Positions 1-64,000 of a DNA stretch of 64,000 nt are shown here, piece after piece. Under the pieces are notes generated by a model that did not search any database, had not been told where the DNA came from, and saw nothing but the letters and a program-made list of their open reading frames with translations. The position numbers and the translations under genes were made by a program. Source of the DNA: Gammaproteobacteria bacterium (GTDB lineage Bacteria > Pseudomonadota > Gammaproteobacteria > S012-40); the NCBI GenBank assembly GCA_029881255.1, contig JAOUMY010000011.1, positions 1 through 64,000 on the forward strand, given 5' to 3'. The stretch's first letter is position 1; each line of letters opens with the position of its first letter.

Positions 1-63
1 ATCATCAAAATGGACAATGCCAATTAGAAATTGGAAATCGGCGCTGAATCGGTTTACGATTGA

Positions 64-285
64 GTTCGAAGATCGGTTGATCAACTATGTTTAACAACTG
101 CAGTTACACAGAATGGTTTACAGTCTCGTCAGATCAGCAGCTCCATGAGCCATTTAGATGCCTCTGCGCAAAAAACCGCGTCTTCATCCGAAAAACTAAA
201 CACGCTTTCTAGTGAATTGCTTGTCTATGCTCGACAACTAAAACAATCTCTGGAATATTTTAGACAAACAGGAACTGATGAGTAG
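64..285 (+). pseudogene. C-terminal remnant of a methyl-accepting chemotaxis protein
   Basis: The reading frame ending at the TAG at 283-285 encodes a stretch starting TTAVTQNGLQSRQISSSMSH and ending in SLEYFRQTGTDE. This resembles the last helix of chemoreceptor signalling domains, where repeated Gln/Ser/Thr-rich heptads lead into a short tail. The same frame has stops at 25-27 and 61-63, and neither other frame continues the chemoreceptor helix upstream, so the gene appears broken. Because the window begins here, I cannot tell whether the upstream gene is intact with a frameshift or wholly degraded. A complete chemoreceptor gene lies at 50356-52383. The family call rests on heptad pattern and composition only. 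Confidence 0.4.
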
Positions 286-360
286 GATAATTACTAATTT
301 CTTATGCGAACGGTTAATCTTGGACGCATTGCAAGAATATACGCCGTCCTTGGAGCACAT

Positions 361-639
361 CTATTCGAAGCTAATCGTAACGTCAGTTTTTCCAAGAATG
401 AGTGTGCCGTCCAGCGAGGTATTGGCGAATTGACTGCCTTTATTAGTTTCTACAGATAAGGCCTGTGAGTGACCAGTCTTAAAAGTAGTCGCCCCGTCTT
501 CTGCATTAAAAATAAACTTCGCCGTGTCAGCAACAATTACCGCACCGATCACAGCACGAGCCGTCGCGGCCTGAGCGCTTCCCATAACGGCAACTAAAAC
601 AACCAAAAATACTACAATACGCACAGTGGATTTCCTCAT
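361..639 (-). CDS. Small secreted protein of unknown function
   Basis: This encodes about 92 residues. I place the start at the ATG at 637-639 because the encoded MRKSTVRIVVFLVVLVAV... is a classical Sec signal peptide with likely cleavage after GSAQA. A longer reading adds 18 upstream residues that would bury the signal. The predicted mature part, of about 68 residues, has no cysteines and no motif I recognise; it is probably beta-rich (alternating TLILGKTDVTISFE at the end). It sits alone between the chemoreceptor remnant and the histidine kinase, transcribed in the same direction as the kinase, about 320 bp beyond its stop. Function unknown. Confidence 0.55.
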   Translation of the reverse strand: MRKSTVRIVVFLVVLVAVMGSAQAATARAVIGAVIVADTAKFIFNAEDGATTFKTGHSQALSVETNKGSQFANTSLDGTLILGKTDVTISFE

Positions 640-962
640 TCTTTGTTCTTTTAGCGTCCTATAAAAACTAATCCACGTTAAGAAAGGTTTCATGCGAGTA
701 ACGAAGTGTTTCTTACATAAGAGAAACCGAATTAACGACTGGTAGATTTTTCTTCTAGTGAGGAAATGATAAGTGATAACAACGCATTTTCAAAGTCATA
801 CTTCTTCTGTTGGAAAATTTATGTTGCCACTGCTTTTTTCAGCGATAAATACATTCTCATCCGAATTTCCTCATTATTTCCCTTAATATTTCAGCTAAAT
901 AAATGACTTCAACGTTATATGTTACATTGCGTTACAAAGCAATTCTTTCTAATACTCGGTGA
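640..962. other. Intergenic region between kinase gene and small secreted protein gene
   Basis: About 320 bp without a gene. It must hold the promoter of the small secreted protein if that gene is not read through from the kinase. The only notable pattern is the GTTACA direct repeat at 921-936. A weak inverted repeat (gtttct ... agaaac) lies near 708-727. No terminator with a T-run was seen. Confidence 0.4.
921..936 (-). promoter_or_regulatory. GTTACA direct repeat, possible response-regulator site
   Basis: Two GTTACA hexamers are spaced exactly 10 bp apart (gttacattgcgttaca). Direct repeats of one helical turn are the usual binding architecture of OmpR-family regulators such as the one encoded at 2273-2962. 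The same GTTACA core occurs in the palindrome at 3513-3529 upstream of that regulator's operon. The sequence 923-936 also resembles the published RstA box (TACATNTNGTTACA) with one mismatch. The distance to the downstream gene start (639) is long, so its target is uncertain. Confidence 0.35.
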
Positions 963-2273
963 TTATTCATTTACTATTGGAAGCTCAACCGTAAATCGCG
1001 TGTATTGCTCACCGTCACTTTCCAGTGAAATCGTACCTCCATGAAGCTCGATAATATTTTTCGCAATATTTAGGCCCAAACCATATCCGGGAATCGCATG
1101 ATTGCGCGATGGATCAAGACGTGTAAAGGCGTTAAATATTCTCGACTGATCTGCGACCTTTATCCCTTGACCATAATCTATTATATCTATACATACGATT
1201 TTCGAATCACCGTGCAACTTGATCTCTACATGTCTTGTCTGGTGCATGGAGTATTTCAAGGCATTTTCAATTACATTTTGCAATGCCGTACGAATGCGCT
1301 TGATATCAGCATCTATGTAAATAGGTTCTTGCGGCAAAGACAATTCTATCCCTGGGATTACATTACCATTGCGTCGAACAATAGACTCTAGCAAATCCCC
1401 AAGATCGAACTTAGAAAAGTACAATTCAATTCTTCCGCTTTGCAACCGTGACGACAACAATATATCTTCGATCAACTCATTTAAGATCCTGACTTCTTCA
1501 TTGATGGAGTCCTTTAAACGTTGATCATCTAACATTTCACTCGCTAGCTTGATACGCGTAAGTGGTGAACGTAATTCATGGCTAATGTCTCTCAGTAGCT
1601 GTGTTTTAGCAGAAAACAAGGCATTCAGTTCACGCGTCATGTCATTAAAAGAGTGTGTCAGCCGCCCAAGTTCATCGCTGGAGGTAGGCGTGATTTCATA
1701 CCCCAAATTTCCCGCGGCGGCATTCGCGAAACCTTGATTCAACGCCTTAATAGGACGAAACAAACGACGCACCAGTAGATAACTAAACGCGATAACAATG
1801 CTGATAACACTGCTGACTACAATTAGCACCAAGAGACTATTTCCGGCCAATCGACGATGGTTAACAATAAATATATAGGTATGATGACCGACCACCATTT
1901 TTGCCCCACTAGATCCGCGATAATGAGCTATAGCAAGAGGCTGACTTTTGATGTCATGAAAGTCATAATTGGATACATCGGTGTTACCCGAATTCTTGCT
2001 TTTGTATTGGGCTTCTTTGGAATAGACGAATACTTTTAATCCTGTCTTCTCTGCCACTTGATCAATATTTTCCTGTTGAGGAGGATTGCCTATATCACTA
2101 ATCAAGTAGCCGATATATTGATTCACATTTGCCATCAACTGAACATGAAACTGGGACTCTTCTTCAGCGGCCCACCGCAGCCCCATCGCCAAGAGAACGA
2201 TAAGCAGTATTCCGGTTAGAACAAAAATTGCCAGCAGTTTTACAAATAGAGATTGACGAATACGTGAGAACAT
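963..2273 (-). CDS. Membrane sensor histidine kinase, Cpx-like
   Basis: A 436-residue inner-membrane kinase. The first transmembrane helix is at about 12-32, a periplasmic sensor segment at about 33-142, and the second helix at about 145-168. A HAMP linker follows at about 170-222, then a HisKA domain with phospho-acceptor His232 in RDISHELRSPLTR, and a HATPase domain with N-box (NVIENALKYS), G1 (IIDYGQGI), F-box and G2 (GYGLGLNIAKNI). All catalytic boxes are present. Its ATG overlaps the regulator's stop by one base (TAATG), so the two are translationally coupled. The H-box is closest to CpxA among kinases I know, and the Spy/CpxP-like gene upstream supports an envelope-stress role. The periplasmic ligand is not evident. 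CpxA proper or RstB are the nearest named possibilities. Confidence 0.85.
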   Translation of the reverse strand: MFSRIRQSLFVKLLAIFVLTGILLIVLLAMGLRWAAEEESQFHVQLMANVNQYIGYLISDIGNPPQQENIDQVAEKTGLKVFVYSKEAQYKSKNSGNTDVSNYDFHDIKSQPLAIAHYRGSSGAKMVVGHHTYIFIVNHRRLAGNSLLVLIVVSSVISIVIAFSYLLVRRLFRPIKALNQGFANAAAGNLGYEITPTSSDELGRLTHSFNDMTRELNALFSAKTQLLRDISHELRSPLTRIKLASEMLDDQRLKDSINEEVRILNELIEDILLSSRLQSGRIELYFSKFDLGDLLESIVRRNGNVIPGIELSLPQEPIYIDADIKRIRTALQNVIENALKYSMHQTRHVEIKLHGDSKIVCIDIIDYGQGIKVADQSRIFNAFTRLDPSRNHAIPGYGLGLNIAKNIIELHGGTISLESDGEQYTRFTVELPIVNE

Positions 2274-2962
2274 TATTGAATCTCAGCGATAAATTGATAG
2301 CCACGACCAAACACAGTTTTGATAAAGCGCGGTTGCTTCGGTGGGTCTCCGAGCTTTGCACGCAATCGACTGACGGTGACATCAATACTACGATTAAATG
2401 CATCCCAATCGAGGCCTCTGCTAGCCTCGAAAAGATCGTCACGACTCACAACAGCTCCCGGGCGCGTCACTAAAATACGTAACATGTCAAACTCCGCGCT
2501 GGTAAGTACGACGTCGATACCATCGACCTTGACTTGTCCTTTTTCCAGACTTATCTCTATATTTTCAAATTCTAAACTTGAGTCAGTAGAATGATTTTTC
2601 CCGCTACGTTTGATAATACTGTTGATCCGCGCAAGCAATTCCCGTGGTTCGAAGGGTTTGGGAAGATAGTCGTCGGCACCTAGCTCCAGACCAACAATTC
2701 GATCAGTAGTGTCTCCACGTGCGGTCAACATGATTACAGGTATTTGTTTTTGGCGACGTATGCGACGTAGAGTTTCAAAACCGTCAATCTCAGGTAACAT
2801 TACATCAAGAATAATCAAGTCGAATACCTGTTGCGATATAAGCTCCAGCCCCTGAATAGGATTCACCGATCTTACAAGCTTGAAGTTAAACCGGGAGAGA
2901 TACTCCTCAAGCAACTCTCCCAGTTTAACGTCGTCATCGATTAGTAATAATTGCTTAGTCAT
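2273..2962 (-). CDS. OmpR/CpxR-family response regulator
   Basis: This encodes 229 residues with an N-terminal receiver domain (1-120) and a C-terminal winged-helix DNA-binding domain. The receiver has the acidic pair DD at 9-10, phospho-acceptor Asp53 in LILDVMLPEIDG, Thr in MLTARG and Lys in LPKPFEPRELLARI. The effector domain shows the usual VVLTSAEFDMLRIL and VSRLRAKLGD helices. It is the middle gene of a three-gene unit: the Spy-like lipoprotein ends 26 bp before it and the kinase gene overlaps its stop. The LELGADDYLPKPF stretch is very like CpxR. It presumably controls the operon itself, possibly through the palindrome at 3513-3529. Confidence 0.88.
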   Translation of the reverse strand: MTKQLLLIDDDVKLGELLEEYLSRFNFKLVRSVNPIQGLELISQQVFDLIILDVMLPEIDGFETLRRIRRQKQIPVIMLTARGDTTDRIVGLELGADDYLPKPFEPRELLARINSIIKRSGKNHSTDSSLEFENIEISLEKGQVKVDGIDVVLTSAEFDMLRILVTRPGAVVSRDDLFEASRGLDWDAFNRSIDVTVSRLRAKLGDPPKQPRFIKTVFGRGYQFIAEIQ

Positions 2963-2988
2963 GGAACGCGTCAGAAAATAATTGAGAC

Positions 2989-3432
2989 TTAGTCCTCATC
3001 GTGATGGTATTTCATGAACTTTTCCAGCTTTTTCGCCAGTTTCCTCTTTTGCTCCTCATTCAGCGAAGCATGAAAAACACTAAGCTTGGAAAAAAACTCT
3101 GGCGCAGCTGCTGCCATAGACTGCTGATGATCATCAAAAATATCCTGAAACGCTTGAGGCTCAATCTGCTCCTGAGTCACTAGGCCTAAAAGCGTATCCA
3201 TGTGTTGTTTACGTGTAGATTTTCGTTCTTTATGATGTTTTACAAATACGTCAGTTACATCCTTGAGCTTTGCTTGTTGATCCGCACCCAAATCAAGTTT
3301 GCGTGTAATCTTCTTATTTAACCATTCAGCCTTTTCTTCCGGGTCATGTCGATGATGTCCGCAGGCAGACAGAATCAAAATCAAGGCCCCTGTGATAAAG
3401 GTTAAGGCGGAAAAACCAAATATCTTCTTCAT
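2989..3432 (-). CDS. Spy/CpxP-like periplasmic lipoprotein
   Basis: A 147-residue protein from the ATG at 3430-3432, which has a good GGAG ribosome site 8 bases upstream; an ATG seven codons earlier lacks one. It has a lipoprotein signal with lipobox LSAC at about residues 20-23, then a His/Asp-rich segment (GHHRHDPEE). The rest is charged alpha-helix with LDLGADQQAKLKDV and SLNEEQKRKLAKKL, the paired LTxxQ-like motifs that define the Spy/CpxP/ZraP fold. Such proteins bind unfolded proteins or metals in the periplasm and, for CpxP, restrain the kinase. The lipid anchor is a difference from E. coli CpxP and Spy, which are soluble. Histidines near both ends (HHRHD, KYHHDED) hint at metal binding. 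Confidence 0.75.
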   Translation of the reverse strand: MKKIFGFSALTFITGALILILSACGHHRHDPEEKAEWLNKKITRKLDLGADQQAKLKDVTDVFVKHHKERKSTRKQHMDTLLGLVTQEQIEPQAFQDIFDDHQQSMAAAAPEFFSKLSVFHASLNEEQKRKLAKKLEKFMKYHHDED

Positions 3433-3512
3433 GTCAAATCTCCAATAGTTCAAATAACAGTATCAATACTGCCATGTTGACCCCTGGGAGTCTTTTCTGA
3501 TTCCTTAAATGT

Positions 3513-3529
3513 TGTTACAACTTGTAACA
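3513..3529. promoter_or_regulatory. Perfect 17-bp palindrome upstream of the Cpx-like operon
   Basis: TGTTACAA-C-TTGTAACA is a perfect inverted repeat with 8-bp arms, centred about 90 bp upstream of the Spy-like start codon. A second short inverted repeat (cagtat-ca-atactg, 3458-3471) lies between it and the gene. Position and symmetry fit an operator. Both this site and the direct repeat at 921-936 contain GTTACA, so autoregulation by the adjacent OmpR-family regulator is plausible but unproven. Confidence 0.5.
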
Positions 3530-3583
3530 GGTGCCCACCCAATTTCCCTCGTGACGATTTAGACACAGACTTTAATTCCTAAA

Positions 3584-3910
3584 CTATCGAATACCCGCCG
3601 GTCTTAAATCATCTGATAAAGACTGAGCATACACCTTATCCTTAAACGGTTGTCGTCTAAGCCAGATGTCTAGGTAGAATTCAGGGTGCAGACTAAACAA
3701 CTCTTCAACTTGAAATTCTGCCTCTCCTATATTACCCATACGTTGCAGCACTATAATCTTGAACACATTTGCCTGTAAACGCGATGGGTTAATTAACGAG
3801 GACTGATGCGTGAACCACGGCGTCCGAGCATAGCTTGGCCTCTTAAAAAAACAATCGTAGGCATCAAAAGACTGGGTATAGCATCGCTGCTCACGGCGAG
3901 AACGAAAATC
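3584..3910 (-). pseudogene. 3' remnant of a TPR-containing cyclase/regulator gene
   Basis: The frame is open from just after a stop at 3911-3913 to the TAG at 3584-3586, but no credible ATG or ribosome site begins it. Read through, it contains SFDAYDCFFKRPSYARTP, then NVFKIIVLQRMGNIGEAEFQ, FSLHPEFYLDIWLRRQPFKD and finally LRPAGIR. This is the signature of the C-terminal TPR region of large adenylate-cyclase or transcriptional-regulator proteins (AYDxxLRGR ... HPxFxLxxWxRRxPYKD ... LRKAGL). The tandem TPR units normally between these blocks seem lost. I infer a decayed 3' end, squeezed between the fba terminator and the Spy-like operon. Confidence 0.55.
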
Positions 3911-3916
3911 TTAGCG

Positions 3917-3947
3917 CAAAAAAAAGCCCGCCATTCGGCGGGCTTTT
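3917..3947 (-). terminator. Rho-independent terminator of the fba operon
   Basis: An inverted repeat gcccgcc ... ggcgggc (3926-3943, loop attc) is preceded on the + strand by nine A's, giving a GC-rich stem followed by a T-run for leftward transcription. It lies about 20 bp after the fba stop and closes the tkt-gap-pgk-pyk-fba cluster. Confidence 0.85.
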
Positions 3948-3967
3948 GACATCAATTTCAAGTAAAA

Positions 3968-5005
3968 CTACTTGTAGAAACCAATCATGGTTTCCAGTGA
4001 CTTAGCATTGATTTTAGAAGCATGACCAGCACATCCAAAGGCTTCGTAGCGAGCCTTACAGATTTGCATCATCGCTTTTGTCGATTCCTTCAGGAATTTA
4101 CGCGGGTCGAAATTGGATTTGTTTTCAGCCAGGTGCTTACGTATTGCGCCCGTAGAAGCCATACGCAAGTCTGTATCGATATTTACCTTACGAACGCCAG
4201 ACTTAATACCTTCAACGATTTCTTCGACCGGTACGCCGTAAGTTGTACCCATGTCACCACCGTAGTTGTTGATGATTTCCAACCAGTCCTGAGGCACTGA
4301 AGAAGAACCATGCATAACCAGGTGAGTGTTAGGAATCACTGCGTGAATTTCTTTGATACGGTCGATACGCAGAACCTTACCTGTAGGTGGCTTGGTGAAT
4401 TTGTATGCGCCGTGAGAAGTACCGATGGCGATAGCTAGCGCGTCAACTCCAGTCTTCTCTACGAAATCTTTGGCTTCTTGAGGGTCAGTTAACAACTGAG
4501 AATGATCCAGAACGCCTTCAGCGCCATGTCCATCTTCTTCACCCATCATGCCGGTTTCAAGCGAACCCAAGCAACCCAGTTCACCTTCAACCGAAACACC
4601 ACCTGCATGTGCCATTTCACAAACTTTCTTGGTGACTTCTACGTTGTACTCGTAAGAAGACGGTGTCTTCATGTCAGGCATGAGTGAGCCATCCATCATT
4701 ACTGATGAGAAGCCAGACTGGATCGAGCGCAAGCATACCGCTGGCTCAGAGCCGTGATCCTGGTGCATAACGATAGGAATGTGTGGATACATTTCGATCG
4801 CAGCAGAGATCAGGTGACGCAGGAAAGGCTCGCCCGCGTATGAACGCGCGCCAGCAGAACCCTGCATGATGACAGGTGAGTCAACTGCGTCAGCAGCCTG
4901 CATAATTGCATGAACCTGTTCCATATTATTTACGTTGAATGCTGGCAAACCGAAGCTGTTTTCAGCCGCGTAGTCCAACAATTGACGCATTGAGATAAGT
5001 GCCAT
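3968..5005 (-). CDS. fba: Class II fructose-1,6-bisphosphate aldolase
   Basis: This 345-residue, zinc-dependent aldolase reversibly condenses dihydroxyacetone phosphate and glyceraldehyde 3-phosphate in glycolysis, gluconeogenesis and the Calvin cycle. The start [16 protein letters not shown] is typical, with AGGAG upstream. HQDHGS at 81-86 supplies the catalytic Asp and a zinc ligand; [17 protein letters not shown] and [14 protein letters not shown] are the other family blocks. The length and the [18 protein letters not shown] start match the CbbA-type subfamily. It is the last gene of the carbon cluster, 45 bp after pyk, and is followed by a strong terminator. Confidence 0.95.
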
Positions 5006-5050
5006 TTCAGTCTCCTGTATATTACCTAATTACTAAAAATTTCTTCCAAA

Positions 5051-6499
5051 CTAGTCTGCATCGGCAGGGGCCAGATCACCAACTCGTACAACCTTCAGTG
5101 CATTTGTGCCACCGTGCACACCCATAAAATCACCCTTGGTGATGACGACAAGATCGCCATCACGTACCGCGCCTCTTTGCACAAGTTCGTCAATAGCGCG
5201 CTTATTTACCGTCGCGTGATCCTTGGTTTTGGTATCAAACGCAATCGGATAAACACCTCGATACAAGGTTACCTTGCGACGTGTTTTTTCATGCCGGGTC
5301 AGGGCATAAATCGGACGATCCGAGCTGATACGTGACATCCACAATGCTGTCGCACCAGATTCGGTCAAAGAGGCAAGTGCTTTCACACCCAAGTGGTTAG
5401 CGGTGTACATCGCAGCCATTGCGATTGCTTCATCGATGCGTGAAAACTGTTCATCTATTCGGTGATCGGAAACACGCGCGAGATGTTGTTTTTCCGCTTC
5501 ACGACATACACGATCCATAGCAGCGATCGCTTTATCGGGATACTTTCCTGTCGCTGTTTCCGCAGACAACATTACGGCATCTGTTCCATCAAGCACGGCA
5601 TTAGCAACATCGAAAACCTCCGCACGGGTTGGAATCGGGTTATATATCATTGATTCCATCATTTGCGTGGCGGTGATTACGATGCGATTCAATTCACGCG
5701 CGCGGGAAATCAGCTGCTTTTGTACAGCTGGCAGTTCCGCGTCGCCGATCTCTACACCAAGATCTCCACGCGCAACCATCACTGCATCAGAGGCAAGAAT
5801 AATTTCATCTAACACATGTAGCGCTTCCGCTCGTTCAACCTTGGCGATCAAACCAGCATCGCCACCAGCATCTAGCATTAACTGACGTGCTTCATGCATA
5901 TCCGCCGCTGAACGTGGAAAAGAAACCGCTATATAATCCGCCTGAAGCTTTGCCGCAGTCTTGATGTCTTTGCGATCTTTTTCGGTCAAGGCCGGCGCCG
6001 ACAACCCACCACCTTGTAAATTAATACCTTTTCGATCAGACAAAGTGCCACCGTGCACCACACGACACTGAACGGCGGTATCAACAACTTCTTCCACCCA
6101 CAATACTATGCGGCCATCGTCCAGCAACAACGTGTCACCACGTTTTACGTCGTTAGGTAATGCCTTGTAAGCAATACCAACGCGCTCCTCGTTACCCGCG
6201 TCAGAACCTAGCTCACCGTCGAGGATGAAAATACTGCCTTCAACAAGTTCAATCTTTCCATTTTTAAAGCGTTCAATTCGAATCTTCGGTCCCTGAAGAT
6301 CGACAAGCACGCCAATTTCACGACCATGCGCTCGCGCACGATCTCGTACCATATCCACCCGGGCCGTGTGTTCTTCCACACTACCATGAGAAAAATTGAT
6401 ACGCACAACATCAAGACCCGCCTCAATCAGCTTGTCCAAAACCTTTGGATCATCTGTTGCCGGCCCCAGGGTTGCCAATATCTTTGTACGTCTGAGCAT
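5051..6499 (-). CDS. pyk: Pyruvate kinase
   Basis: A 482-residue enzyme transferring phosphate from phosphoenolpyruvate to ADP. I start at the ATG at 6497-6499, giving [20 protein letters not shown], because AGAGAG lies just upstream and family members begin here. An in-frame ATG nine codons earlier sits inside a hairpin. Visible motifs: [16 protein letters not shown], the active-site region [13 protein letters not shown], and [10 protein letters not shown] with downstream [20 protein letters not shown]. The C-terminal allosteric domain is complete. It lies between pgk (51 bp upstream) and fba. Type I versus II cannot be settled by eye. Confidence 0.95.
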
Positions 6500-6519
6500 A
6501 AACTCTCTTAGAAAAAGTT

Positions 6520-6540
6520 GGCCCATGATCTACATGGGCC
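6520..6540 (-). other. Perfect hairpin in the pgk-pyk intercistronic gap
   Basis: ggcccatg-atcta-catgggcc is an 8-bp perfect stem with a 5-base loop, placed 10 bp after the pgk stop and about 20 bp before the pyk start. It lacks a T-run, so it is unlikely to terminate transcription. It may protect or mark a processing point in the polycistronic mRNA. Confidence 0.5.
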
Positions 6541-6550
6541 GTGAATCCAG

Positions 6551-7732
6551 TTAACCGTTGGCGCGTTGCTCCAAAATTTCAACTGCTGGCAATTTCTTGC
6601 CTTCAAGAAACTCTAAAAAGGCGCCACCGCCCGTGGAGATATAGGAAACCTTGTCAGCAATCTTGTACTTGTCGACCGCTGCCAATGTGTCACCGCCACC
6701 CGCAATGGAAAACGCAGAAGATTCCGCAATCGCCATAGAAAGCGCTTTCGTTCCTTCACCAAACTGATCAAATTCAAAAACACCTACAGGACCATTCCAC
6801 ACGATCGTGCCTGCGTTTTTCAGAATCTCTGCCAGTTGCTTGGAAGTTTCCGGACCTACATCAAAAATCATATCGTCGTCAGTAACATCTGCGACATTCT
6901 TAAGTTCTGCTGGCGCAGACTCTGAGAATTCCTTGCCGCACACAACATCAACAGGAACAGGAATAGAACCACCGCGTGACTTAGCGTCGTTAGACAGCTT
7001 GGTTGCCGTTTCGATCAGATCAGCTTCATAAAGAGATTTACCAACATTATTTCCGGCCGCCGCGATAAAGGTATTGGCAATACCACCACCGACAATAAGC
7101 TGATCAACTATTTTTGACAATGACTCAAGAACCGTAAGCTTAGTCGAAACCTTGGAACCGCCAACTATGGCAACCATGGGACGGGCTGGATTGTTCAGCG
7201 CCTTACCAAGTGCATCTAATTCGGCCGCAAGCAAAGGACCTGCACACGCAGTCGTTGCATACTTAGCAACACCGTGTGTAGATGCTTGTGCACGGTGAGC
7301 TGTACCAAATGCATCCATCACGTACACATCACAAAGTGACGCATATTTTTTAGACAAATCGTCGGCGTTTTTCTTCTCGCCAGCGTTGAAACGAACATTC
7401 TCGAGAATAACTACGTCACCATTGGCTAGATCAGGCTCACCTGTTAAATAATTTTTCACCAATTTAACTTCTTTGCCCAACAGATCAGAAAGATAGGTTG
7501 CAACCGGTTGTAAAGAGAATTCGTCAGCAGGCTCTCCTTCCGTAGGACGTCCCAGGTGAGACATCAACATTACCTTGGCACCAGCTTCCATCGCGTGCTT
7601 GATAGTTGGCAGAGACGCCTTAATTCTAGCGTCAGAAGTAACCTTGCCATTTTTTATGGGGACATTCAGATCTTCACGAATCAGTACTCGCTTTCCCGCA
7701 AGATCCAGATCAGTCATTTTAATAACAGACAT
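6551..7732 (-). CDS. pgk: Phosphoglycerate kinase
   Basis: A 393-residue cytosolic kinase interconverting 1,3-bisphosphoglycerate and 3-phosphoglycerate with ADP/ATP. The start [20 protein letters not shown] has AGGAG 7 bases upstream. Diagnostic blocks are [11 protein letters not shown] near the N-terminus, [17 protein letters not shown]-like [27 protein letters not shown], and the C-terminal nucleotide loop [11 protein letters not shown] with [18 protein letters not shown]. Full length for bacteria. It is third in the tkt-gap-pgk-pyk-fba order. The long structured gap upstream (7733-7973) separates it from gap. Confidence 0.96.
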
Positions 7733-7768
7733 GTATGACTCCTAGTTTGAAAGTTAAAAATTATTTGG

Positions 7769-7836
7769 CAAGTGCCCACACTTGACGAATAACTCTTCTC
7801 TTAAAGTATTGGACGGATTGTCGAAAACAATCCGTC
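7769..7836 (-). other. Two hairpins in the gap-pgk intercistronic region
   Basis: The first is caagtg-ccca-cacttg (7769-7784). The second is gacggattgt-cgaaa-acaatccgtc (7812-7836), a perfect 10-bp stem. Neither is followed by a T-run in the leftward direction, so I do not call them terminators. Together with the long palindrome at 7862-7961 they fill most of this 240-bp gap. Confidence 0.45.
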
Positions 7837-7861
7837 TACACATACAGCAATTTTAGAGAGA

Positions 7862-7961
7862 TTTTGTTCGAGGGGTAGGCACACGTTGATTTTCAAAGCG
7901 GAGTTTACAATTAGTAAATGAGCATTTGAAAATCGACGCGCAACACCCCCCTCGGGCAAAA
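7862..7961. repeat. Long imperfect palindrome (about 100 bp) between gap and pgk
   Basis: The two halves are near-reverse complements over about 47 bp each. The perfect core is GATTTTCAAA / TTTGAAAATC (7888-7897 with 7924-7933). The outer part pairs ttttgttcgagggg with cccctcgggcaaaa, and the inner part pairs gtttac with gtaaa- around a short aatta loop. As RNA it would form a long stem-loop 12 bp after the gap stop. It could be a small non-autonomous mobile element, a REP-like unit or an mRNA-stabilising structure. I saw no second copy in this window. Confidence 0.55.
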
Positions 7962-7973
7962 GATCCTGAAATT

Positions 7974-9011
<1,038 letters not shown>

Positions 9012-9121
9012 TTACTTTTTTCAACGAAAACATCTCTCACCCAAAGTATTCGCTGACTCGATTCACCAGCGCATTCAGGAATCCATTTCCAGGTTTAGGT
9101 GTATGTTCGCTGAGCTATGCC

Positions 9122-11116
9122 TTACATGACTTCTTCAATCGTTTTCACAACGTTTTCAACGGTGAATCCGAAGTGTTTGAAGAGTACTTTATCAGGTGCT
9201 GATTCACCGAAGCTTGTCATACCAACAACTTTACCGCTCAGGCCAACGTATCGATACCATCCTTGCGTGACACCGGCTTCGACCGCTACCCGCGCAGTTA
9301 CGCCGGAAGGTAAAACAGCCTCTTTATAGGCAGCGTCCTGTGACTCAAACACTTCTACAGAAGGGATGGAAACCACACGGATATTCTTGCCTTTGCTAGT
9401 CAATTCAGCCGCAGCCTGGATAGCAAGATCGACTTCAGAACCGGTAGCAATCACGATTGCATCCGGGGAACCTGCGCAATCCTTCAGGATGTAACCACCA
9501 CGCGCGATATTGGCAATTTGAGCCGCATCGCGGTTTTGGTGAGCGAGTCCCTGACGGCTAAAAATCAGACAGCTTGGGCCGGTGTTCTTTTCAATCGCAG
9601 TTTTCCAGGCAACCGCTGTTTCAACCGCATCACATGGACGCCAAACACTCATGTTCGGGATCATTCGTAATGTCGCTGTTTGCTCGACAGGCTGGTGAGT
9701 CGGGCCATCTTCGCCCAGACCGATGGAGTCGTGGGTATAGACAAAGATCGAACGCTGTTTCATCAATGCCGCCATGCGCAATGCATTACGAGCATACTCA
9801 GAAAACATCAGGAAGGTGCCGCCAAAAGGAATGAATCCACCATGCAAGGCGATACCATTCATGATGGCTGACATACCGAATTCACGCACACCGTAGGAAA
9901 TGTAGTTGCCATCGGCGACGGTATTGTTAATAACCTTGCAATCCGGCCACGACGTCAGATTCGAAGGTGTCAGGTCAGCCGACCCCCCGAGGAACTCCGG
10001 CAATGCAGCAGCATAAGCAGTGATTGATCTCTGCGATGCTAGACGAGTAGCAGGGCTCTCGGCCTTGGTGTTAACCGCGTTGACATAATCTTCGGCAACC
10101 TGTGCCCAGTTTGCAGGTAGCTCGCCATTCATACGGCGGACAAATTCTGCCGCCAATTCAGGATATGCAGCCTTGTATGCACCAAACTTAGCGTTCCAGT
10201 CGGATTCGGACTTAGCGCCCTTTTCCTTTGCATCCCAACCCGCATAGACTTCAGATGGAATTTCAAAAGGTGCATGACTCCAACCCAGGTTGTCACGAGT
10301 CGCCGCTATTTCATCATCGCCCAGTGGTGCGCCGTGGCAATCATGACTGCCACACTTGTTCGGTGCGCCATAACCAATAACGGTTTTGGTACAGACCAGT
10401 GTCGGCTTGTTGTTTACAGACTTGGCTTCGTGGATAGCCTTGTTGATCGCATCGGCATTATGGCCATCGACGTCACGAATGACATGCCAGCCATAGGCTT
10501 CAAAACGCTTGGGGGTATCATCGGCGAACCAGCTTTCAACGTGCCCATCGATTGAGATGCCGTTGTCATCCCAGAAGGCAATCAGCTTGCCCAGACCCAA
10601 TGTTCCAGCTAACGAGCATGCCTCGTGGGATATGCCTTCCATCATACAGCCGTCACCCAGGAACACATAAGTGTGGTGATCAACGATGTGGTGACCGTCG
10701 CGATTGAACTGGCCTGCAAGCGTACGCTCAGCTAATGCCATACCTACGCCATTGGTAATACCTTGTCCCAACGGGCCGGTAGTAGTTTCAACACCAGGCG
10801 TATAGCCATACTCTGGATGTCCAGGCGTTTTGGAATGTAGCTGACGGAAATTCTTCAGCTCATCCATAGGCAAGTCGTAGCCTGACAGGTGCAGCAAAGA
10901 ATAAATCAGCATGGAACCGTGACCGTTGGAAAGCACGAAACGATCGCGATCCGCCCACTTGGGGTTAGCCGGGTTGTGTTTCAGATGGTCGTTCCACAGA
11001 ACTTCCGCAATATCGGCCATCCCCATAGGTGCCCCAGGGTGTCCGGACTTGGCCTTTTGCACAGCATCCATACTAAGAGCACGGACCGCATTGGCGAGGT
11101 CTCTACGTGTTGGCAT
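9122..11116 (-). CDS. tkt: Transketolase
   Basis: A 664-residue thiamine-diphosphate enzyme that moves two-carbon units between sugar phosphates in the pentose phosphate and Calvin pathways. The start [20 protein letters not shown] matches family N-termini and has AGGAAA upstream. Motifs include [28 protein letters not shown], the ThDP-binding [38 protein letters not shown] and FSRQGL. It is the first gene of the leftward carbon cluster; this order is common in gammaproteobacteria, including autotrophs. No RuBisCO or phosphoribulokinase gene is present here, so autotrophy cannot be concluded. Confidence 0.96.
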
Positions 11117-11176
11117 GAATCATTTCCTCTCTATAAAGGTTTTAAAACAGAAATCGTTACGTACTTCTTCTAGTGA

Positions 11177-11256
11177 GCGATATCGGTCGCGATATTGGTT
11201 GCTAAGTTTACAGCTGAGAATGGAGGTATCTCGTAGATACCTGCGCCCTGTGGGCG
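11177..11256 (-). promoter_or_regulatory. Structured leader region upstream of tkt
   Basis: The 266-bp gap before tkt holds two adjacent 12-bp direct repeats (GCGATATCGGTC at 11177-11188, GCGATATTGGTT at 11189-11200, 10 of 12 identical). Next comes a perfect 8-bp hairpin AGGTATCT-cgt-AGATACCT (11224-11242) and a second stem CGCCC-tgt-GGGCG (11244-11256). It may be a regulator binding site plus a structured 5' leader; no known riboswitch class was recognised. Confidence 0.4.
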
Positions 11257-11382
11257 TGCGCTAGCGACCTTCCCTCTTCGGAAAAAGGCCGTATTTTCTC
11301 TTAGTTACCGTTCTCGGGCAATAGGCAAATCACGACACACCAATTCACTCTCTAATAATTCTTTTATAATCAATATATTAAA

Positions 11383-11943
11383 TTATTCTTCCTTCCACTT
11401 AATAGAACATCCCATGCTTGGGATTTGCTCTTCCGGCCCCTGTCCAGTTTCCGCAACCTGCTTCATCGCCAGAAATAAGTCGCGACGAGCATCCACCGGC
11501 GCCGTTTCCTTCCGGCTAGCGTCCAGCCTACCGCGATATTGCAACTCACCACTACTGTTATACCCAAAAAAATCAGGGGTGCAAACTGCCCCGTAGTCCT
11601 TAGCCACCGTTTGACTCTCGTCCATCAGATAAGGAAATGGAAAATCAAATTCCTGTGCGATCTTCTGCATATTCTCAAACGAATCCTCTTCCCTGAGTGA
11701 CGGATCATTCGACATGATCGCCACGGAATTGACACCGAATTTTTCCTTTAGCTCACGAGTATCACGCACCAGTCGTTCACGTATCGCCTTCACGTACGGG
11801 CAATGGTTACAGATAAACATTACCAATAGTCCGTTCTTACCCATGCAATCCTGAACGGTGTATGTCTTACCATCAACTCCAGGCAAACTAAAATCGATGA
11901 TAGGCTTTCCGAATTCACATACAGGCGTTTCAAGGCTGACCAT
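11383..11943 (-). CDS. Thioredoxin-fold protein of the peroxiredoxin-like family
   Basis: A 186-residue cytosolic protein without signal peptide. It has the AhpC/TSA-type fold: [15 protein letters not shown], then the redox motif [17 protein letters not shown], with a CxxC (CNHC) where a thioredoxin would have its active site. Later blocks are [30 protein letters not shown] and YRGRLDAS. This matches a widespread subgroup often annotated only as thioredoxin family protein. A thiol peroxidase or disulfide reductase role is likely but the substrate is unknown. It lies upstream of tkt in the same direction, and divergent from metK. Confidence 0.8.
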
Positions 11944-12047
11944 TCACATACACTCCAAGGCTAAAATATCGAAAAATTGGGCCGCCTAGTGTACACTTGC
12001 GCGTCAAATATCCAAAGCCCATGATTTTTAGCAGAAAAGGAAGGGAA

Positions 12048-13208
12048 ATGAATAGAGATTTCGTCTTTACCTCGGAATCAGTATCTGAAGGCCACCCTGA
12101 TAAGGTTGCAGATCAGATTTCCGATGGCGTACTGGATGCCATTCTGGCACAAGATCCTCGTGCACGCGTCGCGTGTGAAACACTGGTCAATACCGGTATG
12201 GTGATATTGTCAGGTGAAATCACCACTTCCGCATGGGTCGACATGCAGGACATCGTACGTAAAACGGTAAAGGAAATCGGCTATAACTCTTCCGAAATGG
12301 GTTTCGATTATGCGTCTTGCGCGGTCATTACTTCGATTGACAAACAGTCAGCGGATATTGCCATGGGTGTGGACGAATTTGACAACCACGAACAAGGCGC
12401 CGGCGACCAGGGATTGATGTTTGGTTATGCCTCAAATGAAACCGATGTATTAATGCCCGCACCAATTACTTATGCACATCGCCTGGTCAAGAGACAGGCG
12501 GAAGTACGTAAAAATGGAGAACTTCCATGGTTACGCCCCGATGCTAAAAGCCAGGTGACATTCCGGTACGAAGACGGCAAACCTGTCGCGATCGATGCGG
12601 TGGTATTGTCAACACAGCACCAGGATGGTATCGCGCAAAAAGACCTCGTCGAAGCCATTATGGATAGCATTGTAAAGCCGGTACTGCCTGCTGAATGGTT
12701 GCACAAAGACACCAATTATTTCATCAATCCCACAGGTCGCTTTGTTATCGGTGGCCCGGTAGGTGACTGCGGTCTGACCGGGCGCAAGATTATTGTCGAT
12801 ACCTATGGCGGCATGGCTCGTCACGGTGGCGGCGCATTTTCGGGTAAGGATCCATCCAAGGTCGATCGTTCCGCAGCATATGCCGGTCGTTACGTTGCTA
12901 AGAACATCGTTGCGGCAGGACTGGCGGATCGTTGCGAAATACAGGTTTCCTATGCAATAGGCGTGGCCCAACCAACTTCGATTTCTATCGACACCTTTGG
13001 TACAGGCAAAATTAGTGACAAGCGAATTATAGAACTCGTTCGTGAGCACTTTGATCTGCGTCCGAAGGGCATCGTTACCATGTTGGACCTGCTTCGTCCG
13101 ATTTATCAGCAGACAGCTGCCTATGGTCACTTCGGTCGCACCGAGAGCGATTTGACCTGGGAGAGAACAGATAGAGCTGAAGCGCTAAAAGCGGCAGCGG
13201 GACTGTAA
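12048..13208 (+). CDS. metK: S-adenosylmethionine synthetase
   Basis: A 386-residue enzyme making S-adenosylmethionine from methionine and ATP. I chose the ATG at 12048 ([20 protein letters not shown]) because AAGGAAGGG lies immediately upstream and family members start at this point; an in-frame ATG seventeen codons earlier only adds unrelated residues. Signatures are the ATP-binding [12 protein letters not shown] and the phosphate-loop [19 protein letters not shown], both intact. It begins the rightward methyl-cycle group; ahcY follows after the riboswitch-bearing gap and metF after that. Confidence 0.96.
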
Positions 13209-13251
13209 TCTATATTAAATGCACAGTGTATTCACAACTGTGTTTGGGTGA

Positions 13252-13291
13252 ATGCGGCCATTTCAGTCTATTTACGGCGAAATGGTCGCAT
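13252..13291 (+). other. Hairpin after metK
   Basis: atgcggccatttc (13252-13264) pairs with gaaatggtcgcat (13279-13291), matching 12 of 13 positions. No T-run follows, so it may be a factor-dependent end point or an RNA-stability element of the metK transcript rather than a classical terminator. Confidence 0.4.
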
Positions 13292-13327
13292 CTCATAAGT
13301 TAATTCTTACTCTAATATCAGTTTTTC

Positions 13328-13446
13328 ATCCGCCTGTGAGGGGCGCTGCAGCAGGTTCAATCCTGTCAGGCTCAGAGGGGATGACTAACGCAGCTGCTTT
13401 CTTTTCTTGTTTGCAAACAGCTGTCTGGAACAACGGCGCTCACCCT
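13328..13446 (+). ncRNA. SAH riboswitch (S-adenosylhomocysteine sensing) upstream of ahcY
   Basis: The leader contains the conserved SAH-riboswitch blocks in order: ccgcctgtgaggggcgctgc, then cctgtcaggctcagagg, and at the 3' side caacggcgctcaccc. Closing helix P1 forms between gtgag (13336-13340) and ctcac (13439-13443). SAH riboswitches act as ON switches for ahcY and neighbouring methyl-cycle genes when the toxic by-product SAH accumulates. This one ends 34 bp before the ahcY start, so it could act on transcription or on the nearby ribosome site (AGGAG at about 13470). The identification rests on motif order and the target gene. Confidence 0.9.
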
Positions 13447-13479
13447 GTATTTAGTCAACACATATATAGGAGTTGAGAC

Positions 13480-14898
13480 ATGAGTAAAGTACCTGCGGGT
13501 TTTACTGACTATAAAGTTGCCGACATCAATCTCGCCGATTGGGGTCGCAAAGAAATCGCTATTGCCGAAACCGAAATGCCTGGTCTGATGGCCCTACGGG
13601 AGGAATACGGCGCATCTAAACCACTCAAAGGCGCCCGCATCATGGGCAGCTTGCACATGACCATTCAAACAGCCGTACTGATTGAAACACTGGTCGATCT
13701 CGGTGCCGAAGTTCGTTGGGTATCGTGTAACATTTTTTCCACACAGGATCATGCAGCAGCGGCTATCGCAGCCCAGGGAATCCCCGTATTCGCGTGGAAA
13801 GGTGAAACCATTGAAGAATACTGGTGGTGTACCGAACAAGCGTTCAACTGGCCCGGCGGTCAATTGCCTAACATGATACTGGACGATGGCGGCGACGCGA
13901 CGCTGTTAGTACACAAAGGCGCAGAATTTGAAAAAGCCGGTGCGGTACCCAATGCTAAACCCGGCGACAATGAAGAATGGAAAGCCATCCTTGACGTGCT
14001 CAAACGCAATCTGACAAGCAATCCCGGTAAATGGAGTGCGATTGCCGAAAGCATCAAGGGTGTTACCGAAGAAACCACAACAGGCGTACACCGCCTGTAC
14101 GAGATGGAAAAAAACGGCAGCTTGCGTTTTCCCGCTATGAACGTCAATGACTCGGTAACGAAATCCAAATTCGATAATCTCTATGGCTGCCGTGAGTCGC
14201 TCATAGACGGCATCAAACGCGCAACCGACGTCATGATCGCAGGAAAGATCTGTGTCGTTCTCGGATATGGTGATGTAGGCAAGGGCTGCGCACAAGCGTT
14301 TCGCGGTATGGGTGCAACTGTTTGGGTTACTGAAATCGATCCCATCTGTGCGCTACAAGCAGCGATGGAAGGCTATCGCGTTGTTGATATGGACGATGCC
14401 TGCAAGCATGGTGATATCTTCGTTACCACAACAGGTAACGTCAATGTCATCGATCATCACCACATGCAGGCGATGAAAAATGAAGCCATCGTCAGCAACA
14501 TTGGACACTTCGATTCTGAAATTAATATCGCCTCTCTTGAAAAATATGAATGGGAAGAAATCAAACCACAAGTCGATCATGTTATCTTTCCAGATGGTAA
14601 GAAGATTATCGTATTGGCGAAAGGTCGCCTGGTAAACCTCGGGTGCGCCACCGGACATCCAAGCTTCGTTATGTCGGCTTCTTTCACTAATCAGGTAATG
14701 GCGCAAATCGAGTTTTTTAATCATGCCGAAAAGTACGATAACAAGGTCTATGTGCTACCTAAGATCCTTGACGAAAAAGTCGCTCGACTGCACCTGCAAA
14801 AGATAGGCGCTTTCCTCACGCCGCTTTCCAAGGAACAGGCAGACTATATCGGCGTACCAGTGGACGGACCATATAAACCGAACCACTACCGCTATTGA
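13480..14898 (+). CDS. ahcY: S-adenosylhomocysteine hydrolase
   Basis: A 472-residue NAD-dependent enzyme splitting SAH into adenosine and homocysteine. The start [20 protein letters not shown] has AGGAG eight bases upstream. Landmarks are [33 protein letters not shown], the NAD-binding [23 protein letters not shown] and the conserved C-terminal [10 protein letters not shown]. Length is that of the bacterial form carrying the extra helical insert. It sits downstream of an SAH riboswitch and upstream of metF, completing a SAM recycling set with metK. Confidence 0.97.
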
Positions 14899-14913
14899 TT
14901 TAGTAATGCATAG

Positions 14914-14949
14914 AACACCGGCGTCGACTTGCGGCGCCGGTGTTTTTGT
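14914..14949 (+). terminator. Rho-independent terminator of ahcY
   Basis: aacaccggcg ... cgccggtgtt forms a 10-bp GC-rich stem and is followed by tttgttt. It lies 16 bp past the ahcY stop and implies that metF, 140 bp further on, has its own promoter or depends on read-through. Confidence 0.85.
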
Positions 14950-15087
14950 TTGCCAGATACGGAGCTAGTCTTTCGGTAACCGAGCAGAGCTCATTGTGCA
15001 TTTCTAGCATTTACGTGTTCGAAAGCCAGTCGTTATATCTTCTTAATTGCCGAATTACTCCTGTTCAATTCAAATTGGAATACTCGA

Positions 15088-15942
15088 ATGAAAACGCAAA
15101 AGTTGACTGATAAAACTTTCAGCATGGAATTCTTTCCTCCGAAAACAACCGAAGGCGCATTCAAGCTGCGTGAGACAACAAAGGCTTTAGCGAAATTAAG
15201 CCCTGCCTATATCTCGGTGACTTTTGGCGCAGGCGGAAGCACCCAGGATGGTACATTGGAGACCGTCATAGACATTCAGCGAGAAGGAATTGATGCGGCA
15301 CCTCACCTATCCTGCATTAGCTCCACAAAAAACCAGATCCGTAAATTGCTGCAAACCTATCACGCAAATGGAATTAAACGCCTAGTCGCTTTACGTGGCG
15401 ACATGCCCTCAGGGACCGGCGGGGTTACCGGGGAATTACGTTACGCCAACGAATTGGTAGCGTTTATTCGTGAAGAGACAGGTGACTATTTCAAAATCGA
15501 GGTCGCAGCCTATCCGGAATTTCACCCTCAGGCGGCATCTGCGTCTAACGATCTGAAAAATTTTAAACGTAAGGTCGATGCAGGCGCTGATTCGGCCATC
15601 ACCCAGTACTTTTTTAATATCGATGCCTATCTACGCTTCATCGACAGTATCGAGAAAATGGGCATTTCGATACCGATTATTCCAGGCATTATGCCAATCA
15701 CAAATTATAAACAACTCGCTCGTTTTTCCGATACCTGTGGCGCAGAGATTCCTCGCTGGCTACGCTGGCGACTCCAGGATTTTGCGGACGATACTGTTGG
15801 GTTAAAAGCGTTTGGACAGGAAGTGACTACGAGATTGTGCGAAACATTGCTGGAAGCTGGCGCGCCCGGATTACATTTTTACACCATGAATCAAGTCCAC
15901 CCAACGATGGCAATCTACAAGGCCCTATCACTAGGTGAGTGA
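15088..15942 (+). CDS. metF: 5,10-methylenetetrahydrofolate reductase
   Basis: A 284-residue FAD enzyme reducing methylene-THF to methyl-THF, the methyl donor for methionine synthesis. Motifs are SMEFFPPKTTEGAFKLRET near the N-terminus, YISVTFGAGGST, ALRGDMP, IEVAAYPEFHP, and FFNIDAYLRFID with IPGIMPITNY; the C-terminus ends with GLHFYTMNQ. The length is normal for the bacterial single-domain form. It follows ahcY beyond a terminator and converges on the DUF1566 gene, with only 27 bp between the stops. Confidence 0.95.
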   Translation: MKTQKLTDKTFSMEFFPPKTTEGAFKLRETTKALAKLSPAYISVTFGAGGSTQDGTLETVIDIQREGIDAAPHLSCISSTKNQIRKLLQTYHANGIKRLVALRGDMPSGTGGVTGELRYANELVAFIREETGDYFKIEVAAYPEFHPQAASASNDLKNFKRKVDAGADSAITQYFFNIDAYLRFIDSIEKMGISIPIIPGIMPITNYKQLARFSDTCGAEIPRWLRWRLQDFADDTVGLKAFGQEVTTRLCETLLEAGAPGLHFYTMNQVHPTMAIYKALSLGE

Positions 15943-15969
15943 AAGATTCACATTGAGAGAGTGACCAAA

Positions 15970-16611
15970 TCAGGGAAGTGGGTGCTCTCTCACAAGACGT
16001 AGATAGACAACATCGCTATCAGGCGCCAGAGGCATATTTAATACATTTGCATCGCTAAAATCGACCACTCTTGCCTGCGTCTCATTGGGCAAGTTACCCC
16101 CTGGCGTATGAATGAAAGGCGTATTGGTCCATACTTTGGCAGACATCGCGCCGGCAAAAATTTCATGGTTAATTGTGGCTACTGGCGGAGAGCAGGAATA
16201 CTCCAGCAACGATGCAAGTTCCTTTACATTTGGCATTCGCCAATCTGTATATCCTTGATTTACAGCGGGGGAAGCATTAAAGGTGGCTATGTGGGAAAGC
16301 GCACTACTCCAACTAAACGGCGTTGCAAGCGTTGTATCAAAACAGGCAGACCCATCGGCACTATCAAAATAGGAACCTACCAAACAACGAGTCCACATCA
16401 AGCCGGTTTTCTTATCAATTACTACATCGTGGCTAGCAATACCGCCGCTACCATCTCGTAGAAACTCAAAATTCTCTGTCGGCGTACTAGGATTGAGGGC
16501 AGGTTGGCCAGAACAAACACCTTCCGCACTTACATACGTAATCGGAAAAATGCTCAGTAACGAAATCCAAATTATTTTTTTCATCGTATTTACAAGTTTA
16601 TTGCTGGTCAT
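15970..16611 (-). CDS. Secreted DUF1566 (Lcl C-terminal-like) protein
   Basis: A 213-residue exported protein. I start at the ATG at 16609-16611 since GAGG lies about 8 bases upstream and the frame overlaps the preceding gene's end by 14 bp, a pattern of translational coupling. The signal peptide covers about residues 10-29 (IIWISLLSIFPITYVSAEG). The body has the DUF1566 hallmarks: VIDKKTGLMWTRC, GYTDWRMPNVKELASLLEYS, an AKVWTNTPF block and a final VVYLRLVRE. These domains occur in surface and adhesion-related proteins such as the Legionella collagen-like protein, but their molecular role is poorly known. It is the partner of the larger lipoprotein upstream. Confidence 0.75.
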   Translation of the reverse strand: MTSNKLVNTMKKIIWISLLSIFPITYVSAEGVCSGQPALNPSTPTENFEFLRDGSGGIASHDVVIDKKTGLMWTRCLVGSYFDSADGSACFDTTLATPFSWSSALSHIATFNASPAVNQGYTDWRMPNVKELASLLEYSCSPPVATINHEIFAGAMSAKVWTNTPFIHTPGGNLPNETQARVVDFSDANVLNMPLAPDSDVVYLRLVREHPLP

Positions 16612-18223
16612 TGACGAGCCTCGCAATGGGAACACTTCTCGATTTATTGCTATGGTCAACTACAGGATTGTCACCAAATGTCATCGTATATGCGTCTGTC
16701 TTCCATTCCACCGACGTGGTCGAGCTCCAGAACTTCATTCCAACTTTTTCAACCGTCGGAAAATAGCGATAATCAATAGCGACTGGATCCGAGTTTCCCG
16801 TTGAAATGGCATACGATCCATAATCACCGAGAGAACGCAATTCCTCTATCGTAGGCAATCGCCATCCCGTCATGCCGCACAGTTTCATCAAATTGATTTG
16901 CGCAGCATAGAACAGGGTATTACAGTCCCTGGTCTCGCAATCTTCTTGCAGGCTAAAAGACGAGGCGCCACTAATAGAGCCATTGGTCTTGTTATCGCTG
17001 TCATACCAGTAAACGTTATTGCGCGCATACTGCAAAGTTCTAAAACTGTCTTTCACTTCCCAAATCAACCCAGTGACTTCGTCACGAACACAAGACCATT
17101 CCTTTTCGGGCGTAGTACTATCCCATGGAGTATTTTGGTCCGCTAGCGCTTGTCCATTTTGATTGAGCTTAGTATATGAGAAACCCGCTCTACCATCAGC
17201 GTCGGAATTGGCTGAGCTATCCCGTCCAAAAGCTTGGTCCTGCTGAGCTTCAACTACAGATCCCAACGATGGCTCAGCACGCGTAGACCCCGTATCATTC
17301 AAGGTCATCATCCCATGCCCAGACTCACTGTTTGCCAGAATTTTAAGAGACAATTTTTGTGATTCGTTGACCAATTTCAGGTCTTCGCTATCCGTGGAAA
17401 ACAGAGTTAGTTCCAAGGTTTCATCTTTTTCATCGATACCATCATCGATAATTTCCAAAGTTAAATCAGCACTTATGGTTTTGGGAGGAACAACGAAACT
17501 ATCGCCTGTAAAAACCTGACGCCCGTCCAAGTCAAACAAGGTATAGTCCGCGCGAAAAATCGCAAACGCATCGGAACCATCGAATTGCTCGAAAGATACC
17601 CAGCCAAGCCGGAACGGTGAGTCAATACCACTCGGCTTATCAAGAACCACCCTGATTGTGCGCTTCTCATTTGCTCGTTCTTCAATATTCTTTTCGCCAA
17701 CAACGCTAAGTGTCGCATTTGGCGCATCATCATCATTATCTATAAGAACGACATTGTATGGATTATCCAGTTCGACACTGGTATTAGATAACTTCAATAT
17801 GATGAACTCACGTCTCTCGTAAAGCTCGTCACCTTTGATAGACAACGTAATAAAAGCGTCTTTTTCACCCGCTTCAAACTTAAGCGTGCCCTTAGGTAAG
17901 CTGACATAGTCGTCGTCAGCTGTGGCTTCCTGAACCCTATTCAAATCCAATGTTTCTTGTGGTGACAGACTTTCGCTTTCCTTTAGCTGTGCAAGTGCTG
18001 ACTCTAGAGAAACAATCTCATAGTCGACCTCAATATCACGCTTACGGACGGGGACTAGCGTTACTTTGACTTTTACCTCAGTCAGATCGCTATCACCCTC
18101 AATGACTTCTGCCTTATCTATGTAAATTCCGGGAACTTCGGGGGGAAGAGGTATGCGCGTACAGTCGAGCAAGCAAAAACTTATTAAAGCGAATATGCTT
18201 ATCTTTATGGTTGTTCTGATCAC
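16598..18223 (-). CDS. Lipoprotein with Calx-beta and DUF1566 domains
   Basis: A 541-residue lipoprotein with lipobox LLDC at about residues 17-20. The N-terminal half has Calx-beta-like segments: GIYIDKAEVIEGDSDLTEVK, then DDYVSLPKGTLKFEAGEKDA followed by ITLSIKGDELYERREF, and a second copy with ANEKRTIRVVLDKPSG and ADLTLEIIDDGIDEKDETLE. The C-terminal third is a DUF1566 domain (TGLIWEVKDSF, CGMTGWRLPTIEELRSL, KFWSSTTSVEW). Calx-beta domains bind Ca2+ or act as extracellular spacers. The gene is upstream of, and overlaps, a second DUF1566 gene, so the two products probably act together at the cell surface. Function unknown. Confidence 0.78.
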   Translation of the reverse strand: MIRTTIKISIFALISFCLLDCTRIPLPPEVPGIYIDKAEVIEGDSDLTEVKVKVTLVPVRKRDIEVDYEIVSLESALAQLKESESLSPQETLDLNRVQEATADDDYVSLPKGTLKFEAGEKDAFITLSIKGDELYERREFIILKLSNTSVELDNPYNVVLIDNDDDAPNATLSVVGEKNIEERANEKRTIRVVLDKPSGIDSPFRLGWVSFEQFDGSDAFAIFRADYTLFDLDGRQVFTGDSFVVPPKTISADLTLEIIDDGIDEKDETLELTLFSTDSEDLKLVNESQKLSLKILANSESGHGMMTLNDTGSTRAEPSLGSVVEAQQDQAFGRDSSANSDADGRAGFSYTKLNQNGQALADQNTPWDSTTPEKEWSCVRDEVTGLIWEVKDSFRTLQYARNNVYWYDSDNKTNGSISGASSFSLQEDCETRDCNTLFYAAQINLMKLCGMTGWRLPTIEELRSLGDYGSYAISTGNSDPVAIDYRYFPTVEKVGMKFWSSTTSVEWKTDAYTMTFGDNPVVDHSNKSRSVPIARLVNDQQ

Positions 18224-18526
18224 AAAAGACCTCGCGCTGTATCGACTTCACCACTCGGGGTGGCTTGTAAAACTTATTGTTATAAATCCAAAAGGCCGGA
18301 AACTATACCATAATTAACTTGTTATTGCCTAATCACCGTTTTACCCTGGACAAACTCGGAAACTTACCATGTTTCAATAGCTTGGGTATAAACAGCAACT
18401 GAATAAAACTAACCATCAAGCACATTTCAACCTAAATTATGAGGATTAAAACAAGCTTTTCAGATACCCCAATAGCCGGATTTTTTTATATCCTATACAC
18501 GTTTTTTTTTCAATCGCATATACATA
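18224..18526. other. Divergent intergenic region before bioA
   Basis: About 300 AT-rich bases between the leftward lipoprotein gene and rightward bioA; it must contain both promoters. I looked for a BirA operator (TTGTAAACC ... GGTTTACAA) and found none. bioA has no clear ribosome site: tttcaatcgcatatacata precedes its ATG. Confidence 0.4.
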
Positions 18527-19873
18527 ATGAAAAACAATGACTTAAATAATAGAGACCTGCGCCATTTATGGCATCCGTGTACTCAGATGAAAGACCACGA
18601 GTGGCTGCCTGTTGTCCCTATCCGCTCAGGCAAAGGGGTATGGCTAGAGGATTTTGATGGCAAGCGCTATCTGGATGCCATTAGTTCCTGGTGGGTAAAC
18701 CTGTTTGGTCACAGTAATCCGCGAATAAATGCCGCCATTAGGCATCAACTGGAAACGTTGGAGCATGTCTTACTCGCAGGTTTTTCCCATGAACCTGCAA
18801 TAGCTCTTTCAGAAAGACTGGTTGAAGTATGCCCCCCAGGGTTAAACCGAGTTTTCTATGCCGACAATGGGTCCTCCGCCGTTGAAGTCGCTCTGAAAAT
18901 GAGCTTTCACTATTGGAAAAACCTCGGTAGGAAGAAAACGCGCTTTGTCACCTTGAGTAACAGCTACCATGGCGAGACACTGGGTGCCCTTTCGGTCGGC
19001 GATGTCGCATTATATAAACAAACATACGAACCTCTTCTACTGCAAACTATTACCGTTCCCAGCCCTGATTGTTTCCTGCGCAAAGAAGGTATCGACTGGA
19101 AAGAACACAGTACAAACATGTTTTCGCACATGGAACAGACTCTGACGAAACACGCTAATGAGATATGTGCGGTCATCGTTGAGCCGCTAGTTCAATGTGC
19201 TGGTAATATGCGCATGTACCATCCGGTGTATTTATCGCTCTTGCGCGAAGCTTGTGATCGGTATGACGTGCACTTAATCGCGGATGAAATAGCGGTCGGC
19301 TTCGGTCGAACAGGTACGATGTTCGCCTGCGAACAGGCACAAATCACTCCCGATTTTATGTGTCTATCCAAAGGCTTAACCGCTGGTTATTTACCGTTAT
19401 CAGCGGTAATAACTAGCGAGCAAGTCTATGAAGCTTTCTATGATGAGTATGAGAATCTCAACGCCTTTCTCCATTCACATAGTTACACCGGTAACCCATT
19501 AGGTTGTACCGCCGCGTTAGCCAGCCTCGATATCTTTGAACAAGACAAGGTAATCTCCAACAATCAGCATCTTGCAGCGTATATTGATAAAAGTACGCGC
19601 CACCTTCACGAGCATCCTAACGTAGCCGAAGTCCGTCATTGCGGCATGGTAACCGCCATTGAGATGGTTAAAAACAAAGCCACTCGTGAAGCATATGATT
19701 GGCGGGAACGCCGGGGACTCAAAGTTTACTCTCACGGGCTGGAGCGTGGAGTATTATTAAGGCCGCTTGGTAATGTTGTCTATTTCATGCCACCCTATGT
19801 GATAGGCAAAGAAGAAATCGACTTCATGGTTGAGGTTGCCAGCGAAGGAATAGAGATAGCGACACGTTCATGA
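18527..19873 (+). CDS. bioA: Adenosylmethionine-8-amino-7-oxononanoate aminotransferase
   Basis: A 448-residue PLP enzyme converting KAPA to DAPA in biotin synthesis with SAM as amino donor. It opens with RHLWHPCTQMKDHEWLPVV and DAISSWWVNLFGH, both typical of BioA. Other landmarks are YADNGSSAVEVALKM, SNSYHGETLGALSVGD, LIADEIAVGFGRTG and the PLP-lysine region FMCLSKGLTAGYLPL. No other biotin genes are nearby, although birA is about 11 kb away. Its TGA overlaps the next start (ATGA), coupling it to acpH. It has no strong ribosome site. Confidence 0.95.
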   Translation: MKNNDLNNRDLRHLWHPCTQMKDHEWLPVVPIRSGKGVWLEDFDGKRYLDAISSWWVNLFGHSNPRINAAIRHQLETLEHVLLAGFSHEPAIALSERLVEVCPPGLNRVFYADNGSSAVEVALKMSFHYWKNLGRKKTRFVTLSNSYHGETLGALSVGDVALYKQTYEPLLLQTITVPSPDCFLRKEGIDWKEHSTNMFSHMEQTLTKHANEICAVIVEPLVQCAGNMRMYHPVYLSLLREACDRYDVHLIADEIAVGFGRTGTMFACEQAQITPDFMCLSKGLTAGYLPLSAVITSEQVYEAFYDEYENLNAFLHSHSYTGNPLGCTAALASLDIFEQDKVISNNQHLAAYIDKSTRHLHEHPNVAEVRHCGMVTAIEMVKNKATREAYDWRERRGLKVYSHGLERGVLLRPLGNVVYFMPPYVIGKEEIDFMVEVASEGIEIATRS

Positions 19874-20538
19874 ACTTTCTGGCCCATTTCCATCTTAGCC
19901 ACGACAATGCCGACTCGGTTATTGGAAGCCTACTCGGGGATTTCGTAAAAGGAAAAAAACTCGATGATTATCGGCTGCCTGTGAGTCAAGCCATCCAACT
20001 GCACCGGCGCATTGACGGATTCACTGATAGACACCCCTTAATCCTGCAAAGCAAGACCTACCTTCAACCCCCATATCGCCGATACGCCGGAATAGTTGTT
20101 GATATTTTATATGATTACTTCCTTCATCGACACTGGTCTACATTTTCAGATGCGCCGATTGGTGTGTTTACACAACAAATATATTCAAACTTAGCTCAGC
20201 AGAGCGAACAATGTCCGGATCATGTAAAAACTTTAATTACTCGGATGCGTCGTTATGACTGGCTCGGCTCGTATGCCGATTTAGAGGGTATATCAAGGGC
20301 GCTGCAAGGGGTAGGAAAGCGGCTGGGGGATAGGGTTCCGCTCGAAAAAGCGATACACCAACTCTCCCCCCATATGAACGATGTGGAACAAGACTTCCTT
20401 AATTTCTACCCTTTACTGTCTAAGTTTGTTCTGCAAGAAAAATCCAAACAAAGACCGTACGGCTATAATAATATCGAAAACAGTCGGCATTTAGATAAAA
20501 CAGGCGGTGAACTGGGGGACGGGAGCAATGACAATTAG
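19870..20538 (+). CDS. acpH: Acyl carrier protein phosphodiesterase (AcpH-like)
   Basis: A 222-residue protein of the family that removes the phosphopantetheine arm from holo-ACP. It starts MNFLAHFHLSHDNADSVIGS and continues LLGDFVKGKK, LHRRIDGFTDRHP, GIVVDILYDYFLHRHW, which are the conserved His/Asp metal-binding blocks of the HD-like fold of AcpH. A tail of about 30 residues after KFVLQEKSK is variable. It overlaps bioA by four bases and the next gene by eleven, so three unrelated functions share one translationally coupled unit. Confidence 0.85.
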   Translation: MNFLAHFHLSHDNADSVIGSLLGDFVKGKKLDDYRLPVSQAIQLHRRIDGFTDRHPLILQSKTYLQPPYRRYAGIVVDILYDYFLHRHWSTFSDAPIGVFTQQIYSNLAQQSEQCPDHVKTLITRMRRYDWLGSYADLEGISRALQGVGKRLGDRVPLEKAIHQLSPHMNDVEQDFLNFYPLLSKFVLQEKSKQRPYGYNNIENSRHLDKTGGELGDGSNDN

Positions 20539-23509
20539 GCGACCGCTAGTCGCTACGATATGTCTATTCATATTTTGGCTCGCTTCGGCTTGTGGCGGGG
20601 GATCGCTAGATGAACCTCCTCGTATGCGCTCGCTCAAAATTGCCTCCCAAGACACCTCCTTCACCTTACGTATCGGCCAGACATTACAGTTAAACGCTGT
20701 TGCGAACTACAGCGACAATAGCAATAAAGTGTTAACAACCAGCGTCTCGTGGAAAAGCAGCAACGACAAGGTAGTTGCCGTCAATCAACTCGGAGAAATA
20801 AAAGCACTATCGTCTGGAAGCGCTGAAATTTCAGTCGTTGTACCCGGTACAAACAACCGCTTCCGCGACAAAGTAAAATACAGCGTGTCACCAACACTAA
20901 AGCGTATTGAAATATTGACGCCTGATGAAGCCCTACTGGAAGAGTCGACGATACGAATGCATGCCGTCGGGCACTACAGCAATAACACAACGGCCGATAT
21001 TTCAGAAGTTGTTGCCTGGACGAGCGACTTTCCAGAACTCGCCACGTTTGAAGAAGGAAACGTGCTGCGCGGATTGCAGCTGGGAGAGGCTAGAGTCCGT
21101 GCCACCTATGAAAAACATGTTGGTGAACTATCGCTTGACATAGAACCCCTGTATGAACGGATAGAGCTAAAAATTGAGCGTAACATTTATAGAAAAAATG
21201 AACAATTCAATGCCCTCGTTATCGCACACAGAATTGATGGTACATCGCTAGACATAACAAATTACAGCGCCTTCGAAATCGAAAATGAATCTGAGAATTC
21301 AAACAATGTCATTATCGCTGACGAAGGAGATAACAACCATTTTTATGCAATAAACGCAGGTTCAACGAAAGTTCGTGCCTTATTCAAAGGTCGACTATCG
21401 GAAAGAACTATTATTGTACAACGAGAATTTAATCTTTACGTCAACGAAACACGAAACAACCGTATTGAACTACTTTGGGATCACGAAGCTGGTGAAACGT
21501 ATACGCTCTTCTGGGATACCCAAAAAAACATGGTCAGTAAAACCGCCATTGAGGACATTCCCCTTGGACAATATGTACATGAGAATGTAGTCGACAGTAA
21601 GGTATATTATTATCAGGTCGTATCAAGCGATGGAATCGAAACGCCAGTTACCAAAGTAGTACCCTTTAAAAACCAATGGCGACAGCCTTTCAATCTGGAA
21701 AAAGGGAACATGCGTCCAGCGGTTGCCACTGTTGGTCTGGAGTCTTTCGTGATCGGCGGACAATCCCAAAACGTGACAGGTAATCCACTTACTTCAGCCC
21801 AAATCAGTTCACTACAACTTCCCTATCGAACAATTAATTCCTATTCTTCGCTCACATCGGGGCTAAGAGATGCCGTGGCATGTTCACATGACAACATTAT
21901 TCACGTATTCGGTGGCAGCACCGAACAGGCCACTTCACAAGCTTTTGGCGAAATGCTTTCGCCATTGGCCAATAACAATATCCAGCGCTTTGATACCAGT
22001 ACGCTAACCTGGCTACAAGCTTATAGCATGGAAATCTCGGCAACCTCTCGCGCTTGCGCTGTTCTTGGTGACACGATATATATTTCTGGAGGAAACAACG
22101 AGACAACAACGCTGGCAAACTTTTCAGCTTATGCCACATCAGACGGCACGATTAGCGCGCGTACACCTATGCCACAAGCACGTTCAGGCCATACCCTACT
22201 CGCGATTGACAATAAAATTTATGCGGTCGGCGGCCGTCACTTCGATGTCGTTTGGAATTTTTATACAGACGTTTCCTCTTATGATCCCGATAGTAATCAA
22301 TGGAACAAAATCGGGGATTTGGCGACTCCTCGTTCAGATGCCGGAGTTACAGTGGTTAACGGCTTGATTTACGTATTTGGAGGAAGAAACGAGAACGGAG
22401 CACTTGTAAATGGAGAGGTTTTTAATCCCGTTGACGGTACTTCAACATCGCTACCAGACCTGCCTCGTCACCGTTATGGACACGTTGCCCTGATGAAAGA
22501 CAATGTCGTTTATTTACTAGGGGGTGGACGCAGCGAAAACGCACTGTATCAGGACGTAGAGCAATTTAATCTCGAAAACCAACAATGGCTCATTAAGTCG
22601 GAGATTCCCTATTTGAATGATGGGGTCCAGCTTTACGAAAGCGCGTCTACAGAAAACAAACTCGTCGTCTTTGCCCGGTATGGTAGCTCTACAGGTTTTG
22701 AAGATCACATAGATATTTACGACAGCAAAAAGAATTCCTGGTCTACAGGACCAAGAAACCTAACATCTAGAGTTTTCATGGCTACCACGTCTCACAACAA
22801 TAAAATTTATGCCATTGGTGGAAAGACAAGCAACGGTAACGATGCGAAGGATACGGTAGAAATTTATGACAGTGAATCCAATTCCTGGCATTTCGCTGAA
22901 CCGCTACCCGCTGAACGAAAATTCGCTGCGGCTTGCACACTTGATGGAAAAATTTATGTTACAGGCGGCAGGGACTCAAACAATATTGTACATGCGTCTG
23001 TTTTTCGATTTAACCCAATAGACAACTCCTGGGCCGAGCTCAGCCCCATGAAGCTACCGAGATTCAATCACCGCTGCGTTGCGTTACAAGGGCGAATTTA
23101 TGTTGTTGGCGGAGAAGCTCTGATATCCAATCAAGTAAACCTTTCCGCCTCGATGGAGCTCTATGAGCCTTTGGGTGATTTCTGGCAAACAGGTGCTAGC
23201 TTGCGTATTCCGAGAACAGGCTTTTCTATGGAAATGATCAATAACAATTTGTACGTTTTTGGGGGGAGGGTGAAAACTTCAGGAAATGACGCATTCACCG
23301 ATACGATCGCAGTGTATTCACCTTATGCCAGAAAATGGAACGATGGTGCTAACCCGAATCCACAACCGGAAGATAACTTTTTTCCTTTCCGAACGCCAAT
23401 TAGTTTCACGAAGGAAAGACTACACCCTCACGCACACTTTATTGGCAATGAGTTATTCCTCTTTGGTGGGCAGGAATACAACAGCGCTGATATAAATATT
23501 CTGCATTAA
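20528..23509 (+). CDS. Lipoprotein with BIG2 domains and twelve kelch repeats
   Basis: A 993-residue lipoprotein. I use the ATG at 20528, preceded by GGGGGACGGGAG, giving a signal with lipobox LASAC at about 18-22. After a Gly-rich linker come two BIG2-type domains (LRIGQTLQLNAVANYSDNSN, SWKSSNDKVVAVNQLGEIKA and a second copy), an FN3-like segment, then kelch units. I count eleven with the GG turn, such as IIHVFGGS, TIYISGGN, KIYAVGGR, LIYVFGGR, KIYVTGGR and NLYVFGGR, plus one degenerate unit (KLVVFARYGSS). Twelve units would make two six-bladed propellers. It is likely displayed on the outer membrane and binds proteins or glycans. Function unknown. Confidence 0.8.
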   Translation: MTIRRPLVATICLFIFWLASACGGGSLDEPPRMRSLKIASQDTSFTLRIGQTLQLNAVANYSDNSNKVLTTSVSWKSSNDKVVAVNQLGEIKALSSGSAEISVVVPGTNNRFRDKVKYSVSPTLKRIEILTPDEALLEESTIRMHAVGHYSNNTTADISEVVAWTSDFPELATFEEGNVLRGLQLGEARVRATYEKHVGELSLDIEPLYERIELKIERNIYRKNEQFNALVIAHRIDGTSLDITNYSAFEIENESENSNNVIIADEGDNNHFYAINAGSTKVRALFKGRLSERTIIVQREFNLYVNETRNNRIELLWDHEAGETYTLFWDTQKNMVSKTAIEDIPLGQYVHENVVDSKVYYYQVVSSDGIETPVTKVVPFKNQWRQPFNLEKGNMRPAVATVGLESFVIGGQSQNVTGNPLTSAQISSLQLPYRTINSYSSLTSGLRDAVACSHDNIIHVFGGSTEQATSQAFGEMLSPLANNNIQRFDTSTLTWLQAYSMEISATSRACAVLGDTIYISGGNNETTTLANFSAYATSDGTISARTPMPQARSGHTLLAIDNKIYAVGGRHFDVVWNFYTDVSSYDPDSNQWNKIGDLATPRSDAGVTVVNGLIYVFGGRNENGALVNGEVFNPVDGTSTSLPDLPRHRYGHVALMKDNVVYLLGGGRSENALYQDVEQFNLENQQWLIKSEIPYLNDGVQLYESASTENKLVVFARYGSSTGFEDHIDIYDSKKNSWSTGPRNLTSRVFMATTSHNNKIYAIGGKTSNGNDAKDTVEIYDSESNSWHFAEPLPAERKFAAACTLDGKIYVTGGRDSNNIVHASVFRFNPIDNSWAELSPMKLPRFNHRCVALQGRIYVVGGEALISNQVNLSASMELYEPLGDFWQTGASLRIPRTGFSMEMINNNLYVFGGRVKTSGNDAFTDTIAVYSPYARKWNDGANPNPQPEDNFFPFRTPISFTKERLHPHAHFIGNELFLFGGQEYNSADINILH

Positions 23510-23510
23510 A

Positions 23511-23534
23511 AAAAACGGCCTCCATCAGGAGGCC
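23511..23534 (-). terminator. Hairpin terminator between convergent kelch and subtilase genes
   Basis: ggcctcc-atca-ggaggcc is a perfect 7-bp stem. An A-run precedes it on the + strand, so the T-run lies on the leftward transcript. It fits termination of the subtilase gene about 160 bp after its stop. For the rightward kelch gene it offers a stem without a T-run. Confidence 0.6.
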
Positions 23535-23691
23535 ACAGTCGCAGATTGCTTATGGGGTGGGTCATGTAGATAACACATTATCACCCTCCCCATACGATGA
23601 AAAGACCCATTCTGTAACACTATGTAAGAGAAAAAGACGCCCGGTTGTTCTCCAGACGTCCTGTTACAATTGCGTAAAAATTGAATTTCGA

Positions 23692-26600
23692 TTAGTCGCT
23701 GTAACTTCTTATTGTCACACTGATTACATTCACTGCAGTATTACTATTGGCATCTCTCATTGATACATTTACGGTTCCTGTGTTCTTAGCCGTAAGTAAT
23801 CCATTACTGTCAATAGTTGCTCGCGATGTATCATCAACCGTCCAAGCCAAGCTACCTGCACCTATACCAGTGAATTGCAGCGTTCTACCCACTCTAATAG
23901 ACGTAGTGGATGGTTGATTAATTTGGACCTGAGATACCGTAATCACAATAGTATCCGAACGACCGAATGGATCTACTGCGGCTATCGTCGCAGTTCCCAC
24001 AGCTTTTGCGGTAACCATTCCTGTTGCATCGACTGCAACGACACCGGTACCAGATTTAACCACCCAGACAATTTTTCCATTACCACCGCTAGCAGTTAAC
24101 TGTGTTTTATTGACATTTACACCAAGCCAAATCGTTGTGTTTACGCTTTGGCTGATTACAACCACCTGAACGGGGGTGATCGTTAACGCAATAGTCTTGG
24201 TATTACCTAAACCGTCGGTTAGCGTGACGGTAATATCGCCCGATTTTAATGCTGTCAACACACCGGTATCTGGATTTACTGATGCCGATCCTGTTCCGGA
24301 TACTGTGTAAGTTACCGCTCCACTGGCGTTCGTTGTTAATAGCACCGAATCCAATTCCGCTACAGAATAACTTGTGGCCGACAGACTGAGAACCTGCACA
24401 GTAACCTGGGTGACAGCTACATTACCAATCGTGTCCTTTACCATGACCGTCGCAGTACCGCTGCTGACCGCCGTGACTAAACCAAACTGGTCAACGGTTA
24501 TTATCGATTGGTCGTTTACACTCCACACATATGGTGCGATTCCACCACTGGCGGTGAACTGAGTCGTGTTTGCACTTCCTTTCCACAAAGTTTGAATACC
24601 GTTTCCAATGAGTAACGGTGAAAGCGCCTCAACTTGTACGGCGATGCTCGTCGTATTTCCAATTTCATCAAAAGCGTATACGTTGACAATTCCCGCCGCC
24701 TTCGCATTGAGTAATCCGCCTTGGGAAATACCGGCAATTGTTGCATTATCGACGAACCAATTTACCGAACCAAATCCATTTGAAGAAAGTTGCAAGGAGT
24801 CGAAAACTCGAACTGAGCTACTGGGAGTACTAATAGCGAATTTTTTCACCGTTAGCATCATAGAAGCTGTATTTCCTACACTGTCGTTGACCGATATTTT
24901 TACATTACCTGGTTGGGACGCAGTCACCAGTCCTGTAGAAGCATCGACAGAAGCAACACTAGGATTATCTGAAACCCAAGTATAAACCGGTTGACCATTG
25001 TTCGCTGACAATAGAATTGTATTACGATTATTGTTACCTATCCAAAGCTCCGAATACGTCGTTGCTGCTATGGCTATGGGCAAGCTGTTGACTTGCAAAT
25101 TCTTAGACGAAGCGGAAACCCCATTTTCATCCACCACTGTGACGACAATATTACCAGCAGAAAGCGCAGTAAGCTCCATTGTTGCAGGATTTACGCTCGC
25201 GCTACCAGTTCCAGTAACATTCCACAGAAGAGTATTACTAGGTGATAGAACGTTGAATTTTATCGTTTGCCCTGTACTCAACGCATCAACTGGTGATGAG
25301 ACAAATAATTTGTTTACACGGACCTTCAATGATGCGGAATTTCCTAGCGCGTCAATAACAACGATAATTGCAGTACGAGATGCATCAGCAACACTAGACG
25401 GTGTGAAATTAACAGCCGAAACTTTACCGTTCGCGTCAACAGATACGATATCAGACGTCGCACTTATCCAATTGAATGGTGCAGCACCACCTGCAACGAA
25501 TAGTTGCATTGGCGTAACATTGCCCACCCATATAGTATCTGTTACCGGCGTCTGAATTGAAATAGACGCATTATTCACTATAATAACCAAGGTATCCAAT
25601 TGCCCGAGGGCGTTACTGGCGATGATTGTAGTAGTGCCTATACCTACTGCTGTTAATAAGCCTGTCTCTGAGATGGTAGCAACAGCCGTATTACTTGATG
25701 CCCAAGTGATCGTTCCTGCCACAGAGGTTGTCTGAAGTTGCAATACTTCGTTAATGAGCAAACTGGTAGAAAGAGGCGAAGCAATTGCAACACTTTGAGA
25801 CGCAACAGAGATCGCAGGCGTAACGTACTCAAGTACGCTAGATGCACTAGTATCCATTACAGCCAGCTGAAAATTTCCAGAGGTTAATGCCTTAACGGAT
25901 ACGCTACGACTCATAGGGTCAAGCATCTGTAGGCTAACCGCATTTGCGTTCCCAAGCACTTTCCATTCAAAAGGGCCTATGCCACCAAGCACATTCACCT
26001 GGATGGTGTCGTTAACCAACAGGACCGTATTGGACGCAACGTCTGCCGAAATATCAGTAACAAACACGTGCATCACGTTACTCACTGCACCGTTTGCATC
26101 AGTGGCAACAAGCTGCGTTTCGCCAATTTTGGTTGCTGAAAACCATGTATCTACAACACTACCCACTTCCTGATTACTTGACTGCCAGGTATAAGGCGCA
26201 ACTCCGCCTTTGATAATCACTTCCAGTTGCTGACCAGAGGCAATGTAAACATTGTCTGGTCCAATAGAAAAATCCGGTGTAATCAAAGGCGAAAAGCCAC
26301 TAAGCACTACGTTGTCTTCTGGGAAGGTTTGTGTACCAAATTCGTCAGACCATCCATTAGACGGAGTATTTTCAATTGCAAGAGCCGCGCTTACTACTCC
26401 TGAAGTAGAAACGTTTTGGGCAAGTGCGCCAACTTTACGCGCGCTACCTAGAACCGCTTGCTTCAAGTCATTTGCTTTTAGATTGTTATCCTGCGAATAG
26501 ATAAGACTGACAACGCCGGTGACGATAGCAGCAGATGCCGATGTACCACTCAATATACCGTAGCCGGCTGGGTACCCTTCCATTTTTTGATTCATAACAT

Positions 26601-27723
26601 ATGAGCTATAAATACCAACCCCAGGCGCAGCAATATTGGCTTTGTGCGCACTATAGTTGCTGAAACTTGCCATTTGCAGCGACTCATTTGTTGAGGCAAC
26701 ACTGATTACGTTGTCTAACTCGAAAGATGCGGGATAAATAGCATGCTCATCCAGGCTATGACCATTGTTACCTACAGATGCCACAACCAGATGACCTTCA
26801 AGCCCAGCCATTTCGATAGCATCAAACAACGCGAGCGAAAAAACATCCGTTCCCCAGCTTAGATTGGAAACAACCGCACCATTGTCGATTGCATATTCGA
26901 GCGCCTTTACTGCGGTAAAAACTGTTCCTTGACCGGCATTGTTAAGAAACTTTACGGCCAGTATTCTTGCCCTTCCATTTATACCCGCTATACCTTCGCC
27001 GTTATTGCTCCGTGCTCCAATAATTCCAGCGATATGCGTCCCGTGACCATTATCGTCTTGTGTTTGATTAGTATTTGACTGAAAATTCCACCCATTGATA
27101 TCGTCAACAAATCCATTACCGTCGTCGTCAATTTCGTTTCCTGCAATTTCAGCTGTATTCACCCAGATATTTTCTTTCAAGTCAGGATGATTTAAATCAA
27201 TACCAGTATCTAACACAGCTACAACTACGGGTGCACCGGTTTGTGTATCCCACGCTAGTGGTGCGTCAATATCAGGATCGACTGTGCCTTCAGGAGCGTT
27301 GCGGTCCAAATAGTATTGCAGGCTAAAGTCGACATCATTAGGAGTAGCATGGGAGTAAACAAAGACATTGCCCTCAATGGCCAATATAGAACTGTAACTT
27401 TGCGCCTTTGTCCGCGCATCGTTCAACGTGCTTGTTTCATCTTTAAGAATTACACGAAACCAACGAGGCGCAAGCTTCCCCATTGCACCCGCCTCTTTCA
27501 GTCCCAAGGCATCCAGAATTCTTGCTCGCTCGCCTTCGTCAGCGCTGACCGCCGCGTCAAACTTCAGCAGCAAACCATCCAATTGGCTATCGGCTGACTT
27601 GGCAGTTGACCTCTTCATATTAGGGAGCGGCTCGCCAAAACCACATGCGGTTAAATGCGCCAGAATTATAGACAATGCAATAATTCGGGTAGCACTGGCG
27701 ATAACGTCGTAAAAAGTTTTCAT
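23692..27723 (-). CDS. Subtilisin-like (S8) lipoprotein peptidase with BIG-type repeat stalk
   Basis: A 1343-residue surface protease. I start at the ATG at 27721-27723 with AGGA upstream; the lipobox LTAC then ends at residue 27. A propeptide-like region (WFRVILKDETSTLNDAR) leads to the S8 catalytic domain with Asp172 (VAVLDTGIDLNHPD), His227 (DNGHGTHIAGI) and Ser395 (LSGTSASAAIVTG). All triad residues are present. From about residue 480 to the end there are about eleven beta-sandwich repeats of some 75-85 residues, each with a pattern like ITWASSNTAVATISETGLLT and a closing DxxGN turn, related to BIG2. It is likely anchored by lipid or displayed on a long stalk. It converges with the BIG2-kelch gene. 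Confidence 0.85.
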   Translation of the reverse strand: MKTFYDVIASATRIIALSIILAHLTACGFGEPLPNMKRSTAKSADSQLDGLLLKFDAAVSADEGERARILDALGLKEAGAMGKLAPRWFRVILKDETSTLNDARTKAQSYSSILAIEGNVFVYSHATPNDVDFSLQYYLDRNAPEGTVDPDIDAPLAWDTQTGAPVVVAVLDTGIDLNHPDLKENIWVNTAEIAGNEIDDDGNGFVDDINGWNFQSNTNQTQDDNGHGTHIAGIIGARSNNGEGIAGINGRARILAVKFLNNAGQGTVFTAVKALEYAIDNGAVVSNLSWGTDVFSLALFDAIEMAGLEGHLVVASVGNNGHSLDEHAIYPASFELDNVISVASTNESLQMASFSNYSAHKANIAAPGVGIYSSYVMNQKMEGYPAGYGILSGTSASAAIVTGVVSLIYSQDNNLKANDLKQAVLGSARKVGALAQNVSTSGVVSAALAIENTPSNGWSDEFGTQTFPEDNVVLSGFSPLITPDFSIGPDNVYIASGQQLEVIIKGGVAPYTWQSSNQEVGSVVDTWFSATKIGETQLVATDANGAVSNVMHVFVTDISADVASNTVLLVNDTIQVNVLGGIGPFEWKVLGNANAVSLQMLDPMSRSVSVKALTSGNFQLAVMDTSASSVLEYVTPAISVASQSVAIASPLSTSLLINEVLQLQTTSVAGTITWASSNTAVATISETGLLTAVGIGTTTIIASNALGQLDTLVIIVNNASISIQTPVTDTIWVGNVTPMQLFVAGGAAPFNWISATSDIVSVDANGKVSAVNFTPSSVADASRTAIIVVIDALGNSASLKVRVNKLFVSSPVDALSTGQTIKFNVLSPSNTLLWNVTGTGSASVNPATMELTALSAGNIVVTVVDENGVSASSKNLQVNSLPIAIAATTYSELWIGNNNRNTILLSANNGQPVYTWVSDNPSVASVDASTGLVTASQPGNVKISVNDSVGNTASMMLTVKKFAISTPSSSVRVFDSLQLSSNGFGSVNWFVDNATIAGISQGGLLNAKAAGIVNVYAFDEIGNTTSIAVQVEALSPLLIGNGIQTLWKGSANTTQFTASGGIAPYVWSVNDQSIITVDQFGLVTAVSSGTATVMVKDTIGNVAVTQVTVQVLSLSATSYSVAELDSVLLTTNASGAVTYTVSGTGSASVNPDTGVLTALKSGDITVTLTDGLGNTKTIALTITPVQVVVISQSVNTTIWLGVNVNKTQLTASGGNGKIVWVVKSGTGVVAVDATGMVTAKAVGTATIAAVDPFGRSDTIVITVSQVQINQPSTTSIRVGRTLQFTGIGAGSLAWTVDDTSRATIDSNGLLTAKNTGTVNVSMRDANSNTAVNVISVTIRSYSD

Positions 27724-28066
27724 GACAGTAATCCTGTTTGTTAGGTGCAAATCAAGATTATTGTTTTTGTAGGAGGCTCCAATTCCGCGGAGCAACTAGT
27801 AGGGCAACAGGGGTAAATACTGGGGTATTTTGCTTGTCGAAAATTAAGGGGGGATTAACCTTACATAAAGCACATAACAATATGTGATATATGATATTTT
27901 ATCTACTTATTTTGCGGCAATCTTTACAAAATTGGGAGATTCTTAAAGCTGAGACCTATAAAGGGTAGAATGTAGTGGCTCTTCTCAGCGATATCTTACA
28001 CCAGCCAATCCGCACACTTTTAGACAAAAAAGGCCTAGCATTTTCATGCTAAGCCTTTGATTTATA
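27724..28066. other. Intergenic region between tRNA-Thr and the subtilase gene
   Basis: About 340 bp. It contains the tRNA terminator (28026-28058), AT-rich DNA, an inverted repeat aaatac-tggg-gtattt (27815-27830) and a stem ggctcc ... ggagc (about 27775-27793) in what would be the leader of the subtilase mRNA. No gene was found. The elongation-factor and tRNA genes that often follow this tRNA in gammaproteobacteria are absent. Confidence 0.4.
28026..28058 (-). terminator. Rho-independent terminator after tRNA-Thr
   Basis: aggcctagca ... tgctaagcct forms a stem of about 10 bp (one bulge or mismatch) with loop ttttca, followed on the leftward strand by a T-run. It lies 9 bp after the 3' end of the tRNA and shows that the tRNA is the last gene of its transcript. 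Confidence 0.8.
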
Positions 28067-28142
<76 letters not shown>

Positions 28143-28190
28143 GAAAAAGAGCCGTAATTCTATATATTTACGTCGCGCTAAGCAAGCCCC

Positions 28191-29186
28191 TCACTTACAT
28201 TCTATCGAATTGATTAATAAGTCTTTTTTACCTTCGATCAAGTTTTTCCATTCATTTTCCGCTGGTTCGTTGGATTTCTGCATGCGCATGTCCACGCGAT
28301 ACTGTCGTTCAACGTTATATCGGACAGACATTTTTGGCTGGTATCCAAGCCCTTTAACCTTAGCTACACGCTCTTCTGCCGTTTTCTTATAATGAAAAAC
28401 GCCGAGAGATAAGGCCCACTTCGGCTTGGACTTGACCACAACCGCAACATCTTTTAGGCCTTTTAATTTAATTTCTTCCGCCTTGAGACGCGCCAATGCA
28501 AGACTCCGCTCAGGTTCAAGATAGACCCAATATCCGATCTTTTCACGTTTCATTTTTGTCCCAATTCTGCTCTCGATTTCACGCTTCCCCACTTGGAAGG
28601 CAAATTGGTTTGCGTCATTCTTGGTTTTGAATGGCCCAGCGCTGTAACAGACAACTTCATCGACAGACTCAGACCCCTGCTCCTCAACAACGGCTGTTGT
28701 CGGCTCTTCTACCAATTCGCTATTTTTAGGTGTCGCGCGATCTACTAAATGCGATGTGTTGGGAGATTCCACTTTTATCTTCTCGTTATGCGGAATAGCG
28801 TGATTTGTATTTTTGCTTGTCGTGTTCTCAACAGAAGGCGTTGGTTCTACAGGTTTATGAACTTTACCTTCCGATTTATGTACCTTACCTTCTTCGTGTG
28901 CCTCGTCTTTCGCTATCGGCACACCGTCAGCTTTCTTTCCTCCCATCGCAAGAATTTCGGTCTCAGCCTGCTTCATTGCTTCCGTCTTGTCGGAGTCTGC
29001 TATACCGACATCACCTTGCGATTGCTCTCCCACCAGCTTGAGTTGGTTCAAATCAGATAGCTCTGTTTTATCCTCCATATCTGTTGGCGCAGTCAAAATA
29101 GAAACAATACTTATCCCCATTACCAGCACAAGCAGTAAAAGACTCATCAACTTAAGTATTTTTCGCTTTTGACTTGCTAACATCAT
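28191..29186 (-). CDS. SPOR-domain-type membrane protein
   Basis: A 331-residue protein with one N-terminal transmembrane helix (about 12-33, LMSLLLLVLVMGISIVSILT) and a long, charged, low-complexity linker (about 35-175, rich in Glu/Lys, with HEEGKVHKSEGKVHKPVE). The C-terminal domain looks SPOR-like: CYSAGPFKTKNDANQFAFQV, GYWVYLEPERSLALARLKAE, then WALSLGVFHYKKTAEERVAK. SPOR domains bind denuded peptidoglycan at the septum. Its start overlaps the coaX stop (ATGA), matching the birA-coaX-SPOR order seen in other gammaproteobacteria. Confidence 0.75.
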   Translation of the reverse strand: MMLASQKRKILKLMSLLLLVLVMGISIVSILTAPTDMEDKTELSDLNQLKLVGEQSQGDVGIADSDKTEAMKQAETEILAMGGKKADGVPIAKDEAHEEGKVHKSEGKVHKPVEPTPSVENTTSKNTNHAIPHNEKIKVESPNTSHLVDRATPKNSELVEEPTTAVVEEQGSESVDEVVCYSAGPFKTKNDANQFAFQVGKREIESRIGTKMKREKIGYWVYLEPERSLALARLKAEEIKLKGLKDVAVVVKSKPKWALSLGVFHYKKTAEERVAKVKGLGYQPKMSVRYNVERQYRVDMRMQKSNEPAENEWKNLIEGKKDLLINSIECK

Positions 29187-29929
29187 TGCGTTCCAGAAAT
29201 GATTTCCAAAATGCCTTCAAACAACAGAAGGGGAACATGATTCACTTTTATTGGCAAATGCTTTACCACAGCGGGGGCATCGCCACCGGTAACAATACAC
29301 TCAACCGGATCGCCAAAGTCCGCTTGAATAGACTTTGCTAACTTCTCAATAGTCGCTATACACGCAAGTAAGCCGGCATTCCTGACACAGGTATCGGTTG
29401 AATCGCCTGGTTCGATACTGTCAAAATCGGTTCGCGTTGTTCTCACTTCTGCGGTATTCTCATTCAAAATACTTTGCATGAGTCTCAACCCCGGAAGAAT
29501 ATAGCCGCCAATATGTCTGCCATCTTTGCGTAGAATATCAAGCGTGGTTGCCGTTCCACAGCTAACGACAAGTACATTTGCTTTCGCCTTCGCTCTGGCA
29601 GCAACCAACCCCAACCAACGATCAACTCCCAGAAGCTCAAATTGCTTGTATGCATTTTCTACACCGCATTGAATTGCCTCGGATTTTAGAAATTTAACAT
29701 CAATGGCAAAACGTTGGCTCAAATAGGATTTAATTTGCGCATTTTCATTATTGCTTCTTACACTGGCGATCACGCACTTGGTCGGAACGACAACCAAATC
29801 ATCCCACACTCTTAATAATGTTGCCTGAATATCGTTGTCTATAGGGAAAGCAGATGAGTCGAGCAAAGATAATCCGTCGCTCGTACAAAATTTTAGGCGG
29901 GTATTACCAATGTCTAAAAACAAATACAT
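29183..29929 (-). CDS. coaX: Type III pantothenate kinase
   Basis: A 248-residue cytosolic kinase catalysing the first step of coenzyme A synthesis. It opens with the ASKHA phosphate motif LFLDIGNTRLKFC; later motifs are LGVDRWLGLVAA (GxDRW), VVSCGTATTLDIL, GGYILPGLRLMQSIL and CIVTGGDAPAV. The length is typical. It lies between birA (73 bp upstream) and the SPOR gene it overlaps. coaD for a later step of the same pathway is also in the window (55140-55619). Confidence 0.94.
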   Translation of the reverse strand: MYLFLDIGNTRLKFCTSDGLSLLDSSAFPIDNDIQATLLRVWDDLVVVPTKCVIASVRSNNENAQIKSYLSQRFAIDVKFLKSEAIQCGVENAYKQFELLGVDRWLGLVAARAKAKANVLVVSCGTATTLDILRKDGRHIGGYILPGLRLMQSILNENTAEVRTTRTDFDSIEPGDSTDTCVRNAGLLACIATIEKLAKSIQADFGDPVECIVTGGDAPAVVKHLPIKVNHVPLLLFEGILEIISGTQ

Positions 29930-30002
29930 GAATAAGCAATTAGTCTGAGAAATATGTGATCAAGAGATAATAACAAGGTGTGGTGGATAGAAAAAGAGCA
30001 CC

Positions 30003-30962
30003 TTATACAGTGCGAACCGAGACATCACCTGATAATAGTCGCTGCACTGTCCCTTCAAACTTTACAAGCAATGCTCCCGATTCGTCTATGCCTTTTGCAA
30101 TACCTTGTCGGGAACTGTCGTGGTCGCAGATATCGATCGGCTTGTTGTACAGATAATCATATTGCTTCCATTGTTCTCGGAATGGCTCAAATCCGACTTG
30201 TTCAAATTCGTCGACTTTTTCGACTAGATGATCAAGTACCAAGCCAACCAATACGTTGCGGGAAATAGTACCGTTGAATATGCTGCTTAAATCTATCCAA
30301 GGCTGGTCAATCTGCTGAGAGATTGATGGCGGCATGTTTACATTGATACCTATCCCTATCACAAGATGACATGGACCAGATGCCTCACCTGCCAGCTCGA
30401 TCAGAATTCCAGCAAGCTTTTGGCCTTCATAGTAGATATCGTTTGGCCATTTTATCTTTAAACCGGTTGCCCCCTGGCGTTCCAGCGCACTCACTACAGC
30501 GATTGCTACGACGAGGCTCAAGCCCTCTATCGCATTGATCCCTTTTGCAAACTGCCAGGATAACGACATATAGATATTTGCGCCAAAGGGTGAAACCCAT
30601 GCTCGCCCTCTCCGCCCCCTGCCCGACGTCTGTCTTTCGGCAAGACAGGCGCTCGCTTTTTCGGGTGTATTGCCGCGTTTTTGCATTAAGTAACGATTTG
30701 TGGAATCAACCTCTTCCAAAATCGTTAGATTCAATTGGGAGTTTCGGATAAATGAGCGAATGCGTTTCTCGTCTAGTAATTCCAGCGGTTCAGCAAGTCG
30801 ATAGCCTTTACCCTGAACAGAGAAAACTTCCAATCCCATTTCACGAATAGCTTGAATCTGATGCCAAACAGCCGTACGACTAATACCAAATTGTTGCCCC
30901 AGTTTCTGGCCAGACCAAAACTTTCCGTCTGCCAGCACCTTGAGTACGTCATAGGCCTTCAT
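30003..30962 (-). CDS. birA: Bifunctional biotin ligase / biotin operon repressor
   Basis: A 319-residue protein. Residues 1-60 form a winged helix-turn-helix (FWSGQKLGQQFGISRTAVWHQIQAI), so it is the repressor-bearing class II form. The ligase domain has SGRGRRGRAWVSPFGANIY for biotinyl-AMP binding, GLKIKWPNDIYYEGQKLAGI with the catalytic Lys, and a C-terminal SH3-like cap (GIAKGIDESGALLVKF). It attaches biotin to the carboxylase carrier protein. The only biotin gene in view, bioA, shows no recognisable operator. The start lies 4 bp after the preceding small lipoprotein gene. Confidence 0.95.
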   Translation of the reverse strand: MKAYDVLKVLADGKFWSGQKLGQQFGISRTAVWHQIQAIREMGLEVFSVQGKGYRLAEPLELLDEKRIRSFIRNSQLNLTILEEVDSTNRYLMQKRGNTPEKASACLAERQTSGRGRRGRAWVSPFGANIYMSLSWQFAKGINAIEGLSLVVAIAVVSALERQGATGLKIKWPNDIYYEGQKLAGILIELAGEASGPCHLVIGIGINVNMPPSISQQIDQPWIDLSSIFNGTISRNVLVGLVLDHLVEKVDEFEQVGFEPFREQWKQYDYLYNKPIDICDHDSSRQGIAKGIDESGALLVKFEGTVQRLLSGDVSVRTV

Positions 30963-30966
30963 GAGA

Positions 30967-31305
30967 TTAGGGTTGATTAGCGAGCGGGGAGAGAAAAACT
31001 TGCACTACTTTGTCGACGTCTGTTGGTATAGTCACTTTAATCTGCGTCGTTTCCATTCCATCTGCAAATACGGTAATGACATACAAGCCTTTGGTTCGGA
31101 AGTACAGAGTAGCCAGCCCATCAGAGCCTGTTATAACGTCATTATTATCAATACTGCTGACTTTGGCCCCCGCCAAAGCTTGGCCGTCGCTGGAATTGAT
31201 TTGAACCGACATTGAGTACGCCGACCACTTACCCGCGCCTAAGCCAGCACAAGCAGAGGTAGCGAAAACAATTATCAATAACAAAACAATACGTGATATG
31301 GACAA
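30967..31305 (-). CDS. Small lipoprotein with a carboxypeptidase-regulatory-like domain
   Basis: About 112 residues. I place the start at a TTG (31303-31305) because AGGAG lies 5 bases upstream and the product then starts with a clean lipoprotein signal (SISRIVLLLIIVFATSAC); earlier ATG choices add residues before the signal. The mature part, SVQINSSDGQALAGAKVSSI ... GLATLYFRTKGLYVITV, resembles a small beta-sandwich of the CarboxypepD_reg or Big type. It ends 4 bp before birA, so birA may be co-transcribed. Function unknown. Confidence 0.6.
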   Translation of the reverse strand: MSISRIVLLLIIVFATSACAGLGAGKWSAYSMSVQINSSDGQALAGAKVSSIDNNDVITGSDGLATLYFRTKGLYVITVFADGMETTQIKVTIPTDVDKVVQVFLSPLANQP

Positions 31306-31581
31306 GCTATCTCCTAAGGCCTTACCCGATAGGACCATGACAATTCTAAACCCGTCAGGCGCGGAACTATAGCACAAATATATCCATTGGAATTAGTCAA
31401 AATAAGGAAGACTGTACAGAGTCAGTCATATCAATTTCAACTTGAAAATTATGGAGTATGAACAGATATGCGACCTTATAATTTTCAATTTGGGAATATC
31501 TTTTATCTCGCAATTGGCAAAACGCGAATCCAGCCCTTCGCTGGAAGTATTCATCCTCTCCGAGCAACTCAACTCGATAAA

Positions 31582-33411
31582 CTACTTTGTCTGATCACAA
31601 AATTCCTGTCCATCAAGCCAACTAGCCAAAATCGCATGTGATGTCGATTCTTTGAACGCCAGAACACAGGTGTCCTCCTCGGCAGCCAGAAGTATGCAAT
31701 CGAACACGATCAGCTCATCTCGGCGAAAGGCATGTATAACCACTTTTTCGCCAGGGCTAAAGGTTTTTATTAATTTTTCAAAATTGTCTTGTGCAACTTT
31801 AAGGTGATCAATGGCGACAATGACATCTCCCGCAGCTAATCCACAACCGTGGGCTGCCCCGCCCTCGAACACATTGGCAATTCTTATACCCTCACCTGCG
31901 GACTGTGTTCGTATGCCAAGACTCGCGGTCGGCAATTGCGCTGGTTCCTTGTCCACGCCACCAAAGTCCGCTTGCCCGTCAGCAACTCGCAGCGTTAGAG
32001 TCACGCCAAAACTTTCAAGCGTCTCCCGTAGCGGAAGCTCTTCCGTCGAATATAAATAGCGTTTCAAAAACTCACTTACGTCAACACCGGTAGCCCGCAA
32101 TACAATATTCTCCATCGCATCTTCTTCCACGCCCAGGCCTTTTTTAGCGTATTCGGTCCAAAGGATACGTACCACATCATCAAGGCTACGCGTGTGCTCA
32201 CTCTCTATGCGTATATACAAATCAAGGCACAAACAAAGCAAAGCGCCTTTGGTGTAATAACTCACTATGGCGTTTGGAGCATTTTCATCTTGTTTATAGA
32301 ATTTCGTCCACGTGTCAAAACTGGAATCGGCTATGGTTTGCTTCAACCTCCCCTTCGCACTCAATACACGCGAAATATTACGAGAAATGAGTTGTAGATA
32401 TGTTTTTCTATCGATCAGACCCGCGCGCACAAGCGACAAATCATCATAATAAGAGGTTGCACCTTCAAACCACCAAAGCAAACTGGTATGAACTTCCTGT
32501 TCAAGCTGACAGGGAAGAAACACAGCTGGCTTGATTCGCTTTACGTTCCAGGCATGAAAGTATTCGTGGCTACACAAGCCCAGAAATCCGCAATACGCTT
32601 CTGATACCGCAACTTCGCCAACAAGGGGTAAATCTGCTCGGCTACACATTAAACTGGTCGAAGCCCTATGTTCCAGGCCGCCATAGCCAGAACCTACCAC
32701 CATGACCTGAAAAAGATAGCGTTTAAACGGTGGAGGTTCGCAGAACATCCCAATATGCAGTTCACAAACCTTCAAAAGATCACGACATATTCGTTCTATA
32801 TCGGGTTTACAGCGGCCGGTAATAACAATGTCGTGTCTTACGCCAGCCGCTTCAAACGAACCCGTCTGGAAATTACCGATCTCGACCGGGTGATCTATGA
32901 GCTCTTCATAATCGGCTGCGTGATAACGACCAAACTCCCAATCATCGGCATCCAATGGTGTCAACGTCGTGGCAAGCCTCCAAGAAGCTAGTGTCGCAAT
33001 TGTTGGCGGTTCGATTTCCACTGCGCATGATTGCCTATCTTTTCCATGAATTCTTACAAAGACGCTACTTCCGTTGAAATAGGCGTGAGTCATATCAAAA
33101 TGCGCGGTTCGTACTGACAAATCCCAGGCATATACTTCATAGCTGATCGTCAACATCTCTGCGGTCGATTCGGATTGCCAGGTCTGCTTATCCAGCTTTT
33201 TAAGACTCAACAGAGAGCCGCCAGCATAGGCATGTATTTGGATAATGTTTTTCGCAAATTCGCGAATCATATAGCTACCAGGTATCCAGGCTGGAAGCGA
33301 GAACACTTGGCCGTTTGGGTCAGGATTCCTAATCGTGCAGCTTACTTCAAAGATATGTGCCGCTGGGTCTTTCAACTTCAGCACATAGGTGACATCAAAT
33401 TCTTCGTTCAT
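31582..33411 (-). CDS. M61 family aminopeptidase with PDZ domain
   Basis: A 609-residue protease of the glycyl-aminopeptidase family. Residues 1-180 are the N-terminal beta domain (SLPAWIPGSYMIREFAKNI is diagnostic). The thermolysin-like catalytic core has the zinc motif SHEYFHAWN (His282, Glu283, His286) and third ligand Glu316 in LLWWFEGATSYYDD. A PDZ domain follows at about 500-590 (GLAAGDVIVAIDHLKVA). No signal peptide is visible, so it is probably cytosolic, like other M61 members of this length. It stands alone, downstream of the ankyrin gene. Confidence 0.9.
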   Translation of the reverse strand: MNEEFDVTYVLKLKDPAAHIFEVSCTIRNPDPNGQVFSLPAWIPGSYMIREFAKNIIQIHAYAGGSLLSLKKLDKQTWQSESTAEMLTISYEVYAWDLSVRTAHFDMTHAYFNGSSVFVRIHGKDRQSCAVEIEPPTIATLASWRLATTLTPLDADDWEFGRYHAADYEELIDHPVEIGNFQTGSFEAAGVRHDIVITGRCKPDIERICRDLLKVCELHIGMFCEPPPFKRYLFQVMVVGSGYGGLEHRASTSLMCSRADLPLVGEVAVSEAYCGFLGLCSHEYFHAWNVKRIKPAVFLPCQLEQEVHTSLLWWFEGATSYYDDLSLVRAGLIDRKTYLQLISRNISRVLSAKGRLKQTIADSSFDTWTKFYKQDENAPNAIVSYYTKGALLCLCLDLYIRIESEHTRSLDDVVRILWTEYAKKGLGVEEDAMENIVLRATGVDVSEFLKRYLYSTEELPLRETLESFGVTLTLRVADGQADFGGVDKEPAQLPTASLGIRTQSAGEGIRIANVFEGGAAHGCGLAAGDVIVAIDHLKVAQDNFEKLIKTFSPGEKVVIHAFRRDELIVFDCILLAAEEDTCVLAFKESTSHAILASWLDGQEFCDQTK

Positions 33412-33432
33412 GCCTATCCATAGTCAGGTGAT

Positions 33433-34176
33433 CTATCGGCTAGCCCGTTCGAGTATCGCGACAAGCGTGTCCTCTCGCATACGCTTGGCTAGACTAATTG
33501 CTGTATCACCATCTGAATTCTTCAACAATGGATCGGCACCATTTTTCAATAGCAGTTGCACTATCCCTTCCTGAACATCACTTACAGCAATAAATAGCGC
33601 CGTATATCCCGAGTTTGTTTGAGAGTTCACATTTGCGCCAGCTTTGATCAATTGCTTAATGATACCGTCGTCGCCTCTCGCGCACGCCGCTATCAGCGCG
33701 GTATCACCCAATGCTGACGCCTTATTGGGATCGGCACCTTTTTTTAACAGCAGCTCAACGATTTTCGCATGCCCATCCTGCGCCGCCAGCATCAACGCAG
33801 TAACCCCTTCATAGCGTTCAAAAACAGCATTAGGATCGGCACCTTTATCAAGAAGCACTTTAACAACGGGGATATCACCGCTTCCCGCTGCCGTAATAAT
33901 TAGAGGTGCGCCAAAACGATTTTTCGCGTTAGGGTCGGCTCCCGACTGTATCAACAACTCAGCGATATTGATCTGCCGCTTAACCAATGACAAAAACGTT
34001 ACCGGGTCACCGTCTTTGTTTTTGGTATTCGGATCTGCGCCTTCTTTTAATAGCTGTTTCACCCGGTTCACATCACCAGACTCGGCAGCGACAAGCAAAC
34101 GTCCATCCGCAAACGCGAGGTTTGAACTCGCAGAAAAAAATAGAACAATAAAGAAAACAAGCAGCTTGTTTTTCAT
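33433..34176 (-). CDS. Exported ankyrin-repeat protein
   Basis: About 247 residues starting at the ATG at 34174-34176, giving a Sec signal MKNKLLVFFIVLFFSASSNL with cleavage after AFA. The rest is ankyrin repeats: LLVAAESGDVNRVKQLLKEG, then repeats with the GADPN loop (GADPNTKNKDGD, GADPNAKNRFGA, GADPNAVFERYE, GADPNKASALGD, GANVNSQTNSGY, GADPLLKNSDGD), about seven units. It is likely a periplasmic protein-protein interaction module. The start is uncertain: another ATG ten codons upstream is possible. Neighbours give no clear partner. Confidence 0.8.
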   Translation of the reverse strand: MKNKLLVFFIVLFFSASSNLAFADGRLLVAAESGDVNRVKQLLKEGADPNTKNKDGDPVTFLSLVKRQINIAELLIQSGADPNAKNRFGAPLIITAAGSGDIPVVKVLLDKGADPNAVFERYEGVTALMLAAQDGHAKIVELLLKKGADPNKASALGDTALIAACARGDDGIIKQLIKAGANVNSQTNSGYTALFIAVSDVQEGIVQLLLKNGADPLLKNSDGDTAISLAKRMREDTLVAILERASR

Positions 34177-34264
34177 CTTATGCGACTCTTGACTTAGGGA
34201 ATTCATCAATGTCCATTCAAACACCATACGCCACAGCTTATGCCAAGCCTATGCCAGTTTACTG

Positions 34265-34690
34265 TTAGTGCACCCTCACCATGTAGATATCACAGGGAGT
34301 CCCATGCAGAACTGCACTTGCAGTTGAACCCAGCAGTCGAGCTATTCCATGACGTCCATGCGTTCCCATTACGATTAAATCGACTTTTTCCTGCTCTATT
34401 TTCTGAAAGATTTGCCCTTTTATTGAGCCGACTTCAACGAATACTGCGACGGAATTCAGACCATTTCTTTTCAACAAATCCGCGAGAAACTTCTCAGCAC
34501 GATCCACCAAAGCAGCCTCCAAATCGACATAAACATCCGGCAATACGTAATTGGAATCTGTGATGACGGGTTCCACCACGTGAATTACACTGATAGCCGC
34601 ACCGGATTGGGCCGCTATCTCTTTTGCCTTTTCGATTACTTGTTGGGACTCTGGAGACAAGTCCAGCGCTACCAGAATACTAGTTGCCAT
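34265..34690 (-). CDS. Universal stress protein (UspA family)
   Basis: A 141-residue cytosolic protein starting MATSILVALDLSPESQQVIE; the ATG at 34688-34690 is preferred over one nine codons upstream because it matches the family start. The ATP-binding signature GTHGRHGIARLLGSTASAVL (G-2X-G-9X-G-S/T) is intact near the C-terminus, followed by HGTPCDIYMVRV. It belongs to the ATP-binding subgroup. It follows the GGDEF-EAL gene by 120 bp. Confidence 0.9.
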   Translation of the reverse strand: MATSILVALDLSPESQQVIEKAKEIAAQSGAAISVIHVVEPVITDSNYVLPDVYVDLEAALVDRAEKFLADLLKRNGLNSVAVFVEVGSIKGQIFQKIEQEKVDLIVMGTHGRHGIARLLGSTASAVLHGTPCDIYMVRVH

Positions 34691-34810
34691 ATCTATTCGC
34701 TCTACTTGATCGTTCACCAGAAAGAAAACGCGTTCCCGACTATAAAACTGGAAACCGAGGAATCAGCAATAATAGCTCAAAAACGTTCGTGGAATCTATC
34801 TCCAAAAAAG

Positions 34811-37285
34811 TTAGTGCAGACTCACTATATTATGATTTCGTTCCACCCAATGTAATGCATCTGAGATAGGTAATGGTGGGCTGATATAAAACCCTTGTAC
34901 TGAGTCACATCCGAGGTTTCTAAGCAGTTCATAGGCTTCTCTGGTTTCGATACCTTCAGCGACAACTTTTAGACCTAGCTCGTGCGCCATATCAATAGTA
35001 GATCGCATGATGACGGCACTATTGCCATCGCTCATCAGAGACATCCCAAATGACTTATCGATTTTAAGTTCATTAACGGGTAACTGCTTTAGATATGACA
35101 AACCGGAATAACCAATTCCGTAGTCATCAATTGACAAACGCAAACCCATGGAATTGAGCTGATTCAACGTACGTATGGTTTTTTGTGGGTGCTCCATTAA
35201 AGCCGTTTCAGTTATTTCGAATTTGATCTTTCCAGCAGGTACATGGAAATCGTTAAGTACCGCTGCGATATCGTCAATAAAACGTGAATCGGACAAATCA
35301 CGCATCGACAAATTTACAGACAGTCTCAATTCATTCATGTCAGTTAGAAAATCAGCGCATTCTTTGAGTGCCAATCGCAAAACACAAAGACTAAGCGAAC
35401 GAATCAAGCCCGATTGCTCAGCAACCGGCACAAACTCTTCTGGCAACAACATTCCTAAATCTGGGTGTTGCCACCGAACCAAGGCCTCAAACCCATTTAC
35501 TCGATTGTCTCGCAGATTTACTTTTGGCTGGTAATAGACTTTCAGTTCATCTCTTTCAATTGCGGCTCGAAGATCACTACTTATAGATAAATGTCGAAGA
35601 CTGTGTTGATCCTTGTTGGAATCGTAGACACTAAATCCTTTGCTTCCCCTCTTTGCAACATACATTGCCACATCAGAGCGCTGCAATAAGATCGCCGGAT
35701 TATCACCGTGCTGAGGATATACAGCAATTCCTATACTTGCACCTACAGTCATCGTCTGACCTTCAAGCGAAACCGGTTTCTCTACTGAGTTAATTATTTT
35801 GCGAGCCGTAAACATAGCCTGATTTGTGTCCGCATACGGCAATAGAACGCAAAACTCGTCGCCACCAAGCCTGGCTACAGTGTCTGATTCTCGCAAAACC
35901 ATGCGAAGACGGTGAGCAATTTGCTGCAGTAATTTGTCACCCACATGATGGCCAAGTGTGTCATTGACTTCTTTAAAACGATCTAAATCAAGCAACAAAA
36001 TTGCTACATCGTTTCGTTCACGCTCAGCCGACCGAAGTGCCTGTTGCAATCGGTCCATTAACAAGGTGCGATTTGGCAAATCTGTCAAGGCATCATGCAT
36101 AGCCTGATACCTCAATGCCGCTGTACGTGCCTTACGACTAGTAATGTCGCGAATAATACAGATGTAAAAACGCTCTTTACCAACCAGCATCTCACTTAAA
36201 GCAACATCCATTGGAAAGACAGTACCATTCTTACGCCGACCGGAGATTTCCCTAGCTATGCCTAAAAGACTAATCTCATCTGGCACGCCTGGAACACCAA
36301 GAATGTTGTCATCACTCGGATTATTCTTTTCCGGTACCAATTTATCTATATGCTTACCTAACAAATCAGTTTCCGTATATCCAAATATCGTTGTTACCGC
36401 TGGATTGATGCCTTCTACAAGTCCGTTGTCTTTAAGAATAACAATGCCATCAACAACATTGTCCATTACCGCTCGGATACGAGTTTCACTATCACTCAGC
36501 GCCAATTGCATTCGATTGAACGACTCAGCCAGCTGTCCAAGTTCATCACGACGATAGACAGGTACTTTTGTGCCCTTATCACCCAAACTCACACGATGAA
36601 TTGCATCTCGAAGTTGGTGTATCGGTTTCAATACATTCCAACGAAGAAAGAACCACAAAACCAAAACCAAGAGCAAAACCACAAAGAATGCGCCGCCCCA
36701 TAAAGCGGTGCGCATTTCATTTATTCTTGTCGCCGTTTTCTGATTAGAAAGAGAAAGACGAAGAACTCCACGAAACATGGACTGATCATATCCATGGCAA
36801 CTCAAGCATTCTGTTTCTGCTTGTATCGGCATGGTTATAGAAATATCACCGGTAGAAGCAAACTCATGAACAATTTCACCATCCAGTGTTTTTTGCATGG
36901 TGGAAACATCAACGGCTTCAAATTTTAGGGGAGGCTCATTCGCATTGCGGTCAAAAACTCTTTTTCCGAGGAAATTATTTACTAGATCGACGGTCGATAA
37001 GTCAGTAAACGCTGGTTGTCCATCTCTACGCAATACTTCAATATTGCTAATACCTGCAACACCCTGCAATCTACCTAACCACTCTTTTGCCAACGTACCA
37101 TTGCCGTTTAGCATAAGTGTTTTCAGACTTCCTAGTACAGTCTGTGCATGAAGTTCCGCCTGCTCGACCCCCTGTTGCTCAATAGCCTGCGTTAGCTGCT
37201 TCTGAACATAAAAACCGACGATCAGCATAAGAAAAAATAGCACCGACGCAATAATTATAGCAATGCGTACATTCAGACTCGTCAT
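34811..37285 (-). CDS. Membrane c-di-GMP enzyme: CxxCH periplasmic sensor, HAMP, PAS, GGDEF, EAL
   Basis: An 824-residue protein. Transmembrane helices lie at about 7-26 and 196-214. The periplasmic domain between them contains ECLSCHG (CxxCH at 160-164), a c-type haem attachment motif as in DUF3365/Tll0287-like sensors. Then HAMP (about 215-265), PAS (about 268-385), GGDEF at 474-478 with an intact RxxD inhibitory site (RESD at 465-468), and EAL (EALVRW at 600) with KFEITET, DDYGIGYSGL, LKIDKSF and AEGIET all present. Both enzymatic halves look catalytically competent. It is the last gene of an operon with a cytochrome c and three propeller proteins, so redox or ligand input from these is plausible. 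Confidence 0.88.
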   Translation of the reverse strand: MTSLNVRIAIIIASVLFFLMLIVGFYVQKQLTQAIEQQGVEQAELHAQTVLGSLKTLMLNGNGTLAKEWLGRLQGVAGISNIEVLRRDGQPAFTDLSTVDLVNNFLGKRVFDRNANEPPLKFEAVDVSTMQKTLDGEIVHEFASTGDISITMPIQAETECLSCHGYDQSMFRGVLRLSLSNQKTATRINEMRTALWGGAFFVVLLLVLVLWFFLRWNVLKPIHQLRDAIHRVSLGDKGTKVPVYRRDELGQLAESFNRMQLALSDSETRIRAVMDNVVDGIVILKDNGLVEGINPAVTTIFGYTETDLLGKHIDKLVPEKNNPSDDNILGVPGVPDEISLLGIAREISGRRKNGTVFPMDVALSEMLVGKERFYICIIRDITSRKARTAALRYQAMHDALTDLPNRTLLMDRLQQALRSAERERNDVAILLLDLDRFKEVNDTLGHHVGDKLLQQIAHRLRMVLRESDTVARLGGDEFCVLLPYADTNQAMFTARKIINSVEKPVSLEGQTMTVGASIGIAVYPQHGDNPAILLQRSDVAMYVAKRGSKGFSVYDSNKDQHSLRHLSISSDLRAAIERDELKVYYQPKVNLRDNRVNGFEALVRWQHPDLGMLLPEEFVPVAEQSGLIRSLSLCVLRLALKECADFLTDMNELRLSVNLSMRDLSDSRFIDDIAAVLNDFHVPAGKIKFEITETALMEHPQKTIRTLNQLNSMGLRLSIDDYGIGYSGLSYLKQLPVNELKIDKSFGMSLMSDGNSAVIMRSTIDMAHELGLKVVAEGIETREAYELLRNLGCDSVQGFYISPPLPISDALHWVERNHNIVSLH

Positions 37286-37335
37286 AGTTCAGCTCAATTT
37301 TGACATATCGGTATTCCAGATTGCTATTGTCAGAA

Positions 37336-38634
37336 TTATCGATTCTGAGTCTGCATTTCACCGACAAAAAGAATTTTAGGAAAGGTTCGTTGAAGAGAAT
37401 TACTATAAAAGCCAGTCATCATTGCCCCCTGACTAAAAGAGACAACATCGCCCTTCAATACCTTGGTTACTGGACCAGCAATCCAATAACTTTCCCCCCC
37501 ATCTTCCACTAGAATGTAAGTATATTGTTGTGTATCTATCACGTCGATAGCCTTGCCAAGGTTCGGCAAACGTGAATCTACATCTTCTTTTAATGTATCA
37601 GGTAGACGCACGATGGATGCCGCCTGGCCGCGCGTTCCCCAAACCCCGAGACCACCCTCGTTGTTTACCTGTGCGTAATAAACACTATTGTGATATTGGC
37701 TAGAACCGGTTCCTCCAATCACATATATAGCATCATCATATTCTATCGTCGAAAAGTTCGCCATTGCCACAGGAAGATCTGTCGTGTATTTCCAGACTCC
37801 GCTTTCTTGCGAAAAATATTCAATCGAAGAAAAATATTTTGCCCCGCTAATTCCACCCATTGCAAATAAATAATTGCCTGCCACTATTGCAGAAAGTGCA
37901 TAACGTCCCTGTTGCATAGGATGCATTGAACTCCAATGGTCAGAGGAACGATCAAGCCGCTCTACACTTGCCAGTCCCGTCCCCTGTTTCTCGTGGTGTC
38001 CGCCGAGCACAAAAATACTATTACCCGCGCTCTTTAGCGCATTTACATAACGGGGAATGGTAAGAGTCCGTGAATCCATTTTCCATACGCCCAAATTTCC
38101 TTCCTTGTCAATTTCACTGTATTCCAAACTATCGAGAAGTGATCCGGCAAAACCACCAGCCGCATATAGTCTTCCATTTAGAGCAAACACTTTGACACAG
38201 CGTCTTGGCAAAGACATTGACGACTGTTGTTTCCAATCACCCAACTCACCTTTCGCGTTTATCTCGGCACTAAAAACAGTTGCTAATAAATTTTGGCCAT
38301 TCGCGCCGTTCGCGCCACCGACAACAAACAATCGATTGCCAACGATTAGTGCGTCGAAAAAACCTCTGGCGTCTGGAAGATTTCCTACAACTTTCCAGCG
38401 TTCCAGCTCACCATCTTTGCGAATAATCGAACGCTCAATTGATGACAGGAAATTCTTTCCATCCACGCCCCCAAGAACAAAAAGATACTTTCCATGTCTC
38501 ACGCCAACTCCGCCTGCGCGAGGAATGTTCAGTGGAGAAAGTTCTTTCCATGCATGAATCCATTGTTGACCGCCACTGCTACACGCAACAGTTAAAACTA
38601 GTGCAAAAATGAGTTTTATGGATTTAAACGTCAC
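37336..38634 (-). CDS. Kelch-repeat lipoprotein (six-bladed propeller)
   Basis: A 432-residue lipoprotein with lipobox LTVAC at about residues 14-18. Six kelch units follow: YLFVLGGVDGK, RLFVVGGANGA, RLYAAGGFAGS, SIFVLGGHHEK, YLFAMGGISGA and AIYVIGGTGSS, which make one complete six-bladed propeller, and a C-terminal extension of about 110 residues. It lies 15 bp after one propeller gene and 50 bp before the GGDEF-EAL gene, hence in the same operon. It is probably periplasmic or outer-membrane bound; the ligand is unknown. Confidence 0.82.
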   Translation of the reverse strand: MTFKSIKLIFALVLTVACSSGGQQWIHAWKELSPLNIPRAGGVGVRHGKYLFVLGGVDGKNFLSSIERSIIRKDGELERWKVVGNLPDARGFFDALIVGNRLFVVGGANGANGQNLLATVFSAEINAKGELGDWKQQSSMSLPRRCVKVFALNGRLYAAGGFAGSLLDSLEYSEIDKEGNLGVWKMDSRTLTIPRYVNALKSAGNSIFVLGGHHEKQGTGLASVERLDRSSDHWSSMHPMQQGRYALSAIVAGNYLFAMGGISGAKYFSSIEYFSQESGVWKYTTDLPVAMANFSTIEYDDAIYVIGGTGSSQYHNSVYYAQVNNEGGLGVWGTRGQAASIVRLPDTLKEDVDSRLPNLGKAIDVIDTQQYTYILVEDGGESYWIAGPVTKVLKGDVVSFSQGAMMTGFYSNSLQRTFPKILFVGEMQTQNR

Positions 38635-38649
38635 CCGGGAAATATTTCT

Positions 38650-39897
38650 CTAGATCGCTCCGTGCAAGCGTGCCACGCCGCCAAAGCTACCTACCCAAAT
38701 ACTGCCATCTGTTGCTTTGGTCATAGAGAAAACATTATCAGAATATAGACCGTCATTTCGGGTAATTACGGTAAACGTACTATTGTCTGAGTTGATTTTC
38801 GCCAATCCATGGCTAGTGCCTGCCCATACAACACCGTCTTCGTCCATGTATAACATAAACACGTGATTAGATGGCAAGCCATCCTTTACAGTAAAATTTT
38901 TCCAGTTTTTACCATCAAATCTGGCAAGACCTCCACCCCAGGTTCCCCCCCAAACATTTCCATGCTCATCCACTTTTAGTGAAACAACATAGTTTGGGTT
39001 ATATGCAACATTCACGTTAGCAATACCCTGTTCTTCTTTTTGTCGTGCGTGATGCCGTGAAGCCTTTCCTGGATCATTCTTGAATTTGATATCATCCTTT
39101 ACTAGCTCCAACGGAGCACCAATTCCGTTCTCATGGTTCCAATTTTTCCAATTTCCATCTTTAAATTGCGCAATGCCATTCTCCGTAGCAAACCACATCG
39201 AACCATCAGGTGCCTGCTCAAGACCATATACCCAGTCATTAGGAAGGCCTCCATGAGTATTTTCTAGATTATATGTTGTCCAGTTTTCATAGACGTCAAA
39301 TTTTCCATCTTTAACGTGATTGACGCCGGACCATGTTGCAATCCAGATATCACCATTTTCAACTCGCTGCACATCATATACGAACTGATCTGCAAGACCG
39401 TCTGGGATATTGTAATTCTTCCAACTCGATTTTTCTGTATCGTATACCGACATACCTCCGCCATAAGTTCCCACGATAACAAGATTATCAATTGTGCTCA
39501 CGTGAAAAACGCCGTTGGAAAGTAGACTGCCACTGGCTACATCAAACAATTTATAGTCATCGGTATTCAAATCATAACGAATCATGCCGCCAGAGGTTCC
39601 CACCCACACAAAATCCTTAGAAGAGGCCATTCCTTTGACGTTTCTATTCCCCACACGAAAATGATTGAATTTAATTGGCGATTGAACTGCCCCTTGGCTA
39701 TGACTAGACGACGAAGAAACATCGCTTTGAGATTGCGAATTATATTGAGTATTTAAAGACGAAGCGGGGGCTACCAACTTTGCAGCGTTTGAAATAGTTG
39801 CAGAATTATTTGAAGCACCTAGCATATAGGCTCCCGCAACTAACAAAAACATAATGACTGACAAGACTGCCAGTCCTTTAATATCTATTTTCAACAT
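38650..39897 (-). CDS. Membrane-anchored seven-bladed propeller protein
   Basis: A 415-residue protein with an N-terminal membrane anchor (about 8-28, AVLSVIMFLLVAGAYMLG) and a Ser-rich linker. Seven blades carry the Reg_prop-type signature found in sensors of hybrid two-component systems: VWVGTSGGMIRYDL, LVIVGTYGGGMSVY, DIWIATWSGVNHV, SMWFATENGIAQF, NVWGGTWGGGLARF, VVWAGTSHGLAKI, SIWVGSFGGVARL. Here the propeller stands alone without kinase. Between blades 4 and 5 there is an insert with SRHHARQKEE ... YNPNYV that is shared with the next gene's product. It is co-transcribed with the cytochrome c and its paralogue. Confidence 0.8.
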   Translation of the reverse strand: MLKIDIKGLAVLSVIMFLLVAGAYMLGASNNSATISNAAKLVAPASSLNTQYNSQSQSDVSSSSSHSQGAVQSPIKFNHFRVGNRNVKGMASSKDFVWVGTSGGMIRYDLNTDDYKLFDVASGSLLSNGVFHVSTIDNLVIVGTYGGGMSVYDTEKSSWKNYNIPDGLADQFVYDVQRVENGDIWIATWSGVNHVKDGKFDVYENWTTYNLENTHGGLPNDWVYGLEQAPDGSMWFATENGIAQFKDGNWKNWNHENGIGAPLELVKDDIKFKNDPGKASRHHARQKEEQGIANVNVAYNPNYVVSLKVDEHGNVWGGTWGGGLARFDGKNWKNFTVKDGLPSNHVFMLYMDEDGVVWAGTSHGLAKINSDNSTFTVITRNDGLYSDNVFSMTKATDGSIWVGSFGGVARLHGAI

Positions 39898-39912
39898 TCA
39901 CTCCCGCAAAAG

Positions 39913-41004
39913 TTACATTGTTCTAATTTTTACAACGCCGTGTGCTGTTCCTGCCCAGACATCTCCGGATGGCTCAGCCAGCACCGCATAAACGTGATCA
40001 TCTAACAATCCGTCGTTAATCGTCAGACTCTTCCAGTTCTGACCGTCAAATCGACTAATGCCTCGGTTTGTACCAAACCAAAGGTGTCCATCGGGCCCTT
40101 CGTCAATAGAATAGACGATATTGCCAACCAAACCATCGTCAACAACAAAGTTTGTCCATTTCGTTCCATCATAGACTGATGCACCGCCACCCCAGGTTCC
40201 CACCCAAACCCTATTCTTTTGGTCCACCTCGACACAAAAAACATAGTTAGGATTGTAAGTTTCTTTACCCAAAGCCACTACACTCAAATCATGACGAGAA
40301 CGAGTTCCAAGTCCTGTATTTGAACTAAAAGGGAGATTTTTTGTATTCGGCGCTCCTATACCATCTTTATGCGTCCAAACATACCATCGTTCGCCATCAA
40401 ACATATTGACGCCGCCTTCAGTACCTATCCACACCTGGTCTTTGGAATCTACGTCTATGCCGTAAACCCACTCGTTGACTAGTTCTTTCAAGAATGTAGT
40501 AAGTTTGCCATTTTTCGCTTCGACTCGTGTTAAACCAGCCCAAGTTCCTATCCACATCTCACCAGATGCCTGCTCTCCAAACGAATATACCCAGTAGTCA
40601 GCGAGGCCATGCATAGGAAATAGTGTTTTCCATTTCCCGTCCTGTAAAGTTGAGACTCCTCCGCCATTTGTACCTAGCCAAACTTGGCCATTAACTCCAA
40701 CCTTGGCGGCAAATATATATTCGTTTGCTAATCCATTTTCTCTGGTGTAAGTGTTTACCAATTTTCCGGTTTTGCCATCAACCTGCAACGCTCCCACCGA
40801 TGTCCCTATCCAGACTACTCCACTTTTTTCTAAAGCAAGTGCTCGAACAACAACGCCTTTACCAACTTCGAATGTATCTGTAATAACAATTTGTGCATTT
40901 TTTTCGGTAGACCCTACCGATGATACTTCAGGTCCAGAATTCTCAGAGCATGACAAAGCCAGGGATAGAACTATCCCTGTAGACATAATAAATCTCAGTG
41001 TCAC
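39913..41004 (-). CDS. Lipoprotein seven-bladed propeller protein, paralogue of its neighbour
   Basis: A 363-residue lipoprotein. The start is a GTG at 41002-41004: its GTGA overlaps the cytochrome c stop and AGGA lies upstream, which argues for translational coupling. The lipobox is LALSC near residue 19. Seven blades: VVWIGTSVGALQV, QVWLGTNGGGVSTL, EMWIGTWAGLTRV, QVWIGTEGGVNMF, RVWVGTWGGGASVY, HLWFGTNRGISRF, DVWAGTAHGVVKI. Like its paralogue it has an insert with SRHDLSVVAL ... YNPNYV between blades 4 and 5. No enzymatic motif is visible. Confidence 0.8.
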   Translation of the reverse strand: MTLRFIMSTGIVLSLALSCSENSGPEVSSVGSTEKNAQIVITDTFEVGKGVVVRALALEKSGVVWIGTSVGALQVDGKTGKLVNTYTRENGLANEYIFAAKVGVNGQVWLGTNGGGVSTLQDGKWKTLFPMHGLADYWVYSFGEQASGEMWIGTWAGLTRVEAKNGKLTTFLKELVNEWVYGIDVDSKDQVWIGTEGGVNMFDGERWYVWTHKDGIGAPNTKNLPFSSNTGLGTRSRHDLSVVALGKETYNPNYVFCVEVDQKNRVWVGTWGGGASVYDGTKWTNFVVDDGLVGNIVYSIDEGPDGHLWFGTNRGISRFDGQNWKSLTINDGLLDDHVYAVLAEPSGDVWAGTAHGVVKIRTM

Positions 41005-41309
41005 AACAAAGTCCTGAGAAACGCAACCACGTTTTCTATATCTTCTTCTTCCAATATGCCGTAAAACGATGGCATCACTCCGTTCCCGTCTTTTACGGCA
41101 TCTATAAGTTCGCGATCCGTCCGAATAAGCCTGTCACCTCGAGCAAAATTTGGCATACCTGGCATCATGCCTTCACCCGCAGGGCCGTGACAACTCAGGC
41201 AATAGCGTTGATAGATGACTCTTCCATCACCAATAACGTCTTTAATTTCTTTCGCGTTAGCTGGGAAATTTGCTATACAAAACACCATAAAAAGGAATAT
41301 GTTTCTCAT
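41001..41309 (-). CDS. Small periplasmic cytochrome c
   Basis: About 102 residues from the ATG at 41307-41309 (CAGGGG upstream), with a signal peptide MRNIFLFMVFCIANFPANA. The mature domain has one haem site, YQRYCLSCHGPAGEGMMPGM, and a candidate axial Met in NGVMPSFYG; the C-terminal ENVVAFLRTL helix is typical of class I cytochromes c. It is the first gene of the operon leading through two propellers and a kelch protein to the haem-binding GGDEF-EAL protein. It could deliver electrons to, or report redox state to, those partners; this is inference. Confidence 0.85.
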   Translation of the reverse strand: MRNIFLFMVFCIANFPANAKEIKDVIGDGRVIYQRYCLSCHGPAGEGMMPGMPNFARGDRLIRTDRELIDAVKDGNGVMPSFYGILEEEDIENVVAFLRTLL

Positions 41310-41350
41310 ACGAACTACCCCTGAACAACAGATTTCAATTTTACCAAGAT

Positions 41351-41387
41351 AAGAAAAAAGGGGCAGCAATATGTGCCCCTTTTTTTA
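41351..41387. terminator. Bidirectional terminator upstream of the cytochrome operon
   Basis: aaaaaaggggca ... tgtgccccttttttt is a symmetrical stem flanked by A- and T-runs. On the leftward strand it ends the LolA-like gene's transcript. Only about 40 bp separate it from the cytochrome c start, leaving little room for a separate promoter, so partial read-through may feed the operon. Confidence 0.85.
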
Positions 41388-41409
41388 AGTTAAGCTCACT
41401 GTCTTTTAG

Positions 41410-42258
41410 CTAATCAATCCCTAACCGTAGCCGTCTTTCAGTAAACCACTCATCATCCAATCCACTGTTGATCTTAACTTTCTCAACCTCGAAAAAAGAA
41501 GTGTGGAAAGTCTGAGCATTCTGCACATACACCTTTTCCCACACCCAGGACTGATCGACTTTTTGCCACTTTATCATCTGGCGTTTGAGCAACGAACCTT
41601 TACGATCAAAATAGTCTACTCGTACTTTTACACAATCCTGGGGATCTGCAGTCTTGTGGTACCAAGACATTGTCTTACTATACAAAGAGTTATCACCTTT
41701 AGGCTTACTTACGATCACATAAAACTGATTATTGCTTTTATCCTGATCGATTCTTACAAATTCATGCTGATCATCTTCGGGCAAACGCAATGAAATGTCC
41801 CCATAAGTCAAATCGGAACCAAGAAAACTATCTCCGAGATCTCTAACAGAAACTCGACGAATCTTCCTTAGTTTAGGCAAATAAATCCATTGCTCAGCAT
41901 TTTTTTCCTTCTCTTTGAGGTATGCCCAACGCATAAAACCCGCGCCTTTTGCGTCTGGCGGGAAAAGCGTAAATAAAACCATCTTATCTACAACGCCTTC
42001 CTCGCCCTTCAGATCTTTCCAAAGTCTCAAATAGACTGTTTTACGTTCGTTACCAGATCTGTCCTTAAGCGTTATCGTTAATTGCGACTGCTGGTCGTCA
42101 CCGGGATATTTATTATCGCACTGCCGTACGATATCAAGACCACTGATAGCTGTCGTTGTGTTATCAACTATTCCTCGCTGTTCCTCAGCGTACACAGGGA
42201 AGACTGCAGCACACAAAAAAAGCGCTACTAGTAATAGTTTATATAGGTATGTTCTCAT
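41410..42258 (-). CDS. LolA-like outer-membrane lipoprotein-sorting family protein
   Basis: A 282-residue exported protein with signal peptide MRTYLYKLLLVALFLCAAVF, cleavage near VYA. The family blocks are VYLRLWKDLKGEEGVVDKMV, LFTLFPPDAKGAGFMRWAYL, QWIYLPKLRKIRRVSVRDLG and DSFLGSDLTYGDISLR, matching the PF17131 type of LolA/LppX-like proteins. Members are often encoded with RND-type exporters, but none is here. It probably binds a lipid or hydrophobic molecule in the periplasm. It lies between the unknown secreted protein and the cytochrome operon, with terminators on both sides. Confidence 0.82.
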   Translation of the reverse strand: MRTYLYKLLLVALFLCAAVFPVYAEEQRGIVDNTTTAISGLDIVRQCDNKYPGDDQQSQLTITLKDRSGNERKTVYLRLWKDLKGEEGVVDKMVLFTLFPPDAKGAGFMRWAYLKEKEKNAEQWIYLPKLRKIRRVSVRDLGDSFLGSDLTYGDISLRLPEDDQHEFVRIDQDKSNNQFYVIVSKPKGDNSLYSKTMSWYHKTADPQDCVKVRVDYFDRKGSLLKRQMIKWQKVDQSWVWEKVYVQNAQTFHTSFFEVEKVKINSGLDDEWFTERRLRLGID

Positions 42259-42400
42259 CCCGCCGCCTCCAATACGACAAGCTCTCCAGCTTTATTAACC
42301 ACTTTTATTTGAGGAAAAAAGAAAGTCACGATTCGTGCCGTGCAAACCACGTTTCACACTAACATAACACAATTGAATTCATACGGAAGATCATAGAGTT

Positions 42401-42433
42401 AAAAAAAAGGGGCTCATAACGAGCCCCTTTTTT
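42401..42433 (-). terminator. Rho-independent terminator after the secreted protein gene
   Basis: ggggctc-ataac-gagcccc flanked by A8 and T6 gives a strong stem for leftward transcription, about 30 bp after the stop of the 381-residue secreted protein. Confidence 0.9.
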
Positions 42434-42461
42434 CACTAAACATAAACCTGGAGTTTATGAA

Positions 42462-43607
42462 TTACAAACGACCGCCAGATGGATCTGCCAAAGTCGGCGC
42501 ACCTGAACTGTTTCCCAAAATTGGGTTACCGCTCGAATCTACACCAGTTTGGAAAGTCAGATTAAATGGTGAAGTTGTTGGCCATACTTTAGTAGTATCT
42601 GGACCATCAGAGCTTGTGAGGTCAAACGCATAAGCAACGTCGCCAGTTTTTATCGCCATATCGGCAACAGGACCAGTCGTGACACCCTTGTTCTCAAACG
42701 AGAGATAGCTGAAAGAACCACCAAGACCAGTACCTGTGGTATCAGTCATACCAACATTAACAGTCTGGCCCAGCCATACCGCTTTAATGTCCTCATTGGC
42801 GTTATAGCTGATACCTTTTCCAGCAACAGGATTACCACTTGCGTCGATCCCATCTGGCGTGACTGCTACTACGCCACCAGTCGCTGTGTAAGAACCAGCA
42901 CGCTCACGATATGTGAACGATTGTACATCGTTCGCAGAATCGGCACCTGTTGGATCAGCAGTGGTTGAAGTCTGCAAACCAGCAATCTGGTCGATTTCCA
43001 TGATAAAGCCATTACGGACGCCGCTACCATCAGTCTTAGCCTGATACATGAAATCACTGACAAAATCGTCACCAGAAGTAACTGCTGTACCGCTACTGCC
43101 GTATTTGCCATTATCGAGCTTTTGCCCAATCTGAATAGAAGCGCCAGTCGTATCGGAGAAATTTGTTCCCGTAGACAGCAGCACATCGGAAGTAAACGAA
43201 ACACCGTCGGAGGTATTAACGCCTGATTCAAAAATACTCTGTTTTGCGGCTATACCACCGTTGGTGTCTGTATTAGAGCCACCCTGTGAAAAAACCGCCT
43301 TGATATAGCTTTCGTCTTTGAAAACCGCAGTTTTCACTTGACTAGTGCCAGTACCCGTAACGATTTCCTCAGACACGATAGTACCTACATAGGTATCACC
43401 CGTGTCATTGTTCTTCGCCATAAATTGTACAAAGCCAGTACCGGAAGCAATAACATCACAGCCATAACCTGTTTGACAGTAACCAGTTATCTGACCGCCA
43501 GTGTTAGTCCACTGATCAAACGCTGGATGACTTCCGCCAAATGACGACCCGGATACAGCCATTGCTACTGCACCCGCAATCGAAGCAATATTGAACCCCT
43601 TACGCAT
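42462..43607 (-). CDS. Secreted protein of unknown function, Gly/Ser/Thr-rich
   Basis: A 381-residue exported protein, signal peptide cleaved near SGSSFG (residues 19-24), with AGAGGAG-type ribosome site upstream. The mature protein is rich in Gly, Ser, Thr and Asp, low in Lys and Arg, and has one close cysteine pair (GYCQTGYGCDV), suggesting a disulfide. Repeated turns such as DASGNPVAGKG and DSSGNPILGNS suggest beta structure. I recognise no family. It appears monocistronic with a credible promoter and a strong terminator, so it may be abundant. It could be a structural, S-layer-like or extracellular protein; this is a guess. Confidence 0.7.
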   Translation of the reverse strand: MRKGFNIASIAGAVAMAVSGSSFGGSHPAFDQWTNTGGQITGYCQTGYGCDVIASGTGFVQFMAKNNDTGDTYVGTIVSEEIVTGTGTSQVKTAVFKDESYIKAVFSQGGSNTDTNGGIAAKQSIFESGVNTSDGVSFTSDVLLSTGTNFSDTTGASIQIGQKLDNGKYGSSGTAVTSGDDFVSDFMYQAKTDGSGVRNGFIMEIDQIAGLQTSTTADPTGADSANDVQSFTYRERAGSYTATGGVVAVTPDGIDASGNPVAGKGISYNANEDIKAVWLGQTVNVGMTDTTGTGLGGSFSYLSFENKGVTTGPVADMAIKTGDVAYAFDLTSSDGPDTTKVWPTTSPFNLTFQTGVDSSGNPILGNSSGAPTLADPSGGRL

Positions 43608-43952
43608 AGCAATCTCCTCTTTATAAGGTTTTTATGGAATCAGCTGCCGGCATAAAAAACAGCCACCCCACGTGTATCTTGCCCTTGAAACCAAAATTTT
43701 ATTTCTGACCGCCCCTATATAATATGAATATCATTTCATACTATCTAAGTCAAGGTAACGACCGTATTCAAGCGCACTGAAATCAACAATTTCCCCACAC
43801 GTTTAGATCAGCAACATATATACCGTTCGTGAAACTAAGAGCTATGCGGGCATGTTATTTAAATTACATACCAACAAGCTTTTATTTCAGTAGGTTATGC
43901 TCCCTAATTTTCTTATTAGTATCTAAACGGTCTGATTATACTTCAACTCTGA
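43608..43952. other. Intergenic region upstream of the secreted protein gene
   Basis: About 345 AT-rich bases. Besides the promoter candidate at 43725-43753, the leader includes a ribosome site and about 100 bp of untranslated sequence. I found no further gene and no recognised riboswitch. Confidence 0.4.
43725..43753 (-). promoter_or_regulatory. Candidate sigma-70 promoter of the secreted protein gene
   Basis: On the leftward strand TTGACT (43748-43753) and TATTCA (43725-43730) are 17 bp apart, with a second AT-rich block, TATTATATA, just downstream. The position is about 120 bp before the start codon. The -35 matches consensus in five of six bases. Confidence 0.4.
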
Positions 43953-44573
43953 TTAATATCCTACAACATTCAAGTTTATGAGATTGTTTTTTGACACCCC
44001 GTAGTCGATGGTTGTAATACTGGCGTAGTCAATCCGGATCTGTCTAAATTGGTTTAGCGGTATATCGAAAGCGGACAAAACGAGCGCTCGGATGGCGCCA
44101 ACGTGGGAAAATACGGCGATTTTCCCGCCGGGATGCGTAGCAATCATCTGGCTCAGACCATTTTTCAACCGCTTAAACAAATCATTCATCGATTCCCCAC
44201 CCTCCGGGGTGTATTCCACCTGGTTCGACTTCCATTCCAGATATTCGTCGCCAAACTGCTCTTCTATTTCATGAAAGTACAAACCTTCCCACTTTCCAAA
44301 ACGCCGTTCACGCAGCGTATCCAGATAGGTAACTGAATAGTTAAGTTGACTGGCAAGTGGTTCTGCTGTCTTTTTTGCGCGAAGCGAGGGGCTTGAATAA
44401 ATAGCATCCAGCCCAGAATTCGCCAATATTTTGACTACCGAGCGCGCCTGCTCTTTACCCTGCCCTGTCAAGTCAGGGTCTTCCAGATCATCACAGTAAA
44501 TTCTATCGGTTGGGAACTTCGGCTGACCATGCCGAATAAAATAGATGGTCGTACTCTTTTCCTTCTCTCGCAT
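43953..44573 (-). CDS. Histidine phosphatase family protein
   Basis: A 206-residue protein with the phosphoglycerate-mutase/histidine-phosphatase motif IYFIRHGQPKFP, the phospho-accepting His being in RHG. LTGQGKEQARSVVKIL, IYSSPSLRAKKTAEPL, LRERRFGKWEGLYFHE and VFSHVGAIRALVLSAF supply the rest of the catalytic pocket. The substrate is unclear: alpha-ribazole phosphatase, SixA-like or broad-specificity phosphatase are options. It lies 10 bp after the acyltransferase gene and is probably co-transcribed with it. Confidence 0.88.
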   Translation of the reverse strand: MREKEKSTTIYFIRHGQPKFPTDRIYCDDLEDPDLTGQGKEQARSVVKILANSGLDAIYSSPSLRAKKTAEPLASQLNYSVTYLDTLRERRFGKWEGLYFHEIEEQFGDEYLEWKSNQVEYTPEGGESMNDLFKRLKNGLSQMIATHPGGKIAVFSHVGAIRALVLSAFDIPLNQFRQIRIDYASITTIDYGVSKNNLINLNVVGY

Positions 44574-44583
44574 CGCGACTCTC

Positions 44584-45333
44584 TTAGAGTAAGTACTTGT
44601 CCTGCCATTTTAGATAAAGCTGGTGAACATAATTCATATATTCTTCTTTGTCGTCAAACTGTTTTGGATCTATAGGATCAAAAACGTAGTAATTTGCTCT
44701 GTTATTACGCGAAGTCATGAAATGCCATAATTTCTGAGGCAATATCTGAGGAGAACGCCACTCAAAATCATCTTGCGCTTCATAGTGTAAAAATACGGGT
44801 AAAATAGGGATACCAGTCCTCAGCGAAATATCGAAGGCACCATAACGAAAATCTTTGAAAATACGCCGGCCTTTACACCCCCCCTCAGGGTAGAGCGCAA
44901 TGTTTTTGCCTTTTTGTAGGGCCTGTTCGATCTCTTCTGCTGCGGCATTGCGGGATTCGCGCGATTCTCGGTGCACATAGAGCGTCCCAGCGGCCCAGCT
45001 TATGCGGCCAACCAGCCACCAGTCCTTCACTTCGATCTTCGCCAGGGAAAAAACATCAAACAAGGCTGGTACGCCAATATCCTCGAAGGCTGAAGGATGG
45101 TTGGCAATCAAAATGAATTTTTCCGGCAATATCCCTTCGTACTTTTGGTGTAAACGCAAGTCGACACCCAAAGTATGGACAAAGGCATTACACCAAAATT
45201 TGAAAAGTCTGGGATAGAAACGGTCGAGCAGTATCTTAGGTAAAAAAGTAAGGACATACATCATTAATGTCAAAACGATGAAGTCTACCCCCAATACGAC
45301 AAAGCGCAGTATCCTGAAAAGATAATAGATCAC
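44584..45333 (-). CDS. PlsC-family acyltransferase
   Basis: A 249-residue membrane-associated enzyme with N-terminal hydrophobic segments (about 5-35). It belongs to the 1-acyl-glycerol-3-phosphate acyltransferase superfamily: ILIANHPSAFEDIG is motif I, TLYVHRESRESRN motif II, ALYPEGGCKGRRIF motif III and GIPILPVFLHY motif IV. Motif I is odd: the usual H-x4-D is H-x4-E followed by D, so the acid may be Glu or shifted by one. The actual acyl acceptor is not evident; a lysophospholipid or aminolipid is possible. It is upstream of the phosphatase gene and divergent from the rubredoxin gene. Confidence 0.82.
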   Translation of the reverse strand: MIYYLFRILRFVVLGVDFIVLTLMMYVLTFLPKILLDRFYPRLFKFWCNAFVHTLGVDLRLHQKYEGILPEKFILIANHPSAFEDIGVPALFDVFSLAKIEVKDWWLVGRISWAAGTLYVHRESRESRNAAAEEIEQALQKGKNIALYPEGGCKGRRIFKDFRYGAFDISLRTGIPILPVFLHYEAQDDFEWRSPQILPQKLWHFMTSRNNRANYYVFDPIDPKQFDDKEEYMNYVHQLYLKWQDKYLL

Positions 45334-45462
45334 GAGAAAACCCTGTTATACGTCCCTGGTCTAGGTATTCGTACCGATCATTAGATTCCTTTAACTATCA
45401 GAAATTCTGGCTAAAAGAAATTCTTTTGTTAAAATCCGCTGTGTTGGTTAAAGGAGGGTGTT

Positions 45463-45627
45463 ATGCGGGTTTGGCAATGTATCGTTTGTGGATTTGTATA
45501 CAACGAGGAAGAAGGACTTCCAAATGAAGGCATCCCTCCGGGAACCCGCTTCGAGGATATCCCGGATGACTGGTCTTGCCCAGAATGTGGAGTCAGCAAA
45601 AGCGACTTCCAATTAGTCGAATTCTAA
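45463..45627 (+). CDS. Rubredoxin
   Basis: A 54-residue protein starting [20 protein letters not shown], with a strong AAAGGAGGG ribosome site. The two iron-binding CxxCG motifs (CIVCG and CPECG, near residues 6-10 and 39-43) and the [12 protein letters not shown] block define a one-iron rubredoxin. It is a small cytosolic electron carrier, often for alkane hydroxylases, oxygen or peroxide reduction, or assembly of redox enzymes. It is alone on the + strand between two leftward genes, and the partner is not in the window. Confidence 0.95.
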
Positions 45628-45655
45628 AACCTGCGATAGGGCAAGACTTTCAGGC

Positions 45656-46057
45656 CTAGCTTTCTGCAACGGCTAAAGACCAAATATCGCGTATCTGATT
45701 TGATAGTGTCAGTGGATCGAATGGTTTTGCAATGACATCGGCTGCGCCGATTTGGCGAAAGTGCTGAACTTCATAAGGCTGGACCTTTGCTGTTACAAAT
45801 ACGACCGGAATATCGCTAAACCCTTCCATACCTTTCAGTTCAGTTAGCGTAGAGGGCCCATCCATTTCAGGCATCATTACGTCTAGTAACACCATATCAG
45901 GCATAAATTCGGGAATAACTTTCAAGGCTTCCTTCCCGTTATCGCAAACTCTCACTTCAAAACCGCCAATTTTTTCAAGAGACAGTTTTACGATCTCCGC
46001 AATATCAGGCTCGTCATCAACATAAAGAATGCGTTTTAGATTCTTATCCTCAATCAC
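45656..46057 (-). CDS. Single-domain response regulator (CheY-like)
   Basis: A 133-residue receiver domain with no output domain. ILYVDDEPDIAEIVKLSLEK gives the acidic pair, MVLLDVMMPEMDG the phospho-acceptor Asp, VVFVTAKVQP the Ser/Thr and DVIAKPFDPLTLSNQI the Lys. It is likely to signal by protein contact. No kinase gene is adjacent, so its partner is unknown. It sits between the rubredoxin gene and purL. Confidence 0.9.
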   Translation of the reverse strand: MIEDKNLKRILYVDDEPDIAEIVKLSLEKIGGFEVRVCDNGKEALKVIPEFMPDMVLLDVMMPEMDGPSTLTELKGMEGFSDIPVVFVTAKVQPYEVQHFRQIGAADVIAKPFDPLTLSNQIRDIWSLAVAES

Positions 46058-46324
46058 TAGCGTCTACTCTCTTGGTAATGCTTCCTAAAAACAGTGACTA
46101 CGCCCAATCCCTACTACGATAAACCAGGAGACAACTAACGTGCCGTTTGTATCTAAAGGCACACTATTTACCCATTAAATGATCGATGACAATTGTTTTA
46201 ATTCCGTTGCTAGCACAATCCCGCCATATGTGCGGCAAGGATGTAGAAAACGTAGAGTTACCCGAATAGGATAAATGCATCAGATACCTACATCAAGGAC
46301 CTTGCTCGTTTTTGGCAAATATCT

Positions 46325-49300
46325 CTAGTCCAACCACATGCGCGCATTTCTAAACATACGCATCCAGGGACCATCTCCTTGCCACTCATCGGGCGCCCAC
46401 GAATGCTGTACTGAACGAAACACGCGTTCGGGGTGAGGCATCATAATGGTAAACCTCCCGTCTTTCGTAGTAAGACCTGTTAGGCCACTAGGTGAACCAT
46501 TGGGATTAAATGGATAGCGCTCTGTAGCGTTACCGTTGTTGTCAACAAAACGCAAACTTGCCAAACGATTCGCCAGTAGATTCTCGAGACCTTCACGTTG
46601 ATCGAAAACAGCACGCCCCTCTCCATGAGCTACCGCTATCGGCATGCGAGACCCGTGCATGCCTTGAAGAAAGATGGATGGAGAATCCAAAACTTCCACC
46701 ATGGCAAATCTTGCTTCAAACTGTTCAGAGAGATTTCGTCTAAAACGAGGCCAATTTTCCGCGCCTGGGATTAATTCCCTTAGTTGCGACATCATTTGAC
46801 AGCCGTTGCACACACCAAGGCCAAACGTATTTGCACGCTCGAAAAAAGCCGCCATTTCGTCGCGAGCTCTGCCGTTAAACAAAATCGACTTCGCCCAACC
46901 TGAGCCTGCGCCCAATACATCACCATAGGAAAAACCGCCGCAGGCCACCATGCCAGCAAAGTCGTTCAATGACACGCGCCCTGCTAAGATATCACTCATA
47001 TGCACGTCAACGGCGTGAAATCCTGCGCGATCAAAAGCGGCGGCCATTTCTACCTGGCCATTCACACCCTGCTCCCTAAGCACGGCGACTCTGGGCCGTG
47101 CACCGCAATTGATATAGGCAGCGGAAATATCTTGATCTGGATCAAAGGTAAGTGAAGGACTTATTCCCGGGTTTTTCCCATCTAACAAATTATCGAATTC
47201 CTGCTGTGCACAATCCGGATTGTCTCGTAAGCGCTGCATCTGGTACGAAGTCTCGGACCAGGCCCGCTGCAGATTGGTACGTGTATCGCCAAACATCAGG
47301 TGTTTTGCCCTGTAAAAACGAATCTCGTCTTCATTATTCAACTGACCAATGACTACACTGTGTTTGCCTAAGCCTGCCTCGCGTAAAATTTCGAGTACTG
47401 CATCGGTATCGCTATGACGAACCTGGATGACTGCGCCTAGCTCCTCATTGAAAAGACCTGCGATTGAGTCCTCGCCCAGGTCATCGAGTTGTATATCGAC
47501 ACCTACATGACCTGCAAATGACATTTCACAGATAGTTGCCAGCAAACCGCCATCAGATCGATCGTGATAGGCGAGCAACAACTTTTCCTGGTTCAAATAC
47601 TGAACCGTAGTGAAAAACGATTTGAACGACTGAACGTCGTCAAGATCCGGCGTGTGGTGACCAATGGATTTATAAACCTGCGCTAAAGCAGAGCCACCTA
47701 ATCGATTTGCCGATTTACCAAGATCGATCAAGATCAAATCGGTGTCTCCAGCATCTCGACGCAATTGCGGAGTAAGCGTTTTGCGCACATCGGATACCGG
47801 AGCAAATGCGGTGACTATCAACGACAATGGCGCAGTCACCGACTTGGTTTGATGCCCTTCCTGCCACACCGTCTTCATGGACATGGAATCCTTCCCCACG
47901 GGGATAGCAATCCCTAGCTGTGGACACAATTCCATACCCACCGCTTTGACTGCCTCGTAAAGCCCGGCATCTTCACCGGGATGACCGGCTGGGGCCATCC
48001 AATTGGCCGACAACACAATCCGAGAAATATCTTCGATGGGTGATGCGACGATATTGGTCAATGCCTCGCCTACTGCCATGCGCGCAGAGGCTGCATGATG
48101 AAGTAGCGCAATCGGTGTACGCTCGCCCATGGCCATGGCTTCACCGGTTGTTGAGTGAAAATCGGTGATTGTTACCGCAACATCAGAAACAGGTACTTGC
48201 CACGGCCCAACCATCTGATCCTGTGCTATCAGACCGGTAACGGTTCTGTCGCCGATAGTAATGAGAAATGTCTTGTCTGCGACAGAGGGTAACCGCAATA
48301 CACGATAAACAGCTTCTTTTATATCGATGCCATCAGTTGCGAACTCATTCTTGGCAAACGAGTGATGTTTGACATCGCGCAACATTTTGGGTGGTTTGCC
48401 AAGCAACACATCCATCGGAATATGGACTGGATAATTATCAAAAGCACCGTCGCCAACGATCAGCTCTCGTTCCTGTGTCGCTTCGCCAATGACCGCATAG
48501 GGGCAACGCTCGCGTTCACATAAGGCCTGAAACTCAGCCATACGATCATTAGAAATCGCCAGAACATAACGCTCCTGCGACTCGTTTGACCAGATTTCCA
48601 TTGGCGACATACCAGGGTCATCACTCAGAATAGCACGCAGTTCGTATCGACCACCACGACCTGCATCATCGACTAACTCAGGCATCGCGTTGGACAAACC
48701 ACCTGCGCCGACGTCATGAATGCTGATAATGGGATTGTTCTTGTCCATCTGCCAGCAACGGTCTATCACTTCCTGGCATCGACGTTCGATTTCCGGGTTA
48801 CCACGCTGAACTGAGGCGAAATCCAGATCTTCACTGCTGGCACCTGTCGCCATTGAAGATGCGGCGCCACCGCCCAGGCCGATTAGCATCGCAGGGCCAC
48901 CCAACACGACTAACTGAGCACCAGCAGGTATCTCATTTTTTTCCACCTGGTTGCGCAGAATATTTCCTACCCCACCTGCCAACATGATGGGTTTGTGGTA
49001 ACCACGCACCTCTTCACCCGCAGGCCCGTTTACCTTTTCTTCAAAGGTTCGAAAATAGCCACCAATATTGGGGCGACCGAATTCATTATTGAAAGACGCG
49101 GCACCAATCGGACCTTCGAGCATGATATCCAGTGCTGAAACAATGCGCCCTGGCTTTCCATAATTCGTTTCCCACGCTTGCTCATAGCCAGGAATCCGAA
49201 GGTTAGACACGGAAAAACCACAAACTCCGGCCTTGGGTTTACTTCCCCGCCCTGTTGCGCCTTCATCCCGTATTTCACCACCTGAGCCCGTCGCAGCCCC

Positions 49301-50218
49301 CGGAAAAGGTGAAATCGCAGTTGGATGATTATGGGTTTCCACTTTCATCAGGATATCTATCTGGTGTTCGTGATAACCGTATTCGCCGGTTTTGCTGTCA
49401 GCGTAAAACCACTGACCATCAAATCCCTTGACCACTGCGGCGTTATCTTTATATGCGGACAACACGTCGCCGGGGTTCTTTTCGTGGGTATTACGAATCA
49501 TTTTGAACAGCGACAACGGCTGTGGCTGACCATCAATTACCCAGTCGGCATTAAAAATCTTGTGCCGACAATGCTCGGAATTGGCTTGAGCAAACATCAT
49601 AAGCTCGGCATCGGTTGGGTTTCGATTGAGTCTTAGGAAATTGTCGACCAGGTAGTCAATCTCATCTTCGGCCAGGGCCAGTCCCCACTCGCTGTTTGCA
49701 CGCGCTAGCGCGTCACGACCACCTTGTACCACATCCACAGTTTTTAAAGATCGTGGCTCGTGCTCAACAAACAGACTGTCTACCTCGTCGAGCGACCAAA
49801 ACACCGATTCAATCATTCGGTCATGGAGCGATCTCGCCGCTAAATCGAGCCGCTTGTCATCCAGGGTCTGATCGGCTACCAAAAAGTATTTAATACCGCG
49901 CTCTATTCTCTTGACTGAACTCAGACCGCAATTATGTACGATATCCGTCGCCTTACTTGACCAAGGAGAAATAGTCCCGGGCCGCGGCGTGATAATCAGT
50001 TCATGGGCGTTCCCAGGACTGGTAAATTCCTCGCAACCATCATTAAGTATCTGCTGAAGACGCTCACGCTGCTCACTGTCCAGCGATTGTTCCAGCTCGG
50101 CGAAATAAATGAATTGAGAATACACTCCCTTGATTTCCGGGATGTTTTCCTGGAGGGCCGTTAATAGTTTTTTGAGACGAAAGGCGGAATGGGCGGTTGC
50201 CCCAACTATCGGATACAT
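46325..50218 (-). CDS. purL: Phosphoribosylformylglycinamidine synthase
   Basis: A 1297-residue fused synthetase/glutaminase for the fourth step of purine synthesis. The large form is typical of gammaproteobacteria. It has an N-terminal PurS-like domain, two AIR-synthase-like halves ([65 protein letters not shown]), and a C-terminal class I glutamine amidotransferase ([27 protein letters not shown] with the catalytic Cys, and [10 protein letters not shown]). It is flanked by a 265-bp gap on the downstream side and a chemoreceptor gene upstream. Confidence 0.97.
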
Positions 50219-50355
50219 ATCACTCGCTCAGGCCATAGGACTCGGGGCGGCTATGATACTGTATCGTCGGGGGGTAGGCCAGTTTGGAAGTGGGTTAAGA
50301 ACGTGAGATTCTTCAGCCTGTTGCTGCGATTTCTGTTGGCACCGCGCCGAGCCGA

Positions 50356-52383
50356 CTAAACTTTGAATCGTCCCATCAAGGAACGTAGCTCGGCCTCAAA
50401 CTGCGTCAATTCATTCGCTGCCGAGTGGGTTTGCTGCGCGCCAGCCGCGTTTTCCTCTGCGATTTCGATGATTTTGCTGATATGGTTTCGGACCTGTTCG
50501 GTCTTTATTTCCTGCTCACGCGCCATATCCGCGATCATCGAATTCATTTCCATGATGGTGCTAACTGAACTTACTATCGACTGTAGTGAATCACTGGTGT
50601 TTGCAGCTTGTTGAACACCGCTTTTGGCTCGTTCGAGCTCCGCATCCATTACGTCAACCGCTTGCTTGGCGCCGCTTTGCAAGCGGTTAATCATCGCTTC
50701 AATCTCGGCTGTTGATTCCTGCGTGCGAGTCGCAAGCGTACGCACCTCATCCGCAACCACAGCAAACCCGCGTCCTTGCTCACCTGCGCGTGCGGCCTCA
50801 ATAGCGGCGTTGAGCGCCAGAAGATTAGTCTGTTCCGCAATCCCCTTGATAACATCCAACACCTGACCAATGTTTTCACTTTCCTTTTCCACCGAGTGGA
50901 TAACATTGCCGGCATTCTCCACGCTGGAGGCCATGTTCTCGATCGCACTTATCGTCTGGGTAATAACCTGTTTTCCGCGCTCGGAGGCATCGTTCGCAGT
51001 TTGTGCCGCGTCCACAGCTTGTTCGGCGTTTCGCGATACCTGATTTACAACACGTGTGACTTCTTCAATCACGCGCGCAACTGTCTCAGTTTCCTGTTGC
51101 TGCAAATCAGCGCGTTTCTGGGTTTCCTGTGAGACCAATTCCAATCGCGCGATTTTTTCGTGAAACTGCTCCAGGAATTTAATCGTGCGCGAAACAAGAT
51201 CGTGAATTTGATTTGAAAACGCGTTAAAACCTTTAGCGAGCTGCCCCAACTCATCATTGCTCTTAGCGGATAGCCGTTTGGTTAAGTCTCCATCGCCATT
51301 GGCAATGTCATTCATCGCCTTGACGGAACGGTTTAAAGGCCGGGTAATTGATCGCTGCAATAGAAAGACACCACCGACTCCCACGCCGATAGCAACAATC
51401 AACAAAAATGAAACAATACTAATATTGCCGGTAATTTGCCCTTTCAGTTCCTCAGAAACCAACTCAATACCACTTTGCTGTTCGTCTACCAGCGTTTTGA
51501 GCTTTTTCTCCATATCCGCCAGCAAGGGACCGACCTGGCTGCGCAGAATATAGACATCCATTCTTGCCTGTTCGCCTCGAAAGAGCTCCTGCAAGCTGTC
51601 AAAGCGTTCACCGAAAGACTCAAAGCCGTCTGTAAATTGGGAAAAATATTCTTCTTGTTCAAACGTAAACAGCGAAGATTTCTTTTTGATCTTTTCAATT
51701 AGGTCTGCGGACAAATCTACATAAATCTTAACGTTTTCAGTAAAGTCTTCATCGCCGGCGATTAAATAGCTCCGGATATTATTCATGACATAGGCCCAGG
51801 CGAATCGCAATTCTCCCAGCAACAACGCGAGCTCTTTTCGGGTCTTATTCGCCTTCTGCCCTTTCTCCTCGATCATCATATTGCCGATGGCCTGAATCAT
51901 TTCGCGGCTGGCGGGGTCAATCTCGCCAGATGCATAAGACAATGCCCGAAAGTTTTCGGACTGATTGTCAGCAATTTCAAGCAACTGATCCTTTATCTCT
52001 GAAAACTTCTGGAATTCTTCTCGGATACTGGCTATTTGTGCCACGACTTTTTCATCTTCAAGCGAGGCAGACGCTTTCTCAAGCATTACCAGATTCTGTT
52101 CTGCTTCGTGCATGCCTTCCTGGATTGTCGTCTTATATTCCTGATTCTTACTAAGAATATAAAAACCCAAGGCATTAGACGACAGGTGAAGGTTATTGGC
52201 TAAATCAAGTGACTGTAGTGCAAGAGGCTGGTGTTCAACCACAACTCTATTAACGGTTTTCTGGCTTTGAAACAGGCCAACGATGGTTAAAACGACGATT
52301 AATAGCGATACGAATAGAACAACTCCGAACCCACCAAAGAGTTTTTGCGTTATCCCCAGTTTTGTTAATATTTTTACGGCCAT
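50356..52383 (-). CDS. Methyl-accepting chemotaxis protein
   Basis: A 675-residue chemoreceptor. I prefer the ATG at 52381-52383 ([20 protein letters not shown]); an ATG eighteen codons earlier is possible and neither has a strong ribosome site. A transmembrane helix at about 20-42 precedes a long helical periplasmic domain (about 45-310), then a second helix (about 312-335), HAMP ([20 protein letters not shown] onward) and the cytoplasmic signalling domain with the conserved tip [20 protein letters not shown] and [20 protein letters not shown]. The ligand is unknown. It lacks a C-terminal CheR-docking pentapeptide (ends SLMGRFKV). Confidence 0.9.
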
Positions 52384-52455
52384 TACAGTGCGAGTGATTT
52401 GTCTATACCACCACTGTGTCGACCATTGATATGACATACTTAAATTATGTTTGAA

Positions 52456-52980
52456 TCAAGGATAGAAAATATGGGCGCCAATGTGGGCGATAGATTTCTT
52501 CTTTTTACCCCAGGTTGGCAATATGTTATCTGCGTGATAAAACAGGGCTTTAGTTAAATCCGGGTGACGAGTGCCGCTTAGCACATTTCTACTGATGGTT
52601 ACGGCCTTTTGCCAGGCTTCCACATCGGTTGGCGCATCATCTATCTTATCGCCGGTCCAGGAAAAATGACTGATATGACGCTGCAATTTTGGATTCCAGG
52701 CGTATTGTCTTACGACGTCGCAAATCGTATTGGGAAATCGTCCTGACGCAACCCGGTTCATGGTAACGGTTGCAACCGCCAACTGTCCTTCCTCGGATTC
52801 CCCCCTAGCCTCGTGATAGATATTGAGCGAAAGACAGCGTATATCACGAACTTCGCGTTTATCGGAAACCATACCAAAGACGAGAAATGCCATCAGCCCA
52901 ACGATTAGCAAGATCGTGAGCAAAAACCATCTCATTCCACGACTTAAATCATGCCAACGATCGACAATTGAATGAACCAC
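52456..52980 (-). CDS. Cell wall hydrolase (SleB-like)
   Basis: A 174-residue protein with one N-terminal transmembrane segment (about 18-38, MRWFLLTILLIVGLMAFLVF), anchoring a periplasmic Hydrolase_2 domain. The domain starts CLSLNIYHEARGESEEGQLA and continues ATVTMNRVASGRFPNTICDV, WQKAVTISRNVLSG and ALFYHADNILPTW, the pattern of SleB/CwlJ-type lytic enzymes whose catalytic Glu is in the YHEARGE motif. It likely trims peptidoglycan during growth. It lies between ggt and the chemoreceptor gene, same strand. Confidence 0.85.
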   Translation of the reverse strand: MVHSIVDRWHDLSRGMRWFLLTILLIVGLMAFLVFGMVSDKREVRDIRCLSLNIYHEARGESEEGQLAVATVTMNRVASGRFPNTICDVVRQYAWNPKLQRHISHFSWTGDKIDDAPTDVEAWQKAVTISRNVLSGTRHPDLTKALFYHADNILPTWGKKKKSIAHIGAHIFYP

Positions 52981-53108
52981 CTGAACTACCTTTTTCTTCG
53001 GACCAGCTTCTTTCTGTATTGAAAAGCACCCAATTGTTTATGAACGGCTTACGTATGTACTCCCCAACACACGTGAGCGGATGTTATCGATATCGGTTTA
53101 TGAAACGC

Positions 53109-54782
53109 TTATTCAACAACTTTTGACTCCCCCACTGCACGCGGGTCAGAGGCCGCATAGACTTTGTTATCTTTCTTATCCCAAAGTATGGCTTGCATAT
53201 TACCGTAACGAAATCTGGCCTGTTCTAATTCATGACCTCGCTCTTGTAGTTGGTCCAACTCTATTTCATCAAAGGCATTGTCTTCATAGAATATTTTGTC
53301 TGGCAGATATTGATGATGAAAACGCGGCAAACTCACCCAGGATTGTGGCTTGTTTCCCGAGGCATGATCGAGCAGACCTAACAGAACCATCGTAATAATG
53401 CGACTGCCACCGGGTGTCCCTATGACAGCAACCGAATCCGGACTCTCGACGAAACTCGGTGTCATGCTGGAAAGAGGGCGTTTACGCGGCGCGATTGCAT
53501 TGGCAGCAGCACCTACCAAACCATAGGCGTTTGGTACTCCCGGTTTTGCGGAAAAGTCATCCATTTCATCGTTGAGCAAAACCCCTGTACCCTTAGCCAC
53601 AAACCCTGAACCAAATGGATAGTTAACCGTGACCGTGGCGGCTACACGATTTCCAGCCTTATCCATAATCGAAAAGTGGGTTGTATGATGACTCTCGGCC
53701 GGCGCCGGTTCACCCGTAAGCAGATTGCTTGGCGTGGCCTTTTGTGGATTGATACTACTTCGCTGACCAGCCGCGTATTGCGCACTGGTTAGCGTATCAA
53801 CCGGTATCTTTACGAAATCCGGATCGCCCAGATATATCGATCGATCTCGGTACGCGCGACGCATCGCTTCAACAATGAGATGTGTACGCTGCACACGTTC
53901 CATTTTTTCCAGATCGTATGCGGACAAAATATTCAACATATCCACCAACACGATACCACCAGAGGAAGGCGGCGCAGCTGTCGTGATTTTATGCCCTTTA
54001 TACTCTCCACGTATGGGATCTCGCTCGATTACTTTGTAGGCCGCCAGATCTTTCATCGTCCATATGCCGCCTGCCTTTTGTACTCCATCGACTAGCATCT
54101 GCGCTATGCGTCCCTGGTAAAAACCACCATTACCTTTCTTGGCTATAAAGTCCAGAGTTTGCGCGAGATCTTTCTGCTTAATGAGATGCCCTACCGGAGG
54201 AACATCACCATTTTTAAGAAAAAGCTTTTCACCTTCCGGCCAACGTTTGATTACATCTTTGCGAAATCCTGCAAGACGCTGGTAATACTCATCTACGGCG
54301 AATCCCTGTTTCGCCAGTTTTATTGCGGGGGCAAGCGTCTGCCTCAATTTTAATTTGCCGTATTTTTTCGAGAGGTGGACCATCGCCGCTGGCACGCCGG
54401 GGATTCCCGCTGACAACGGGCCATTCATGCTGAGATCGCTATTCACTTCGCCGTTCTTGTCGAGATACATATCCTTGTGTCCAGAGGAGGGCGTGGTTTC
54501 TCGGCCATCAATCATGGTTTCAAACCCATCACTCGCCCGATGAATCAACCAGAAGCCGCCTCCTCCCAGGCCGGAGCTATAGGGTTCGACAACTGCCAAG
54601 GCAGCGGTAACAGCAACTGCCGCGTCGAACGCATTACCACCTTGCGCGAAGATTTCCATCCCCGCTGCCGTCGCCAGTGGATGCGCAGAGGCAATAGCAT
54701 TAGCGGGTGGTGTGCCTGCTCTTAAACCTGTTGATGCGAATACTAAGAACAACAATAAAAGATGTATCTTGCGAATAATCAT
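53109..54782 (-). CDS. ggt: Gamma-glutamyltransferase
   Basis: A 557-residue periplasmic precursor with signal peptide MIIRKIHLLLLFLVFASTGL. It hydrolyses or transfers the gamma-glutamyl group of glutathione. It self-cleaves at the Thr-367 of HHTTHFSIMDKAGN to give the two subunits; the N-terminal Thr of the small subunit is the nucleophile. Other landmarks are GGNAFDAAVAVTAALAVVEP, GGGGFWLIHR, the oxyanion GSRIITMV (in GTPGGSRI) and PLSSMTPSFV. Full length. It is downstream of a ferredoxin gene beyond a terminator. Confidence 0.95.
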   Translation of the reverse strand: MIIRKIHLLLLFLVFASTGLRAGTPPANAIASAHPLATAAGMEIFAQGGNAFDAAVAVTAALAVVEPYSSGLGGGGFWLIHRASDGFETMIDGRETTPSSGHKDMYLDKNGEVNSDLSMNGPLSAGIPGVPAAMVHLSKKYGKLKLRQTLAPAIKLAKQGFAVDEYYQRLAGFRKDVIKRWPEGEKLFLKNGDVPPVGHLIKQKDLAQTLDFIAKKGNGGFYQGRIAQMLVDGVQKAGGIWTMKDLAAYKVIERDPIRGEYKGHKITTAAPPSSGGIVLVDMLNILSAYDLEKMERVQRTHLIVEAMRRAYRDRSIYLGDPDFVKIPVDTLTSAQYAAGQRSSINPQKATPSNLLTGEPAPAESHHTTHFSIMDKAGNRVAATVTVNYPFGSGFVAKGTGVLLNDEMDDFSAKPGVPNAYGLVGAAANAIAPRKRPLSSMTPSFVESPDSVAVIGTPGGSRIITMVLLGLLDHASGNKPQSWVSLPRFHHQYLPDKIFYEDNAFDEIELDQLQERGHELEQARFRYGNMQAILWDKKDNKVYAASDPRAVGESKVVE

Positions 54783-54797
54783 CCAGCCATCTCCGAC

Positions 54798-54824
54798 AAA
54801 AAAGGCCCTATCAGGGCCTTTATG
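54798..54824 (-). terminator. Rho-independent terminator after the ferredoxin gene
   Basis: aaaggccct-atc-agggccttt is a 9-bp stem preceded on the + strand by an A-run, giving a T-run on the leftward transcript. It sits 20 bp after the ferredoxin stop and just ahead of ggt. Confidence 0.85.
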
Positions 54825-54842
54825 TTTTTCAAAATTTTCCGC

Positions 54843-55118
<276 letters not shown>

Positions 55119-55139
55119 CTACGGCGCGTGGGCGGCATC

Positions 55140-55634
<495 letters not shown>

Positions 55635-55735
55635 TTACAACGTAGTCCGTAGTGAATCATAAAAGATAGTTGCTAACAAATTTTAGACCGGTTTCACAAT
55701 TTACCACCGCTAGCACTTTGAATTTGCGAAAAATG

Positions 55736-56341
55736 CTATCTATTCGTCACGCCAAAGCCTTGATCGGCTATAGCCAAACCGTAATTGACAGCACCCGCAC
55801 GCTTGTTCCGAATAAGCTGCCAGTTATCCGGAAGTACAAGTTGCTCTAGTGAATACTCGGCTTCAAGATAGATATGTGCCGAGGGTAAAAGAATTGCAGA
55901 TTTGGCCAACTGAAGACAAACGTCCTGTAACAAGTCTCTATGAAAGGGCGGATCGAGGAAAACCAGATCAAAGCCACTACCCTTATATTGAGCAAGAAAA
56001 CTCAGCGCGCTCCCGCAGTGGATGCTTGCCGTATCGACTTTGAGTAACGACAAGTTTTCCTTTAACTGACGGCAGACAGATTTTTCCTGATCAACGAAAG
56101 TAACATTTGCAGCGCCGCGTGAAATACACTCAAATCCTAGTGCACCACTACCGGCAAACAGATCTAGACAATTCGCGCCAGCGACATAACTCTGCAACCA
56201 GTTAAACAATGTTTCCCGGTTGCGGTCCGTGCTTGGCCGTAAACCCTCGCTATCTACAAACGCCAAGCGACGCCCGCGAAATTCGCCGCCGATTATGCGT
56301 ACGGAATTAGTTTGCTGCTTGCGCCGGGGTTTGGGCACCAA
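55736..56341 (-). CDS. rsmD: 16S rRNA m2G966 methyltransferase
   Basis: A 201-residue SAM-dependent enzyme modifying 16S rRNA. It has RIIGGEFRGRRLAF with RPSTDRNRETLFNWL typical of RsmD, the SAM-binding NCLDLFAGSGALGFECISRG, and the catalytic LVFLDPPF. No ATG begins it: candidates are TTG (56339-56341) or the adjacent GTG, with a GGTGA-like site just upstream. It overlaps the end of the M16 peptidase gene by about 35 bp, so it is coupled to it, and shares the rsmD-coaD order with other gammaproteobacteria. Confidence 0.92.
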   Translation of the reverse strand: MVPKPRRKQQTNSVRIIGGEFRGRRLAFVDSEGLRPSTDRNRETLFNWLQSYVAGANCLDLFAGSGALGFECISRGAANVTFVDQEKSVCRQLKENLSLLKVDTASIHCGSALSFLAQYKGSGFDLVFLDPPFHRDLLQDVCLQLAKSAILLPSAHIYLEAEYSLEQLVLPDNWQLIRNKRAGAVNYGLAIADQGFGVTNR

Positions 56342-57638
56342 CTATCACCGTCAACATGTTTTCTGGGTTTACTCGACGCATAAAGGCGTCTTTTATCTGA
56401 TCAACAGAAACAGCCTGCACGCGTGCAATATAGGTATCCAGATAATCGAGTTCCAATCCATAAAAACCTATCGACGCCACTTGGTCGATGATCTTTTTAT
56501 TGCTATCCATGCGCAAAGCATAACCGCCTACGATATTCTTTTTCGCCGACTCCAGTTGACGTGCCGATGGTCCGTTATTGATAAATTCGCTGAGTGTTTG
56601 GCGCATTACTTTTAACGCTTCTTGCGCCTGATCATTGCGTGTTTGTAATCCCATGATAAAAGGACCTTGCACTCGCATAGGCGCAAAATAGCTGTATGAA
56701 CTATATGAAAGCCCACGTTTTTCCCGAATCTCATCACTCAATATCGATACCAGTCCGCTGCCACCGAGAATATGATTTCCCACATACAGTGCAAATTCGT
56801 CTGGATCAGAACGTTTCATCCCAGGTAGTGCGATACTGATATGACTTTGCGTCGAGGGAAAATCAACAACTACTTCTTCTGCCTGTTGACGATCTTTTAC
56901 CTCAGGTAGAGGCTCCGCCGCTTTTCCAGGTTCAAGCTCGCCAACTATCGTCTTTGCCAGCGCTTCCGCGCTTTTTCTATCCATTGCACCGACGATTGCA
57001 ACAATGGCATTGTTGCCCACCATGTATCGTCGATAATAGGCCATTAAATCGGTACGCTTTAATGCTTTGACGCTTTGTTCGGTTCCTTCTGGAATTGACG
57101 CATAAGGATGACCGCGATACAAATTTTCAAATAACTTTTCACCACTGATAGATTCAGGAGACTCTTTGTTCTGTTCCAGGGAAATCAACAAGCGCTTGCG
57201 TTCTCTTTCAAACGCATCTGCTGGAAAGGTAGGCTTACTCAATATGGTTGCAAACGTTTTGACAGCTGTGCCCATCCATTCCTTTTCAGACAACGTTCGT
57301 AGATTGAACACCGACATATCACGATGAGAGGAATTACTGAACTGCGCGCCTACGCTATCAAAGCGTTCGGCAATATTGTCCGCATCCCATCCGCCTGCGC
57401 CTTCGCTCATCATGCCATTCGTCATTAGCGCGATACCTGGCATATCGCCATCTCTAGCAGCGCCTGCGTCAAACACTACGCGCACATCGACCAGCGGTAA
57501 CTCAGCGGCCTGTACAAAGTAAACGCGAGCACCATTATCGGTCTTCCAGTGTTGGATATTCGGCGTCGCGAAAACGACCGAAGTCGCTACGCACAACACA
57601 GAAAAAAGAGCTGTTGTCACTAGCTTATTAATGCGCAC
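56307..57638 (-). CDS. M16 family protein lacking the zinc motif
   Basis: About 443 residues. I place the start at a GTG (57636-57638), since GAGGAGGA lies 6 bases upstream and a signal peptide then begins directly (MRINKLVTTALFSVLCVATS). It has the two-domain M16 fold (VRVVFDAGAARDGDMPGIAL; LLISLEQNKESPESISGEKL; GNHILGGSGLVSILSDEIRE; KRGLSYSSYSYF) but where active members carry HxxEH it has NGMMSEGAGG. It is thus the presumably inactive subunit that pairs with the active partner encoded just upstream (11-bp overlap). Confidence 0.9.
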   Translation of the reverse strand: MRINKLVTTALFSVLCVATSVVFATPNIQHWKTDNGARVYFVQAAELPLVDVRVVFDAGAARDGDMPGIALMTNGMMSEGAGGWDADNIAERFDSVGAQFSNSSHRDMSVFNLRTLSEKEWMGTAVKTFATILSKPTFPADAFERERKRLLISLEQNKESPESISGEKLFENLYRGHPYASIPEGTEQSVKALKRTDLMAYYRRYMVGNNAIVAIVGAMDRKSAEALAKTIVGELEPGKAAEPLPEVKDRQQAEEVVVDFPSTQSHISIALPGMKRSDPDEFALYVGNHILGGSGLVSILSDEIREKRGLSYSSYSYFAPMRVQGPFIMGLQTRNDQAQEALKVMRQTLSEFINNGPSARQLESAKKNIVGGYALRMDSNKKIIDQVASIGFYGLELDYLDTYIARVQAVSVDQIKDAFMRRVNPENMLTVIVGAQTPAQAAN

Positions 57639-59037
57639 TACGTGTCCTCCTCGCTGGCTTGGCATTGCCTATCGCCTGCGGATCTAATTCTGCTACTGTA
57701 AGGGTGTCGCTATTGAGATACTTGCTCGCCACCGCACGAATTTGCTCTGGCGTTACTGCCTTGATGTTGTCGGCATAGTTTTCACCCAGCATCCAATTCA
57801 AGCCGACCGTCTCTAATTGACCGATACTCATCGCCTGATAAAAGACTGAATCGCGCTCATATACTTTTCCCGCCACTACCTGCGCTTTCACGCGATCAAG
57901 TTCGGCCTGATCAACCATTTTTTCCTGAAGTTTCTTGATCTCGTTTTTTATGGCCTTTTCCAGATCATCGAGACTGCGCCCTTGAGAAGGTGTGCCTGAG
58001 AAAGTAAACAATTCCGTTCTAGGTGCAAACAGGTTATATCCCGCCCCAACACCTGCCGCAACCTGAGAGCCGCGTACCAGATTTCGCGAAAATCGTGCAC
58101 TGTTTCCACCATCAAGGATTGCAGCAAGCACATCGAGCGCATAGGGCTCCCACTTTTCTTCGGCAGTCGCGACGGTTGGCGTCTTGTAACCCATCATTAT
58201 ATAGGGCAACTGCGCTGGAGCCTTGATCTTAACTCTACGCTCTCCGCGTTGATCAACCTCAACCCGTGGTTTACGGTCCGCTACTTGCGACGGTTCCAGT
58301 TCACCAAAATAGCGTTCTGCCAAATCGAACACTTCTTTGTGATTCACATCGCCAGCTACAACAATCGTTGCATTGTTTGGTGCATACCACATGCGATACC
58401 AGTCGGCTAAATCGTCGACATTCATGTTTTCCAGGTCATCCATCCAGCCGATTATCGGCGCGTGGTAGGGACTATTGACATAGGCAGCCGCATTAAAAGC
58501 TTCATAGGTTAAGGATTGAGGATCATCCTCCGTGCGCATACGGCGCTCTTCCATCACCACTTTAATTTCTTTTTTAAATTCCTCGGGGTTTAGTAACAGA
58601 TTGCGCATGCGGTCAGCTTCATGCTGAAAACTGACTCTCAGACGAGATTTTTCCATTTGCTGGAAATAGGCGGTGTAATCACGACCGGTAAACGCATTCT
58701 CCCTTCCACCGTTCTCAGCAATGATGCGGGAAAACTCGTTAGGCCCCAGTTTCTCGGTGCCTTTAAACATCATATGCTCCAGGACATGAGAAACGCCGGT
58801 TGCGCCGCCACTCTCGTAGCTACTCCCAACCTTGTACCAAACTTGCGAAACCATCACAGGCGCGCGATGGTCCTCTTTCACGATAACCTTAAGACCATTT
58901 GTGAGCTGATATTCGTGCACATTGTGTTCAGGGAAGTGCTTCATCACCGCCCTGGGCAAAGTACCCTCGATAGCGGTCTGTGTGGCGCATGCGCCGAGCA
59001 ATAGACTGGCCGCCACTGCAAATAACTGTTTCTTCAT
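57628..59037 (-). CDS. M16 family zinc peptidase, active subunit
   Basis: A 469-residue lipoprotein (lipobox LLGAC, residues 14-18). The inverted zinc motif HVLEHMMFKGT (HxxEH) is followed 70-odd residues later by the Glu-containing ENAFTGRDYTAYFQQ/EEFKKEIKVVMEERR region, as in processing peptidases and PqqL/YmxG types. It degrades or processes periplasmic peptides, probably as a heterodimer with the following M16 protein, whose gene overlaps its stop. It is divergently transcribed from ftsY with about 95 bp between starts. Confidence 0.92.
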   Translation of the reverse strand: MKKQLFAVAASLLLGACATQTAIEGTLPRAVMKHFPEHNVHEYQLTNGLKVIVKEDHRAPVMVSQVWYKVGSSYESGGATGVSHVLEHMMFKGTEKLGPNEFSRIIAENGGRENAFTGRDYTAYFQQMEKSRLRVSFQHEADRMRNLLLNPEEFKKEIKVVMEERRMRTEDDPQSLTYEAFNAAAYVNSPYHAPIIGWMDDLENMNVDDLADWYRMWYAPNNATIVVAGDVNHKEVFDLAERYFGELEPSQVADRKPRVEVDQRGERRVKIKAPAQLPYIMMGYKTPTVATAEEKWEPYALDVLAAILDGGNSARFSRNLVRGSQVAAGVGAGYNLFAPRTELFTFSGTPSQGRSLDDLEKAIKNEIKKLQEKMVDQAELDRVKAQVVAGKVYERDSVFYQAMSIGQLETVGLNWMLGENYADNIKAVTPEQIRAVASKYLNSDTLTVAELDPQAIGNAKPARRTRSAH

Positions 59038-59131
59038 AAGACTCTGGATCCCACGGTAATTTCATGACGGGCCTGGCCCGAAAGTGGTACGATAACGCCC
59101 TTTGGCGAGTTCGGGAAAGCTACTAGTAACT

Positions 59132-60142
59132 ATGTTTGGTTTCAAGCGAAATAATTCACAAAAATCAACACCGGAAGATAAGACCAGCAAACCTGGATTT
59201 TTCTCCCGTCTCAAAAACGGATTGACCAAAACCCGACAAAATTTCACTTCCGGCCTGGCTGATTTGGTCCTGGGTAGCAAGCAAATCGACGAAGACACGA
59301 TCGAGGAGTTGGAAACCCTGTTACTGACCGCCGACGTCGGGGTCGAAGCTACGAGAGAACTGATCGGCAAAATCTCGGCCCGTCTTGAGCGCAAACAACT
59401 CAAAGACAGCGAAGCCCTGATAAACGCCCTACGTGAAGATATGCTGGAATTGCTAGCGCCCTGCACGGTACCGCTCGAAACCCGTATCGAAAATACCCCC
59501 TATGTCATACTCATGGTTGGCGTGAATGGGGTTGGCAAGACCACCACGATTGGCAAGCTGGCGCGTAAATTCAAAGATGACGGTCAAAAAGTTATGCTTG
59601 CCGCGGGCGACACCTTTCGCGCGGCAGCGGTTGAGCAGCTTCAGACTTGGGGGCAACGTAATAACGTACCGGTGATCGCGCAACAAAGTGGCGCGGATTC
59701 AGCAGCCGTTATTTTCGATGCCGTAGAGGCCGCCAAAGCCCGCGGCGTGGATATCCTGATTGCGGATACCGCTGGTCGCCTGCACACCCAGTCCAACCTT
59801 ATGGAAGAACTTAAAAAGATCAAACGCGTGATGAGCAAGCTCGATGACAACATCCCCCACGAGGTGATGCTGGTACTTGACGCAGGCACCGGACAGAATG
59901 CCTTATCCCAGGCGACAATTTTCAATGATGCGGTAAAGCTGACCGGTATCACGTTGACTAAACTTGATGGAACGGCCAAAGGCGGCATCGTCTTCGCCCT
60001 GGCCAAGAAACTCGGTATCCCTATCCGCTTTATTGGTATAGGAGAAGGCGTGGAAGACCTGCGCCCGTTCAACGCCGAGGATTTCATCGAGGCCCTGTTC
60101 GAGAAAGAGCAGAACAAAGAGGAGACTAACGCCTCCACATGA
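59132..60142 (+). CDS. ftsY: Signal recognition particle receptor FtsY
   Basis: A 336-residue GTPase that docks SRP-ribosome complexes at the inner membrane. The ATG at 59132 gives MFGFKRNNSQKSTPEDKTSK; the acidic N-terminal domain found in E. coli is nearly absent, leaving a short basic/charged leader before the N domain (GFFSRLKNGLTKTRQNFTSG). The G domain shows GVNGVGKTTTIGKLA, AAGDTFRAAAVEQL, the IADTAGR box, TKLDGTAKGG and GIGEGVEDLRPF. Its TGA overlaps the ftsE start (ATGA). Confidence 0.96.
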   Translation: MFGFKRNNSQKSTPEDKTSKPGFFSRLKNGLTKTRQNFTSGLADLVLGSKQIDEDTIEELETLLLTADVGVEATRELIGKISARLERKQLKDSEALINALREDMLELLAPCTVPLETRIENTPYVILMVGVNGVGKTTTIGKLARKFKDDGQKVMLAAGDTFRAAAVEQLQTWGQRNNVPVIAQQSGADSAAVIFDAVEAAKARGVDILIADTAGRLHTQSNLMEELKKIKRVMSKLDDNIPHEVMLVLDAGTGQNALSQATIFNDAVKLTGITLTKLDGTAKGGIVFALAKKLGIPIRFIGIGEGVEDLRPFNAEDFIEALFEKEQNKEETNAST

Positions 60143-60813
60143 TCCGCTTCGACAATGTCCGCAAACGCTACGCAGGAGGGCATGAAGCCCTGAAGGGCAT
60201 TAGTTTCCATCTGAACCCAGGCGAATTGGCGTTTCTAACCGGACACTCCGGCGCAGGCAAGAGCACTTTATTGAAACTCATCGCCCTGCTCGAACGGCCA
60301 TCTTCTGGTAGCATCCTCATCGAAAACCGCAATCTTGGGCGGATACCTAACCGTCAGATTCCTCACCATCGGCGCAAGATTGGCTTTATATTTCAGACCC
60401 CCACTCTGCTTCAGGACAGAGACGTTTTCCACAATGTGGCACTGCCATTACTGGTTGCGGGATATCACCCGCGCGACACCGCACGACGCGTGCGTGCCGC
60501 CCTCGACCAGGTTGGGCTGTTAAACAAGGAAACCGTACGCCCGATAACGCTCTCTGGTGGAGAACAACAACGCTTGGGTATCGCTCGCGCCATCGTTTCC
60601 AAGCCACCGGTAATATTGGCAGACGAACCCACTGGCAACCTCGACCCGGAACTGTCCAGAGAGATTATGGACTTGTTTCGCCGACTCAATGATGTGGGCG
60701 TTACCATGATGATTGCCACCCATGACCTCGAACTGATTCGCAGCCTACCCTATCGTCAGATTCAAATATCGCAGGGCCGTATCATCAATGGAGAAACAGC
60801 CCTTGAGTCATAA
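60139..60813 (+). CDS. ftsE: Cell division ATP-binding protein FtsE
   Basis: A 224-residue ABC ATPase that with FtsX activates septal peptidoglycan hydrolases. The Walker A is LTGHSGAGKSTLLKL, Q-loop IFQTPTLLQDRDV, signature LSGGEQQRLGIARAI, Walker B VILADEPTGNLDPE and H-loop ATHDLE. All are intact. It overlaps ftsY by four bases and ftsX by 26, as expected for the conserved ftsYEX operon. Confidence 0.96.
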   Translation: MIRFDNVRKRYAGGHEALKGISFHLNPGELAFLTGHSGAGKSTLLKLIALLERPSSGSILIENRNLGRIPNRQIPHHRRKIGFIFQTPTLLQDRDVFHNVALPLLVAGYHPRDTARRVRAALDQVGLLNKETVRPITLSGGEQQRLGIARAIVSKPPVILADEPTGNLDPELSREIMDLFRRLNDVGVTMMIATHDLELIRSLPYRQIQISQGRIINGETALES

Positions 60814-61852
60814 ACGCGTCCGTGAACGCCGCAAGGCCAGCAACCCGAATTACAACGGACCTTTCCGACGGGCTGACGACCGACAGCACCGCGCCTCCAA
60901 ACGTGGCGCGCGCGTGCTCGATGGAGAACAACGCGTACACCTGAGCAGTTATATCCAACAACATCAGCTCGCGCTACAAAGTGCCTGGCAACGTATGTTA
61001 GGCAGCCCAACGGCGACCATAATGACCGTATTTGTCATCGGTATCGCCCTGGCGTTACCCGCGGCATTAAAGGTGTTTTTGAGCAATGCGCAGCAGTTCG
61101 GCAGTGGGCTCGATCAACAGGTACAAATCACGATTTTTCTCAAGCCCCAAATCGGTGCTAACCGCGCTACCGCGCTAGCCGAACAATTGCGGTCACGCCA
61201 GGACTTAAGCAAGGTGACGTTTATATCCGCGGATGAGGCATTTCAGGAATTCCAAGCCATGTCAGGATTTGGGGATGCCTTGCGCGACCTGAAGCAAAAC
61301 CCTTTACCCGATCTGCTGGTTGTCACACCGGCAATCACAACTAAGGAAAAAAACGACTTTCTGCCACTCGTGGAAGAACTCCGAGGACTACCGGAAAGCG
61401 ACAAGGTACAACTCGACCTGGAATGGCTTCAGCGCCTTTACGCCCTACTCGACCTTGTTAGACAGGGCACGCTGCTTATTACCGTTTTTCTGATCATCGC
61501 GGTAATTATGGTGGTTGGAAATACGATACGGCTGATGAGCCAGAGTTATCGGGACGAAATACAGGTTAACAAGCTGGTCGGCGCCACCGATGCCTTTGTA
61601 CGTCGCCCCTTTCTGTACACCGGCATGTTTTATGGCCTGATAGGCGGCACCATCGCCTGGACGATTATTACCTTTTCCCTCACCTGGCTGAATCCCGCCT
61701 TGGACACTATTTCCGGCCTCTACCATGATGCCTTCGATATCAGGGGACTTGGTATTGTCGACACCCTGACCCTGATCTGTACTGGCGTTGTGCTTGGACT
61801 AGGCGGTTCCTGGATAGCCGTCGGTCGCTTTCTACGCGAAACGCAACCATAG
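60788..61852 (+). CDS. ftsX: Cell division permease FtsX
   Basis: A 354-residue membrane protein. A basic, cytosolic N-terminal extension (about 1-75) precedes TM1 (about 77-98, TATIMTVFVIGIALALPAAL), a large periplasmic loop (about 100-220) and three further helices (about 228-250, 280-305, 325-347). KLVGATDAFVRRPFLYTGM is a conserved cytosolic stretch. It transmits ATP hydrolysis in FtsE to periplasmic murein hydrolase activators. The N-terminal extension is long but common in gammaproteobacteria. Its gene overlaps ftsE and precedes rpoH. Confidence 0.94.
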   Translation: MEKQPLSHKRVRERRKASNPNYNGPFRRADDRQHRASKRGARVLDGEQRVHLSSYIQQHQLALQSAWQRMLGSPTATIMTVFVIGIALALPAALKVFLSNAQQFGSGLDQQVQITIFLKPQIGANRATALAEQLRSRQDLSKVTFISADEAFQEFQAMSGFGDALRDLKQNPLPDLLVVTPAITTKEKNDFLPLVEELRGLPESDKVQLDLEWLQRLYALLDLVRQGTLLITVFLIIAVIMVVGNTIRLMSQSYRDEIQVNKLVGATDAFVRRPFLYTGMFYGLIGGTIAWTIITFSLTWLNPALDTISGLYHDAFDIRGLGIVDTLTLICTGVVLGLGGSWIAVGRFLRETQP

Positions 61853-61910
61853 TAATGTTTCGCAAATTCATATAGATACAAACATTAAAGTTGCGGAACT
61901 CATCGGCCGA

Positions 61911-61937
61911 TTAGCACTCTAAAGACGGGACTGCTAA
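61911..61937 (+). promoter_or_regulatory. CIRCE element (HrcA operator), proximal to ftsX
   Basis: TTAGCACTC-N9-GACTGCTAA matches the CIRCE consensus TTAGCACTC-N9-GAGTGCTAA in 17 of 18 arm bases with the exact nine-base spacer. CIRCE is bound by the repressor HrcA and usually controls groESL and dnaK. Here it lies 90-115 bp upstream of the rpoH start. Confidence 0.8.
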
Positions 61938-61940
61938 AAA

Positions 61941-61967
61941 CTGGCACTCCCTGGTCTCGGGTGCTAA
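61941..61967 (+). promoter_or_regulatory. Second CIRCE-like element, proximal to rpoH
   Basis: CTGGCACTC-N9-GGGTGCTAA keeps the nine-base spacer and matches consensus in 15 of 18 arm bases. It starts exactly 30 bp after the first site, about three helical turns, so two HrcA dimers could sit on the same face. A plausible -10 (TAATAT, 61964-61969) overlaps its right arm, which would make repression direct. Confidence 0.65.
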
Positions 61968-62025
61968 TATTAGCGCAGTTCTGAATTCAACTATCGTGAA
62001 TCAATGACTTACAAGGGAGACGACC

Positions 62026-62877
62026 TTGACTACAAATAGCCTCGCTATGAGTATCGCGGCCCCGCAAGGGAATCTGGAAGCTTATATTGCCCAGGTCAAT
62101 CAATTCCCCGTCCTGGAAGCACAGGAAGAAGCCGATCTGGCGCGCCGCCTACGCGATGAAAACGATCTCGATGCTGCGCGTCAGCTAATCCTTTCTCAAC
62201 TCCGTTTTGTCGTACACATTGCCCGTGGTTATTCCGGATATGGACTCCCCCAGGGAGACCTGATTCAGGAAGGTAATATCGGCCTGATGAAAGCCATCAA
62301 ACGTTTCGACCCCGAGCAGGGCGTGCGCCTGATTTCCTTTGCTGTGCACTGGATCAAGGCCGAGATGCACGAATTCATTCTGCGTAACTGGAAGATCGTC
62401 AAAGTGGCGACGACCAAGGCGCAACGCAAATTGTTTTTTAATCTGCGTAAATCCAAAAAGCGCTTGGGATGGTTTTCTAACGATGAAGTTCACGCCGTCG
62501 CTAATGATCTGGGTGTAAGCCCAGCGCAGGTCAGAGAAATGGAAATGCGCCTGAGCAGTTCTGATCCCTCATTCGACGGCCCGATGGACGACGATGAAGA
62601 CAAAGCCTTTGCGCCAGCAGCATACTTGGAAGATCGCAGCATGGATCCTGCACGACTCCATGAGGCGGACGACTGGCAAAGTCAAAATCTGGATAAGCTG
62701 GCAGAGGCCTTGGAAAAACTTGACGACCGTAGTCGAGACATTCTCAACAAACGCTGGCTTACAGATGATAAAGCGACTCTGCATGAGCTGGCGGCCGAAT
62801 ATAAGGTGTCCGCTGAACGCATCCGTCAATTGGAGAAAAATGCCATCGGCAAACTGAAAACAGCTATGGCGGTCTAA
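62026..62877 (+). CDS. rpoH: RNA polymerase heat-shock sigma factor RpoH (sigma-32)
   Basis: A 283-residue sigma factor. The start is a TTG with AAGGGAGA 6 bases upstream, giving (M)[20 protein letters not shown]; an ATG seven codons on lacks a site. Region 2 has [20 protein letters not shown] and [17 protein letters not shown]; the RpoH box [15 protein letters not shown] is diagnostic; region 4.2 ends in [20 protein letters not shown]. It directs chaperone and protease genes after heat stress. Two CIRCE-like operators lie upstream, suggesting additional HrcA control. A strong terminator follows. Confidence 0.96.
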
Positions 62878-62892
62878 GTACAATCAAGTAGA

Positions 62893-62922
62893 AAAGCCCG
62901 GCCGCAAGCCGGGCTTTTTTTT
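62893..62922 (+). terminator. Rho-independent terminator of rpoH
   Basis: aagcccggc-cgcaa-gccgggctt followed by a run of T's, 16 bp after the rpoH stop. It is strong on the + strand. Confidence 0.92.
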
Positions 62923-63075
62923 CGGCCAATACACCGAAAACGAACGAACTCTGATCAAAATAGCCGGTTCAATTCAAACACACACAGTTTTTGATTCCGT
63001 GAGCCTGCCAGCTTGTACTGCCCCAAAGAATTCGGTAGAGTCTCGAAACCGAATCAAAGGCAGGGACTGGTTAGC

Positions 63076-63492
63076 ATGGATTTACTCGAGCACCCTCGCT
63101 ACAAGGACAGACCAGTACTACTCTTTTTTGAAAAGTATGTGCTTGACGTCCTGGGCGAGCTGGAACGCAAACAGAAAAAAATTCTGGATGAGCTCGATCT
63201 CCAGTCCGTATTCAAAACCAAATCAAGCAAGTGGCGTGACGTCATTGCCGAAGTCCTGAAACTCTCGGACACCATTACCATCGCCATACTCGACGAATGG
63301 TATAAATATATAGATCGACAGGAAATGCGCGGCAAAAATGCCGATGTCGAATTATTTACCCGAAAGTTCGCTGACGCCTATTTCGAAGACAGTAGCAATA
63401 TCGATGTCTGGCCAGACCAGGAATCTCTGGCGGCGGCGCAGAAACGCATCGAGGAAAAACAGCGAGAACTGGAAAAAGAAGATATGTATTAA
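63076..63492 (+). CDS. Conserved small cytosolic protein of unknown function
   Basis: About 138 residues from the ATG at 63076 (MDLLEHPRYKDRPVLLFFEK); an upstream in-frame ATG at 63013 would add an atypical leader. The protein is acidic and mostly helical: VLDVLGELERKQKKILDELD, then WRDVIAEVLKLSDTITIAIL and a C-terminal coiled-coil (AQKRIEEKQRELEKEDMY). No signal or membrane segment, no motif I recognise. It is monocistronic between two terminators. Confidence 0.7.
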   Translation: MDLLEHPRYKDRPVLLFFEKYVLDVLGELERKQKKILDELDLQSVFKTKSSKWRDVIAEVLKLSDTITIAILDEWYKYIDRQEMRGKNADVELFTRKFADAYFEDSSNIDVWPDQESLAAAQKRIEEKQRELEKEDMY

Positions 63493-63522
63493 AAAAAACC
63501 GGCCTTTGATGCCGGTTTTTTG
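63491..63522. terminator. Bidirectional terminator between convergent genes
   Basis: aaaaccggc-ctttgat-gccggtttt with A8 before and T's after. It can serve both the rightward small protein gene (stop at 63492) and the leftward pseudopilin-like gene (stop at 63542). Confidence 0.88.
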
Positions 63523-63541
63523 TTTCAGCAAGGAAGGCAAA

Positions 63542-63925
63542 TCAATCGTCGATGACGACGACATCACCCACACAGCGGATGGGCTCATAGAGTGATGATG
63601 TTTTCACGGTGCAATCCGTATCCGAATAGGTAACAACTGCCATGCGCGTAGACTCTACATCAAAGTTGAGTCCATCACCGTTATCATTATTACTGACCTT
63701 AGATGCATCCACATATTCCTTCAATTCCTGACCATTGGGAAACGTCAGCAGATCGGCGATAGCCGCTGCATAACTGCTCTTCACCATATCTGTGGATTCT
63801 TTGGCCAGCACCGAATCGCGCTGCATGGAAGTGAGGCGGGGCAGCGCAACCGCAGCTACCAAGGCCATCACCATAATTATCATTAACACTTCCACTATGC
63901 TGATCGAACCACCGTCCCGTTTCAT
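63542..63925 (-). CDS. Type IV pilin/pseudopilin-like protein
   Basis: About 127 residues from the ATG at 63923-63925, which has GGGGGG upstream. The short leader MKRDGG is followed by the hydrophobic pilin helix SISIVEVLMIIMVMALVAAV and ALPRLTSMQ, as in type IV pilins and MSHA-like or type II secretion pseudopilins. The conserved Glu is at position 6 after the Gly, not 5. The globular part has two Cys (TDCTVKTSSL, IRCVGDV), a typical C-terminal disulfide loop. A pilus biogenesis operon may lie to the left of its transcription start, outside this window. Confidence 0.75.
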   Translation of the reverse strand: MKRDGGSISIVEVLMIIMVMALVAAVALPRLTSMQRDSVLAKESTDMVKSSYAAAIADLLTFPNGQELKEYVDASKVSNNDNGDGLNFDVESTRMAVVTYSDTDCTVKTSSLYEPIRCVGDVVVIDD

Positions 63926-64000
63926 ACGCAACCCCCCGTATTATTACGACATACCCTTATTAATCGTATAATTACGGTGAAATGATTAGCGTTCAGTGTG

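Follow-up and report, generated by a model that had tools for sequence, protein, structure and literature searches.

Upstream of rpoH, the gene for sigma32, the 64-kb stretch of DNA analysed here (the window) carries two CIRCE operators in tandem, each overlapping sequences that resemble a promoter of a different type. We consider it quite likely that this control region is composite, with HrcA acting on a predicted sigmaE promoter through the first operator (A) and on a predicted sigma70 promoter through the second (B), and with GroEL titrating the repressor. HrcA is a dimeric repressor whose activity requires GroEL. In textbooks, the HrcA/CIRCE circuit of Bacillus and the sigma32 circuit of E. 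coli figure either as alternatives or as two inputs that reach groESL in parallel. Since HrcA sites lie on both predicted rpoH promoters, and since this arrangement recurs, mostly with a single site, in nearly all HrcA-bearing relatives, the master switch of one heat-shock circuit is probably under the control of the other.

CIRCE was defined as TTAGCACTC-N9-GAGTGCTAA, with up to three mismatches allowed in the 18 arm bases. At this threshold A and B are the sole matches in the window; they start 30 bp apart and leave a gap of 3 bp (Table 1). Dinucleotide shuffles yielded a mean of 0.01 matches per window, and two matches in 0 of 100 shuffles. A preliminary description of this DNA had reported two 9-N9-9 repeats 30 bp apart, matching 17 and 15 of 18 arm bases, and both are confirmed; a chance origin is ruled out by the shuffles together with the genome-wide scan described below. 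With its three mismatches, site B may bind HrcA weakly on its own, and a counterpart at equal spacing is found in five other members of the window's family. We also considered whether one site had recently been duplicated in tandem along with its flanking sequence, and rejected this because, within every locus, A differs from B in both spacer and flanks. The gene order ftsY-ftsE-ftsX-rpoH is that of E. coli. The apparent TTG start codon of rpoH (62026-62028) is matched by TTG, GTG or ATG at that position in relatives, and 3' of the gene lies an ORF of 139 residues (63073-63489) with no Pfam or NCBIfam match.

Table 1. Features of the rpoH control region and adjoining genes in the window.
Feature	Position	Strand	Description
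ftsX	60788..61852	+	Upstream neighbour of rpoH; TIGR00439
Predicted sigmaE -35	61895..61901	+	GGAACTC; 16 bp before site A; 1 mismatch to GGAACTT
CIRCE operator A	61911..61937	.	TTAGCACTC-N9-GACTGCTAA; 17/18 arm bases, 1 mismatch; kept in relatives
Predicted sigmaE -10	61918..61922	+	TCTAA; overlaps left-arm end of site A; spacer N16 from 61902; from profile of 74 relatives
CIRCE operator B	61941..61967	.	CTGGCACTC-N9-GGGTGCTAA; 15/18 arm bases, 3 mismatches
Putative sigma70 -35	61941..61946	+	CTGGCA; within left arm of site B
Putative sigma70 -10	61965..61970	+	TAATAT; overlaps right arm of site B; spacer N18
Shine-Dalgarno of rpoH	62013..62019	+	AAGGGAG; from sequence
rpoH (sigma32)	62026..62877	+	Apparent TTG start; TIGR02392 (rpoH_proteo), 414.9 bits against a cut-off of 323.1

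The source genome (4.97 Mb in 44 contigs) encodes the expected partners. The search for hrcA that the preliminary description had proposed returned a single gene (HrcA, 227 bits), and an rpoE was identified above its cut-off (TIGR02939, 331.7 bits). Five CIRCE matches with at most three mismatches occur genome-wide: a perfect one 118 bp upstream of groES, rpoH site A (one mismatch), one directly upstream of hrcA (two), rpoH site B (three), and one within an ORF (three), which was set aside as probably due to chance. The reversed pattern gave no match in the same genome. Two loci of genus g10 in the window's family have two degenerate CIRCE sequences before groES, 41 bp from start to start.

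We then compared rpoH upstream regions among relatives. Complete rpoH genes could be obtained from 10 of the 13 genomes of the window's family, and all ten carry CIRCE upstream; six are tandem, with gaps of 2-5 bp, so the conservation that the preliminary description had named as a check is present. Across 110 genomes of Gammaproteobacteria outside the family, in which hrcA was scored as well, a CIRCE with at most three mismatches precedes rpoH in 73 of 77 hrcA-positive genomes versus 3 of 33 hrcA-negative ones. The association is strong (Fisher 2.6e-19); the four counts were compiled by hand, and the P value is too optimistic, since the genomes are related and represent fewer independent events than it implies. 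The dependence can also be followed within families. In family f11, G022 and G253 have both hrcA and the rpoH site while G158 has neither; in f122, G395 has both while G133 and G296 have neither; and in f65, genomes without hrcA have an eroded rpoH site.

The exceptions are few. Two of the three hrcA-negative genomes with a site belong to one family and share an eroded CIRCE, TGTGCACTC...GAGTGTTAA, apparently a relic after hrcA loss, as would be expected; the third genome is a draft assembly of 180 contigs. Four hrcA-positive genomes of the class sample have no standard rpoH site: one of these retains a left half-site only, and another has a CIRCE with an 8-bp rather than a 9-bp spacer, together with a sigmaE-type promoter. 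An extension to alphaproteobacteria was dropped, as the site is absent in 17 of 18 hrcA-positive genomes; therefore, the wiring is a trait of the class and not pan-proteobacterial. The one alphaproteobacterium that does combine hrcA with an rpoH CIRCE has it with one mismatch. The arrangement had initially been described as unusual, which is borne out for the doubling; CIRCE at rpoH is itself the common state in the class and no exception.

Single-site relatives reveal how the operator sits relative to candidate promoters. We aligned 74 single-site rpoH loci by the repeat and used 27 groES sites from the same set for comparison. GGAACTT (at most two mismatches) begins 16 bp before the rpoH CIRCE in 48 of 74 loci and 17 bp before it in 11, 59 loci in total, and hardly ever occurs elsewhere in the 40 bp upstream; at these offsets it is found at 0 of 27 groES sites. 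After the 16-bp spacer, the TC that ends the left arm and a preferred A at position 12 form TCNNA, and we regard GGAACTT-N16-TCNNA as a predicted sigmaE promoter. The window's GGAACTC-N16-TCTAA (61895-61922) agrees with the pattern GGAACTT-N15/16-TCNNA and is a candidate P3-type promoter. By the same rule, rpoH of E. coli K-12 has TGAACTT-N16-TCTGA, with equal spacing. Among hrcA-less genomes of the class, a sigmaE-type promoter is present at rpoH in 19 of 32 without CIRCE, versus 0.8 in shuffles; the predicted promoter is thus independent of the operator.

A second set of constraints falls within the repeat and just past it. Position 30, three bases past it, is T in 70 of 74 single-site rpoH loci versus 1 of 27 groES sites (T30), and position 3 of the arm is G in 22 of 74 versus 2 of 27. 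Together with T30, the right arm spells TAaaAT or TAATAT, preceded at a distance of 18 bp by TTAGCA or TTGGCA in the left arm, so that TTRGCA-N18-TAaaAT inside the single rpoH CIRCE is a candidate sigma70 promoter. In the window, the corresponding elements match 8 of 12 consensus positions at a spacing of N18, below the threshold of a generic sigma70 scan. That scan reported no promoter in the region, so the sigma70 assignment draws on conservation only. At groES, CIRCE follows a CTAT-type -10.

The tandem loci separate these two sets of features. A scan for paired CIRCE in 84,980 named species, with gaps of 0-12 bp allowed, returned 55 stretches, with gaps of 1-8 bp and in one case of 10; about half lie at rpoH, two at hrcA, and most of the others at groES, in Acidimicrobiia and further phyla. 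The pairs at rpoH come from Kangiella, Aliikangiella, Catenovulum, Sedimenticola, a Solemya symbiont, members of the window's family and others, and the 28 distinct pairs have gaps of 2-7 bp although 0-12 bp were allowed. Within them, the sigmaE -35 accompanies site A in 20 of 28 and site B in none, whereas T30 accompanies site B in 27 of 28 and site A in 8. A -35 is improved by G at arm position 3, a base present in 13 of 28 B sites and in no A site. Given this split, the sigmaE promoter would be served by A, and B would serve the sigma70 promoter. On an RpoH gene tree with many weak branches, whose single-state rows take in hrcA-less genomes without any site, at least nine changes between single and tandem are required; the tandem lineages of the window's family, Catenovulum, the Kangiella group and the Sedimenticola group are separate. 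The preliminary description was right about the pair, and its interpretation is supported, but it did not recognize a separate promoter for each site; the likely -10 it placed over the second site corresponds to TAATAT at 61965-61970, while the sigmaE promoter over the first site had escaped it.

The same data bear on whether GGAACTT and T30 could instead be parts of an extended, rpoH-specific HrcA operator and not promoter elements. Their fixed position relative to CIRCE at rpoH would fit this reading, which we nevertheless judge very unlikely: HrcA sites at groES do without both features, GGAACTT-N16-TCNNA is kept in hrcA-less genomes without CIRCE and is recognizable at rpoH of E. coli K-12, and the two features part onto different sites in tandem loci.

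A less remote alternative, though still a doubtful one, holds that only site A works and that B, once the single ancestral site, is in decay while being tuned as a sigma70 promoter; with only A working, the pair would act as a single-operator system. Such decay is suggested by the six tandem loci of the window's family, where A has 0-1 mismatches and B has 1-3, mostly 3, with the left arm of B drifting towards a -35. Outside the family, however, B is often perfect (Kangiella, Aliikangiella), and even within it the right arm of B and the spacing persist across five genera; across lineages the gap keeps to 2-7 bp.

Another reading takes the repeats not for operators but for RNA hairpins in the leader of the rpoH message, where they would affect its stability or act as a thermosensor. 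Site B would lie entirely within the predicted sigmaE transcript, and in the fold of this transcript bases 61947-61953 of the site pair with the Shine-Dalgarno sequence (62013-62019). The leader fold has a z-score of only -1.7, however, and the pairing seen in the window was not found in relatives, on which ground this reading was set aside; the predicted sigma70 transcript would include neither site, and the presence of the repeats tracks hrcA, which encodes a DNA-binding protein. We regard an RNA function in place of an operator as highly improbable.

Returning to HrcA control of both promoters, we infer from this layout how repression and release might proceed, including HrcA binding, cooperation between sites, promoter use and start sites. 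In an unstressed cell, HrcA would be kept active by GroEL and would block RNA polymerase as dimers bound at A and B. HrcA on A would cover the sigmaE promoter from the spacer to the start site, and HrcA on B the sigma70 promoter from the -35 to the -10. The centres of the sites are 30 bp apart, about three helical turns, a distance that would allow cooperation, which is perhaps present. Once GroEL is occupied by unfolded protein, HrcA activity would be lost and both promoters freed; the sigma70 promoter would fire at once, and the sigmaE promoter would add to it if the envelope is also stressed. Until GroEL becomes occupied, then, HrcA probably holds down both sources of sigma32. Because GroEL titration would release both promoters, sigma32 supply would be an output of the HrcA-GroEL circuit, as the preliminary description had suggested in proposing that HrcA limits it.

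In most related genera, a single CIRCE would be nested in both promoters; in the window and a few other lineages, the promoters would have moved apart, each with its own operator. Extending this to HrcA-bearing gamma- and betaproteobacteria as a whole, we lean towards a picture in which the operator is a standing part of rpoH that covers both promoters and has been doubled and split in several lineages, in which GroEL-HrcA titration sets sigma32 supply, and in which loss of hrcA left the sigmaE promoter in place and made other control of rpoH necessary. HrcA appears to be placed above sigma32 in most sampled hrcA-bearing Gammaproteobacteria, at a node that also receives sigmaE. The hierarchy this implies is direct and testable, namely that chaperonin load acts via HrcA on rpoH, and it offers a possible reason for the other sigma32 controls in hrcA-losing lineages such as Escherichia. 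The repeated doubling with division of promoters would be a clean, small case of regulatory subfunctionalisation.

CIRCE at rpoH has been predicted before, and our literature search, with most subscription journals outside its reach, returned no report of the sigmaE/sigma70 overlap or of tandem CIRCE at rpoH. For Geobacter sulfurreducens, a CIRCE was predicted in front of rpoH (PMC545781, Table 8); it is a single site in another phylum, and promoter overlap is not described there. The survey of beta-, gamma- and epsilonproteobacteria by Permina and Gelfand from 2003, to which that paper refers, may list rpoH sites in beta and gamma genomes. A sigmaE promoter before rpoH, as predicted in the window, has precedent in P3 of E. 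coli and of Pseudomonas aeruginosa, where P3 is sigmaE-dependent (PMC9866376). E. coli K-12 differs from the window in having no CIRCE at rpoH, as do 30 of the 33 hrcA-negative genomes of the class sample. Outside the proteobacteria, Acidimicrobiia and other groups have paired CIRCE with 1-8 bp between sites that resemble the pair of the window but precede groES, a chaperonin gene, and not rpoH. With the classic HrcA/CIRCE regulon (groESL and hrcA-grpE-dnaK-dnaJ), the window's genome shares the operator, hrcA itself and the sites at groES and hrcA, and presence of the rpoH site likewise follows hrcA. It departs from that regulon in that the target is a sigma factor gene and in that the rpoH operator is nested in candidate promoter elements, whereas the groES CIRCE lies just after its -10.
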